Source: an uncultured bacterium (GTDB lineage: Bacteria > Verrucomicrobiota > Kiritimatiellia > PWTM01). Taken from it: a DNA stretch of 64,000 nt. The DNA lies in contig CALLFZ010000010.1 in assembly GCA_938010045.1 (NCBI GenBank), positions 209,546-273,545 of the forward strand, in the 5' to 3' direction. Numbering within the stretch: position 1 is the first letter of the stretch; every line of letters starts with the position of its first letter. A program made the translations under genes and the position numbers. A model generated the notes under the pieces. That model saw nothing but the letters and a program-made list of their open reading frames with translations. It was not told where the DNA came from and did no database searches. Below, piece after piece: positions 1 to 64,000 of this stretch.

Positions 1-1
1 C

Positions 2-517
2 CGGGCGCTCGAGGTCGCCGAAACGTTGCATGCTCTCGTCAACAACGCCGCCGTGTTCCACAAACACGGGTGGGGCGACATCACCGCCGACGCGCTCGAC
101 TCGGAACTACGCGTCAACCTGTGCGCGCCGATTCTTCTAATGCAATCCTTCGCGCGTCGTGTTCGCGCCGGCACCATCGTGAATCTGCTCGACCGCCGAA
201 TCGCCGGAATCGACCCCTCGTGCGTCCCCTACGAGCTCTCCAAAAAGGCGCTCGCCGCCGCCACGCGGTCGGCTGCGCTCGCGTGGGCGCCCGCCATCCG
301 CGTCAACGCTGTCGCGCCGGGTGCGGTGCTGCCGCCGCCGGGAGAGGGCGAACGATACCTGCGCGACCGCGCGGGACGCATACCGCTGGGCGGTCCCATC
401 CCGCCGGACGCGGTCGCCGAGGCGGTTCTCTTCCTCCTGCGGGCCCGTCACATCACCGGGCAGGTGCTGCTGGTGGACGGCGGCCAGCATCTCCTCGGCT
501 CCGAAGCCGAGACGTGA
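2..517 (+). CDS. SDR family oxidoreductase (5' truncated by window), possibly pteridine reductase/FolM-like
   Basis: Frame open from base 2; NNAAVF motif, YELSK (YxxxK) and VNAVAPGAVLPP typical of SDR/pteridine-reductase-like proteins. Confidence 0.8.
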   Translation, partial: RALEVAETLHALVNNAAVFHKHGWGDITADALDSELRVNLCAPILLMQSFARRVRAGTIVNLLDRRIAGIDPSCVPYELSKKALAAATRSAALAWAPAIRVNAVAPGAVLPPPGEGERYLRDRAGRIPLGGPIPPDAVAEAVLFLLRARHITGQVLLVDGGQHLLGSEAET

Positions 518-521
518 GGCC

Positions 522-1031
522 ATGACCACGACGTCCGATGCGGCGTCTCCCCCCCCAGAGGCCGCGCCGCGACCCACCTTCGCCCTCGATCACATGCTGA
601 TCCGTCTGGGGCGCTGGCTGAGACTGTGCGGGTACGACGCCGAATGGGATCCAACGCTCGATACGCGCGCGATCATCCGCCGGGCCAACGCGGAGGGCAG
701 GATCTTCCTCACTTGCAACACGCACATTCCGCACAATTTTCCTGCCCCCTCGGCATGGCTCCGGCTGAGGACAACCACGCCAATCGCGCAGTTTCACGAA
801 CTCGTGGCACGCCTCGGCCTCGATCCCGCACGCCAGGCCTTCAGCCGATGTGTGCGATGCAACGAGCCGCTCGTACCGCTGGCGCCCTCTGCAGAAACCT
901 TCGCCTCGCTTCCGCCGCGCGTCCGTGCTCGCCGACCTCCCCTCTGGCGCTGCCCTGCCTGCGGCCGGCTGTACTGGCGCGGCACCCATGTGGACCGCAC
1001 GGGCCGCATGCTCGGCCTTCGAGACGTCTGA
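522..1031 (+). CDS. Mut7-C RNase domain-containing protein
   Basis: DHMLIRLGRWLRLCGYDAEW start plus two CxxC pairs (CVRCNEPL, CPACGRLYW) typical of Mut7-C. Confidence 0.85.
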   Translation: MTTTSDAASPPPEAAPRPTFALDHMLIRLGRWLRLCGYDAEWDPTLDTRAIIRRANAEGRIFLTCNTHIPHNFPAPSAWLRLRTTTPIAQFHELVARLGLDPARQAFSRCVRCNEPLVPLAPSAETFASLPPRVRARRPPLWRCPACGRLYWRGTHVDRTGRMLGLRDV

Positions 1032-1115
1032 AGCACGGGGGACGTCGTTCGCGAGTTGTTCTCTGCCCGCCATGCCGCCGGCCCGTCGGCGCCGGGGCTG
1101 GCCGCTCGACGCCAC

Positions 1116-1162
1116 GTCCAATCGTTGGACACATCCGGCGTTGGCGTGTCCAAACCTTGGAC
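1116..1162. repeat. Tandem 15-bp palindromes GTCCAA-N3-TTGGAC, 17-nt gap (32-bp period)
   Basis: GTCCAATCGTTGGAC at 1116-1130 and GTCCAAACCTTGGAC at 1148-1162, between convergent genes. Confidence 0.85.
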
Positions 1163-1203
1163 CGACCCGGTGGACGGGTGGACTGCCCGAGGACACGCCG
1201 CGC

Positions 1204-2328
1204 TCAACGTGCGCCCTCACCCGTCTCCTCGAAGTCCGGCGGCCGCCTCCGGCAATACTCGACAATATCCGGAATGTCCTCCACGCGGATCCCCCGCCAG
1301 AACACATGCCAGCGGGAGCCGCGCAATCGTCCGTCCGCCTGCTGGTCATACCAGCCGTTGATCGGATTGTCCGGCCGCGACCGCCAGAAGAGCGCCGAAT
1401 GGTCGCGCCGCAGGCGGTGCCACAGCTCCTGCGCCAACCCTTCGCCGCGCGCCGCCATACCCACCGCAAATTTTGAGAGGTACCGACCCGCCGGATGGAC
1501 TTCGACCACCGCGGCGCCTCGGTATTGCTCCTCGACATAGACGTCGCTCACCGCCGCCATCCAGTCGCGCCGGATCAGCCGCCGCTCGAACGCCTCCTCG
1601 AACAGCGCCAACAGACGGGGTACGTCCACATCGGCGAGGCCTGACGCTCGAACGATGCGGCTGCCGCGCCGGATCACAGTGCCGCGTCCGCGCACCGTGA
1701 ACAACTCGCGTAGCAAATCCAAGGGTGAGGCGACGGAAAAATGCAGCGAGGGACACCGTTCCAAGACCGCGGCCGCGACCAGCAACGACTCGTCCGCGGC
1801 GTCCTCCGCCGAGAGTTCATGATCGTTCTCGCCTTGGAGTAGGTGAAGAGCGACGGGCGCACCGTCGGCTGCGCGGTACATGCCCCGGCTCCGGAGCCAC
1901 TGGACGCGCCGCACGAGGTCCGGAATCATTGGAAGCAGCGCATCGAGCCGACGGCACCGCGACAGCTCAACGATCAATCCGCCGCGCTGCCCGCGACATT
2001 CCGCCAACCGCGGCGCCGCACCGTCAACGAGGTCGCCTCCTCCGTTCGGCGTCCATCGCGCCATCGCCGGCACCGCCTTCGCCAGTGCGTCGGCGGCCAT
2101 CGAGGCCCGCTCGCCGCAGAGCAGCACCATCGGTGTGAGCTCGAGCCGCAACAGGAACTGCAGATCGAACGCCACCGCCTCGGGAAACTCAGCGATCGCC
2201 GTGTCGTCCGGCACGATCGCCGCGAAACACGTGCCCGGCGCCGTCTGGAACTTCCGCAGGTAGTACTCGTACTCCTCGCGGCGGCCCAATCCATCCAGAC
2301 ACAACCGCAACGTGGTGGACAGAAGCAT
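1204..2328 (-). CDS. N-acetylglutamate synthase-like protein (amino-acid-kinase-like region plus GNAT/NAT domain)
   Basis: LLRELFTVRGRGTVIRRG and C-terminal DNPINGWYDQQADGRLRGSRWHVFWRG resemble NAGS/NAGK-type proteins; ATG at 2328 chosen over upstream extension. Confidence 0.7.
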   Translation of the reverse strand: MLLSTTLRLCLDGLGRREEYEYYLRKFQTAPGTCFAAIVPDDTAIAEFPEAVAFDLQFLLRLELTPMVLLCGERASMAADALAKAVPAMARWTPNGGGDLVDGAAPRLAECRGQRGGLIVELSRCRRLDALLPMIPDLVRRVQWLRSRGMYRAADGAPVALHLLQGENDHELSAEDAADESLLVAAAVLERCPSLHFSVASPLDLLRELFTVRGRGTVIRRGSRIVRASGLADVDVPRLLALFEEAFERRLIRRDWMAAVSDVYVEEQYRGAAVVEVHPAGRYLSKFAVGMAARGEGLAQELWHRLRRDHSALFWRSRPDNPINGWYDQQADGRLRGSRWHVFWRGIRVEDIPDIVEYCRRRPPDFEETGEGAR

Positions 2329-2715
2329 GGACCCCTTATACCGCGCCCCGCCGCCCGTGTCACACGTCGAGCCGGCTTCGGCTCGCGGGCGCATCGAAAG
2401 AGTTGAGAATCGATTCGAGCCATCCCCATCCAATCCACCGAGCGGGCCCCGGTGCGAGCCACCGCACGGACGCCGCTCCGCCGCGGGCAAACGTGCTGCA
2501 GGCGCCGCACGCAATCCCCCAGACGCACCTGCACCGCTGACCGCCCCCTCCGCCAGTAGTTCTCAGAGCCGCCGGCCGACGACGGGACGCGGCAGACACC
2601 CAACACCGCGCCGCCGCCGCGATCTAGACAACACGCCCTCACTCCATGCCCCAATCGCGGCCAGGCGGTGCGGTTGGAGTCAGGTGACGACGCCGCTACA
2701 ATCCTGGTGGGTTCG

Positions 2716-3762
2716 ATGAGCCAACCTGTCCATGGTGTCCCAACGCCCGACCCCGCCGATGGGCTCAGCCGTCTCATGTCGCTGGCCACGGGATACTGGA
2801 GTTCGGCCGCACTGATCGCCGCGATCGAACTTGGCGTGTTCGAGGCGATCGCGCATGGGCACGTCACCACCGACGACATCGCGCGTCAATGCGGGTGCAC
2901 TCGGCCGTATCTCGAGGATCTCCTTTGCGCGATGGAGTCGCTGGGCCTTCTGGTGCATGATCGCAGAGCTTGGCGCCTTCCCGACGAATGGTTGCCCTTC
3001 TTGTCTCCTGACTCACCGCGATCGCTCGTGCCGGCGCTCGCGATGAACCGTGATCTGTACCCGCTCTGGAGTCGCCTCGCGGACACGATCCGAACCGGCC
3101 GGCCGCCGGCCGGCGCCGCCGATCATCTGGGCGCCGATCCGGAGCGCACGCGCCGTTTCGTACTCGCGATGCACAGTCGGGCGATGGCTCTCGGCGAACG
3201 ACTGTTGCCCCTACTGGATCCCGGGCCGGTGTCCACGTTGCTCGACGTGGCGGCCGGCCCGGGCACGTTCAGCCGCCTTCTCGCGGAAAAGCATGCGAGG
3301 CTCCGCGCCATGCTCGCCGACTTGCCAGCCGTCATCGCCATCGCACGCGAGCTGCACACCAACTCGCCCGCCGCAAGCCGGCTCGCCTTCATGTCCGCGG
3401 ACTACCGGCAACACGTTGAGTGGGGGGGTCCATACGACGCGATCCTGTTCTGTGGCGCGTTGCACCAGGAAACACCGGATACGGCCCGTGAGTTGTTCGA
3501 GCGACTCTCGCGCCATGTCACGGCCGGCGGCCGGTTGATCGTGGTGGATCTCATGCGGGAAGACGGTCCCACTCATCCGATGGCGGCGCTGTTTTCGCTC
3601 AACATGCGCCTCACCAGTGCGCAGGGCCGCGTGTGGGGCGTCGCGGACGCCGCCGACGTTCTCGAACAGTCAGGATGGCTCGTCACCGGGCGCGTCGGCG
3701 CGCCATCTCTTCCCTACTGGCGCATCGAGGCGCAGGTCGCGACATCTGAGCGTACATCGTGA
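2716..3762 (+). CDS. Methyltransferase, O-methyltransferase family 2 (acetylserotonin-OMT-like) with N-terminal winged-helix dimerisation domain
   Basis: LLDVAAGPGTFSRLLAEKH SAM motif; N-terminal IELGVFEAI...GLLVHD dimerisation-type fold. Confidence 0.8.
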   Translation: MSQPVHGVPTPDPADGLSRLMSLATGYWSSAALIAAIELGVFEAIAHGHVTTDDIARQCGCTRPYLEDLLCAMESLGLLVHDRRAWRLPDEWLPFLSPDSPRSLVPALAMNRDLYPLWSRLADTIRTGRPPAGAADHLGADPERTRRFVLAMHSRAMALGERLLPLLDPGPVSTLLDVAAGPGTFSRLLAEKHARLRAMLADLPAVIAIARELHTNSPAASRLAFMSADYRQHVEWGGPYDAILFCGALHQETPDTARELFERLSRHVTAGGRLIVVDLMREDGPTHPMAALFSLNMRLTSAQGRVWGVADAADVLEQSGWLVTGRVGAPSLPYWRIEAQVATSERTS

Positions 3763-6700
3763 AGCGTCACTGCCGTCCTGCTCCGGACCCGCCCACCCCA
3801 TGGACACCGCGACCGTGGGACCGTTCGCTGATTCAGCCACTGCCGGACGGCCACTCCATCTGGATGGTGGGCGTTGGCTTTGCGGCTTTCGTCGTGGGAG
3901 CCGTCACGATGTGTCCCGGCCTGTTCCCCGGTGAACCGGCGGAGGCGCTGGCTGTCATTGGGGGGCACGGGCCGCTGCCCTCGCTGACGCATCCGTTGTG
4001 GGAAGGCGTGGTTCGTCTGGCGGAATGGTGGTCCCCCGGCGATGTGGTCCGTGCTCTGAATGTGTTCAACGTGGTGACGGGCGCCGTGGCGGCGGCGTTG
4101 CTGTTTCACGTGGCGGCGATCTTTCGCACGGGGGTCTCGTCGAAACGATCGCGCCCGGAGCCCGACTCCGAGAGCGAACCGTGCCCGAGCCCCACGGCCG
4201 GGTCAATGCGGTGGGAGGCGCTCTTGCCCCACGTCCCGCCATTGCTCGCGGTGCTGCTGGGCGCGGGATCGTTCCCCTTTCTGTTCGTCGCCACGCGGTC
4301 CCACCCCACCACGCTGGCCGCGGCGTTGTGGCTGGCGGGACTGGGATCGGTGGCCGCCTATGGCAGAACTGGTCGGCGAGCCTCGCTCTACGCGGGCGCA
4401 GTGTGGCTCGGTCTCGCGACGGCCGAATCGCCGGGAGGATGGCCGCTCTGGCCCGCCCTCCTTCTGTGGCTCGTCGTCGCGATGGTACGGCACCGCGACC
4501 TCGTGCGGCCCGTTATGCCCGACGAATATCGTGGGCACCTGCGGCTTCGCACTCCGATCATCGCCGGCACGCTGGCTCTGGCCGCTCTGCTCGCGCCCTG
4601 GCTCGTGCGCGCCGCTATCTTCCACCACGAACCGGCGGCAGCGTGGGCCGGCGCAGACTCGTATCGCGACGCGCTGCTCGAAGTGCTCCGCGCGCAACTG
4701 CGGGCGGCCCGCACAACCATCCCGGCCCTGGGCTGGCTGCTGCCCGCCCTCTGCGTGGGTCTCCCCGCCGCCATCGTCATCGCCGCCTTCACGGGCGAGC
4801 ACCCCGACCGGCGAGGCCCGGCCACCGCCTCGCTCCTGCTCGTCTCGTGCATTTCGATCGCGGTCGCGTTCGATGTGCGGTTCGCTCCCTGGCCCGTGTT
4901 CGGCGCCTCACCGCTGTTGGTCACCCCCTACGGCGTGATGGCGCTCTGGACCGCCGCGGCCGCCGCCGGACTCATCCGCCTTCTGTTGCGTGACCTTGAC
5001 CGTCGCGACCTCCCCGGCGCGTTGTCGCAAATCGACCTGACCCCCCTTCGCCGTCGCCGCGCCGCCGCTGTGTATGCGATCGCGATGACCAGCGCGCTTG
5101 TCATCGCGACCGGACGCCACGTCGTTCAGGTCGCACGCTGCGATTCCGCGCCATTCGACGAATTCGCGTTCGGCGTCCTCGATGAACTCGGCGACGCGGA
5201 TCGTCTGGTTCTCGCGACGCCGCTGGAGCCGCTCATCACCGTCCGCGCCCGCCATGCGCGCCCCAACGCGCGAGTGCTCAACCTTCAGGTGAGCCGTCAT
5301 CCCGTATATTTGCGCTATGTTGCCGACGTCTTCGCCGACGACCCCCGCGCCCGCGGCCTCGCCACCGCCGGACTCGACGCCGTTCTGGCCGATTGGTTCG
5401 CTCGCGATCCGTCCGTGACCGGCCGAGTGGTGATCGTGGACACGCCCGATGTCTGGCGGCTGGGCGGCTGGACCGCGCTGCCGGGACGGTGGACGTATCG
5501 CGGCATCGCCGCACCCGACGCCGAACACCTGCGCGCGCACTGGGCCGTCGTTTCCTCCTGGACATCCCACATGGCCCGGACGTTCGCCCGGCTGCAGCGC
5601 CTGCCCCCGGCCTTCAGACCGTACGCAGGGTGGTTACGCCGGCACGCCAGCCGCCTCCTGAACGACTTTGGCTTCCTGATCGAGGAGGCCGGTCTGACCG
5701 ACGAGGCCCTCGTCGTGTACGAGACCGCGGCCACCCTCGACTCCGAGCAATACAGCGCCCGCCACAACCGAGCGCGGCTCACTCGCCAGCTCGGCCGCCC
5801 CGAGGCCGACGCAGCCCAGATGGACCTCGATCGCTGGATCCGCGCGCGCGCCGCGACATTCCATCCTCTCGAGGCCGCCCATCGGAGCGGCCGGGTTCGC
5901 GATCCGAACCTGCAGATGGCCAGCAGCGCTCTCGCCGCGCGCGCCGGCTATCTCGATGTGGCACTGTCCGAGCTCACCGAGGTTCTGCAGCAGCGCCGTG
6001 ACGATCCGTCCGCTCGGCTCGCGATGGCCGCGGTCTTGGACCGACGCGGGAACTCGGCGGAGAGCCGCGCGATCTTCGAACGCCTTGCGGCCGACAATCC
6101 GGACCGCGCGGATTTACAATTGGCGGCCGGCCTCGCCGCGTTGACCGCGGGCGACATGACGTCCGCCGTAGCCATCGCACGCTCGCTCGCGCGCCTCGAC
6201 CCGCCGCCGGCCGCGTTGCCGACCTACGAGGCGTTGATCGCCGTCCAGACGGGCGATGTGGCCTCCGCCACCGTCATTCTGAATCGACGATTGGCCGACG
6301 CGCCGGAGGATGTCGCCGCCCGTCTCGCGTTGGGATATATCGCCGCGAAAACCGGCGACACCGCCGCGCTTCGCCGCACCCTGGATAGCGTGCGATCGCG
6401 CAATCTCCGCATTCCCTGGCTCGAGACGTTGCTCGCGCAGGCGCTGGCCGCCGAGGGCCGCACCGTCGAGGCGCGCGAGCGAATGGAAGAAATCGTCGCC
6501 CGACATCCAGCGTTCGGGCCCGCGTGGGAGATTCTGCTCGCGCTGGATGTCGCCGAGCGCCGCGCCGACCGCGCGCGGGACCACGCCGCGCGCCTGCTGC
6601 GTCTCCAGCCGGCCCACCCCCGGGCGAACTACATTTGGGCCAGCTTGTTGATGGCGGAGTCCAAGTGGGGCGAGGCCGAGGCCGCGCTCGAGATCGCCCT

Positions 6701-6980
6701 CCGCGGCGCCCCAACCGACGCGCACATTCTGAACGATCTCGCGTGGTGCCGCCTGCAGCTCGGCCGCGCGGAGTCGGCGCTCGAGCTGGCAACGCGCGCG
6801 GTCGAACGTGAGCCCGATTCCCCCGCCCTGCTCGATACGCTCGCCCGCGCCCTCCTTGCCGTCGGTCACACGAACCGGGCCATGGAAGTCGCCCGGCGCG
6901 CGCGCGCGCTGAGCCCCGATCATTCCGACAGACTGACTCTGGCGACCAACGTCGCCGGCGCCGCGAACGCGCCACGCTGA
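3759..6980 (+). CDS. DUF2723/O-mannosyltransferase-like multi-pass membrane protein with C-terminal TPR repeats
   Basis: N-terminal FPGEPAEALAVIGGHGPLPSLTHPLW motif, multiple hydrophobic helices, then TPR-like repeats (about 5.7-6.9 kb). Confidence 0.7.
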   Translation: MKRHCRPAPDPPTPWTPRPWDRSLIQPLPDGHSIWMVGVGFAAFVVGAVTMCPGLFPGEPAEALAVIGGHGPLPSLTHPLWEGVVRLAEWWSPGDVVRALNVFNVVTGAVAAALLFHVAAIFRTGVSSKRSRPEPDSESEPCPSPTAGSMRWEALLPHVPPLLAVLLGAGSFPFLFVATRSHPTTLAAALWLAGLGSVAAYGRTGRRASLYAGAVWLGLATAESPGGWPLWPALLLWLVVAMVRHRDLVRPVMPDEYRGHLRLRTPIIAGTLALAALLAPWLVRAAIFHHEPAAAWAGADSYRDALLEVLRAQLRAARTTIPALGWLLPALCVGLPAAIVIAAFTGEHPDRRGPATASLLLVSCISIAVAFDVRFAPWPVFGASPLLVTPYGVMALWTAAAAAGLIRLLLRDLDRRDLPGALSQIDLTPLRRRRAAAVYAIAMTSALVIATGRHVVQVARCDSAPFDEFAFGVLDELGDADRLVLATPLEPLITVRARHARPNARVLNLQVSRHPVYLRYVADVFADDPRARGLATAGLDAVLADWFARDPSVTGRVVIVDTPDVWRLGGWTALPGRWTYRGIAAPDAEHLRAHWAVVSSWTSHMARTFARLQRLPPAFRPYAGWLRRHASRLLNDFGFLIEEAGLTDEALVVYETAATLDSEQYSARHNRARLTRQLGRPEADAAQMDLDRWIRARAATFHPLEAAHRSGRVRDPNLQMASSALAARAGYLDVALSELTEVLQQRRDDPSARLAMAAVLDRRGNSAESRAIFERLAADNPDRADLQLAAGLAALTAGDMTSAVAIARSLARLDPPPAALPTYEALIAVQTGDVASATVILNRRLADAPEDVAARLALGYIAAKTGDTAALRRTLDSVRSRNLRIPWLETLLAQALAAEGRTVEARERMEEIVARHPAFGPAWEILLALDVAERRADRARDHAARLLRLQPAHPRANYIWASLLMAESKWGEAEAALEIALRGAPTDAHILNDLAWCRLQLGRAESALELATRAVEREPDSPALLDTLARALLAVGHTNRAMEVARRARALSPDHSDRLTLATNVAGAANAPR

Positions 6981-7032
6981 ACCCACGGTCGCGTTCCGAT
7001 CCGCTTCTTGCCAGCGCCGCCGCCGCCCCCGT

Positions 7033-8133
7033 ATGCTCGCGAGCGTGAAACTCCTGGACCGCTATCTCCTGCGCCGATTTTTCGGACCGCTGATGCTCTG
7101 CTTCGCGGCGTTCACGATCATTTACATCGTGTTTGACCTCTTCAACAACCTGTCCGACTTTCTACAAGGTCACGCGTCCCTGCCGAGCCTGCTGTTGTAC
7201 TACGTGCAGCTGATCCCGGCCTCCCTCAACTACATCGTCCCCGTCTCCCTGGTGCTCGCGATTCTGTGGGCGCTGTCCGAACTGACACGCCACAATGAAA
7301 TCACCGCCATGCGCGCCTGCGGTCTCAGCCTTGGGCGATTGATGTTGCCGCTCATCCTCGCTGGGCTGGCCGCCAGCGTGCTGGTGCTGGCCGTGAACGA
7401 GACCGTGGGGTCGGATGCCGCCTACCGAACCCGCCAATTTGTCCGCGCGCAAGGCCGCACCGACCGAGACGACGTGCACATCGCGGGTCCGCTCCCCTAC
7501 CATAACCCGGCCGAGCACCGCACGTGGCTCATCGGCCGGTTCCACACGCTCACCTTCGACATGCACCACGTGCAGGTGGTCCAGCAAACGCCGTTCGGCC
7601 GGGATGCATGGAAGGCCATCGCCGAGGAGGCCTCATGGGCCGGCGGCACCTGGTGGTTCCGAAACGTCCGGCTCCAGTACTACGACGAACGCGGGCACCC
7701 TCTCGGCCCGCCGCGCATCGTCGCGCTCCGCCCCATGACCGAATTCACGGAAACGCCGCGCGAGTTCGTGAATGAAATTAAGGATCCGGAGTTTCTCACC
7801 GCCGCCGAGTTACTCCGCTTCATCCGCACCCACCCTCAGCTCGACGCCCGCGCGGTCCAGCGCTTGCGCGTCACCCTGCACAGCCGCCTCGCGATGCCCT
7901 GGGGCTGCCTGATCGCGGTGTTGTTCGGCATCCCGTTCGGCACCACCACCGCCCGGAAAGGCGCGCTGCGCGGGATTCTGTTGTGCCTCACGCTGTTCTT
8001 CTCATCGTGGGCGATGGTCAGTCTCGGGCTGTGGGCCGGCAAAATGGGACATATCCCCGCGTGGCTCGGAGGATGGGGGCCGACCCTCCTCTATCTGGGG
8101 GCCGGCTTGCGGCTTTCGCTCCGCGATCTCTAA
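7033..8133 (+). CDS. LptF/LptG family permease (YjgP/YjgQ)
   Basis: LLDRYLLRRFFGPLMLCFAAFTIIYIVFDLF and NEITAMRACGLSLGRLM typical of YjgP/YjgQ. Confidence 0.85.
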   Translation: MLASVKLLDRYLLRRFFGPLMLCFAAFTIIYIVFDLFNNLSDFLQGHASLPSLLLYYVQLIPASLNYIVPVSLVLAILWALSELTRHNEITAMRACGLSLGRLMLPLILAGLAASVLVLAVNETVGSDAAYRTRQFVRAQGRTDRDDVHIAGPLPYHNPAEHRTWLIGRFHTLTFDMHHVQVVQQTPFGRDAWKAIAEEASWAGGTWWFRNVRLQYYDERGHPLGPPRIVALRPMTEFTETPREFVNEIKDPEFLTAAELLRFIRTHPQLDARAVQRLRVTLHSRLAMPWGCLIAVLFGIPFGTTTARKGALRGILLCLTLFFSSWAMVSLGLWAGKMGHIPAWLGGWGPTLLYLGAGLRLSLRDL

Positions 8134-8458
8134 CTGGCCTCGCCCCCCAGTGGTTTTCGACCGTCGTCCGTCGGGCGGCTCGCCCAGCTGATGTTCGGGG
8201 GCGACGGCCAAACTCCCTCGCGCGCCGAGAGCCTGGTCGGACCGATGCCCCAACCCCGGAACGACGCGCACGCGCATTCATTGGGGACGCCCAAGCTCGC
8301 CGGCGAGCGGACATTCTCCCACGTCCGCACCTGACGAGCGGTCAGAGCCGCGGCCTTCCCACCGAGCCCACGCGCGCGGGAGTCGCCGCGGGATCGCCGC
8401 TCGCCACCGGCACCCCCACCATGGTCCGGCGTCGCGACGCGGCCGCCGGCGCTCCGCC

Positions 8459-8860
8459 TCAGGCGGTGGTGCTCGGCGCCTCGGGCGCGGCCGCCGCATC
8501 GCCCATCGGCCGCACCCACTCGAGGATCGCCATCGTCGAGCTGTCGCGCCGGCGTCCGGGCAGCCGGATGATTCGGGTGTAGCCCCCGTTGCGATCGCTC
8601 ATCGCCGGCGCAATCTCCTGGAACAGCCGGCTCACCGCCGGCTTCTGATGCAGCGCCGCAAGCGCCCGGCGACGCGACGCGAGCGTGCCCTCGCGCCCCC
8701 ACGTGACCGAGCGTTCCGCGAGGCGGCGCGCCGCCTTCGCCTTGGCAAGCGTCGTGCGAACCCGCCCGTGCAGAATCAGACTGCACACAAGCGCGGAGAT
8801 CAACGCATTGCGGTGCGCGGTCGTCCGGCCCAGCTTGATGGTGGTCTTGCGATGGCGCAT
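8459..8860 (-). CDS. rplQ: 50S ribosomal protein L17
   Basis: MRHRKTTIKLGRTTAHRNALISALVCSLILHGRVRTTLAKAK. Confidence 0.97.
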   Translation of the reverse strand: MRHRKTTIKLGRTTAHRNALISALVCSLILHGRVRTTLAKAKAARRLAERSVTWGREGTLASRRRALAALHQKPAVSRLFQEIAPAMSDRNGGYTRIIRLPGRRRDSSTMAILEWVRPMGDAAAAPEAPSTTA

Positions 8861-8882
8861 CGCGAATCCTCCAACGAAACGG

Positions 8883-9938
8883 TCAACTCTTCTTCTCGGC
8901 CCGGGCCGTGGCCGCCAGCGCCTTCTCGGCGGCGGCCGCGCGATCGGCCTCGGTCGGCAATAGATCGGCCTCGAACGTCATGCCCAGCGAGAGCCCGAGT
9001 TCCTGGAGCCGCTGCTTGATCTCGTTCAGCGACTTCTTGCCGAAGTTTCGGAACTTCAGTAGCTCCGCCTCGCTCTTCTGCACGAGCTCGCCCACGGTCA
9101 GGATATTCGCATTGTTCAGGCAGTTCACGGCGCGAACGCTGAGCTCGATATCGTTGACGCTCATCGCGAGTTTGCGCCGCAACTCCTCGCGCTGCGCATC
9201 CACTTGCCGCTCGGTCGTCTCGAACTGGATGAAGTCGCGGTCGTAATGCACGAACACGTCGAGATGGTGGCGAAGGATCGCCGCGCTGATCGTCAGCGCC
9301 TCGTCCGGCTCGATGCGTCCGTCCGTCCAGATCTCCAACACCAGACGGTCATAGTCCGTCCGGCGTCCCACGCGGCAGTTCTCGACCGCGTACTTGACCC
9401 GCCGGACCGGGGAAAACAGGCAGTCGATCGGAATCACGCCGATCTCCTGGTCCGGCTTCTTGTTCCATTCGGCCGGCCGGTAGCCGCGCCCGATACAGAC
9501 CTCCATCTCCATGTCCAGCATGCCGTCCGGCGCCAGCGTCGCGATGTGATGCTCCCGGTTCAGCACCTCGACCATCGCGTCGCTCTCGATGTCGCCCGCG
9601 GTCACCTCGCCCGGCCCCTTTTTGCGCAGCCGGATCTTGCGAGGCTCGCGGGTGTACATCTTCAACTTGACCCCTTTCAGGTTCAGCACGATGTCGGTCA
9701 CATCCTCCACCACGCCGTTGAGGCTGCAGAACTCGTGCATCGCGCCCTCGATCCGGACGGACGAGATCGCCGCGCCCTCGATCGAGGACAGCAGCACGCG
9801 CCGCAGCGAGTTCCCGAGCGTTCGGCCATATCCGGCTTCGAACGGCTCCGCAACGTACTTCGCGTAGTGCTGGGACGGATCGCTCTCGACGGCGGCGACC
9901 GCCTTCGGCATCTCGAATCGAGCAACTCGAATCGGCAT
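8883..9938 (-). CDS. rpoA: DNA-directed RNA polymerase subunit alpha
   Basis: GYGRTLGNSLRRVLLSSIEGAAI and C-terminal alpha-CTD LRNFGKKSLNEIKQRL. Confidence 0.98.
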   Translation of the reverse strand: MPIRVARFEMPKAVAAVESDPSQHYAKYVAEPFEAGYGRTLGNSLRRVLLSSIEGAAISSVRIEGAMHEFCSLNGVVEDVTDIVLNLKGVKLKMYTREPRKIRLRKKGPGEVTAGDIESDAMVEVLNREHHIATLAPDGMLDMEMEVCIGRGYRPAEWNKKPDQEIGVIPIDCLFSPVRRVKYAVENCRVGRRTDYDRLVLEIWTDGRIEPDEALTISAAILRHHLDVFVHYDRDFIQFETTERQVDAQREELRRKLAMSVNDIELSVRAVNCLNNANILTVGELVQKSEAELLKFRNFGKKSLNEIKQRLQELGLSLGMTFEADLLPTEADRAAAAEKALAATARAEKKS

Positions 9939-10015
9939 GGATCTACCTCCCAGGGCCGTCCGTTACCCGGCCCATATGGTGGGGAGACCTCGACCCCCGA
10001 GGGCCGCGCTCCCGA

Positions 10016-10654
10016 TCACTTCGAATACAGTTCCACGACCTGCTGCTCGTTCACGACCGGCTGGATTTCCTCGCGGCTGGGCACGTGCAGCACCTCTCCC
10101 TTCAACTCGTCCCGATTCAACGACAGCCAGGGCACGACCTCGTCGCTTTTACGAACGCTCGCAACCTGGTCGAGGCTCGCCTGCGCCAACTGTCGGCTGT
10201 GCTCGCGACCCCGCACTTGCACGACGCAGCCCGGCCGGAGTTGGTACGACGGGATGTCCACCTTGCGTCCATTCACCTCGATGTGGCCGTGCAGCACCAT
10301 CTGGCGGGCCGCGCGCTGCGACACTGCGAACCCGAGCCGCCAAACAACCGTATCGAGCCGCAGCTCGAGCATCTGCAGCAGACGCTCACCGGTCACGCCG
10401 CGCTGCTTCAGCGCCTTTTCGAAGAACACTCGGAACTGCTCCTCCTGCATCCCGTACATGCGTCGCAGCCGCTGCTTTGCGCGAAGCTGCTCGCCGTAGT
10501 CGGAGAGCTTGCGGCGACGGGCGCCGTGCTGTCCCGGCGGATTGCGCTCTTTGTCGATCGCGCATTTTGACATGTAGCAGCGCGTGCCCTTCAAAAAGAG
10601 CTTCATGCCTTCGCGACGGCACAACCGGCAGGCGGGTCCGATGTATCTGCCCAT
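10016..10654 (-). CDS. rpsD: 30S ribosomal protein S4 (Cys-containing form)
   Basis: MGRYIGPACRLCRREGMKLFLKGTRCYMSKCAIDKERNPPGQHG. Confidence 0.97.
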   Translation of the reverse strand: MGRYIGPACRLCRREGMKLFLKGTRCYMSKCAIDKERNPPGQHGARRRKLSDYGEQLRAKQRLRRMYGMQEEQFRVFFEKALKQRGVTGERLLQMLELRLDTVVWRLGFAVSQRAARQMVLHGHIEVNGRKVDIPSYQLRPGCVVQVRGREHSRQLAQASLDQVASVRKSDEVVPWLSLNRDELKGEVLHVPSREEIQPVVNEQQVVELYSK

Positions 10655-10676
10655 GGATCGTACTCCTCTCGCAGAC

Positions 10677-11174
10677 TCACACGCGCCGGCGCTTCGGAGG
10701 CCGGCAACCATTGTGCGGAATCGGAGTCACGTCGCGGATGGCCGTCACCTGAAGGCCGGCGGCCTGCACGGCACGGATCGCCGACTCACGTCCCGCCCCG
10801 GGGCCCTGCACGCAGATCTCCACCTCGCGCATCCCCGCGTTCGCCATCGCAGCGCGCGCCGCCTCCTGCGCAACCACGGTGGCGGCATACGCGGTGCTCT
10901 TGCGCGAGCCCTTGAACCCGCATCGTCCCGCCGTGCTCCATGCGACCACATTGCCCTTCGGATCGGTGATCGTCACGCACGTGTTGTTGAACGTCGCACG
11001 GATGTGCACGATGCCGACCGGACAATGCCGGCCACCCTTGCCCCGTCCCTTTCGCGCCGGTTTCGCTGAACCTTCGCCGGCGCTCGCCCCGGCTCCCGCC
11101 TCCTCGGCCGGCGCCGCCGGCGGCGCCGCCGGCTCGGCCGCTGTGGTTGTGGGTTTTTCGTCCGCCATCTCCAT
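10677..11174 (-). CDS. rpsK: 30S ribosomal protein S11 with Ala-rich N-terminal extension
   Basis: [22 protein letters not shown]...[18 protein letters not shown]. Confidence 0.96.
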
Positions 11175-11204
11175 CGTCTCCCGCCGCTCGCCTCAGTCAG
11201 CGTC

Positions 11205-11606
11205 TCAGCTCTTCGAGGCCTTCAACGCCGACCGGGCCTCCTTGCTCCGAACCGCACCGACGGTCTTGCGCGGCCCCTTGCGCGTGCGCGCGTTCGTCTT
11301 CGTGCGCTGGCCCCGCACCGGCAATCCCCGGCGATGCCGGATCCCGCGGTAGGCGTTGATGCTGATCAGCCGGCGGATGTTCTGCTGCACGTCGCGCCGC
11401 AGATCACCCTCCAGACGGTATCCCTGGAGCACCTCCGAGATCCGCGCGATCTCCTGGTCCGTTAGGTCATCCGCGCGCTTCGCGACGTCCACGCCCGCCT
11501 GGCGGCACACCTCGCGCGCACGCGTCAACCCAATCCCATAGATGTAGCGCAGCGCGTACTCGATGCGCTTGCGACCCGGAATGTCCACTCCCATCACTCG
11601 CGGCAT
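11205..11606 (-). CDS. rpsM: 30S ribosomal protein S13
   Basis: [21 protein letters not shown]...[22 protein letters not shown]. Confidence 0.97.
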
Positions 11607-11631
11607 ATCAAACGCCCTTTCGCTCGTCGGC

Positions 11632-11745
11632 TCACCCTTGACGCTGCTTGTGCCGCGGATTCGTGCAGATCACCCGCACCACCCCGCGACGCCGCACGAT
11701 CTTGCAGCGCTCGCAAATTCGACGCACCGAACTGCGCACCTTCAT
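11632..11745 (-). CDS. rpmJ: 50S ribosomal protein L36
   Basis: Manual translation [37 protein letters not shown]; not in ORF track because short. Confidence 0.95.
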
Positions 11746-11963
11746 GTCCGCACCACCTCGTCCGCCGGCCGAATCCGCCCCTTGCTCATATCACAGGGCG
11801 ACATCTCGACCATGATCTGGTCGCCCACCGCCAACGGGCGCGCATCGGCCGCGCACGCGAAAAACGCGACAAACTCGTGGCCGTTTCGAAGACGCGCCCG
11901 AAAAGCCTTTGACGATATCACATCCGCCACCTCGGCGTCCAGCACAAACCAATCTTTATCCAT
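11742..11963 (-). CDS. infA: Translation initiation factor IF-1
   Basis: [16 protein letters not shown]...[18 protein letters not shown]. Confidence 0.93.
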
Positions 11964-12720
11964 CGCCCAGATCCGTCAGCACCTCCGCGGCCGTGCGCCC
12001 CACCGCCACGGTATTCTCCACATGGGCGGCGCGTCCACCATCGCAGGTCCGTACGGTCCACCCGTCCGGGTCCACCTGGACCGGCGAACCTCGTTCGTTG
12101 ACCATCGGTTCGATCGCCAGCGTCATCCCCGCCCGTAGGACCGGGCCGGTGCCCGGCTTCCCGAAATTCGGAATCTGCGGCTCCTCGTGCAGCGCTCGGC
12201 CGATGCCATGCCCGACGAAATCACGCACCACCGAGAAGCCGGCCGCTTCGACCGTCTGCTGGATGACCGCGCAAAGGTCGCCCAGCCGCCGACCCTCCAC
12301 CGCCTGCGCGGTCGCCGCCGCCAGCGCGGCCTCCGCGACGCTCACCAAACGCCACGCGTCCGGCTCCACCGACCCCACCACGACCGTCCGCGCGACATCG
12401 CCGTACCAGCCGTTCAGGATCACGCCGCAGTCGACGCTCACCACGTCGCCCGCCTCGATGCGCCGCGGGCCCGGAATGCCGTGCACCACCTCGTCGTTGA
12501 TCGAGACGCAGATCCGCGCCGGGTATCCCCGGTAACCGAGGAACGCGCTCTGCGCACCCTCGCGCTCGAGCGCCTCGCGCGCGGCCTCCTCGAGCTCTTC
12601 GGTCGTTACCCCGGGCGCCACACGCGCGAGAACCGCGGCCAACACTCGCGCCGCCGCCCGACCGCTGGCGCGCATCTGATCAAGCTCGGCGTCGGTCTTG
12701 ATCGGAATGCTCACACCCAC
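11956..12720 (-). CDS. map: Type I methionine aminopeptidase
   Basis: ISINDEVVHGIPGPRRIEAGDVVSVDCGV and FVGHGIGRALHEEPQIPNFG. Confidence 0.96.
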   Translation of the reverse strand: MGVSIPIKTDAELDQMRASGRAAARVLAAVLARVAPGVTTEELEEAAREALEREGAQSAFLGYRGYPARICVSINDEVVHGIPGPRRIEAGDVVSVDCGVILNGWYGDVARTVVVGSVEPDAWRLVSVAEAALAAATAQAVEGRRLGDLCAVIQQTVEAAGFSVVRDFVGHGIGRALHEEPQIPNFGKPGTGPVLRAGMTLAIEPMVNERGSPVQVDPDGWTVRTCDGGRAAHVENTVAVGRTAAEVLTDLGDG

Positions 12721-13364
12721 GCCGCCAGCACCTGCGCGATCCGGTCTCGGGTCGCCTCGGGCGAACCCGCCGCGTCCACCTCGTGCAAAATGCCGCGCGC
12801 GCGATACAGATCGATCAGTTCGCGCGTCTGCCGCTCATAGACGTCCAACCGGTTCGCGACCGTCGCCTCGTTGTCGTCCGGGCGTTGATACGTCGGGCCA
12901 CCGCAGCGGTCGCACACGCCCTCGACCCTCGTCGGCATGTTCACGACGTGGTACACGGCGCCGCACTGCCGGCACACTCGCCGGCCGGCGATCCTGGAAA
13001 TCAGCACCTCGCGCGGCACCACCAGCAGAAACACTCCGTTCAGTTTCGCGCCGAACGAGGCGAGCATCGCGTCGAGCCCGTCCGCCTGCGCGCGCGTGCG
13101 CGGAAACCCATCGAACATGTATGCGCCCGATGCCCCCTCGCGTTCGATTCGCTCGCGCACGATGCGCAAGATCACCTCGTCGGGCACCAGGTCGCCGCGC
13201 TCCATGAAGGCGCGCGCCTCAAGGCCGACCGGCGAGCCCGCCTTCACCGCCTCGCGCAGCATGTCGCCGGTCGACACGTGGCGATAGGGCGTGGTTGCGG
13301 CCAGCCGGGCCGCCACCGTCCCTTTGCCCGCCCCCGGCGCCCCGAGCAATAGAATGGTCTTCAT
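12711..13364 (-). CDS. adk: Adenylate kinase (zinc-type LID with Cys4)
   Basis: LLGAPGAGKGTVAARL; DGFPRTRAQADGL; CRQC...CDRC. Confidence 0.96.
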   Translation of the reverse strand: MKTILLLGAPGAGKGTVAARLAATTPYRHVSTGDMLREAVKAGSPVGLEARAFMERGDLVPDEVILRIVRERIEREGASGAYMFDGFPRTRAQADGLDAMLASFGAKLNGVFLLVVPREVLISRIAGRRVCRQCGAVYHVVNMPTRVEGVCDRCGGPTYQRPDDNEATVANRLDVYERQTRELIDLYRARGILHEVDAAGSPEATRDRIAQVLAAWV

Positions 13365-13386
13365 CCCGTGACGGTCCCTCGCTTCC

Positions 13387-14733
13387 TCACCGGCCCCGCA
13401 GGCGTCCCTTCTTCAAGAAGCCATCGTAGTGGCGGGTGAGCAGGTGGGCTTCGATCTGACGCATCGTGTCGAGCATGACCCCCACCACGATCAACAGGCT
13501 GGTGCCTCCGAAAAACGAGGCGACGATCCAGGGGATGCCCAGATGCTTCTGCATCACCGTCGGGATCACCGCGATCACCGTCAAAAACACCGCGCCGGCC
13601 AGCGTGATCCTCGTCATCGTGTGGTCCAGAAACTCGGCCGTCGGTGTGCCCGGCCGAATGCCGGGCACATAGCCGCCGTACTTCTTCAGGTCGTCCGCGA
13701 TGCGCACCGGGTTGAACTGCGTCGCGACCCAGAAGTACGAGAAGAAGAGGATCATCAGTGCGTAGAGCACCATGTGCGCGCCGGAACCATAGTCGATGCT
13801 GGCGCCGAGATCCTTCGCCCACATCCACGGCAGCGACTTGAGCAACCGCGGCGGAAACAGCAGGATCGACTGCGCGAAGATGATCGGCATGACGCCCGCA
13901 TAGTTGACCCGCAGCGGCATGTACGTGCTCTGGCCGCCATACACCTTGCGGCCGACCACGCGCTTCGCGTACTGCACCGGAATCTTCCGCTGCGCCTGCG
14001 TCACCGCGATCGTGCCCGCGATCACCAGGAAGATCATCAGCAACATCAGCGCGAGGTGGAACGGCGTGTAGGGACGCTCGCCGCCGACCGGCTCGAACAT
14101 CCGCATGGTTTGTGCCACCGCGCCGGGCAGACGGCTCACGATGTTGATCGTGATGATCAGCGAAATGCCATTCCCGACGCCGCGCGCCGTGATCTGCTCC
14201 CCGAGCCACATCTGGATCATCGTGCCCGTCATCATCGTCAGCACCGCGAGCGCGACGAACCCGAAGTGCGACTCCATGTGGACGATCGGCCGGTGGATCC
14301 CCAGCGCGCCCGGATTCAGCAGCGCGCCCGCGAGCGCGCCGCCCTGCACGATGCAGAGGCCCACCGTCAGATACCGCGTGTACTGCGTGAGCTTCTGCCG
14401 ACCGGCCTCCCCCTCGCGCGCGAGCCGCTCGAGCGCTGGAATCACCGCCGTCATCAACTGCAGGATGATCGAGGCACTGATGTAGGGCATGATGCCGAGC
14501 GCGCCGACCGCGCAGCGGTCCATCGCGCCGCCGGTGAATAGGTCGTAGAGCCCGAGGAACCCACCGCCCGCCTGCCGCTGCACCTCCGCGATCACCTCGC
14601 GCAACGCGTTGTAGTCGACGCCGGGCACCGGGACCACCGCCGTGATGCGAACTGCGAAAATGAGGCCGAGCGTGAACAGAATGCGCTCGCGCAGTTCCGG
14701 GATCTTGAACGAGTTCGCGAAGGCCGAGAGCAT
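13387..14733 (-). CDS. secY: Preprotein translocase subunit SecY
   Basis: Multi-TM protein, GALGIMPYISASIILQLMTAVIP and LGEQITARGVGNGISLII. Confidence 0.97.
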   Translation of the reverse strand: MLSAFANSFKIPELRERILFTLGLIFAVRITAVVPVPGVDYNALREVIAEVQRQAGGGFLGLYDLFTGGAMDRCAVGALGIMPYISASIILQLMTAVIPALERLAREGEAGRQKLTQYTRYLTVGLCIVQGGALAGALLNPGALGIHRPIVHMESHFGFVALAVLTMMTGTMIQMWLGEQITARGVGNGISLIITINIVSRLPGAVAQTMRMFEPVGGERPYTPFHLALMLLMIFLVIAGTIAVTQAQRKIPVQYAKRVVGRKVYGGQSTYMPLRVNYAGVMPIIFAQSILLFPPRLLKSLPWMWAKDLGASIDYGSGAHMVLYALMILFFSYFWVATQFNPVRIADDLKKYGGYVPGIRPGTPTAEFLDHTMTRITLAGAVFLTVIAVIPTVMQKHLGIPWIVASFFGGTSLLIVVGVMLDTMRQIEAHLLTRHYDGFLKKGRLRGR

Positions 14734-14746
14734 CGCCGCGCCCCGT

Positions 14747-15193
14747 TTAGCGCACCGTCTCCGCGGCGCCGCCCGCCGCGGCGATCTTCGCGGCGGCCGA
14801 ACGGCTGAACGCGTGCGCGCGCACCGTGAGCGGCTTCGTCAGCTCGCCGTCGCCGAGGACCTTGATCCGCCGTCGCGTCGGGCCCCGCGCAAGGCCGCGC
14901 TCGCGCAGCGCGGTGGGGTCCACCACCGCGCCGGCCTCGAACACGTTGAGCTGCCCCACGTTCACCGCCTGGTACTCGATCCGGCCAGGCGCCTGGAACC
15001 CCACCTTCGGCAGCCGCCGGATCAACGGCATCTGCCCGCCCTCGAACCGCAGACGGCGGCCACTGCCGGCGCGCGAGTGCTGTCCCTTGTGGCCCCGCCC
15101 TGACGTCTTTCCGTGCCCCGACGACTCGCCGCGGCCCACGCGCGTTGTCCGCCGCCGCGCCCCGGGCGCATTCCTCAATTCGTGCAATCTCAT
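14747..15193 (-). CDS. rplO: 50S ribosomal protein L15
   Basis: [38 protein letters not shown]. Confidence 0.96.
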
Positions 15194-15717
15194 GTCGCCA
15201 CCGCCCCCGCGGGCGCCACGCGCATCGCGCGCAGCGCCTCATACGGCCGAAGTTGGGCCAGCGCCTCGATCGTGGCCCGCGTCATGTTCAGCGCGCTGTC
15301 GCTGCCGAGCGACTTGGCGAGCACGTCCTTGACCCCCGCGAGGTCCAGCACCGCCCGCACCGCGCCGCCCGCGATGATCCCGGTTCCGCGCGAGGCCGGC
15401 TTCAACAGCACATGCGCGCCCGCAAACCGTCCTTCCACCTCGTGAGGAATCGTGCGGTCGCGCAGCGGCACCGACATTAGACTCCGGCGCGCCACCTCAC
15501 CGCCCTTCCGAATCGCATCGGCCACCTCGCGCGCCTTGCCCAGCGCGAAGCCCACATGGCCCGCGCGATCGCCGACGACGACCAGCGCGCTAAAGCTGAA
15601 CCGACGCCCGCCCTTCACGACCTTCGCGCATCGGTTGATCTGCACAACGATTTCATCCAGCCCCGAGTCCTCGGCGGCCCGCTCGACGCGCTCGGCACCC
15701 ATCCGCTTCCGATTCAT
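15190..15717 (-). CDS. rpsE: 30S ribosomal protein S5
   Basis: [32 protein letters not shown]. Confidence 0.97.
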
Positions 15718-15735
15718 TCCGGTTCGCCCCCAACG

Positions 15736-16119
15736 TCAAAACTTGAGACCGGCCTCGCGCGCCGCCTCGGCGAGCGCTTTCACGCGGCCGCCGTAACGGA
15801 ACCCGCCCCGGTCGAACACGACTTCCGCGATGCCGGCGGCGCGCGCCGCTTCGGCGGCCGCCCGCCCGATCTGGCGCGCCGCCTCGACGGTCACCCGCCC
15901 CGCGAACTGCGCCAGCGGCCCCTCGCCCTGCGTGGACACCGCCGCGAGCGTCCGCCCCGTGTCGTCGTCCACAAACTGCACCTGCGCGTGCCGCAGGCTA
16001 AAATGCACGCACATGCGCGGCCGTTGCGCCGTGCCGACGACGCGACGCCGAAGTCGCCGATGGCGACGCTCACGATACTCCGCCCGGGTTCTCGGTTTCA
16101 TCCGCGTTCCATGCCTCAC
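15736..16119 (-). CDS. rplR: 50S ribosomal protein L18
   Basis: HAQVQFVDDDTGRTLAAVST...VVFDRGGFRYGGRVKALAEAAREAGL. Confidence 0.95.
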   Translation of the reverse strand: MRHGTRMKPRTRAEYRERRHRRLRRRVVGTAQRPRMCVHFSLRHAQVQFVDDDTGRTLAAVSTQGEGPLAQFAGRVTVEAARQIGRAAAEAARAAGIAEVVFDRGGFRYGGRVKALAEAAREAGLKF

Positions 16120-16652
16120 GCCACCGTCTTGCCGGCCTTGCGCCGGACCTGCTCGCCCTTATAGCGGATCCCCTTGCCCTTGTAGGGCTCGGCCGGATAG
16201 AAGCCGCGGATCCGCGCCGCCACGTCGCCGACCAACGCCTTCGAACAGCCGCTCACGCGGATCGTGGTGGCGTCGGGCGTCTGAATGTCCACTCCCTCCG
16301 GGATCGGGAACTGAACCGGATGCGAGAACCCCAGCGTGAGCGACAGCGTGGAGCCCTGCCGCTGCGCGCGGTACCCGACGCCCTGGATTTCCAGCTCACG
16401 CACGTATCCCTCGTGCACGCCGGTCACCATGCCGGCGAGCGTGGCCCAGCTCGTACCCTGCAGACGCCGGTGATCGGCGGTTTCACCCTCCCGGCGCACC
16501 ATGATCCCCTGCGGGCCGATCTCCACTGCGACGCCGCGCGGCAGCGTCCAGCTCAGCTCGCCTTTCGGACCCCGCACGGTCACGCGCGGTCCGTCCGCCA
16601 CCGCGGTGACGCCCGCGGGCAACGGAATCGGCTTTTTGGCCAGTCGTGACAT
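16116..16652 (-). CDS. rplF: 50S ribosomal protein L6
   Basis: MSRLAKKPIPLPAGVTA...YKGKGIRYKGEQVRRKAGKTVA. Confidence 0.97.
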   Translation of the reverse strand: MSRLAKKPIPLPAGVTAVADGPRVTVRGPKGELSWTLPRGVAVEIGPQGIMVRREGETADHRRLQGTSWATLAGMVTGVHEGYVRELEIQGVGYRAQRQGSTLSLTLGFSHPVQFPIPEGVDIQTPDATTIRVSGCSKALVGDVAARIRGFYPAEPYKGKGIRYKGEQVRRKAGKTVA

Positions 16653-16667
16653 CGCTCGTTCTCCGCG

Positions 16668-17075
16668 TTACCAAACGTGACAGATCACCTCGCCGCCGAG
16701 CCGCCGGCGCCGCGCCTCACGGTCGGTCATCAGCCCGGCCGAGGTGGTGATCACCGCGATTCCCGTGCCACTGCGCACGCTGCGCAGCTTGCCAACCGAG
16801 GCGTAACGGCGGCAGCCCGGCGTGCTGATTCGCCGCAGGCCCCGAATCACCGGCGTGCGGTTGGGGCCAGCGCCGTCGTATTTCAGCGCGATGTGAAGCA
16901 TCCGGCGACCGCCGCGCGTCTCAATCGCGTATCCCGCAAGAAACCCCTCCCGCGTCAACACGTCGCAGATCTGTTCGTTGAGCCGGGAGTGGGGCGCGTC
17001 CACCGACGGCAGACCGGCGGCGCACGCGTTGCGAATCCGGTTCAACAGGTCGGCGATCGGATCGTTCAAACTCAT
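16668..17075 (-). CDS. rpsH: 30S ribosomal protein S8
   Basis: [17 protein letters not shown]...[33 protein letters not shown]. Confidence 0.97.
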
Positions 17076-17094
17076 CGTCGCGTCTCCCGCCGTC

Positions 17095-17280
17095 TCACCA
17101 GCTGGCCTTGATCACGCCGGGCAGACGGCCTGCCTGCGCCAGCTCGCGCACACAAATCCGGCACATACGAAACTTCCGGATGTACGCGCGGCGGCGGCCA
17201 CACCGCTCGCACCGGTTGTAGGCCCGCACCTTGAACTTGGGCGGACGCTGCTGCTTGGCTTTCCACGCTTTCGTCGCCAC
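17095..17280 (-). CDS. rpsN: 30S ribosomal protein S14 (zinc type Z)
   Basis: [43 protein letters not shown]. Confidence 0.96.
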
Positions 17281-17294
17281 AGTGTCACCCCCGC

Positions 17295-17834
17295 CTATTT
17301 CGCAAACGGCATGCCGAGCCGCTCGAGGAGCTCGCGCGCCTCGTCATCGCTGCGCGCGCTGGTCACCAAGGTGATGTCCATCCCCTGTACCCGCTTCACA
17401 TGGTCCGGATTGATCTCGGGAAAGATTGTCTGCTCGCGCACGCCCATCGAGTAGGAGCCGCGGCCGTCAAACCCGCGCGGCGACAGGCCACGGAAGTCGC
17501 GGATGCGCGGCAGCGCGGCGACGATCAGCCGGTGCAGAAACTCGTACATCCGGTCGCCCCGGAGCGTCACCTTCGCGCCGATCGGCATGCCCGCGCGCAA
17601 CCGAAAGTTCGAAATGCTCTTGCGCGCGTGCGTGACGACCGGCCGCTGTCCGGTGATTCGCGCCAGATCCTCCGTCAACGCCTTCATCGTGTCGCGGTCG
17701 GTGTCGGCGTCGAACCCCATGTTCACAACGATCTTGCGCAGCCGGGGCACACGAAGCGGGTTGGTAAATCCCCGCGCCGTGGCCATCTCCGGCACGACGC
17801 GCGTCCGATATAGCTCCTTCAAATACGCCGCCAT
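17295..17834 (-). CDS. rplE: 50S ribosomal protein L5
   Basis: [17 protein letters not shown]...[22 protein letters not shown]. Confidence 0.97.
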
Positions 17835-17853
17835 GGTCGCTCCCGAGGTCCGG

Positions 17854-18141
17854 TCAGCCCGCTGAGCCGGAGCCCGAACCGCGCTCCGGTTGGTACAGCC
17901 GCAGCTTGCAGGCCGGCAGCGGCGCTTCCACGCTCACGATCGCCCCCTTGGGGTGTTCCGGCGATTTTCGAAGGTGTTTGCGAACCAGGTTGATTCCTTC
18001 CACCAGCACCCGTCCCTCGCGCCGCAGCACCCGCAGCACCTTGCCGGTGCGACCGCGATCATCGCCCGACATCACATAGACGGTGTCGCCCCGCTTGAAC
18101 GGGATGCGGGCCGCCCTCCGCGTACGTTGTCGCTGCCTCAT
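17854..18141 (-). CDS. rplX: 50S ribosomal protein L24
   Basis: FKRGDTVYVMSGDDRGRTGKVLRVLRREGRVLVEGINLVRKH. Confidence 0.94.
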   Translation of the reverse strand: MRQRQRTRRAARIPFKRGDTVYVMSGDDRGRTGKVLRVLRREGRVLVEGINLVRKHLRKSPEHPKGAIVSVEAPLPACKLRLYQPERGSGSGSAG

Positions 18142-18142
18142 C

Positions 18143-18508
18143 TCACACCACCTCCGGCGCCAGCGAGACAATCTTCATGAAGTCCCGGTCGCGCAGCTCG
18201 CGCGCCACCGGGCCGAAGATTCGCGTGCCGCGCGGATTCATCTGCTCATCCACCAGCACCACCGCGTTCGAGTCGAACCGCACGGTGGACCCGTCCGGCC
18301 GGCGCACGGGTTGCCGTGTGCGCACGACGACCGCACGCACAACGTCGCCCTTCTTCACCATGCCGCCCGGCGCGGCCTCTTTGATCGTCACGCGGATCAC
18401 GTCCCCGACCCGCGCGTAGTCGCGAACGTGGCCGAGCACCCGGATGCACTGCGCGCGCTGCGCGCCGGTGTTGTCGGCCACCTCCATCGTGGTGCGCAAA
18501 CCGATCAT
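18143..18508 (-). CDS. rplN: 50S ribosomal protein L14
   Basis: [26 protein letters not shown]...[28 protein letters not shown]. Confidence 0.96.
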
Positions 18509-18804
18509 TGCGGACCCTCCGTCGCGCGCGGCGCCCGCTCGATCACCTCGACCAGCCGCCAACGCTTCAACCGGCTCAGTGGCCGCGTTTCCGCGATCCG
18601 GACCCGATCGCCCACGCGCGCCGCGCCGGTCTCATCGTGCGCATAGAACTTCGAGTACGCGCGGACCTCCTTCTGATACAGCGGATGGCGCTGACGCCGC
18701 TCCACCCGCACGACGATGGTCTTCGCCATGCGGTCGCTGACCACCTCGCCGACCCGCTCCTTTCGGTGGCCCCGGGCCGGCTTCGCTGCGCCGCTCTCCG
18801 TCAT
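18505..18804 (-). CDS. rpsQ: 30S ribosomal protein S17
   Basis: [40 protein letters not shown]. Confidence 0.95.
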
Positions 18805-18998
18805 GACGTCTGGTTCCTCCGTTCCGAACGCACGGTCTCCATCCGCGCGAGGTCGCGCCGCACCTCCCGGACTCGGGACGGGCGCTCGAGCCGGCCCGCG
18901 GCCGACTGCATGCGCAGGTTGAACAACTCGCGCCGCGCCTGCTCGATCTGCACGCGCAGCTCGTCGTCCGTCCACTCGCGAATCGTTCGCGCCTTCAT
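18801..18998 (-). CDS. rpmC: 50S ribosomal protein L29
   Basis: [56 protein letters not shown]. Confidence 0.95.
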
Positions 18999-19018
18999 CC
19001 TCAGCTCCTCCGGGGCGC

Positions 19019-19432
19019 TCACCGCGCGACGGCGTGCCGCGCGACGAAGCGCGAGTGCACCGGAAGCTTGAACGCCGCCAGCCGCAGCGCTTCGCGGGCG
19101 GTTTCGAGCGGCACGCCGTCCATCTCGAACAGCATCGTGCCGGGTCGAACCACGGCCACCCATGCCTCGACCGCGCCCTTGCCCTTACCCATGCGCGTCT
19201 CGAGCGGCTTCTTCGTCACCGGCTTATCCGGAAACACCCGAAGCCACACACGACCCTTGCGCTTGATGAACCGGTTGATCGCGACCCGACAAGCCTCCAG
19301 TTGCGTCGCGGTCACCCAGCCCCGCCCGAGCGACTGAAGCCCGTACTCGCCGAACGCCAGCGTGTGGCCCGACTGCGCGATCCCGCGCCGCGAACCGCGT
19401 TGCTGCTTGCGGTACTTCACCCGTTTAGGCAT
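19019..19432 (-). CDS. rplP: 50S ribosomal protein L16
   Basis: [47 protein letters not shown]. Confidence 0.96.
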
Positions 19433-20105
19433 GAGCGGCATACGCGCGCTCCTTTCGCCCGCCCGCCGCGGACCGGTCGCCCGCGCGATGGCAAATCCAC
19501 ACCTTCACCCCGATCTGTCCCGCCACGGTCCGCGCCTCGGCGAATCCGTAGTCAATGGGCTCCCGGAGCGTATGCAACGGCACTTTCCCGCGGCGCAGCC
19601 CCTCGGTGCGCGCCAGCTCCGCGCCGCCCAACCGCCCCGCCACCTGGATCCGGATGCCCTCCGCCCCCGCCTCCATCGCGAGGTCCGCCGCGCGCTTCAT
19701 CGCCCGGCGGAACGAGACCCGGCGCACCAGTTGCGCCGCAATGCCCTCGGCGACGAGCTGCGCGTTCCGCTCCGGGTGCGGCTCCTCGACGACATCCACA
19801 TACACTTCCCGTTTCGTCCGCGCCGCGAGCAGTTTTCGGAGTTCCTCGCGCCGGTCCTCGCTGCCGCGACGCCCCATCACCACGCCCGGACGCGCGGTGT
19901 GGATCGTGACCCGAACGCGGTCACTGTGCCGCTCGATCTCGACGTCCGACACGGCCGCATCCTTGAAGTAGTCCAGCGTCCATCGCCGGATCCGGTCGTC
20001 CTCCACCGCAAACTCGCCATAACGGCGATGGTCCGCATACCAGCGAGATCGCCACGCCTTCGTGACGGTCACCCGCATGCCGATCGGATTGACTTTCTGA
20101 CCCAC
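19425..20105 (-). CDS. rpsC: 30S ribosomal protein S3
   Basis: [29 protein letters not shown]...VWICHR. Confidence 0.96.
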
Positions 20106-20136
20106 CGAATACCCCTTTCCCGTTCGCGCGTCCCGG

Positions 20137-20481
20137 CTATTTCGCGGCGCCCGCTTCGGTCAGCACCACCCGAACGTGGCTGAAGCGATGCCGGATCGGG
20201 TGCGCCGCGCCCCGTGCCACCGGCATCCACCGCTTCAGCCGTGGTCCCTCCTCGATCACCGCCTCTTTCACAATCAGCCGGTCGGCGTCCAGATTGCGAT
20301 TGTTCGTCGCATTGCCGATCGCGGAGCGCAGCGTCTTCGCCAACCAGTAGGCCGCACGCCGTTCGCTGGCGCTCAGAAGCGCCAGCGCCATCGGCACCGG
20401 CCGGCCCTTTAACTCGCGCGCCAGATCCCGCGCCTTGCGTGGCGACAGCCGCACAAACTTTGTGGTCGCGACAATGTCCAT
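20137..20481 (-). CDS. rplV: 50S ribosomal protein L22
   Basis: TKFVRLSPRKARDLARELKGRPVPMALALL. Confidence 0.94.
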   Translation of the reverse strand: MDIVATTKFVRLSPRKARDLARELKGRPVPMALALLSASERRAAYWLAKTLRSAIGNATNNRNLDADRLIVKEAVIEEGPRLKRWMPVARGAAHPIRHRFSHVRVVLTEAGAAK

Positions 20482-20575
20482 AACCCGTTCCCCGCAGAAC
20501 GCGCGCGGGCGATCACCGCGCGGACACAAACCTTCAGTCTACTGCGCCGACCGGCCGGCGACAAGCGGCGGCCGC

Positions 20576-20857
20576 CTACTTCAACGCCACCGCCTTGTCC
20601 GTGGCCACACCGTGTTTGCGGAACGTGCGCGTCGGCGCGAATTCGCCCAGACGGTGCCCCACCATGTTCTCCGTCACATACACGGAGACGAAGGTGCGGC
20701 CGTTGTGCACCAGGAAGGTCTGCCCGACGAACTCGGGCGTGATCATCGAACGCCGCGACCAAGTCTTGATCTGCCGGCGCTCGCCGCCGTGCGCGCGCTC
20801 GACCTTCCGGCGCAGATGCTCGTCCACGAACGGCCCCTTTTTCAGGGATCTCGACAT
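20576..20857 (-). CDS. rpsS: 30S ribosomal protein S19
   Basis: [15 protein letters not shown]...[17 protein letters not shown]. Confidence 0.97.
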
Positions 20858-20860
20858 CGC

Positions 20861-21685
20861 TCAATTCCTCCGCTTCACAATGAACCGGCTCGATGGCTTG
20901 CGGCGCCGCCGCGTGCGCTTGCCCTTCGTCGGCACACCCCACGGCGACACCGGCGGTCCGCCGCCCGACGTCCGGCCCTCGCCGCCGCCCATCGGGTGGT
21001 CCACCGGGTTCATCGCGACGCCCCGCACCGTCGGACGAATGCCGAGCCATCGCCGCCGCCCCGCCTTGCCGAGCGAGACGTTCTCATGATCGAGGTTGCC
21101 CACCTGGCCGATCGTCGCCATGCACGTTTCGGGCACCCGCCGAATCTCACCGGACCGCAGCTTCAACAGCGCATAGCCACCCTCGATCGCGGTGAGCTCC
21201 ACCATCTGCCCCGCCGCGCGCGCCAGCTGGCCGCCGCCGCCCGGCCGTAGCTCAACGTTGTGCACCGGCAGCCGCAGCGGAATACGATTGAGCGGCAGCG
21301 CGTTGCCGACCGCCGGTTCCGCGTCCGGCCCGCTCATCACGGTGGCGCCGGGGCGCAGCCCTTCGGGCGCGAGGATGTATCGCTTCTCGCCGTCGCGATA
21401 GTGCAGCAGCGCGATGCGGGCCGAACGGTTCGGGTCGTACTCGATCGCGACCACCTTCGCGGGAATGCCGATCTTATCGCGCCGGAAGTCGATCACGCGC
21501 ACGCGGCGTTTGTGGCCGCCGCCGCGGTGCCGCACCGTGATGCGGCCGTACATGTTCCGACCGCCCGTGCTGCGCCGCGGCCGAGTCAGCGACTTTTCGG
21601 GGCGGTCCTTCGTGATGTCGTCGAACGTCGGCAGCTCGGCGAACCGGCGGCCGGGCGTCGTGGGTTTACAGCGTTTCAGTGCCAT
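20861..21685 (-). CDS. rplB: 50S ribosomal protein L2
   Basis: [21 protein letters not shown]...[21 protein letters not shown]. Confidence 0.98.
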
Positions 21686-21695
21686 GGTCTCGGCC

Positions 21696-21977
21696 TCACG
21701 TCAGTTCGATGCTCTCGCCTTCGCGCAACGTGACGATCGCCCGCTTGCGCGCGGCCGTGCGACCCGCATGCAGCGTGCGGCCCCGCTTCAGTTTTCCGCG
21801 CCGCCACATCGTGTTCACGGCGGTCACATGCACCTTGAACAACTGTTCGACCGCGCGCCGGATCTCAATTTTGTTGGCCTCCGGCGCCACCTCGAACACG
21901 TACTGCCGGCCCTCGCGCAGTCGCGTCCCTTTCTCGGTCACGAGCATTCGTCGGATGATCGATTCGGCCGGCTTCAT
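21696..21977 (-). CDS. rplW: 50S ribosomal protein L23
   Basis: [51 protein letters not shown]. Confidence 0.95.
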
Positions 21978-22618
21978 GCCTCACCTCCCGCTGCGGGCGC
22001 GATTCGGGCCGCCAGCACGTCCAGCGCGGCGATGGTGGCGATGATTCGCGCGGGCCGCAGCACCGCCTCCACGCCGACGTCGTTCGCCGAGGCGACCTCG
22101 ATGCCCGGCACGTTCCGCGCGGCCAGCCGCAAATTCCGACTCACAGGCTCCGCGAGCAGCAACGCCGTCCGCGGCGAGCCCATCGCCCGCATCAGCGCGG
22201 CAACGTGCCGCGTCTTCGGCTCAGGAATCTCGAGCGACTCCACCACCGTCACCTCACCCGCCGCAATCCGCTCGCTCACCGCCCGCGCGAGGGCCAGCCG
22301 CGCTGTCTTGCGGTTCACCCGCAGCTCGAAGGTCCGCGGATGTGGGCCGTGCGCGATACCGCCGCCCCGCCAGATCGGCGATCGCCGGTAGCCCGCGCGC
22401 GCGCGCCCCGTGCCCTTTTGCCGCCAGGGTTTCCGGTTGCTGCCCGCCACCTCGCCCTTGCCGCGCGTATTCGCGGTGCCCGCGCGCCGCGCCGCTTGAC
22501 GTGCAACCACCACGTCGTGCACCGCCTGCTCGCCGCGGTCGGTTACCTGACAGCGGTCGTCCCACTCGTACTGGCCCACCGTCTGCCCGCTCAGATTTCG
22601 AACGTCGAGCTTGCTCAT
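21974..22618 (-). CDS. rplD: 50S ribosomal protein L4
   Basis: ATG at 22618; QAARRAGTANTRGKGEVAGSNRKPWRQKGTGRARAGYRRSPIWRGGG. Confidence 0.96.
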   Translation of the reverse strand: MSKLDVRNLSGQTVGQYEWDDRCQVTDRGEQAVHDVVVARQAARRAGTANTRGKGEVAGSNRKPWRQKGTGRARAGYRRSPIWRGGGIAHGPHPRTFELRVNRKTARLALARAVSERIAAGEVTVVESLEIPEPKTRHVAALMRAMGSPRTALLLAEPVSRNLRLAARNVPGIEVASANDVGVEAVLRPARIIATIAALDVLAARIAPAAGGEA

Positions 22619-23256
22619 GTCTCTTTCGCCGCCTTTTTGATCGACCGGCGGATCATCACGAGCCCGCCGACCGGACCCGGCACCGCGCCGTGCACGAGCA
22701 GCAGGTGGTCCTCCGGCCGCACGTCCACCGCGCGCAGATGCTGCACCGTCACCCGCACATGTCCCATGTGCCCCGGCATCCGCTTGTTCTTGAGGATGTG
22801 ACCCGGCAACTCGCGCATGCCCACCGAGCCGGGCCGCCGGTGCATCGTGTGGCCGTGCGAGGCGGGCTGCCCCGCCATCCCATGGCGCCGCATTACCCCC
22901 TGAAAGCCGCGCCCCTTCGTCACACCCGTCACATCCACGAATTCGCCTTTCGAAAAGATCGCGGCGGTCACTGTATCGCCCGGCTTCGGGTCCTCGCCTG
23001 GCTCCAGCGGCACTTCGCGCAGCACGCGAAATGGCCCCTGGCCGGCCGTCTTCGCGTGCCCGATCGCAGCGCGCGTCGCGCGCGAAGGCTTGCACGGCTC
23101 AAACCCCAGTTGCGCCGCCTCGTAGCCATCACGGTCCACCCGCTTGCGCTGCACCACCACGCAGGGGCCCGCCTGCAGCACCGTCACCGCCACCTGCCGG
23201 CCGTCCGCGTCGAACACGCGCGTCATCCCGATCTTTCGTCCGATCAACGCCTTCAT
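22615..23256 (-). CDS. rplC: 50S ribosomal protein L3
   Basis: [20 protein letters not shown]...[18 protein letters not shown]. Confidence 0.97.
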
Positions 23257-23259
23257 CCG

Positions 23260-23568
23260 TCACACCTTGATCGTAATGTCCACGCCGGCCGGCAGGTTCA
23301 GCTTCCGGAGCTCGTCCACCGTGCGCGCGGTCGGCTGGATGATATCGAGCACCCGCTTGTGCGTGCGGATCTCGAATTGGTCCATGGACTTCTTGTCGGC
23401 ATGGGGGCTGCGGTTCACCGAAAACCGTTCGTGGCGGGTGGGCAGCGGGATCGGCCCGGCCACGCGCGCGCCCGTACGCTTCGCGGTCTCGACGATGTCG
23501 GCCGCCGATTGGTCGAGCACGCGGTGGTCATAGCCCCGCAGCCGTATTCGAATACGTTGTCCTGTCAT
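23260..23568 (-). CDS. rpsJ: 30S ribosomal protein S10
   Basis: [44 protein letters not shown]. Confidence 0.97.
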
Positions 23569-23579
23569 GTTGGCCTCAC

Positions 23580-25718
23580 TTACCGGCGAATGATCGCGTC
23601 CTGCGCCGCGGCGGGCACCCGGTCGAACCGCCGCGGCTCCATGCTGTAGGTCGCGCGGCCGCGCGTCAGCGAACGCAGCGCGGTCGCATAGCCGAACAGC
23701 TCGATCAGCGGTGCCTCGGCCCGGATGGTCGTGGCACCGTCGCGGGACTCGACCTGCCGGACCCGCCCGCGCCGCGCGTTCAAATCGGCGAGCACGTCCC
23801 CGAGATGTGCGTCCGGGGTCACGACCTCGAGCGCCATGATCGGCTCCAGCAGAACCGGCTCCGCGGCCGCCATCGCCTCGCGCACCGCGAGCATGGCGGC
23901 CGTCCGACACGCCAGCTCGGTCGTGTCGCCCTCGCGCCACGCGCCGCCGAGAATCCGCACCGCCGTGTCCACCACCGCGTAGCCCGCGAGCGGCCCCGTG
24001 CCGAGCGCATCCCGCGCGCCGGCCTCGACCGCGTCGCGGAACATCTCCGGAACCTCCCGCTCGCCCGCCTCGATCGCGATGGAGTTGCCCTCGCCGCGCG
24101 CCCGCGGCTCCACGGCCACCCGCACCCGCGCGAACTGCATCGCACCCGCGATCTCGCGGTGGAACTCATGCTCCGACTCCGCGGCGCGTGTCACCGTCTC
24201 GCGGTACGACACCATCGGGCGGCCCGCGTTCGCGCGCACCTTGAACTCGCGCGCCAGCCGCTCGCGCAACACCTCGAGATGAAGCTCTCCCATCCCGCTG
24301 ATCAGCGTCTGACCCGTCTCAGGATCCGTCGAGACGCGGAATGTCGGGTCCTCGTCCGCGAGCGCCGCGAGCGCCGCCTCGAGCGCCTCGCGGTCGGCCT
24401 GTGTGCGCGGTTCGATCGCCATCGAAACGACCGGCTCGGGAAACGCGATCGGCTCCAGCAAGATCGGATGGGACTCCGCGCAGATCGTGTCGCCAGTCGC
24501 GAACGCGCGCAGACCCGGCACGCCGCCAATGTCCCCCGCGCGCAGTTCGTCGATTTCCTCGCGCTGATTCGCATGCAGCCGGACGATGCGCGCCACCCGC
24601 TCCCGCCGCCGCAGCCGCGGATGGTACACGTTCGCGCCGCGCCGCAGCACGCCCGAGTAAACGCGCACGTACGCGAGCTTCCCGACGAAGGCATCCGTCG
24701 CGATCTTGAACACGAGCGCCGCGAGCGGTTCCGAATCGTCCGCGCGCCGCTCGATCTCCGCGCCGGTCTTCGGGTGGTGGCCGCGCACCGGCGGCACGTC
24801 GAGTGGTGAGGGCAGCAAGTCCACCACCGCGTCGAGCAGCGGCTGCACTCCGCGGTTCCGCAGCGCACTGCCGCAAAGCACCGGTAGCAGCCGCCCCGCG
24901 ATCGTCGCGCGGCGCAGACCCGCCAGCAGCGTCTCGGGGGCAAGGTCCGGGTTCTCTACATAGATCCCGAGCGTCGCCTCGTCCGCCTCGGCGACCGCCT
25001 CACAGAGTCGAGCGCGCGCCTCCTCCACCGCGCCGACGCTCTCCGACGGCACCGGCGACTCGCTCACGTGAGCGCCCAACGTCGCGTCGTCGAACTCCAG
25101 CGCGCGGCGGCGAACCAGGTCGAGCACGCCGCGGAACTGATCTTCGGTCCCCCACGGCAGTTGCAGCACCGCCGGCGCGGCGCCGAGCCGTTCGCGCAGG
25201 CTGCGGACCGCGGCGTCGAAATTCGCGCCCTTCCGGTCCATTTTGTTCACGAACGCGAGGCACGGCACGCCGTACTGCCGAGCCTGCCGCCAAACTGTCT
25301 CCGATTGCGGCTGCACGCCGGCCACCCCGCAGAATACGCCGATCGCGCCGTCGAGCACCCGCAGCGACCGCTGCACCTCCGCGGTGAAATCCACATGCCC
25401 GGGCGTATCAATGAGGTTGAGCCGGCAGTCGCGCCACCGCAACGTTGTGGCGGCGCTCGTGATCGTGATGCCGCGCTCTTGCTCTTGGTCCATCCAGTCC
25501 ATGACCGTGGTGCCGTCGTGCACCTCGCCCATCCGGTGCACGCGCCCTGAATAGAACAGGATCCGCTCGGACAACGTGGTCTTGCCCGCGTCGATGTGCG
25601 CGACGATGCCAATGTTCCGGACGCGCTCGAGCGGCCAGCGGCCGCTGGACGGCGGCGCGGCGGCGTCCGGCAAGCCGGACGTCGGACGACTGGGCCTCGA
25701 TTCGAGCACGGCGGCCAT
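23580..25718 (-). CDS. fusA: Elongation factor G
   Basis: [52 protein letters not shown]...[11 protein letters not shown]. Confidence 0.96.
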
Positions 25719-25727
25719 CGGTTCAGA

Positions 25728-26201
25728 TCACCAGCGGTAATGTGCAAACGCCTTGTTCGCCTGCGCCATCTTGTGCGTGTCGTCGCGCTTCTTGATCGCG
25801 GCGCCCGTGTTTTGGTACGCGTCCAGGATCTCGAGCGCGAGTGCCCGCTCCATCGGGACGCCTCGCCGCGCCGATGCAAATTGGCGCAGCCAACGCAGCG
25901 CGAGCGCGAGCTGACGACGATCGGGAACCTCCACCGGCACCTGGTAGGTGGCGCCGCCCACCCGCCGCGACTTCACCTCGAGGCGCGGCTTCACGTTTTC
26001 CACCGCACGCGCCAGCACGTCCAGCGGCGACTGGTCGGGCAGCTTCTCGCGCAACACCTCGAGCGCGCCGTAGACGACGCGCTGCGCGACTGACTTCTTG
26101 CCGCGCCGCATGACCGTCGTGATCAGGCGCGCGACCAGATCGCTATTGTACTGGGCGTCCGGCGTGACCGGGCGCGGTTCGGCTCTACGACGTCGTGCCA
26201 T
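25728..26201 (-). CDS. rpsG: 30S ribosomal protein S7
   Basis: [27 protein letters not shown]...[27 protein letters not shown]. Confidence 0.97.
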
Positions 26202-26217
26202 GGTAGCTCCCCGCGGT

Positions 26218-26607
26218 TCAGCCCTTCGTGCCAGCGGCCTTCGGCCGCTTCGCGCCGTACTTCGACCGGCCGCGGCGGCGGTTCTCGACGCCCAACGCGT
26301 CGAGCGTCCCGCGGATGATGTGGTACCGGACGCCCGGCAGGTCCTTCACGCGCCCCCCCCGCACCAGCACCATGCTGTGCTCCTGGAGGTTGTGGCCCTC
26401 GCCCGGAATGTAGGCGGTCACCTCATAGCCGTTCGTCAGCCGCACGCGCGCGATTTTCCGCAGCGCGGAGTTCGGCTTTTTGGGCGTCATGGTCTTAACG
26501 ACCAGACACACGCCGCGCCGCTGCGGGCAGCCCGTCAGCGCCGGCGACTTGCTCTTCCGGCGGGGCACCGGCCGCCCCGCGCGCACCAATTGATTGATCG
26601 TCGGCAT
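26218..26607 (-). CDS. rpsL: 30S ribosomal protein S12
   Basis: [12 protein letters not shown]...[38 protein letters not shown]. Confidence 0.98.
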
Positions 26608-26666
26608 TGCGTTTAGGTCCTCGGGGTAAACTTCAAGTCTAGCGCGCCGCCGCGCGTCTCGCAATC

Positions 26667-30911
<4,245 letters not shown>

Positions 30912-30945
30912 GGTGGGTTCCGTCTCCCGATGCGCCCCAGGCTCG

Positions 30946-33900
30946 TCATGCCTTCGCGGTGCGATGCACCTTGATGTCGAGCCCGAGACTCTGCAGTTCC
31001 TTCATCAGCACGTTGAACGATTCGGGCGTGCCCGCATCGAGCACGTTGTCGCCTTTCACGATCGCCTCGTAGATCGCCGTGCGCCCGCGGATGTCGTCGC
31101 TCTTCACGGTCAACAGCTCCTGCAGCGAATAGGCGGCGCCGTAGGCCTCCATGGCCCACACTTCCATCTCGCCGAACCGCTGACCGCCATACTGCGCCTT
31201 GCCGCCGAGCGGTTGCTGGGTGACCAGCGAGTACGGCCCCACGGCGCGGGCGTGGATCTTATCCGTCGCCAGGTGGTGCAGCTTCATCATATAGATCACG
31301 CCCACCACGACCCGCTGCTCGAACGGCTCGCCGGTGCCGCCGTCGTACAGCACCGCCTTGCCGTCCACGCCCACCGGCGACCCGCGCGCTCGTGCCTCGG
31401 CCAGCAGCGAATGAATGTTCGGCTCGGGCGCGCCATCAAACACGGGCGACGCAAACCGTACGCCGTCGGCGAACGACTCGGCCATCTCGCGGATCTCTCC
31501 GTCACTGGCGTCCCGGATCTGTTCCTGCCGTCCGGCGGCGCCGTAGATTCGCTCCAGATATGGCCGCAACTCCGCCACCGAGGCGCCCGTGCGCACCATC
31601 CGTTCCAACTCGTAGCCCAAATGCCGCGCGGCCCAGCCCAGGTGCGTCTCCAGCACCTGGCCGACGTTCATCCGCGACGGCACCCCGAGCGGATTCAGCA
31701 CGATGTCCACCGGCGTGCCGTCCTCGAGGAACGGCATGTCTTCCTCCGGTACGATCTTCGCGATCACACCCTTGTTGCCATGCCGGCCGGCCATCTTGTC
31801 GCCCACGCTAATCTTCTTCTTCGTGGCGACGTACACCTTGACCTGCTTGATGATGCCAGGGTCGTACTCGTCGCCGCTCTCGATGCGATCGAGCGCGCCC
31901 GACTCCTCCACGTCCAGGTCCGCAAACCGCCGGTTGTAGTCCGACAGAATCGCCTGGATCTTCGCCTGCACCGGCCCCGCATCGATCTCGATGTGGTCGC
32001 GGGCGGCCGCAAGCTTGCGCAGCAGCGTTTTCGTAATCTTGCGATTCGCGGGGATGATCGTCTCGCCATCCTCGACGTTCACGACGTCCACCGGAATCTT
32101 CTCACCCAGCAAAATGTTCGCGAGCGCCTCCGTGAGGCTCTCCTGCAGCGCCTGCCGCTTCTCGCGAAACTCGTCCTGCACCTGCTTGATCTGCTGCCGG
32201 CGCTCCCGCGAACTGAGCTTCGTGCGTTTCACCGCGTTCCGCGCCGAGACCTTCACGTCCATCACGATGCCCCACGTACCGCTCGGCACGCGCAGCGACG
32301 TGTCGCGGACGTCCGCGGCTTTCTCGCCGAAGATCGCGCGCAGCAGCCGCTCCTCGGGCGCCAGTTCGGTCTCGGTCTTCGGCGTCACCTTGCCGACGAG
32401 AATATCGCCCGGCTTCACCTCCGCGCCGATCCGCACGACGCCGCCGTGCGTGAGGTTCTTCAGCGCCTCTTCACCCACGTTCGGAATGTCGCGCGTGATT
32501 TCCTCGGGCCCGAGCTTCGTGTCGCGCGCGCCGCACTCGAACTCCTCGATATGGATCGAGGTGTAGACGTCGTCGCGCACCAGACGCTCGTTGATCACGA
32601 TGGCGTCCTCGAAGTTGTAGCCATGCCACGGCATGAACGCGACCAGCACGTTGCGCCCGAGCGCAAGCTCGCCGTGCGCGGTGGAGGGACCGTCGGCGAG
32701 CACGTCGCCGCGGCGCACCTTCTGGCCGACCTTCACGACGGGCCGCTGATTGAAACAGGTGCCCGCGTTGGTGCGCATGAACTTGCGCAGCTCATAGATC
32801 TGCGCGTCCGGGCCGTCCTTCAGATGGCGCTTGTCCGGAAGCCGCCCATCCGGCGTCACGATGATGCGGCTGGCCGATACGTACGCGACGCGACCCGGCT
32901 CGCGCGCGAGGACCAGCACGCGCGAATCCCGCGCAATCCGCTCCTCGTTGCCCGTCGCCACGAGCGCCGACTCCGAGCGCAGCAGCGGCACCGCCTGGCG
33001 CTGCATGTTCGAGCCCATCAGCGCGCGGTTCGCGTCGTCGTGCTCGAGGAACGGGATCAGCGCCGCCGCGACGCTCACCACCTGCCGCGGTGATACGTCC
33101 ATGTACTGCACCGACTCGCGCGGCACCTCCTTGAACTCGCCTCCCTTGCGCACCATCACCAGCTCACTGACGAGCCGGCCGCGCTCGTCCAGCGGCGCGT
33201 TCGCCTGCGCGATGACGTACTTCTCCTCCTCGTCCGCGGTCAGGTAGTCCACCTCGTCGAGCACACGGCCGTGTTCAACGCGACGGTAGGGGCTCTCGAT
33301 AAACCCGAACTCGTTCACGCGCGCGTACATACTCAACGACGAGATGAGGCCGATGTTCGGCCCCTCCGGTGTCTCGATCGGACAAATTCGGCCGTAATGG
33401 CTCGAGTGGACGTCGCGCACCTCGAAGCCCGCGCGCTCCCGGTTCAGGCCGCCAGGACCCAGCGCGCTCAGCCGCCGCTTGTGCGCCAACTCTGAGAGCG
33501 GATTCGTCTGATCCATGAACTGGCTGAGCTGGCTGCGGCCGAAGAAGTCGCGGATCACCGTCGAGAGCGCCTTCGGATTGATCAGTTTCTGCGGTGTCGG
33601 CTTCTCCACCGCGAGGTCCACCATCGACATGCGTTCCCGCGCCAGCCGCTCCAGACGCGCCAGGCCCACCCGGCACTGGCTCTCGAGCAGCTCGCCGACC
33701 GTCCGCACGCGCCGGCTGCCGAGATGGTCGATGTCGTCCACCGTCCCTTCGCCCCGGTGGAGGTTAATCAGATAGCGAATGCCCTCGATGATGTCCTCCT
33801 TGCAGAGGATCACACAGTGATCTGCGCCGACGTGAGCGCCGAGCTTCTGGTGGATCTTGTAGCGCCCGACGCGCGTGATGTTGTAGCGGTTCTCATCAAA

Positions 33901-34902
33901 GAACAGGCGCTTCAGCAGTTGCCGCGCGTTGGAAAGCGTTGGCGGATCGCCCGGCCGCAGCTTCGTGTAAATGTCCTTCAGCGCGTCCTCGGCCGTCCGG
34001 TTCTGCGCATCGCGCCGCACATTCGCGAGGAACACGCCCTCGTCCCAGCTCACGTTCACCACGTGCGCCTCGCGGTGGCCGGCGGCCTGCATCTGCCGCG
34101 CGAGCTCAGGCGTGAGCGGATCGTAGGCGCGCGCGAGAATAATCTGGTTATCGGGGTCGAGCACGTCGTGCAGCAGCACGCGGTGTGAGAAGTCGGGCGA
34201 CCGATCCAACCGCAGCGTCTCGATTGGATAGTAGAGCTTCAGCAGCTCTTCGTCAGTGCCGCGTCCCGCATTCTCGCCGTCCCCGCGGTCGCCCATGCCG
34301 ATCAGCGCCCGCAGGAACGTCACCGCCAAAAACTTGCGCCGCCGGCGGCGGCTGTCCATGTACACATGCAGGATGTCGGCGGTGTCGAACTGCACCTCGA
34401 GCCACGAACCGCGGTCCGGAATCACGCGGAACGAGTACAGCACGGACCCGTTCGGATGGTCCTCGCTTTCGAAGCAGATGCCGGGAGAGCGGTGCAACTG
34501 GCTCACGACCACGCGCTCGGCGCCATTGATGATGAACGTGCCCTGGTCGGTCATCAGCGGCACATCGCCCATGAACACCTCCTCCTCGCGGACCTCGTTC
34601 GGGTCTTTCACGCGGAAGGTGACATAGAGCGGAGCGGTGTAGGACTGCCCCTCGCGCAGACACTCCACGGGGCCCATCTTCGGGTCCCGGATCTCGTACT
34701 TCACAAAGTCGAGCACGCACTGCCCGTCGTAGCTCTCGATCGGGAAGACCTCGCGAAACACCGCCTGCAGGCCGATCTTCCGCCGTTTCGCGGGCGGTAC
34801 CTCGCGCTGCAGAAACTCGCGGTACGACTCCGTCTGGACCTCAATCAGGTCCGGCGGAGCGATGACATCCTTCAGTTTTCCGAAGTTGATGCGCCTGGCC
34901 AT
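30946..34902 (-). CDS. rpoB: DNA-directed RNA polymerase subunit beta
   Basis: 1318 aa; [68 protein letters not shown]. Confidence 0.99.
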
Positions 34903-34972
34903 TCGACATCCTCAGTCGCGAACGCCCCGATCCGCCCGGCCAGCACCGGGCCCGCTACGCGCCGCGCGCGGA

Positions 34973-35392
34973 TCACTTGATCTCGACCTTCGCGCCCGCC
35001 GCCTCGAGCTTCGCCTTCATCTCCTCGGCGTCCTTCTTCGACACGCCGTCCTTGATCGTCTTGGGCGCGCCGTCCACGAGATCCTTCGCCTCCTTCAGGC
35101 CGAGGTTCGTGAGCGCCCGCAGCTCCTTGATCACCGCAATCTTGTTCGCGCCGGCGCTCGCGAGCACGACCGTGAACTCGGTCTTCTCCTCCGCCGGCGC
35201 GGCCGCCGCGCCGGCGGCCGCCGGGGCGGCCGCCACCGCCACGGGCGCCGCCGCCGAGACGCCGAAGCGCGCCTCCAGCGCCTTGACGAGCCGGGAGAGT
35301 TCCAGCACGTTCAACGTTTCCAGCCACGCTACGAATTCGGCCGCCTTCCCCTCGAGTTGGGGCTGCTCCATCGTCTGTGTTGCCTCGCTCAT
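34973..35392 (-). CDS. rplL: 50S ribosomal protein L7/L12
   Basis: [72 protein letters not shown]. Confidence 0.97.
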
Positions 35393-35474
35393 TGCTCGTG
35401 TCCTCGCTTCTCGTTGTTCTGTTCTCTGTTGGCGGGCGGATCGCCCCGCCCGAAATCGTCCCATCCCCGCGCGC

Positions 35475-36029
35475 TCAGCCGGCGTTTCGATCCGCGATGG
35501 CCTGCAGCACGCGCACCACGCCGGCGGTCGTCTCGCGCAGCACCGTCACCAGGCCACGCATCGGCGCCGCCAGCACGCCAGCCAGCATTCCGATCAGCAC
35601 CGGTCGCGACGGCAGGCTCGCCAGCTCCGCCACCTCCGTCGCCTGGATCAGCCGGTCGCCGATCGTCCCCGCCTTGATCACGTTCTCGAGCTTGAATTCG
35701 CGCTGGTACTGCACCAGTACCCGCGCCACCTCCACCACATCCCCAGCCCCCACCACCATCGCGGTCGGCCCACGAAGCACCGGCGCCAGGGACGCCGCCC
35801 GCTCGCCCAGCGCGACCCGAAACATCCGGTTCGGCACCACCTGCATCCGCGCCCCCGCGGCCCGGAGACGGCCGCGCAGATCCGTCGTTCGACCGGAGTC
35901 CAACCCGGCGGGATTCATCAGGATCAGAAACGACGAGCCCTCGACATTGCGCCGGATCTCCTCGGCCATCGCCGTTTTCTCCGGCCGCAGCCGCCGCTCC
36001 GCCCTCGTTGCTGTCGCACTCATGCCCAC
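35475..36029 (-). CDS. rplJ: 50S ribosomal protein L10
   Basis: Size, position between L1 and L7/L12, [18 protein letters not shown]...GPTAMVVG. Confidence 0.92.
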
Positions 36030-36036
36030 CTCGCGA

Positions 36037-36729
36037 TTAAGCGCTGTCCCGCACGTTGACGTGCAGTCCCGGTCCCATCGTCGAACTCACCGTGCAGCGA
36101 CGGATATACACACCCTTCGCGGAGGGGGGCCGAGCCGCGCGGACCGCGTCAATCACGGCCTGGCAGTTCTCCACGAGGGCCTGGGTCGGAAACGACCGCT
36201 TCCCAAACGGCACCATCACATTGCCGGTCTTATCCATGCGGAACTCCACCCGACCCGCCAGACACTGTCGCACCGCCGTCGCCACGTCGTTGGTCACGGT
36301 CCCGGTCTTCGGGTTCGGCATCAGCCCGCGCGGCCCCAGCACCTTACCGAGCTTGCGCACCTCCTTCATCGCATCGGGCGTGGCAATCGCCACATCGAAC
36401 TCCGCCCAACCGCCCTGCACCCGCTCGATCAGGTCCTGCATCCCGACCACGTCCGCCCCGGCCGCGCGCGCCGCGTCGGCCGCCGGTCCATCCGCAAACA
36501 CCGCGACACGAATCTTTTTGCCCGTTCCATGCGGCAGCACCACGGTGCCCCGCAGAGTCTGGTCCGACTTGCTCGGGTCCAGCCCCATACGGAACGCAAC
36601 CTCCATCGTCTCGTCGAACGACGCGGTCGGGTGGTCCTTCAAGAACTGAATGGCCTCGGCGAGCTCGTAGGTCTTCCTCCGGTCCACCAGCTTCGCCACC
36701 GCCGCATACCGCTTGCCGTGCCGCGCCAT
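36037..36729 (-). CDS. rplA: 50S ribosomal protein L1
   Basis: HGKRYAAVAKLVDRRKTYELAEAIQFLK...LGPRGLMPNPKTGTVTNDVATAV. Confidence 0.97.
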   Translation of the reverse strand: MARHGKRYAAVAKLVDRRKTYELAEAIQFLKDHPTASFDETMEVAFRMGLDPSKSDQTLRGTVVLPHGTGKKIRVAVFADGPAADAARAAGADVVGMQDLIERVQGGWAEFDVAIATPDAMKEVRKLGKVLGPRGLMPNPKTGTVTNDVATAVRQCLAGRVEFRMDKTGNVMVPFGKRSFPTQALVENCQAVIDAVRAARPPSAKGVYIRRCTVSSTMGPGLHVNVRDSA

Positions 36730-36730
36730 G

Positions 36731-37153
36731 TCACACCACCTCGATGCCCATGCTGCGGGCCGTTCCCTCGATCATCTTCACCGCCTGGGCCAGGTCCGCC
36801 GCATTCAGGTCCTTCGCCTTGAGCCGCGCGATCTCCTCCACCTGCGCGCGCGTCACCTTGCCCACCTTCTCCCGGTTCGGCGCACCGGAGCCCTTCGCGA
36901 TCCCCGCGGCCCGCTTCAGCAAGACCGACGCGGGCGGACTCTTCGTCACAAACGTAAACGACTTGTCCTGGTAGACCGTGATCACCACCGGGATCACAAG
37001 TCCCGCCTGCGATGCGGTCGCCGCGTTGAACTGCTTGCAGAACTCCATGATGTTCACGCCCTGCTGGCCCAACGCGGGCCCCACGGGCGGCGCCGGATTC
37101 GCCTGGCCGGCGGGAATCTGCAGCCGGATCACTCCTGTGACTTTTTTCGCCAT
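36731..37153 (-). CDS. rplK: 50S ribosomal protein L11
   Basis: [37 protein letters not shown]. Confidence 0.98.
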
Positions 37154-37175
37154 GGTTCTCTCGCCCCGGGCCGGA

Positions 37176-37724
37176 TCAAGCCCGCTCCACCTGCGAATAC
37201 TCCAGCTCGACCGGCGTCGCGCGGCCGAAGATCGAGACCGACACCTTCAGTTTGCCGTGGGCCGGATCCACCTCTTCCACCACGCCCGTAAAACTCTGAA
37301 ACGGACCTTCCGTGATCGTCACCGACTCGCCAGGCTCGAATGTCACGCGCGGACGGACCTTGTCCTTCTTCTCCTCCACCTGCGCCAGAATTCGTTCGAC
37401 CTCCTCCGGCCGCAACGGCACCGGCTGGTCCCCGCCAATGAACCGGATCACCCCCTGGGTCTCCTGGATGAACCTCCAGCTCCGCTCGATGATTCGGTTG
37501 TCGTCGTCGTACAAGGCCATCTCGATCAGCACGTACCCCGGAAAAAACTTCTTGACGGTCGTCGTCCGGCGCGCCCCCTTCGCCTCCGCCACCCGCTCGG
37601 TCGGCACCAGCACCGTCCCGATCAGATCCCCCATCTCCTCGATCTTCGCGCGGCGCTCGATGCTCTCCTTGACCCGATTCTCCTGTCCCGAGAGCGTGTG
37701 CAACACAAACCACTGCTTCTTCAT
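37176..37724 (-). CDS. nusG: Transcription termination/antitermination factor NusG
   Basis: [26 protein letters not shown]...[16 protein letters not shown]...[22 protein letters not shown]. Confidence 0.96.
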
Positions 37725-37740
37725 CCGCGCCACGCCTCCG

Positions 37741-37947
37741 TCACCGCGGCAGGATCGCCTGCAGCACCAGCACCACCAGCCCATCACAGACCGCCACGAA
37801 CGCCGCCAGCATCACGACCGAGACGATCACCACCACCGTCGACTCGAACAACTCCGTCCGGGAGGGCCACGAACACCTCCGAAGCTCGGCGTGCACGTCG
37901 GCAAAAAAACCGCGCGCCCGCTCGATCTGTGCCTGGATCTTGTTCAT
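37741..37947 (-). CDS. secE: Preprotein translocase subunit SecE
   Basis: FFADVHAELRRCSWPSRTELFESTVVVIVSVVMLAAFVAVCDGLV; directly upstream of nusG. Confidence 0.9.
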   Translation of the reverse strand: MNKIQAQIERARGFFADVHAELRRCSWPSRTELFESTVVVIVSVVMLAAFVAVCDGLVVLVLQAILPR

Positions 37948-37972
37948 GCCACCCGTCGTCTCCGGTCCTGGA

Positions 37973-38048
37973 TGGCAGGCCAGGAGGGACTTGAACCCCC
38001 AACAACCGGTTTTGGAGACCGGTGCTCTGCCAATTGAGCTACTGGCCT
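37973..38048 (-). tRNA. tRNA-Trp (CCA anticodon), CCA tail encoded
   Basis: Minus strand AGGCCAG-TA-GCTC...GAGC-A-CCGGT-CTCCAAA-ACCGG...GGTTCAAGTCC...CTGGCCT-G-CCA folds as a cloverleaf. Confidence 0.93.
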
Positions 38049-38067
38049 GCCCGCCAAATCCCGCCCG

Positions 38068-38220
38068 TCACTTCGTCTCGCGATGCAGCGTGTGCCGACG
38101 GTCAAACGGGCAATACTTGCGCAACTCAAGACGCTCCGTCTGCGCTTTCTTGTTCCGCGTCGTCGTGTAGTTGCGCCGCTTGCACTCCGTGCACGCGAGC
38201 GTGATGATCTCCCTCGGCAT
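38068..38220 (-). CDS. rpmG: 50S ribosomal protein L33
   Basis: Manual translation [50 protein letters not shown]. Confidence 0.95.
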
Positions 38221-38244
38221 CGCCGCACACCCCTGCGAACCGCG

Positions 38245-39453
38245 CTACTCCAGAATCTCCGTCACGCGGCCCGCGCCCACCGTCCGTCCGCCCTCGCGGA
38301 TCGCGAACCGCATGAACTTCTCCATCGCAATCGGCGTGATGAGCCGCACTTCCATGCTCACGTTGTCGCCGGGCATCACCATCTCTACGCCCTCCGGCAG
38401 CGTGATGTCGCCGGTCACGTCCGTCGTACGGAAGTAAAACTGCGGGCGATACCCCTTGAAGAATGGCGTGTGCCGGCCGCCCTCTTCCTTCGACAACACG
38501 TACACCTCCGCCTTGAACCGCGTGTGGGGCGTGATCGTTCCCGGCTTCGCGAGCACCTGCCCGCGCTCCACGTCTTCCTTCTTCGTGCCGCGCAGCAGGC
38601 ACCCGATGTTATCCCCCGCCTGCCCCTGGTCGAGCAGCTTCCGGAACATCTCCACACCCGTGACCGTCGTCTTCTGCGTGTCGCGCAAGCCGACGATTTC
38701 GACCTCGTCCCCCACCTTGATCACGCCGCGCTCGACGCGGCCCGTCACCACCGTGCCGCGCCCCTCGATCGAGAACACGTCTTCGATCGGCATCAAGAAC
38801 GGCTGGTCGATCGGCCGCTGCGGCTCCTCAATGTAGTTGTCCAGCGCGTCCATCAGCTCCTGGATGCACTTCGCGTCCTCATGGTCCGGCGAGGGCGCCT
38901 GCAGAGCCTTCAGCGCAGAGCCGCGGATGATCGGCGTCTTGTCGCCCGGAAACTCGTACTTCGTGAGCAGGTCCCGGATCTCCATCTCGACGAGATCGAG
39001 CAGCTCCGGATCGTCCACCGTGTCCACCTTGTTCAGAAACACAACGATCGCCGGCACGCCGACCTGCCGCGCCAGCAGAATGTGCTCGCGGGTCTGCGGC
39101 ATCGGCCCGTCCGACGCGCTCACCACGAGAATCGCGCCGTCCATCTGCGCGGCGCCGGTGATCATGTTCTTCACATAGTCCGCATGGCCCGGGCAGTCGA
39201 CGTGCGCATAGTGGCGCTTGACCGACTCGTACTCCACGTGCGCCGTCGCGATCGTCAAAATCTTCGTCGCATCTCGGCGGCCGTGCGCCTCGGAGGCCTT
39301 CGCGACCTGATCGTAGGTCACAAACGTCGCCAGTCCCTTCGCCGCCTGCACCTTCGTGATCGCCGAGGTCAGCGTCGTCTTCCCATGATCCACGTGACCG
39401 ATCGTCCCAACGTTCACGTGGGGCTTCGTCCGTTCAAATTTTTCCTTCGCCAT
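38245..39453 (-). CDS. tuf: Elongation factor Tu
   Basis: [35 protein letters not shown]. Confidence 0.99.
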
Positions 39454-39529
39454 GACCGTTGTCTCCTTCTTCGCCTTCCGGCGATCGTTGCCTTCCGAAC
39501 CTCTCCGTCCTCGCCCGTTCGGCCCGGCA

Positions 39530-39605
<76 letters not shown>

Positions 39606-39732
39606 ATTTCGTCCACGCCGTTCAGCCGCCGCCCTGCCGCGTCGAACCGCAACACACACCCACCCCGCGCCCGCGCGCGATGGCGCATTGTCCGCCGGTT
39701 CAACCCGATCGTTCGAACGGAAGCGAACGGAT

Positions 39733-39781
39733 AGCATATCGAAATCTGTCCGCGCGTCAACACCGCGCAAATCTTTTTTTT
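39733..39781 (-). promoter_or_regulatory. Predicted sigma70-type promoter with upstream A-tract for the tRNA-Thr/tuf/rpo/rp super-cluster
   Basis: Minus strand AAAAAAAAGATTT...TTGACG (39760-39755), 16-nt spacer, TATGCT (39738-39733). Confidence 0.5.
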
Positions 39782-39953
39782 GCCGACCGGCTCGCATCGC
39801 ACCGGCCGTACGGTCGGACACGCCTCGACGCCGCGCACGCCAAGCACGCGCCCGCCGGTTCTCAATCCGCCGCAGGCCCATCCTCTTCGACCGGCGACCG
39901 GCCGGCCGAATCGGCGCCTCACCGAATCCCACCGCCCGCGCCGACCATCGCCC

Positions 39954-41858
39954 ATGCGCCCATCGCTCCGTCGGACCGCGACCGCCGCGGGATTTGCAGT
40001 GAATGGCTCCGCCTGCGAAGCTGTACTCATGATCCAATGGGTCCACCTCATGGGCGCGGCCGCCGTGGCGGCCGTGGGAACCAACGACATCGCTGCGCGC
40101 ATCGCGCAGGCGCGGCCGCATCCCCGACTCCTCTGGCCGGCCAGCGGCGACGCGGAGCTGCGCGCGCGCATCGCGGCGGACGAACACCTCGCCCGCGCCT
40201 GGGCGGCCGTCACGAACGCAAGCAAACGCATGCTGAATGAGCCGCCCATCCGCTACGAAAAAGAGGGCCGGCGATTGCTCTCTCGTTCGCAGGAGGCGCT
40301 CCACCGCGTCCTCCATCTCGCCATGACCGCACGCCTCGGCGGCGACGAACGCCACGCGCGCCGAGCCATGGCCGAGATGGCCGCCGCGGCCGCGATGCCC
40401 GACTGGAACCCCTCGCACTTTCTCGATACCGCCGAGATGACCCTCGCCCTCGCGATCGGCTACGACTGGCTGCACGACCGACTGCCAGCCTCCGACCTTG
40501 CCCTCGTGCGCACGGCCATTGAACGGCACGGCCTGGCCCCGTACCTCGGGGCTGCTCAACCGCCCGGCTGGGAACGCGGCCGCAACAACTGGACACAGGT
40601 CTGCCATGCCGGCATGGTCGCGGGCGCGCTCGCACTGCTCGAACATGATCGCACCCGTGCCGCACACGTCGTCGCGCGCGCGCTGGCGGGCCTGCCGAAC
40701 TCGATGCGCGTCTACGATCCGGACGGCAACTACCCGGAGGGCCCCGGCTACTGGATCTACGGCACCAGTTTCAACGTGATCCTCATCGCAATGCTCGAAA
40801 CGGCGCTGGGCACCGACTTCGGGCTCGCCGAGCGCCCGGGCTTCCGAAACGCCGCCGATTATCTGCTCCACACCCGAGGCCCCAGCGGCCTGGTCTTCAA
40901 TTACGCCGACTGCTCCGAGCGAGCCGGCGGATTCGTGCCCGCCGTCCTCTGGTTCGCGGCGCGCACCCAACGCCCCGAACTGCTCTGGTGGACTGAACGC
41001 GACTGGCCCCGCGCGGCCGCCGAGTTTGAACGCGGGCCCACCGGGCGCGATCGTCTCTTTGGCCTCGGACTGCTCTGGAGCTCGCGATCGGCGCGCGCGT
41101 CCGAGCCCGCCCACCGCGCCTGGCACGGCCGCGGCGAGAACCCGTTGGCGATCTACCGCAGTTCGTGGCGCGATCCCGGCGCGCTCTACCTCGCGGTGAA
41201 AGGCGGCACGCCGAGCGCCAGCCATGCCCATATGGACATCGGCTCGTTCGTGCTCGAAGCCGGCGGCGTGCGCTGGTCCGTCGACCCGGGCCCCCAAAAC
41301 TACCACGACCTCGAGCGCCGGGGCTTCGGCCTCTGGGACATGCGCCAGACCGGCGACCGCTGGAAACTCTTCCGATACCACAACCGCGGACACAGTACGC
41401 TCGTGGTGAACGGCGCAGCCCAGCGCGTGAATAGCTTCGCGCCGATCACGGAGTTCGAAGCTCGCCCGGACGGCATGACCGCGGTCGTGGACATGAGCGA
41501 CACCTATCGCGATCACCTCCGCACCGCGCGCCGACGGTTCACCGTTCGGAACAACCGCGAAGTCGAGATCGCGGATGAGCTCGTCGGCGGACCGGACGCG
41601 GCGCGCGTGCGCTGGGGACTGGTAACACGCGCGGCACTGCACGCGGACGGCGTCCTCTCCGCACAAGGCCGCCGGCTGCGCATCGCGGTGCGCTCGCCCG
41701 CCGGTGCGAGACTCGAACGCTGGCCCGCCGAGAAACCAGAGACCGAATACGACGCGCCGAACCCCGGCCTCGGCGTCGTCGGCTTCATCGCCGAGATCGG
41801 CGCGAACGAAACCTCGCACTGGAGCGTCGTGCTCTCGTACGAGCCGTCCCCCCGCTGA
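39954..41858 (+). CDS. Heparinase II/III family protein (putative polysaccharide lyase)
   Basis: PDGNYPEGPGYWIYGTSF, SHAHMDIGSFVLEAGGVRWSVDPGPQNYHDLE; start uncertain (39780, 39954 or 40029). Confidence 0.8.
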   Translation: MRPSLRRTATAAGFAVNGSACEAVLMIQWVHLMGAAAVAAVGTNDIAARIAQARPHPRLLWPASGDAELRARIAADEHLARAWAAVTNASKRMLNEPPIRYEKEGRRLLSRSQEALHRVLHLAMTARLGGDERHARRAMAEMAAAAAMPDWNPSHFLDTAEMTLALAIGYDWLHDRLPASDLALVRTAIERHGLAPYLGAAQPPGWERGRNNWTQVCHAGMVAGALALLEHDRTRAAHVVARALAGLPNSMRVYDPDGNYPEGPGYWIYGTSFNVILIAMLETALGTDFGLAERPGFRNAADYLLHTRGPSGLVFNYADCSERAGGFVPAVLWFAARTQRPELLWWTERDWPRAAAEFERGPTGRDRLFGLGLLWSSRSARASEPAHRAWHGRGENPLAIYRSSWRDPGALYLAVKGGTPSASHAHMDIGSFVLEAGGVRWSVDPGPQNYHDLERRGFGLWDMRQTGDRWKLFRYHNRGHSTLVVNGAAQRVNSFAPITEFEARPDGMTAVVDMSDTYRDHLRTARRRFTVRNNREVEIADELVGGPDAARVRWGLVTRAALHADGVLSAQGRRLRIAVRSPAGARLERWPAEKPETEYDAPNPGLGVVGFIAEIGANETSHWSVVLSYEPSPR

Positions 41859-42042
41859 CCCGCCCCGCGTCCGAGCGGTCGGCGGCACGAATGCGCGGTG
41901 TGCCCCGCTGGATGCCTCAGCGGCATCACCGGCGGGTCGCCCGTTCCTTCGACTCGTCCACGGCCTCGCGCGGTCCGGCTCGGCAGTATCCACGCGAGGA
42001 TATATCCTAGGGATCCGGGAGAGAGCCCGAACGAGGTGTGCC

Positions 42043-42534
42043 ATGCGAATCGTCTTCATGCGTCACGGCATCGCAGAGGAAGCTGGAGCGGCGACCCCCG
42101 ACGAGCTTCGCCGCCTCACCGACGAGGGGCGCGACCGCGTCCGAAAGGTCGCCGAAGGCCTACGCGAATTGGACTGCCGCCCCCGGCTCATCGCGAGCAG
42201 TCCGCTCGTCCGTGCGCGCGAAACCGCCGAGATCGTCGCCGAGGTGCTCGCGCCCAAACTGGAGGTGCAGGAGCTCGACTGCCTGCGTCCGGGAGGCAAC
42301 TTCGCCGAGTTTATGAACTGGGTCGAGCATCAAGACGTCGAGGAGATGCTCGTCGTGGGCCACATGCCGGACATTGCGGAGTTCGCGCAGCGATGTCTGA
42401 CCGGTCGGGTGCTGTTTTCGATGGCCTTCAAGAAGGCCGCGTGCTGCCTGATCGAGTTCGAAGGGGAGCCCGCGGCCGGTCGTGGGTGCCTGGAGTGGCT
42501 GATCCAGCCCGGAGCGCTGCGACGGCTCGGCTGA
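42043..42534 (+). CDS. sixA: Phosphohistidine phosphatase SixA-like (histidine phosphatase family)
   Basis: MRIVFMRHGIAEE RHG motif, LIASSPLVRARETAEIVA, VVGHMPD. Confidence 0.88.
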   Translation: MRIVFMRHGIAEEAGAATPDELRRLTDEGRDRVRKVAEGLRELDCRPRLIASSPLVRARETAEIVAEVLAPKLEVQELDCLRPGGNFAEFMNWVEHQDVEEMLVVGHMPDIAEFAQRCLTGRVLFSMAFKKAACCLIEFEGEPAAGRGCLEWLIQPGALRRLG

Positions 42535-42544
42535 GGAGGTCCGA

Positions 42545-44062
42545 TTGAACGCTGCGCGTCTGGAACGGGAGGCCAGATTCGCGTTGCCTGACCCGACGGC
42601 GCTGGCCGCGGCCGCGGTGCGGCTGCAAGAACTCGGCGTCCGGTTGGGACGCGCGCGATCGTACTCCTACGAGGACGTCTACCTCGACACCCGCGATCTT
42701 CGCCTGTGGCGTGCGGGCCTCGGTCTTCGAGTCCGGCGCGAAGGCGGCCGCACGGTCGCCACGCTGAAGACCGGCCGCGTGGCCTCGAACGTCGCCGACC
42801 GCTTCGAGTGGTCCGAACCGGTCCGCGACTGGAGGGGTGACGCCGCACCGATCGTGGTGCCCGCGGGCTCGCTGCGCCGTGGGCTGCGCGAGGCTGGCCT
42901 CGATCTGCGCGTGCAGCCCATCGCGCGCCTCAGGGTCCGGCGCACCGTCTGGCCCACACGCTGGCCCGAGGGGTGGACGGCGAGAGTGTATACTGACCAC
43001 GTCCTCGCGCGGGTCGGCCGCCGCCGCGTCGAATTCGCGGAACTCGAAATCGAAAGCACCGCGGACCGCGAGGCGATCGGCCGAGCCGTGGCGGCGATCC
43101 ACGCCTGCCTGCCATGGCGGCTCGTGCGCCTGTCGAAGCTCGAACGCGCGCGTGCGATGGCGGGCCGTCCCGTGCCGACGCCGCCGCCCAAATTACCACC
43201 CGCGCTCCATGCGTCGGTGAGCGTGGCGGAAGCCGCCCGCCACATCTTCACGGCCTACTGGGCGCAGTACACGTGGAATTTGCCCGGTGCGATGGCCGGC
43301 TTCGATCCCGAGTTCCTGCACGATCTTCGCGTCGCGATCCGTCGAATGCGCGCCGCGGCCTCAGCGCTGGACTCCGCGCTGCCGGCGGGCGCCACCGAAT
43401 GGGTGCGGGAACTGCGGCCCGTCGCGCGGGCCGCCGGCCACGTGCGGGATCTCGACATTGTGCTCGCATGGACGATCGAACCGGCGGCACGCGAAATCAC
43501 CGTGGCCCCCGCGGCCCGCGGCGCCCTCGTGCGCCGGCTCGCCGCGGAGCGCCGGCGGCGACTGCGCGCCCTTCGCCGACGGCTGTCCTGCCCCGCCCAC
43601 GGGCGACTGTGCCGCGCGGTGCCGCGGCGTCTGCGCGAACTAGCCGATGCGGACTCGCCCGCCGCGCTCAAGACACTCCTCGAACGCGTCGAAGAGGCGC
43701 GCGTCAGCGCCCGGGCCACCGCCCGGACAATCGATCGCGATTCGCCGATCGAGCACTTTCACGAACTGCGGATCCGTTGCAAGGTTCTCCGATACCGGCT
43801 CGAACTGGTCCGCCTGTTCGGCACGGAGCGAGCACGCCACGCCATCGCTCACCTCGTGACCCTGCAAGACGAGCTTGGCCGTCTGCAAGATCTCGCCACC
43901 ATTCGAACCGAGCTCGCCGAACTCCGAGGCCGCACGATACGTGGCGCTTCGGCGCAATTGCTCGATGCGTGGTATGCGCGGCTCGAACGCCAGATGGACG
44001 AGGCACGGCAGCGCGCCTGGACACGCCTCAAGAAACTGAAATGGCGCGAGCTGCGGGTATAG
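42545..44062 (+). CDS. CYTH and CHAD domain-containing protein (TTG start)
   Basis: N-terminal LEREARFALPD...YLDTRDLRLWRAGLGLRVRREGGRTVATLKTG (CYTH) and C-terminal EFLHDLRVAIRRMRAA...HFHELRIRCKVLRYRLEL (CHAD). Confidence 0.88.
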   Translation: MNAARLEREARFALPDPTALAAAAVRLQELGVRLGRARSYSYEDVYLDTRDLRLWRAGLGLRVRREGGRTVATLKTGRVASNVADRFEWSEPVRDWRGDAAPIVVPAGSLRRGLREAGLDLRVQPIARLRVRRTVWPTRWPEGWTARVYTDHVLARVGRRRVEFAELEIESTADREAIGRAVAAIHACLPWRLVRLSKLERARAMAGRPVPTPPPKLPPALHASVSVAEAARHIFTAYWAQYTWNLPGAMAGFDPEFLHDLRVAIRRMRAAASALDSALPAGATEWVRELRPVARAAGHVRDLDIVLAWTIEPAAREITVAPAARGALVRRLAAERRRRLRALRRRLSCPAHGRLCRAVPRRLRELADADSPAALKTLLERVEEARVSARATARTIDRDSPIEHFHELRIRCKVLRYRLELVRLFGTERARHAIAHLVTLQDELGRLQDLATIRTELAELRGRTIRGASAQLLDAWYARLERQMDEARQRAWTRLKKLKWRELRV

Positions 44063-44083
44063 TGGCCGCGCCGCGGCCGCAGA

Positions 44084-44806
44084 TTACCATCGACCGAGCG
44101 CCGCCTGTAGATCCGCCGGCACCGCCGCGAGATTCGGTGCGAGCCAGTCTGGCCCCGCGGCGGCCAGGACGTCGCGCGGAAAGGTCGTCCACAGCGCGAG
44201 GCATCGCATGCCCGCCGCGCGCGCCGCTTCGATGCCCGGCACGGTGTCCTCCACCACGAGGCAGTACCGCGGAGGCACACCCAGCCGCCGCGACGCCGCA
44301 AGAAACACGTCCGGCGCCGGCTTGTTGCGCGCGACCTCCTCCGCGCCAACGAGCGCATCAAACCAGGCGGACGGAAATCGGATCGCGTCCAGGATCGCCC
44401 GCAGCTTGATCCGATCCGCACTCGTCGCGACGGCCGTCCGCCGGCCAGCTTCGCGGATGCCGACGATGAATTCGCGCGCGCCGGGCAGTGGCTCCAGGCG
44501 ACCGGGGAGCATCGCTCGAAAGATCTCGTAGGTTCGGTCGCGGTCCCGCGGCAGCACCGCCCGCACGCCGTGGTGCGCGGCGACGCCGCCAAAGTACGCC
44601 TCCGAGCCCCGCCCCATGAACGGCCGGAACTCGTCAGGCAACGGTGACACTCCGTGCAGCTCGCGGAACATCGCGCAGGCCGCCTCGGCCATTAGGTGTT
44701 CCGAATCGCACAGCACGCCGTCCATGTCGAAGATCACCGCGCGCAACTCCGCCGACGCTTGCGCGTGCGTCGTGTCCAGCCTACGTTCGGGGCATGAGCG
44801 CATCAC
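44084..44806 (-). CDS. HAD-superfamily hydrolase (beta-phosphoglucomutase-like)
   Basis: VIFDMDGVLCDSEHL, VATSADRIKLRAIL, NKPAPDVFLAASRRLGV, VVEDTVPGIEAARAAGM; start may be internal (TTG at 44746) because of divergent overlap. Confidence 0.85.
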   Translation of the reverse strand: MMRSCPERRLDTTHAQASAELRAVIFDMDGVLCDSEHLMAEAACAMFRELHGVSPLPDEFRPFMGRGSEAYFGGVAAHHGVRAVLPRDRDRTYEIFRAMLPGRLEPLPGAREFIVGIREAGRRTAVATSADRIKLRAILDAIRFPSAWFDALVGAEEVARNKPAPDVFLAASRRLGVPPRYCLVVEDTVPGIEAARAAGMRCLALWTTFPRDVLAAAGPDWLAPNLAAVPADLQAALGRW

Positions 44807-45012
44807 CGTGGGTCACGCTGCTGGCGGTCGCGATCCTGCTCGGCCTCTGTTGTGCCGGCATGGGCCTGAGTGTCCTGCTCGGACGGCGCCGTCGCATCGG
44901 CGCCTGCGCATGCGAGTTCGATGCCAACGCGGCCCGCCGCCGCGCGCGGGGCTGCGCCGATCCCGCCGTCGGCTGCGAAGCAACAAACTGCGGCGCGAAG
45001 GCCCCGCGCTGA
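44794..45012 (+). CDS. Small Cys-rich single-TM protein
   Basis: ATG 44794: MSASPWVTLLAVAILLGLCCAGMGLSVLLGRRRRIGACACEFDANAARRRARGCADPAVGCEATNCGAKAPR. Confidence 0.5.
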   Translation: MSASPWVTLLAVAILLGLCCAGMGLSVLLGRRRRIGACACEFDANAARRRARGCADPAVGCEATNCGAKAPR

Positions 45013-45056
45013 TCCGCCCACCGGGCGGCCCGGGGCGCCGATCCGCCCTGCGCAGC

Positions 45057-45126
45057 GTCCAAGGATTGGACAGCACGGCCGCGGATTCGTCCCAGCCTTG
45101 GACAACCACCGCCTCTTCGCGTCCAA
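45057..45126. repeat. Second GTCCAA-N3-TTGGAC palindrome array, 32-bp period, third unit decayed
   Basis: GTCCAAGGATTGGAC 45057-45071, GTCCCAGCCTTGGAC 45089-45103, half-site GTCCAA 45121-45126. Confidence 0.85.
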
Positions 45127-45168
45127 TGCCGGGCGCCCCACCACCCGACCCTCCCGTCCAGCGCCCGT

Positions 45169-46629
45169 TCACTCCGGCGCCACCAGGTCCATGCGGCGCG
45201 CGGCGGCGACCTCGTCCAGCCGCCCCACCGGTGTGGTGACCGGCGCAAGCCGCAACGCCTCCGGATCGCGCCGCGCCAGTTCGAGACACTCGATCACCGC
45301 GTCGCAGAAACGGTCGAGCGTCTCGGGCGATTCGGTTTCCGTCGGCTCGATCATGATCGCTTCGGGCACGTGGATCGGGAAGTACACGGTGGGCGGATGC
45401 ACGCCGCGGTCAATCAACGCCTTCGCGAGGTCCAGCGTGTGAAGGCCCATCGCCGTCAGGCGGCGGCCGCTGAACACGCACTCGTGCATGCAGCGGCCGG
45501 GGTTGACCGCATCGAGGTGCGGCCGCAGGCGCTCTTGCACATAGTTCGCGTTGAGCACAGCCGCCGTACTCGTCGCGCGCAGACCCTGCCGGCCGAGCAG
45601 CCGCAGGTACGCGTAGGCGCGCACGAGCACCGCGAAGTTCCCGTAGAACGGCGCGATGTAGCCAATGCTCTTCGGCGCGTCGTAGTCAAGGAAAAACGTC
45701 CCATCGCCGCGGGCGCGCACGCGCGAAATCGGCAGGTAGGGCCGCAGCCGCTCGACGACGCCGACGGGCCCAGCGCCGGGGCCGCCCCCGCCGTGCGGCG
45801 TCGAGAACGTCTTGTGGAGATTAACGTGACAAACGTCGAAGCCGAGCTCGCCGGGCTTCACTCGGCCCAACAGCGCGTTGAGATTCGCGCCGTCGTAGTA
45901 GAGCAGACCGTCCACGGCGTGAACCGCCGCGGCGATTTCGCGAATGCGGATCGGGAAGGCGCCGAGCGTGTCAGGACAGGTGAGCATCACGCCGGCGGTG
46001 TCGGGCCGGATCGCCGCGAGCAGTCGGTCCACGTCCATGTGGAAATCGCGGCGCGACGGAATCGAGACAACGTCGTAGCCGCCGAGCGCCGCGCTGGCGG
46101 GGTTCGTGCCGTGTGCGGCGTCCGGCACGATGATGTGGGTCTTCCGGTTGCCGCGGTCGCGATGATAGGCGGCGATCAGCATGATGCCGGTTAGCTCGCC
46201 GTGCGCGCCCGCGAGGGGCTGCAGCGTGAACTCCGCCATACCGCAGATCTCGGACAGCATGCGCTCCAGCTCATAGAGCAGCTGCAGCGCGCCCTGCGTG
46301 AGCTGGCCGCCGTGCCGGAGCTGCGGCCAGAGCGGATGGAGGTTCGAGAAGCCCGGCAGTGAGGCCGCCTGCTCGCCGGCGCGCGGGTTGTACTTCATCG
46401 TGCACGAGCCGAGCGGATAAAAGTGCGTGTCGACCGAAACATTGCGGCGCGAGAGGCCGGTGAAGTGCCGCACGACGTCCAGCTCGGAGAGCTCCGGCAG
46501 CGCCGCGGGCCGCGTCCGCAAAAGGCCCGGATGGTCCTCAAGGGGCACGGGGCCGATCGGCTCGGGCCAGCGGATCGCGCGGCGGCCGGGTACGCTCTGT
46601 TCGTAGATGGTCGGCGAGGTTGACGTCAT
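45169..46629 (-). CDS. gcvPB: Glycine dehydrogenase (decarboxylating) subunit 2
   Basis: YPLGSCTMKYNPR, AAHGTNPASAALGGYDVV, CHVNLHKTFSTPHGGGGPGAGPVGV. Confidence 0.94.
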   Translation of the reverse strand: MTSTSPTIYEQSVPGRRAIRWPEPIGPVPLEDHPGLLRTRPAALPELSELDVVRHFTGLSRRNVSVDTHFYPLGSCTMKYNPRAGEQAASLPGFSNLHPLWPQLRHGGQLTQGALQLLYELERMLSEICGMAEFTLQPLAGAHGELTGIMLIAAYHRDRGNRKTHIIVPDAAHGTNPASAALGGYDVVSIPSRRDFHMDVDRLLAAIRPDTAGVMLTCPDTLGAFPIRIREIAAAVHAVDGLLYYDGANLNALLGRVKPGELGFDVCHVNLHKTFSTPHGGGGPGAGPVGVVERLRPYLPISRVRARGDGTFFLDYDAPKSIGYIAPFYGNFAVLVRAYAYLRLLGRQGLRATSTAAVLNANYVQERLRPHLDAVNPGRCMHECVFSGRRLTAMGLHTLDLAKALIDRGVHPPTVYFPIHVPEAIMIEPTETESPETLDRFCDAVIECLELARRDPEALRLAPVTTPVGRLDEVAAARRMDLVAPE

Positions 46630-46720
46630 CGGAATGCCCACAATACGCGCCGCGGACGATGCGGGCAAGACTCGTCTCGGCGGCACGCGGTTGAGCACCG
46701 TGAGCCGCGCGGTTCGTCGC

Positions 46721-47512
46721 TCAAATGTGTTGGAACTCGCGCCACTCCGGTTCGGTCGCGAAAATCCAGCGGTAGTAGTCCTTCTCCTGAAGGTTCGCGG
46801 CGGCCGCTTCGTCCACAATCACCGTGCACGCGGGGTGGAGCTGAATGGCGCTGGCCGAGATCATCGCGGTGATGGGCCCTTCCACCGCCCGCGCAAGCAC
46901 CTCCGCCTTCGCGGCGCCGGTCACGAGCATCAGCAGCCGGCGACACTCCAAAATGGTACCCACGCCCATCGTGATCGCGCGGCGGGGCATCTCATCGGGA
47001 TTCGGGAACTGGGTTCGATTCTCGCGAATCGTAGTCTCGGTGAGGCATTTCACGCGGGTGCGCGACCGCAACGCCGACAGCGGCTCGTTGAACCCGATGT
47101 GGCCGCTGCGGCCCAGTCCGAGCAGCTGCAGGTCAATGCCGCCGGCCGCACGAATCAGCGCCTCGTAGCGCGGCCCTTCCGCATCGGGATCCGCCGCCAT
47201 GCCGTCGGGCAGATGCGTACGCGATGGATCGATGTTCACCCGGTCGAACAGGTGGCGGCGCATGTAGTGATGGTAGGAGCCGGGATGCTCAGGCGGCAAC
47301 CCCACGTACTCATCCAAGTTGAAGGAGGTGCAGCGCGAGAAATCGAGACCGTCGCGCCGGTGAAACTCGACGAGCAGGTCGTACACCCGCTCCATCGTGC
47401 GGCCCGTGGCCAGACCGAGCACGAGGTCGGGTTTGCGGCGCAACGCGCGCGCGATCAAATGTGCGACGAGTCGCGCCGCCGCTTCCGCATCCGGCCGAAT
47501 GATGACTTCCAT
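46721..47512 (-). CDS. nagB: Glucosamine-6-phosphate deaminase
   Basis: LGLATGRTMERVY, FNLDEYVGLPPEHPGSYHHYM, GHIGFNEP. Confidence 0.93.
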   Translation of the reverse strand: MEVIIRPDAEAAARLVAHLIARALRRKPDLVLGLATGRTMERVYDLLVEFHRRDGLDFSRCTSFNLDEYVGLPPEHPGSYHHYMRRHLFDRVNIDPSRTHLPDGMAADPDAEGPRYEALIRAAGGIDLQLLGLGRSGHIGFNEPLSALRSRTRVKCLTETTIRENRTQFPNPDEMPRRAITMGVGTILECRRLLMLVTGAAKAEVLARAVEGPITAMISASAIQLHPACTVIVDEAAAANLQEKDYYRWIFATEPEWREFQHI

Positions 47513-47521
47513 CGTGAACTC

Positions 47522-48379
47522 TCAGATCAGATCCGGCGCATCCGACTGGCCGAGGATGCGCGGCATGCGCGGCGCGGGCACCCAACCGTCCTTCGTCCAG
47601 TACCCGACGCGATAGAGCGTGGCAAAAACAAAGTTCGGCGCCGTGCCGCCCTGCCCGCCGACGATCTCCGCGCCCCGGCGAACATTGTCCTGCATCCATG
47701 CCGGCAGGGTCAAATGATACGGATTGCGGGCCACCTCGCCCGCGTGCCGCGAGACCGCCGCGACGAGATCCGCAACGTCCGCGGGCGAGGATTCCACCAT
47801 GAGATTCGGCGCATCCATCGGCGCCCAGAATTCCGACTCGATCGCGATCGGCGCTGGATCCAGCGCCGCCGCGGCCAGCGCCTCTCGCACGAGGTGATGA
47901 GTGCCGATGTGCGTGCTGTTCCAGTCACGCTCATGCGGAAACAGAACTGCTTGCGGCCGCTCCTCCTGCACAATGCGCGCGATCACCTCAACCGAGGCCG
48001 CCCAGTTCTCCGGGGCCTCCGCGCGCCCCTTCACGCTGATCTTCTCGAGGCCGCCCGGCCGGCTCACCCGCAGCTCGAAGCCGAGATAGCGACATGCGTT
48101 CTGCAGCTCAGCCAGTCGGCCGTCGCGCCGGGCGACGTTCGAGCCGAGCGTCACCGCGACATTGATCACGCGGACGCCCCGCTCGCGGACCAGTCGTAGC
48201 GGCAGCGCGCCGGTGATGGACTCATCGTCGGGATGCGGCGAGAAGAGCAGGAGTTTGGGCGCGTTCGCCGATGCAGATCGTACGGGCGGATACTCAATGG
48301 ACGAAGCCGCAGCCGCGCGCCCCTCTTCCATCAGCCGCACATAACCCTCGACAAACCTTCGATAAGGATTCTGGCTCAT
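47522..48379 (-). CDS. PIG-L family deacetylase
   Basis: LLLFSPHPDDESITGALPLRL, LFPHERDWNSTHIGTHHL. Confidence 0.92.
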   Translation of the reverse strand: MSQNPYRRFVEGYVRLMEEGRAAAASSIEYPPVRSASANAPKLLLFSPHPDDESITGALPLRLVRERGVRVINVAVTLGSNVARRDGRLAELQNACRYLGFELRVSRPGGLEKISVKGRAEAPENWAASVEVIARIVQEERPQAVLFPHERDWNSTHIGTHHLVREALAAAALDPAPIAIESEFWAPMDAPNLMVESSPADVADLVAAVSRHAGEVARNPYHLTLPAWMQDNVRRGAEIVGGQGGTAPNFVFATLYRVGYWTKDGWVPAPRMPRILGQSDAPDLI

Positions 48380-48645
48380 TGCACTCGCTCCATGTTTGTT
48401 CCTATTGTGGACGATTGTACTCGCCAATCGCCCGCCTGCAAGGGCCGTCTTCCCGCGACCGGCCACTGACTGCCGGGGCCGGCGGAACCAGCTTCCGGCC
48501 GGTGCCATGTCCACTTCGACCAGCTGGCTAGCGTACCCGCGCTGAGCCGATCGCGCTCCGGATCATGGTCCGAAGTGGGACGGCGATCGGAATGCCGGTA
48601 CAAGCGCACTTGTGCCTCTCGCCAATAGTGCACGGGTACCTGCGT

Positions 48646-48913
48646 GTACCTGTCCCCAATCGAGCCGCGCTGTAGCTCCGGCGCTCTGCCGCCGGAGCCT
48701 TCTCCCCCATATCTTCCGCCGGGGGACCGGCGGAACTACAGCGCTGTAGCTCCGGCGCTCCGCTGTAGCTCCGGCGCTCTGCCGCCGGAGCTTTCTCGCC
48801 CATATCTTCCGCCGGGGGACCGGCGGAACTACAAAATCTTCCGCCGGGGGACCGGCGGAACTACAGCGGCGGTACCGCAGTGCCCGCGACGTGCTGGCCA
48901 TGGGGACACGTAC
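48646..48913. mobile_element. MITE/REPtron-like segment bounded by imperfect inverted repeats
   Basis: GTACCTGTCCCCA (48646-48658) versus TGGGGACACGTAC (48901-48913), 12/13 match, enclosing the hairpin repeats. Confidence 0.45.
48669..48865. repeat. REP/BIME-like double-hairpin repeat, two 72-bp copies plus two partial copies
   Basis: 48669-48740 and 48762-48833 (2 mismatches), partials 48743-48760 and 48836-48865; each has GTAG-headed hairpins CTCCGGCG/CGCCGGAG and TTCCGCCGG/CCGGCGGAA. Confidence 0.85.
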
Positions 48914-49132
48914 GGGCCACCCCCCTCGGTTCCTTGCGCCTACTGCGCAGGGAGGTGCCTGTCCCGAGGCCGGCATTCGTTTTTGGGTAGGGGCAAAAAA
49001 CAACAGCGATGGGGCAAACGATATTTCCCGTCCTTCGCCGACGCCGACATTGGCCTTGGCCGCTCATTCCCGAACCGCGCAATCGGCTCGCGCGCGTTTG
49101 AACAACGGCGGAAGCGCGGCTAGACTTCGCGT

Positions 49133-50605
49133 ATGCGCAGGAGGCGGATGATGACGCCAAACTCACGACTGTTCGCGCTCGCGCTGGTGGCGGCAGCCGT
49201 TCTCGGCTCGCCGGCGGAGCCCCAGTCGGAAACCACCGCATCGTCCCCTCCCCCGTCGGCCGGACGGGTTCTTGTCATCCCCATCCGTGGGCCGATCGAA
49301 CCGGCTCTTCTCTATATCGTGCGGCGGGGAGCGAGGGAGTGTGCCGCTGCGAACGACATTCGCGCGGTCGTATTTGCGATTGACACGCCCGGCGGGCAGC
49401 TCGAGGTCACGGAGCGGATAATTCGCGAGATCCGCTCGATCAAAGTGCCGCGCTACGCGTGGGTGGAACGGCAGGCGTTTTCGGCGGGCGCGCTGATTGC
49501 GCTGGCCGCTAACCGAATCTACATGGCCCCCGGCAGCGTGATTGGGGATGCACTGCCGATCATGGTGCTGCCGCTGGCCGGGCCTCAGGAAATGCCGGCG
49601 GATCTGAAGGAAAAGATCGTATCGGCCACGGCCGCGCTCGCCCGGTCGGCCGCGGAACAGGCGGGCCATAATCCCGCCGTCGCCGAAGCGATGGTCCGTG
49701 CGGACATGGAATTGAAGATCGGTGACGAGCTGATCAAACCCGCCGGCCGCCTACTCACGCTCACCGATCAGGAGGCGGCGCGGCGCGTCGGGTCCGAACC
49801 GACGCCGCTGCTCTCCTCGGGCACGGTGCCGGATCTGGCCAGTCTGCTGCGCGAAACGGGCGTAAGCGACTGCCGCATCGAGGAGCTGCGGGTCACCTCG
49901 GCCGAGCGACTCGCGCGCTGGGTCGAATCTCTCGGCTGGCTGTTCCTGCTGATCGGCATTGGCGGCATATACATCGAGCTGCGCACGCCCGGCTTTGGAC
50001 TGCCCGGCACGATCGGACTGCTCGGGCTCGCGATTTTCTTCTGGGGCCATCACGTCGCGGGAGTGGCCGGTTACGAGGACCTCGCGCTCATCGTGCTCGG
50101 CACCGTGCTGCTCGCGGTGGAAGCCGCGCTCCCGGGTTTCGGCATTCCCGGCATACTCGGCTCGGCGCTGCTGCTGGGCGGTATTGTGTTGGCGATGACG
50201 GAACGGCCGCCCAGCGGCGGATGGCTGCCCTCGCCCGAGCTGCTGCTGCGACCGCTCGGTCAACTCGCTGCCGCGGCCGTCGGCACGGTGGCGCTGGGCT
50301 GGCTCGCGGCGCGCCTGCTTCCACGCACGGCTCCGTACCGCGAACTCGTTCTCACCGCCTCCACTTCGCGAACGGGCGGTTTTGTCAGCTACGAACCGCC
50401 GGCGGGGCTCGTGGGCTCCGTCGGGGTCACGATCAGCGATCTGCGTCCCGCCGGCGTTGCCCAGTTCGGCGAGCGGCGGCTCGACGTACTCGCGGACGGC
50501 GAGTTCATCCCGGTCGGGACGCCCGTGCGCATCGTCCGCGTCGAAGGGTTTCGGATCCTCGTTGAGCCGGAGCGACGCGACGCGACAACCCATCTGTCCA
50601 CGTGA
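49133..50605 (+). CDS. NfeD family protein with N-terminal ClpP-like serine protease domain
   Basis: VVFAIDTPGGQLEVTERIIREIRSIKVP, FSAGALIALAANRIYMAPGSVIG, C-terminal NfeD OB-fold; start may be 49148 or 49151. Confidence 0.88.
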   Translation: MRRRRMMTPNSRLFALALVAAAVLGSPAEPQSETTASSPPPSAGRVLVIPIRGPIEPALLYIVRRGARECAAANDIRAVVFAIDTPGGQLEVTERIIREIRSIKVPRYAWVERQAFSAGALIALAANRIYMAPGSVIGDALPIMVLPLAGPQEMPADLKEKIVSATAALARSAAEQAGHNPAVAEAMVRADMELKIGDELIKPAGRLLTLTDQEAARRVGSEPTPLLSSGTVPDLASLLRETGVSDCRIEELRVTSAERLARWVESLGWLFLLIGIGGIYIELRTPGFGLPGTIGLLGLAIFFWGHHVAGVAGYEDLALIVLGTVLLAVEAALPGFGIPGILGSALLLGGIVLAMTERPPSGGWLPSPELLLRPLGQLAAAAVGTVALGWLAARLLPRTAPYRELVLTASTSRTGGFVSYEPPAGLVGSVGVTISDLRPAGVAQFGERRLDVLADGEFIPVGTPVRIVRVEGFRILVEPERRDATTHLST

Positions 50606-51108
50606 ACTCATTTAGCCTGTACCTTGCGTTGATTCTGGCCGGTGTCGTGATGCTCGGCGCGGAAATTTATGTGCCGGGCGGGATTCTCGGCGTGCTCGGC
50701 TTCCTGTGCCTGGCCGGTGCCGTCGCCATCGGATTCACGCTGGGGCCGATGGTGGGCTGGCTCAGCGCGGCGGCCGTTGTGCTCGGAACCGCGGTGGGAG
50801 TGTGGGTGTGGATCCGATGGTTTCCGAACACGCGCGCCGGCCGCAAGATCATGCTGGGGACCAACGGCCGCGACTTCAAGGCACCATCGGAAGAATGGCG
50901 CGCACTGGTCGGCATGACCGGCGAGGCCGTGACCGATCTGCGGCCGGCCGGCATCGCGCGGATTGCGGGCCGCCGTGTGGATGTTACGGCGGAGGGCACC
51001 TGGATCGAGGCCGGTCGGCCCATTCGCGTCGTCGCCGTCGAGGGGGTGCGCGTCGTTGTGCGCTCGGCCGACGGCACGACGGCCGCCCCCTCCGCCGGCG
51101 ATCGCTGA
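50602..51108 (+). CDS. NfeD-like membrane protein (short form)
   Basis: Two-TM region AEIYVPGGILGVLGFLCLAGAVAIGF, C-terminal GMTGEAVTDLRPAGIARIAGRRVDVTAEGTWIEAGRPIRVV. Confidence 0.85.
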   Translation: MNSFSLYLALILAGVVMLGAEIYVPGGILGVLGFLCLAGAVAIGFTLGPMVGWLSAAAVVLGTAVGVWVWIRWFPNTRAGRKIMLGTNGRDFKAPSEEWRALVGMTGEAVTDLRPAGIARIAGRRVDVTAEGTWIEAGRPIRVVAVEGVRVVVRSADGTTAAPSAGDR

Positions 51109-51281
51109 GTGTCTGCGCCGCGGGTACGTGCGCGGTTCGCCTCGCGAATCGAGCACACCATCCGGTGTACGCCGCGCCCGGCGAGCGGGCCGCTCCTTCC
51201 TCGCGCCCCATTCGCGGCGGTCCGCGTCGCGCCCACGATGGACGAAGAACCGCGGTTGTCCGAGACCACCGATCCAACAAA

Positions 51282-51308
51282 GAAGCGGCGGACCACGTCC
51301 GCCGCTTC
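51282..51308 (-). terminator. Rho-independent-type hairpin
   Basis: GAAGCGGCGGAC-CAC-GTCCGCCGCTTC perfect 12-bp stem; minus strand followed by TTTGTTGG. Confidence 0.65.
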
Positions 51309-51355
51309 CTTGCTAAGAGCTGCCGCTCGCGGCCTCTGGCCGGGCGGCGTCACTC

Positions 51356-51412
51356 TTACTTCTTCTTCGCCGCCTTCTTCGCCGGCTTCTTCGCAGCTTT
51401 CTTCGCTGGCAT
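51356..51412 (-). CDS. Putative 18-aa Lys/Ala-rich peptide MPAKKAAKKPAKKAAKKK
   Basis: ATG at 51412 preceded by AAAGGGGGG 8 nt upstream; stop at 51356; hairpin terminator downstream. Confidence 0.45.
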   Translation of the reverse strand: MPAKKAAKKPAKKAAKKK

Positions 51413-51604
51413 TTCGCATTCCCCCCTTTCAGCCCGAACCCATGGGTTCGGTTCGTTCACATCGGTCACTGGGCGCATCTCCCGGGGCTCCCGCGGCGCG
51501 GGTGACGGCGGTTGGGGCAAGGACGGGCAGGAAGGCGAACAATCCAAGCGTCCATCGGCGAACGACACAGACACGGATCGTGATCACGTCTCGCATTGAC
51601 TGAA

Positions 51605-51632
51605 CATATAGTGAAAACATTTTTTTCGTCAA
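51605..51632 (-). promoter_or_regulatory. Predicted sigma70-type promoter of the small Lys-rich ORF transcript
   Basis: Minus strand TTGACG (51632-51627), 16-nt A/T-rich spacer, TATATG (51610-51605). Confidence 0.5.
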
Positions 51633-51673
51633 CCATGCGCGAGGAAAAACGTCTCGCCGGCATTCTGCGCAAA

Positions 51674-52606
51674 TCAGAACCCGTGCTGCAACACCTGGAC
51701 GACGATCGGCCCCAGCAGGATCAGAAACACCGAGGGGAAAATGAAGAGAATGAGCGGAAACAGCAACTTCACCGGCGCTTCGTTGGCCATCCGTTCCGCG
51801 TTCAGAAAACGGCGAATCCGCATCTGATCGGCCTGGATGCGCAGGATCGAGCCGATGCTCACGCCGAGCTCGTCGGCCTGCACCAGCGCGTTCACCACCG
51901 CGCGGACGTCCGGATGCTGAACGCGGTCGGCGAGATCGCGCAGCGCCTCGCGACGGGTTCGCCCGAGTTGCACCTCGCGGAAGACACGGATCAGCTCCTC
52001 GTTCAGCGCGTCGAGTTCACGGCGATCGATGATGCGCTTGATCGCGGTCATGAAGTCGAGACCGGCCTCGACGGAGAGCGTGAGAAGATCGAGCACGAAC
52101 GGCAGCGCCCGCTGGATCTGCAGGTGCCGTTCGCCGAGACGGCGTTGAAGCCAGAGCGAGGGTTGAACGAACCAGTAGAGCACCAGCACAAGGTCGAACA
52201 GCAGCGCCCGCTGCGCGAGCGCGGCCCCGACCGCGCCGGGGATCCGGCGCAGCCCCGCGTGCACGGCGACGACCGTGAGCGTTCCAAACACCAGCGGCAT
52301 CAGGAAGCGCAGGGCGATCAATTCGCGTCCGCTCAGCAGCCCTTCGAAGCCCGCGGCGACCAGCCGCCGGTCGTGGTCCTCGCGCATCCGCGCAAACGCC
52401 GGCCGATTGACGAGGCCGGCGAGATTCGGCGCGAACGGCAGCAGCAGCCGATAGGAGAGCGGCAACCGGCGCTCCCGGCGACGACCGTCCGCGAGCGTGA
52501 CGTACGTGATGTCCGCCGCGACGCGGCCGATGTGCCCGGCCAGCAGCGCCGCCGCCGCCGCCCACAGCAGCCCGAGCCAGATGTCCGCCGCCGGCCAGCC
52601 CGTCAT
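51674..52606 (-). CDS. tadC: Type II secretion system F family protein, TadC-like
   Basis: LPFVLDLLTLSVEAGLDFMTAIKRI...LFPLILFIFPSVFLILLGP. Confidence 0.88.
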   Translation of the reverse strand: MTGWPAADIWLGLLWAAAAALLAGHIGRVAADITYVTLADGRRRERRLPLSYRLLLPFAPNLAGLVNRPAFARMREDHDRRLVAAGFEGLLSGRELIALRFLMPLVFGTLTVVAVHAGLRRIPGAVGAALAQRALLFDLVLVLYWFVQPSLWLQRRLGERHLQIQRALPFVLDLLTLSVEAGLDFMTAIKRIIDRRELDALNEELIRVFREVQLGRTRREALRDLADRVQHPDVRAVVNALVQADELGVSIGSILRIQADQMRIRRFLNAERMANEAPVKLLFPLILFIFPSVFLILLGPIVVQVLQHGF

Positions 52607-53489
52607 ATCCGGATGTCCACAATGCGCCGGATCACCAGCGCACCGGCGGCGACCAGCAGCCCCGCCGTGATGATCAATCCGATCCCGAGCCGCGAGGCGA
52701 AGAACGCCTGCATCATCTTCGGGTCCACGAGGCTCATCAGAAACAGCAGCGCCAAGGGCATGAGGCCGACCACGATTCCCTGAAGACGCCCCTGCGCGGT
52801 GAGCGACCGGATTCGTCGCTGAATGCGCATCCGCTCGCGGATCGTTGCGGCGATTTTCTCGAACACCTCGGTCAGGTTGCCGCCAGTCTGCCGCGCGATT
52901 TCGATCGCCTGGTTCATGAGGATCAGGTCCTCACTGCCGACACGCTCCTCCATGCTGCGGAGCGCCTCCTCGAACCGGACGCCCACGCGCACCTGTTGCA
53001 GAAACAGCGAGAACTCTTGCGAGATCGGGTTCTCGTTCTGCTTCACGATCGTTTCGAAGGCCTGCAGGATGCTGAATCCTGCCTTCAGCGCGCTCGACAT
53101 GCCGATGAGGCTATCCACGAGCTGCTGGTTGAATCGCGCGAGCCGGCGGCGCCGCAGCACATGCAGGAGGCCGCGCGGCGCCATCAGCGCAAGCACCGCG
53201 CCCACCGAGGCGAACACGAGCCCCCGGATCACGCCGTCGCGGCTGCTCAGGTCTCCGAAGAGCAAATAGAAGAGCAGAAAGATCCCGAGGGCGCCGTAGC
53301 GGGCGAGGTCCGCGATGCGCTTGGGCGGGATGAAGAGGAAAATGTCCTCAAACTGCCTCGCCGTGTCGGCGGAGAAGGTCCGTGCATACTGCTCCATGCC
53401 CTCACGCAAACCGCTGAGCAGCGCCCAGCCGAGCAGCGCGAAGCACAGCCCGAACAGCGCGGGGATCACCACATGGCCCAGCAGGGGGC

Positions 53490-53493
<4 letters not shown>
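52603..53493 (-). CDS. tadB: Type II secretion system F family protein, TadB-like
   Basis: LVDSLIGMSSALKAGFSILQAFETI...ARQTGGNLTEVFEKIAATIRER. Confidence 0.88.
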
Positions 53494-55193
<1,700 letters not shown>

Positions 55194-55197
55194 CCGC

Positions 55198-56001
55198 TCA
55201 CTCCTGCTTGTGCCGGATGGTGCGCTGCCGGAACGTGTTCAGCTCGGGCAGCTTCGATTCGAACTGCTTGAAGTTCACCGCCGGCAGATCCTTCTCGAAG
55301 CTCACGTCATCGGGGTTGCGCAGGGTCAGCGTCAGCTGCCCCTTCATGTTTTGCGCGAACACCAGCAGCTCGGCCTCACGGGGCGTCACCTCGATGGTGA
55401 CGGAGCTGTAACTGGTGGGACGGCCCTCGAACGCCGACTGGTATCCGCCCTCCGAACGCGCCAGGCGCGTGCCCGTGGCGAGCACCGAGACGTCCTGGAG
55501 AATCGTCAGCGTGATGGTCTCCATCTGGCCCGGCGCGGTCGCCGAGGGCATCGTGAACGTGCCGAGGATGTCCACCCGGTCGTTCGGCTGCACGAGCCCG
55601 CTCACCGCCGCCTCGCCGGCAATCGCAAGCGAGAGCGCCCGCATGCCCGGCTTGATCATCGGCGACAGACCGTATCGGAGACGCTCCGGCACATCGACGT
55701 GCGACCACAGCAGCGGATCCTCGCGACGCAGCGCAAACTTCAGACGCTTACCCAGCACGAGGCTCAAATCGTCCGGCAGCACCGCCTGCGCGCCGACCGC
55801 CTGCTTGAACACCCATTTCTTGCCGAGCACGTCCATCGTCAGCACCGCGCCGGCCGGCACATCCTCGGAGACCGCAATCACCTGGATTTTCTCGGCTCCG
55901 GCGTAGAGTTTGTCACGCTCGGCCTCGAGATACCGGTGCGTCATCACGAACGCGAAGAGGCCGATCACCGCGGCGATCGCGAGAACCACCTTTTGCTTCA
56001 T
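55198..56001 (-). CDS. cpaB: Flp pilus assembly protein CpaB/RcpC
   Basis: Single TM, SAF-like VIAVSEDVPAGAVLTMDVLG, GMRALSLAIAGEAAVSGLVQPNDRVDILGTF. Confidence 0.88.
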   Translation of the reverse strand: MKQKVVLAIAAVIGLFAFVMTHRYLEAERDKLYAGAEKIQVIAVSEDVPAGAVLTMDVLGKKWVFKQAVGAQAVLPDDLSLVLGKRLKFALRREDPLLWSHVDVPERLRYGLSPMIKPGMRALSLAIAGEAAVSGLVQPNDRVDILGTFTMPSATAPGQMETITLTILQDVSVLATGTRLARSEGGYQSAFEGRPTSYSSVTIEVTPREAELLVFAQNMKGQLTLTLRNPDDVSFEKDLPAVNFKQFESKLPELNTFRQRTIRHKQE

Positions 56002-56095
56002 GCGCTTGTTCCATCGGCGGCGCGCAGATCCACGCCGCGATGCGCATTATCAGCATTTGCGGGCCGGCCACAAGCGTGGCCGCGGCACGCCGAAT

Positions 56096-57463
56096 TCAAT
56101 CCGCCTGCAGCCGACGTCGCAGCGCGGCGATGCTTTCGGCGAGGTTGGGATCGTGTCGGGATCGCTCGCTGATCGTGCGGCAGGCGTGCAGCACCGTCGC
56201 GTGGTTGCGGCCAAACGCCTCGCCGATCACCGGCAACGACTGGCCGGTCAGCATCCGACACAGATACATCGCGACCTGACGCGGCACCACGACGCTCTGC
56301 ATTCGGCGCTGGCTGGTCATGTCCGAGAGCCGCACGTCGTAGTACTGCGCGACCGTCTTCTGGATCGCCTCGATCGTCGGCGGGGCCGAGGCTGTGGATT
56401 CGAGATGACCGCGCAAAACGCGCATCGCCATCTCCCGCGTCGGCGTCTGTCGGTGCAGCGCGGCGTACGCCCAGACGCTCTTGAGCGCGCCCTCCATCGT
56501 GCGGATGTTGCTGCGCACATGCTCCGCGATTAGCAGAATCACGTCGTCGGGAATCGAGGCACGCATGAGCTCCGCCTTGCGACGCAGAATCGCGACCCGT
56601 GTTTCAACGTCCGGCGGCTCGATCTGGGTCGTCACCCCCCAGGCAAAGCGCGACACGAGCCGCTTATCCATCCCCTGGATTTCACTGGGCGCCCGGTCGC
56701 ACGTCAGCACGATCTGGCGTCCGCGGGTGTGCAGCTCGTTGAACATGTGGAAGAACTCCTCCTGAAGGCCGTCGCGGCCCGCGAGGAAGTGAATGTCGTC
56801 GATCAACAGCAGGTCCACGCCACGGTACTTCCGCCGAAACTGCACCATGCGGTTGTACTGGAGCGACTCGATGTACTCGTTCAGAAACGCTTCGGCCGAG
56901 GTGTAGCACACCGTGGCGTGGCGCGAGGTCTTCAGCGCGTAATGCCCGACCGCCTGCATCAAATGTGTCTTGCCGAGCCCAGAGCCACCAAAGATCAGCA
57001 ACGGGTTGTAGGCTCGACCCGGAGTCTGCGCGACCGCGAGACACGCCGCATGCGCGAACGCGTTCGAGGGCCCCAGCACGAACGTCTCAAACGTGAACGC
57101 AGCATCGAGCGGCGTCGAGATCGAATCCCGCGGCGCCGGGCGCGCCGGTTCCAGAGCGTGAGACACATCGGCCGCTTTCTCGAAGGTCTCGGTCCGCGCC
57201 GGAGCCGGCGAGTCGACGCTCAGCCGCACCGACACCTCGCGCGCCGCCACTGCGGTCAGCGCCGCCCGAATCAGCGGCAGGTAGTTTTCTTCTAGCCAGC
57301 CGACGTAGAAATCGCAGGGCACCGAGAGCTCCAACGTGTCGCTCTCCAGCCGCGTCGCCCGGATCACCCCAAACCAACGGTCAAACACCTCCGATGATAC
57401 CCGCCGTCGCAGCTCCTCGCACGCCCGCGCCCACAGCGCCTCGTGTTCCGCACCCATGTCCAC
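56096..57463 (-). CDS. dnaA: Chromosomal replication initiator protein DnaA
   Basis: [53 protein letters not shown]-terminal [14 protein letters not shown]. Confidence 0.97.
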
Positions 57464-57489
57464 CCACCCCCGTCACATCCAACCGTCAA

Positions 57490-57564
57490 TTTTCCACAAC
57501 AAAAACGCAACAAATCCGCCAGTCCAACCGGTTCACCGCAAAGGTTGTTCACAGGTTATTCACA
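57490..57564. promoter_or_regulatory. Cluster of DnaA-box-like 9-mers upstream of dnaA (candidate oriC or dnaA autoregulatory region)
   Basis: TTTTCCACA 57490-57498, TTGTTCACA 57545-57553, TTATTCACA 57556-57564, same orientation. Confidence 0.6.
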
Positions 57565-57810
57565 ACCCGTCCCGGTCCGGCCGGACACGCGGCGCGGAGC
57601 GTAGGAGCCGGCCGCTGTCCCCGCAACGCCGATCGCCTCGTTTTTCGGATCAGTGCAGACTGCACCACCACATCTCGTGTTAGCGAGCTTGGCGGCGCAA
57701 GATGTGGACGTGCCCTCAATCGCCGCGCAAACCGACGCATCTGCCGCCCGGCCGCACAGGGAACGAACCTCACGCGACAAAACGTCCGAACCACGGCCCA
57801 AACGTCCATC

Positions 57811-59103
57811 TCATTCACAGCCCCCTCCCGGCTCCCGCCGGATATCCGCACCCAACGCGGCCAGCCGCTCGTCCAGCCGCTCGTAACCCCGGTCAATCAT
57901 CTCGGCGTTTTCAATCACGCTGACCCCGCGGGCGCACAGCGCCGCCACCACCATGCTCATGCCGGCGCGGATATCCGGGCTGGTCAGGCACCCACTGTGG
58001 AGGCGTGCCGGCCCGCTCACAATCACGCGATGCGGATCGCACACGACGATGTGCGCGCCCATGTCCATCAAGCGATCCACGAAATAGAGCCGGCTCTCGA
58101 ACATCTTTTCGAAAAACAGGGTGGTGCCCTCCGCCTGGGTCGCCATCACGATCGCGATGCTCAGCAAGTCGGATGGAAAGGCCGGCCACGGTCCGTCTTC
58201 GATCTTCGGTACCGGTCCATGCAACGCCGGACGCACCCGCAGCCTCCGCACCATGGGTTGCACCAGTTCGTCGTCGGTCCGTCGCCACGTCAAACCGAAC
58301 AAGTCAAACGGCCGGCGACACACCGCGCAGGTCAGCGCGTCCGGCGGCGCCTCGACGACGAGCGCCCCGCCCGTCACCGCCGCCGCAGCGAGAAAACTTC
58401 CCATCTCGATGTGATCCGGCCCCACGGTGACCTCGGCGCCGCGAAGACGATCCCGGCCGCGGATCCGAATCACGTGCGTGCCGTCGCCCTCGATCTCGGC
58501 GCCCATCGTCCGCAGCATCGCGGCTAGGTCCTGCACATGCGGCTCGCAGGCGGCGTTGAAAAAGGTCGTTTCGCCCGGCGTCAACGCGGCAACCATCAAC
58601 GCATTCTCGGTCGCGGTGACGCTGGCTTCGTCGAAGAGCACGTCACCCGTCTGCGCCGCCCTCCGCCGGAACGTGTAGCGCGCGCCGGTTTCGAGTTCGA
58701 CCCCAAGCGCGCGCAGGGCCAGCATATGAGCGTCGAGGCGCCGGCGGCCGATCACATCCCCGCCGGGCGGACCGAGCGTCGCTCGGCCGCACCGCGCCGC
58801 CATCGGACCGGCCAACAGAATCGACGCGCGAATTCGACGACACAGCGCCTCCGGAAACCGTCGGCATCGTACAGCGCGCGCCCGCAGACGTACCGTCGAA
58901 CCGCATCGCTCCACATCGACACCGACCGATGCGAGCAGCTCGAGCATCACCGCGACGTCGAGAATGTCCGGCACGTTGTGGACGACGACCGGCTCATCGG
59001 TGAGCAGCGAGGCCGCCAGCATCGGCAGCGCCGCGTTCTTGTTGCCGCTTGGGCGATACCGGCCCGAAATCGGGCGCCCCCCTGTGATACGCAATCGGGA
59101 CAT
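57811..59103 (-). CDS. murA: UDP-N-acetylglucosamine 1-carboxyvinyltransferase, Cys-to-Asp active site
   Basis: GGRPISGRYRPSGNKNAALPMLAASLLTDEPVVVHNVPDI...LGPPGGDVIGRRRLDAH...DIRAGMSMVVAAL. Confidence 0.95.
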   Translation of the reverse strand: MSRLRITGGRPISGRYRPSGNKNAALPMLAASLLTDEPVVVHNVPDILDVAVMLELLASVGVDVERCGSTVRLRARAVRCRRFPEALCRRIRASILLAGPMAARCGRATLGPPGGDVIGRRRLDAHMLALRALGVELETGARYTFRRRAAQTGDVLFDEASVTATENALMVAALTPGETTFFNAACEPHVQDLAAMLRTMGAEIEGDGTHVIRIRGRDRLRGAEVTVGPDHIEMGSFLAAAAVTGGALVVEAPPDALTCAVCRRPFDLFGLTWRRTDDELVQPMVRRLRVRPALHGPVPKIEDGPWPAFPSDLLSIAIVMATQAEGTTLFFEKMFESRLYFVDRLMDMGAHIVVCDPHRVIVSGPARLHSGCLTSPDIRAGMSMVVAALCARGVSVIENAEMIDRGYERLDERLAALGADIRREPGGGCE

Positions 59104-59606
59104 GACCCCCAGTATACACCAAGACCGGTCAGGCTCGTTGAACATCGGCGTCCCTCTCTGCCGCGGTTCAAGAAGGGCACGGCGCGAGTCGCATGGAGCG
59201 TGTTGGAATGTCCGCCACCTTCCCTGCGAATGCTCGGCAGCCGTCGCGATGCCAACAGGCAACCGACACACCGTCCGCCCCGGGGCGCCCGCATGAGACG
59301 GTCCCCCATCACCGCCGCCGTTCACCAGAACAACATGCCCACATACGGGGAGCCTCCGAACACGGACATCCGCGTTACGGCCGCACAGCCTTGCGCGGTG
59401 CGACAACCGACCCTGACCGACGTCGGGAACGCAAACGCCCCCATCCACCTCACGGCGTCGGCAAACCCGATCGCCTCTCCCGGCATCCCATGTCGGGCCG
59501 CCGTTCCCCCTCCATGGGCTGGACGCGGGCCAGCACCTGCCTCCGCGCCGTGGGTGCGCGCCGGGATTCGGCCCGAGGTCCGTGATCGCCGTAACCGGTC
59601 CTCACG

Positions 59607-62129
59607 TCAGCGCGCCAGCGGTTCGGCGAGATGGTCGTCGGCTTCGCGCTGCTCCGACCCGTCAGCCGGCGGACGCCGCCAATGGCCGCACGTGGCGAGG
59701 ACCCTCGCCATGGCGTCGAAATGAAACGGCTTCGGCAGAAAACCGTCCGTCTGGACCTCCTGAAGCCGCCCCATCGCGAGCGATTCGTCGAACCCGCTGG
59801 CGACGATCACGCGCACATCGGGCCGGATTTCGCGTAACCGTCTCAGCGTTTCTTGGCCACTCAGATCGGGCATCGTCCAATCCAGTAGCACGGCCAAATA
59901 GTTCGAGGGTCTACGGGCGAAGGCTTCGAGGGCGGACGCGCCGCTGTCCGCCGTTTCAACTTCCGCGCCGAGGCGCCGGAGCATGCGCGCGGCGACGTCG
60001 CGCACCAGAGGGTCGTCATCCACGACGAGCACTACGCCGTTGGAGGAGGTCCGGGCGGAAGGGGGCCGCGCCGCGGCGGGTGAGGCCGCGGGGTTCGCCG
60101 GTGCTGCGAGGACCGGGAACAGAACCGTGACCGTTGTGCCGCGGCCGGTCTCGCTCGAAAGCTTCAGGGCACCACCGTGCGCCCGCACGATGCCGGCCAC
60201 CACGGGCAGGCCGAGGCCGCGCCCCTGAAAGCGGGTGGAAAAAAACGGTTCGAAGATTCTGTCACGATGTTCCGGGGGAATTCCGGGTCCCTGATCGGAC
60301 ACTTCAAATCCAACCCATCCGCCGGTTTCGGATTCTCCGCTGAACACGGCGTCGGGCACGCGGCGCGGACCGCCGCTGATCGAGACCGTGCTGAAGCAAA
60401 TTCGGCCGCCGAACTGCCCGTCCATCGCCTCTGCGGCGTTCATCACGAGATTCACCGCGGCCTGAACAATCTGGCCCGGATCGGCGAGAATCTGGGGCAA
60501 ATGAGCGTCGAGCCGCAGCTCCAGTCGAGCGGCGCGGCCGGCCGCCGATTCGAGCAATCCGCGGGCGTCGGTCAGAGCCGCCGAGAGATCGAGCGGCCGC
60601 TTTGAAGCCGGAGCTCGGCCGGCGTACATTAGCATTTGCCGGATCAGCTCGCTGGCCCGCTGGCCGGCCTTGCGTACTGCCTCAAGACACTGTGTCATCT
60701 CCTCCGGGGTCTGCGCGGTCGCCGCCATTTCCGCACGGCCGAGAATAACAGCCAGGAGGTTATTGAAATCGTGGGCGATGCCACCCGCCAGAACGCCGAG
60801 GCTTTCGAGACGCTGCGCCTGTTGAAAATGTTCCACGATCCGGGCTCGCTCGAGCTCGGCCGCTTTCCGCGCGGAAATGTCGCGTACCACCAACGCCTGG
60901 AAGGATCCCTCGTCGGTTGTCCACGCCCCACCGGTGATCTCGGCGGGAAACCTCTCGCCGTCGGCGCGGCGCAACTCAACCTCACGAGGGGAGGCAACAC
61001 CCTCGCCCGCCTCCCCGACACGGAGCAGAGGCTCGGATGGCGATCCCCCCACGGCCCATTCGAGCGGACGCCCGAGCACTTCGCCTCGTTCCCGGCCAAA
61101 AATTCGCTCGGCGGCGGGATTCCACGCCACAACCCGATCCCCGCGTACCACAATGATCGCGTCGGGCACGGATTCGGTGATCGCACGAAACCGCTCATCG
61201 GTGCGACGGCGGTCGAGATCCATGCGGATGGCGCGGTCGGCGGCGAGCGCGGCCGCGATACCTGCCATCGCGACCGCCGCCAGCAGTGCGAGAAAGCCGA
61301 ACCTGATGGCTCCACGCATACGGTGAAATGGGGCCCGGCTGATTTCGAGTTCCATCACCGCTTCCGGCGTCCCCTCATCGCTCGCGAGCACGGCCGCCCC
61401 CAACAGCCAGTCCTCATTGAGCACATGGACTAGGGCTCCGTCGCCGGTTGGACTGGACTCGCGAGCAGAGGGCTGCCGGAGACGGATGAACCGATCGCCG
61501 CGAGGTACCACCAGTCGCTCCATTTCGACGCCGGGCAGATGGCTGGCTGCCACCCACACGCGGGGCTCCGTGAGCCGCGCCTCAGAAACCGCCTGCGGCG
61601 CCGCCGCCGCGATCCACAGTCCACTGTCCGACAACGGCCATCGTGTGGTGCGAAGCGAGCCGGAGACCGCCGCCGCCCGCATCAAGGCACGAACGCGCAG
61701 CTCGTCATTGGTGGTCCACGGCGGCGTGGAGGGGTGGCGATAGATCTCCTGCCATCGGTCACCCACCCCCTCCCCCACTACAAGGTTCGCCGTCGCGATG
61801 GGGCAAAACGGAACGGAAGAGGCAACGGCGGCCGAGTCCGGGAAGCGCGCTGCGAGAGCGGTGGCGTATGCCGCGACCAGCTCGCGGCGTTGATTCAGCA
61901 GACGCGCGACGTCCCGCACATGCTGCGCCGCCGTTTGGCGCTCGACGTCTTCCAACGCGGGCCAGACCGTCCGGTTGGCCAACACGAGAATCCCCACCAT
62001 GACGAGCACGGTGAGAATCAAAAAAATCCGTACCGTTGTTCGGCGGCTTCCGGTCACGTTGCTCGACTCACAGGTTGCGATGCGGCACGATACGTACGGG
62101 CCGCCCCGCGTCCAATTCATTGTGCCCAT
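59607..62129 (-). CDS. Hybrid sensor histidine kinase (extracellular sensor, PAS, HisKA, HATPase, receiver)
   Basis: TM near N-terminus, LGVLAGGIAHDFNNLLAVILGRAEMA, QGRGLGLPVVAGIVRAHGG, C-terminal REC VVDDDPLVRDVAARML...LLDWTMPDLSG. Confidence 0.92.
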   Translation of the reverse strand: MGTMNWTRGGPYVSCRIATCESSNVTGSRRTTVRIFLILTVLVMVGILVLANRTVWPALEDVERQTAAQHVRDVARLLNQRRELVAAYATALAARFPDSAAVASSVPFCPIATANLVVGEGVGDRWQEIYRHPSTPPWTTNDELRVRALMRAAAVSGSLRTTRWPLSDSGLWIAAAAPQAVSEARLTEPRVWVAASHLPGVEMERLVVPRGDRFIRLRQPSARESSPTGDGALVHVLNEDWLLGAAVLASDEGTPEAVMELEISRAPFHRMRGAIRFGFLALLAAVAMAGIAAALAADRAIRMDLDRRRTDERFRAITESVPDAIIVVRGDRVVAWNPAAERIFGRERGEVLGRPLEWAVGGSPSEPLLRVGEAGEGVASPREVELRRADGERFPAEITGGAWTTDEGSFQALVVRDISARKAAELERARIVEHFQQAQRLESLGVLAGGIAHDFNNLLAVILGRAEMAATAQTPEEMTQCLEAVRKAGQRASELIRQMLMYAGRAPASKRPLDLSAALTDARGLLESAAGRAARLELRLDAHLPQILADPGQIVQAAVNLVMNAAEAMDGQFGGRICFSTVSISGGPRRVPDAVFSGESETGGWVGFEVSDQGPGIPPEHRDRIFEPFFSTRFQGRGLGLPVVAGIVRAHGGALKLSSETGRGTTVTVLFPVLAAPANPAASPAAARPPSARTSSNGVVLVVDDDPLVRDVAARMLRRLGAEVETADSGASALEAFARRPSNYLAVLLDWTMPDLSGQETLRRLREIRPDVRVIVASGFDESLAMGRLQEVQTDGFLPKPFHFDAMARVLATCGHWRRPPADGSEQREADDHLAEPLAR

Positions 62130-62217
62130 TCGAGCCGGCCATGCTCGCGCCCGCCCGCGCCGCGAAAGTCAGACACCCTGGGACGACGGCCGCCGGAGTC
62201 GGTTCCCGGGTCATGCG

Positions 62218-62895
62218 TCACCGCCGCCGAGAACCGAGCGAGAGGTAGTACAGCAGCGTCATGATCGCGGACACGGCGCTCGCCACATAGGTGAGGAACG
62301 CCGCGTCGAGCACCGCGGCCGCATGGGGCTGCTCATCCGGCGCCACGATGCCGGACTCCACCATTAGCCGTTTGGCCCGAGCGCTGGCATTCCACTCGAC
62401 CGGCAGCGTGATCAGCGTGAACGCGACCACCACCGCGAAGAGCAACAACCCGAATTGAAAGAGCCCGGGCCGATGCATCACCAATCCGAGCAAGATGATC
62501 GGGAACGCAAGGTGGCTGCCAAGTTGCGTGACCGGCACCAGTTGAGTTCGGATCACCAACGGCCCGTACTCGGCCGCTTTTTGCAGCGCGTGGCCGGCCT
62601 CATGGCAGGCGATACCGATCGCGGCCAAGGACCGCGAATCGTAGACCCCGGGGGACAGACGCAGCACGTTCTGCCGAGGGTCGTAATGATCGGTCAAAAA
62701 TCCGCCCACGCGCTCGACGCGCACACCGTGAAGCCCCTCGGCATCCAGCAGGGCACGCGCCGCCTCCGCACCGGACAAGCCGCTGCGCGCACGCACGCGC
62801 GAATAGCGGTTGAACGTGCTCTGGGTCCGCCACGTCGCCCACATCCCGAGCAACAGCGCGGGCAAAACGAACAACCAATAGCTGGGTGTGATCAT
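62218..62895 (-). CDS. YugP-like neutral zinc metallopeptidase
   Basis: YDPRQNVLRLSPGVYDSRSLAAIGIACHEAGHALQKA. Confidence 0.9.
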   Translation of the reverse strand: MITPSYWLFVLPALLLGMWATWRTQSTFNRYSRVRARSGLSGAEAARALLDAEGLHGVRVERVGGFLTDHYDPRQNVLRLSPGVYDSRSLAAIGIACHEAGHALQKAAEYGPLVIRTQLVPVTQLGSHLAFPIILLGLVMHRPGLFQFGLLLFAVVVAFTLITLPVEWNASARAKRLMVESGIVAPDEQPHAAAVLDAAFLTYVASAVSAIMTLLYYLSLGSRRR

Positions 62896-63171
62896 GCGAT
62901 CACGATCTCCTGATGCCCTTCTTCACTTCACTTCAGAATCTAACACCTTCAATTATCGGAAGCGAATCCGCCCTGCTGCGCCACGCCAGCGATCGAAGAC
63001 TGTTTGGATTTGGCCGACTCTGGTTCGCCGGAACGGGGGAACCACGCCGCCCCCTCAGGATCCAACCCAGCTCGGCCGGCTCAGCTCCCGAGCGTTGCCG
63101 CGCCGGTCACCGGAGGCCAGCGCCACCCTGTCCGGCCAGCCCGAAGCCATGTTCCGTGGCCCCTGCGAGGC

Positions 63172-63780
63172 TCAAGACTGTGAGGGCTCAGCGGATGGCT
63201 CTGTCGTTTTGGGAAGTCGATACTGCGCGTAGCCCGCCGACTCGATCACCTTGTCCTTGGCTAGCACGGAAAGAGCAACGTGAAGGCTTCTGGTTGCGCC
63301 ACCCAACCGCTCAATACCCTCACGAATCTCCTTCACCGTCGCGGGACTTTTCTCCGAGAGGATCTTGAGCACCGCCTCACGAATCGTGATTCGAGGCTTG
63401 GCTTTCGCGGCAGCCGCCGGCCTGGCGTTGTTCTGAGCCTTTGCTGCAGCCACGGGTTTGCGAGCGGCGGGCTTCTTCGCCGCCTTCGCGGGCGCGGATT
63501 TCGTCTCGGCCGCTGCGGCCGCCTGGGCGGCCTCGGAAGCGGCCGGCGCGGGCGGGACCGGCTTCGCCGGAGCCTTGGATCGTCGGACCGCGCGCTTGCG
63601 AGGAGAGGGCGCACTGACCGCCGACGCGGTGGGTGGCTCCGCGGTCAGGTGGCGGGTGACTTCACGGCTCCATTGCTCAATCTGCCGCTGGAGCTGCGCG
63701 ATACGCTCGCGGAGACGGCCCACCGACTCCTTTGCGGCGAGGATTTTTTGAACCAGCGCTGTGATAGTTTTTGCACTCAT
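63172..63780 (-). CDS. Coiled-coil, Lys/Ala-rich linker and winged-helix-like protein (histone H1-like composition)
   Basis: N-terminal heptad-like AAKESVGRLRERIAQLQRQIEQW; middle APAKAAKKPAARKPVAAAKA; C-terminal ITIREAVLKILSEKSPATVKEIREGIERLGGATRSLHVALSVLAKDKVIESAGYAQYRL. Confidence 0.7.
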   Translation of the reverse strand: MSAKTITALVQKILAAKESVGRLRERIAQLQRQIEQWSREVTRHLTAEPPTASAVSAPSPRKRAVRRSKAPAKPVPPAPAASEAAQAAAAAETKSAPAKAAKKPAARKPVAAAKAQNNARPAAAAKAKPRITIREAVLKILSEKSPATVKEIREGIERLGGATRSLHVALSVLAKDKVIESAGYAQYRLPKTTEPSAEPSQS

Positions 63781-63917
63781 GGTTGACGTCTTTCCTTTTC
63801 TTTATGGCGAACCGCCGTTGAGGTCAGGATCGATTCGTCGAATTTTTGGGTTCCTTCAAACGTAAGGATCCAACGCAAATTTTAATTTGTCAACACAAAG
63901 TCTTAGCTAATCGTGTG

Positions 63918-64000
63918 AGTCGTTCAGAAACGAACTGGCTCGCTTCACACTCACCGCAGAGGCGCAGAGAACGCGGAGACTCTGTGTCAGTCGTTCAGAA
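63918..64000. repeat. AGTCGTTCAGAA direct repeats flanking a CACCGCAGAGGCGCAGAGAACGCGGAG element
   Basis: Identical 12-mers at 63918-63929 and 63989-64000; purine-rich GCAGAG-type repeats between. Confidence 0.5.

Follow-up and report, generated by a model that had tools for sequence, protein, structure and literature searches.

The stretch of DNA analysed here, referred to as the window, comprises 64,000 nucleotides of the 3.2-Mb draft genome of an uncultured member of the Kiritimatiellia (G000). A 16S search gave no match, and the class is taken from a single-cell genome of the same genus, SCGC AH-151-A22, which is described as Kiritimatiellaeota (PMC6424206). Two short palindromic units lie at 45057..45071 (GTCCAAGGATTGGAC; core TCCAA-GGA-TTGGA, 10/10 core positions) and at 45089..45103 (GTCCCAGCCTTGGAC; 9/10), the second exactly 32 bp after the first. 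A possible third unit occupies 45121..45135 (GTCCAATGCCGGGCG). Its left half-site is complete and its core matches at 7/10 positions, which is at chance level in the register test described below. These features, located from the sequence and by pattern search, are assigned to neither strand. The first-pass annotation had reported the palindromes at 45057 and 45089, the half-site at 45121, the 32-nt steps and the 17-nt gaps of differing sequence, all of which can be read from the DNA as described. The array is flanked by a 72-amino-acid ORF on the plus strand (44794..45012), which has no Pfam match and is conserved in the closest relative, G001, and by the convergent gcvPB gene for glycine dehydrogenase subunit 2 (45169..46626, minus strand; PF21478, E=1.9e-23), with orthologues in 9/9 family genomes. 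The product of the small ORF has an N-terminal hydrophobic stretch and a RRRRIGACACEFD tail, and the ORF adjoins gcvPB in G001 too.

Another array, the first in the window, consists of GTCCAATCGTTGGAC at 1116..1130 and GTCCAAACCTTGGAC at 1148..1162. Both units match the core at 10/10 positions, are assigned to neither strand and are again exactly 32 bp apart. This array precedes a minus-strand gene at 1204 with a match to PF04768, and both window arrays are placed between convergent genes. A search of the window for GTCCNNGNNTTGGAC with at most one mismatch yields eight strand-matches at four sites (1116, 1148, 45057 and 45089), whereas shuffled versions of the window average 1.2 and never exceed 5. 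In G001, the site orthologous to 45057 carries GTCCAAGGATTGAAC and a 7/10 unit at exactly +32, beside the 72-amino-acid ORF and gcvPB. The array is absent from the orthologous position in seven more distant relatives.

These arrays belong to a large family. Genome-wide, GTCCNNNNNTTGGAC gives 81/78 strand-matches in G000 versus 9/4 for the reversed control, and perfect palindromes number 34/32 (66) versus 0. Pairs of cores separated by N19, with up to two mismatches, occur 95 times and never in the reversed control. The proposal that the recurrence exceeds coincidence is therefore upheld by about 95 pairs in the genome, and its suggested check, a search for more copies in this and sister genomes, is strongly positive. 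Chance origin of the arrays is ruled out by the shuffled and reversed-pattern controls. A 15-bp palindrome had been proposed as the unit. It does recur, but the real core is the 13-bp, 5-3-5 inverted repeat TCCAA-NNN-TTGGA, and the outer G/C is genus-specific and often replaced.

The register of the family is rigid. In 3-kb stretches around the strict sites, nearly every strict site has a partner at exactly +/-32, often differing in an outermost base only. The 77 arrays of G000 comprise 66 with two units, three with three and eight with one; 69/77 have an in-register partner, and the 32-bp register is their defining feature, as the first-pass annotation had supposed (68 steps of 32 bp, three of 31 and one of 33). 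Arrays in the sister genome G003 reach seven units. In about 200 kb from each of two distant genomes, G096 and G013, the autocorrelation of site distances peaks only at 31-33 bp and its multiples, a period equal to three helical turns. Position profiles from these two genomes show a centre base that is nearly always G or C and a consensus that continues on either side into a short run of A/T.

The spacers between units are not conserved in this way. In G000 their mean best match is 10.51 of 17 positions versus 10.52 in column-shuffled controls, which is to say that they are unrelated; the same test gives a slight similarity excess over shuffles in G096 and G013. Tandem duplication of one repeat is thus rejected as the source of the arrays, since the G000 spacers are unrelated and neighbouring loops are hardly more alike than expected.

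A decayed third unit in register had been claimed at 45121, and the evidence for it is at chance level. For the 62 two-unit arrays of G000, a full half-site appears in 1/~124 flanking registers, presumably the one at 45121, and the mean score at the flanking register equals background. The third unit is also absent from the orthologous site in G001. The chance of at least one such half-site among the flanking registers is estimated at roughly one in five, and chance is the likeliest source of the half-site at 45121. The flanking-register scores likewise give no support to decayed third units as a feature of arrays in general. Genuine longer arrays that keep the register, with three to seven units, number three in G000 and 14 in G003.

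Gene calls from a home-made codon-usage gene finder, which are approximate, place 20 arrays of G000 between divergent genes, 33 between co-directional genes, 10 between convergent genes and 14 apparently inside genes. Corresponding counts are 10, 26, 12 and seven (inside or borderline) in G096 and seven, 23, five and three in G013. These two genomes are 85% coding, and their arrays are mainly intergenic. Placement between convergent ORFs, which had been read as characteristic, is true of both window arrays but is not general in G000, and G096 and G013 are mixed in the same way. About half of the convergent and divergent gaps sampled in G096 hold arrays (12 in 22 and 10 in 17, respectively). 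In co-directional gaps, arrays usually follow closely on the stop codon of the first gene and lie at a greater distance from the start of the second. Their neighbours are housekeeping genes of many kinds (gyrB, nusA, carA, guaA, proS, lipA and others) with no single pathway, most names being taken from a reading of translated sequences instead of a domain search. In two distant families, an array lies upstream of a LexA-like gene whose HTH is unusual (L021 in G000 and L168 16128 in G096). A few such coincidences are expected at this array density, and the gene is a doubtful owner of the arrays.

Some arrays persist at orthologous positions. Intergenic examples are L013 (G000)/L083 (G001) and L046/L087. 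Arrays inside coding sequence are shared by orthologues of a methyltransferase gene (L005, L143 and L110), a nucleotidyltransferase gene (L037 and L111) and a gene upstream of gyrB (L052 and L139). Five pairwise orthologous comparisons give identities of 99/100 in the core, 59/95 in the spacer and 321/600 in ungapped flanks, the core value being biased upward because all pairs were picked for carrying arrays in both copies; two of the five share L005. By these alignments, half-sites are under constraint at the DNA level and arrays persist at some orthologous sites. Arrays inside coding sequences align gap-free and keep to the reading frame, which points to substitution as their origin. In G006 the same methyltransferase peptide is encoded with palindromes weakened by synonymous changes, and arrays inside genes can therefore arise by substitution in place.

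The family is widespread in the Kiritimatiellia. All nine family genomes contain core pairs with at most two mismatches (36 to 126 each; control 0). Across the class, pairs with at most one mismatch are found in 81/346 genomes, with a maximum of 1,644 in G096. A degenerate pattern matches in 100 of the 346 genomes and at least five times in 76 genomes from 13 families (a hand count from the degenerate-pattern table), with a control near 0. Copy number per genome thus ranges from 0 to about 1,600. Counts fall to control level, with a maximum of 4, in the 257 genomes examined from other classes of this phylum. When genomes without any counts were scanned with no preset motif, arrays of TCCAT-NNN-ATGGA with a 31-bp step (G032) and of TCCGA-NNN-TCGGA with a 32-bp step (G316) emerged. 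The inner half-site bases therefore differ by lineage (AA, AT or GA), and TCC/GGA and the register are kept. Finding such variants in zero-count genomes would fit a scenario in which site and protein co-evolve. In family f15 (G022, G045 and G035), many contig ends carry arrays and spacers return almost without change, a pattern that suggests recent copying of arrays and longer arrays that broke the assembly.

The sequences themselves establish the family and its register, the bias towards intergenic positions, the constraint on half-sites and the drift of inner bases between lineages; from these we infer protein binding, cooperativity, wrapping and an architectural function. The arrays are probably double-stranded DNA operator sites for a cooperative dimeric DNA-binding protein, rows of which would act on chromosome architecture. 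A protein dimer would recognise each TCCAA-NNN-TTGGA inverted repeat, and two or more dimers would dock side by side on the same helix face, once every three turns (31-33 bp). The rigid three-turn step combined with free spacers implies that adjacent dimers touch on one face of the helix. Rows of docked dimers probably bend or wrap the DNA. The sites are scattered chromosome-wide, mainly at the borders of genes in every orientation, and generally keep some distance from start codons. They would then serve as boundary or nucleoid-organising elements able to modulate transcription, not as a switch for a single pathway. This function is judged from location: chromosome-wide spread at all kinds of boundary, set back from starts, makes an architectural role the most likely one.

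Three other explanations deserve comparison with these architectural operator rows. The arrays could act at the RNA level, as tandem hairpins at mRNA ends that serve as bidirectional terminators or stabilisers. Each unit is self-complementary, many arrays are located just 3' of stop codons, and the window arrays fold somewhat better than shuffled sequences (z about -2.1). However, the fold predicted for the 45057 array joins bases of one unit to the other instead of closing each palindrome on itself. No T-run or terminator-like site (a GC-rich stem followed by a T-run) was found between 44900 and 45300, and the window arrays have no match in Rfam, two tRNAs being the only known RNA families identified. 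The 462 units from four genomes contain 142 broken core pairs and 0 compensated ones, and the outermost base pair of the units varies independently on the two sides, which argues for recognition as duplex DNA. Arrays are also equally common between divergent genes. A bidirectional terminator for convergent genes is ruled out by divergent and co-directional placement together with the absent compensation, and RNA-level action is highly improbable.

Alternatively, the family could be a proliferating intergenic repeat of the REP/BIME/REPIN type, spread by transposase-like activity and settling harmlessly between genes. Like these elements, the arrays are palindromic, intergenic and present in many copies; their number differs strongly between genomes, the f15 spacers and contig ends would fit recent spread, and arrays occur on some phage contigs. 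REPs carry a GTAG or CGTC tag beside a 20-40-bp palindrome (PMC3733652), whereas no such tag is conserved in the position profiles of G096 and G013. Furthermore, the arrays differ from mobile repeats in that the conserved unit spans merely ~13-21 bp, the register stays fixed across G000 spacers that are unrelated beyond column composition, constraint operates at the DNA level, and the gap-free, in-frame arrays within genes point to substitution. A mobile origin is accordingly unlikely. Slightly less probable still is that the arrays serve a single conventional transcription factor (for example GntR/FadR-like, LexA-like or Lrp) as operators, through which it would control adjacent promoters across a large regulon. 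Palindromes of the 5-3-5 type fit several dimeric repressors, and the LexA-like gene has an upstream array in both G000 and G096. On the other hand, many arrays lie between convergent genes or at 3' ends only, and some are inside coding sequences. Their neighbours, as read from translations, share no common pathway, few genes with an array are common to distant genomes, and up to about 1,600 copies are present.

Among described systems, operators of Lrp/AsnC regulators are the best structural analogue of the arrays. Lrp/AsnC proteins bind clusters of 13-15-bp semi-palindromes with centres two or three helical turns apart and wrap DNA (PMC2995911, PMC10201364), and the arrays have this same clustering, unit length and spacing. 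The operators of Ss-LrpB, BarR and FL11 resemble them in being imperfect 13-15-bp palindromes that are clustered on one helix face at two-three-turn spacing, where linked dimers wrap the DNA (PMC2995911, PMC10201364). Known Lrp/AsnC operators differ in serving few promoters, whereas tens to >1,000 arrays per genome are found here in all gap types. The arrays also consist mostly of two units that are strong sites instead of degenerate ones.

An Lrp/AsnC-type regulator is a tentative candidate for the cognate protein of these DNA operator rows, one that we consider doubtful. Almost all members of the class encode a conserved Lrp of about 158 residues, found for instance at L233:1312-1785, which its domains and its relatives in the PDB identify as an HTH regulator. 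PF01037 has two matches in G000 and is matched in 74/76 array-bearing genomes versus 212/270 others. The array-bearing genomes without a match, G314 and G315, are both incomplete (85-88%). Family f2 and most of f37 have neither PF01037 (Lrp/AsnC) matches nor arrays. The class-wide Lrp is also found in genomes without detected arrays. None of 30 Lrp loci has an array within ~1.5 kb of the gene, a neighbourhood that lends no support to an autoregulated Lrp as binder. One array is located upstream of the Lrp gene in G096, which is unsurprising at that genome's array density. The Lrp recognition helix is changed in f18, which uses TCCGA, but it is also variable among TCCAA lineages, and in f12 it hardly differs between TCCAA and TCCAT. 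Because Lrp occurs without arrays, its gene has no array nearby in the 30 loci and its helix does not track the half-site cleanly, the identity of the protein is far less certain than the class of mechanism, which remains probable.

Other systems share individual traits with the arrays. The matS/MatP, parS/ParB and SlmA sites are short dimer-bound palindromes scattered over the chromosome, some of them inside genes. They are single sites in defined chromosome regions, whereas the sites here form tandem phased arrays. CRISPR loci likewise have palindromic repeats separated by spacers that differ in sequence but share one length. Their arrays are long, confined to one or a few places in the genome and built of near-identical 21-48-bp repeats, in contrast to the 15-bp units, mostly two per array, at ~77 loci of G000. 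The array spacers are, to our knowledge, shorter than any CRISPR spacer.

No paper in the open-access literature searched contains the motif in literal form, and REP surveys and topical papers within it hold no description of paired palindrome arrays. Within that literature the family appears to be undescribed, as the first-pass annotation had suggested. Constrained, phased arrays kept class-wide despite drift of the half-site code imply a dedicated and apparently undescribed DNA-binding system, whose role may be to organise the chromosome or to delimit transcription units on it. We know of almost no molecular biology for the phylum-level group of the host. A more far-reaching possibility, advanced tentatively, is a sequence-programmed bacterial chromatin, in which a class-wide protein would form phased dimer rows on hundreds to >1,000 intergenic arrays to mark or insulate transcription-unit boundaries. 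The half-site code would drift between families as the geometry stayed fixed. The DNA-binding system implied by the arrays would offer a clean test case of a binding protein and >1,000 target sites changing specificity together.

Related sequences are also found outside cellular Kiritimatiellia genomes. On a phage contig (L325/L326; IMGVR_UViG_3300035698_006241) that encodes terminase, portal, head protease and major head proteins, 18.9 kb contain three arrays (TTCCAACGGTTGGAA and others) with 31-bp steps, and phages of Kiritimatiellia may use or mimic host sites. Pairs of GTCCCA-NNN-TGGGAC spaced by 32-33 bp are present on contigs labelled as Bacillota and Olsenella MAGs (L092 6221, L093 4706, and L096 6761 and 7765). 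They could represent a relative of the array system or binning contamination.
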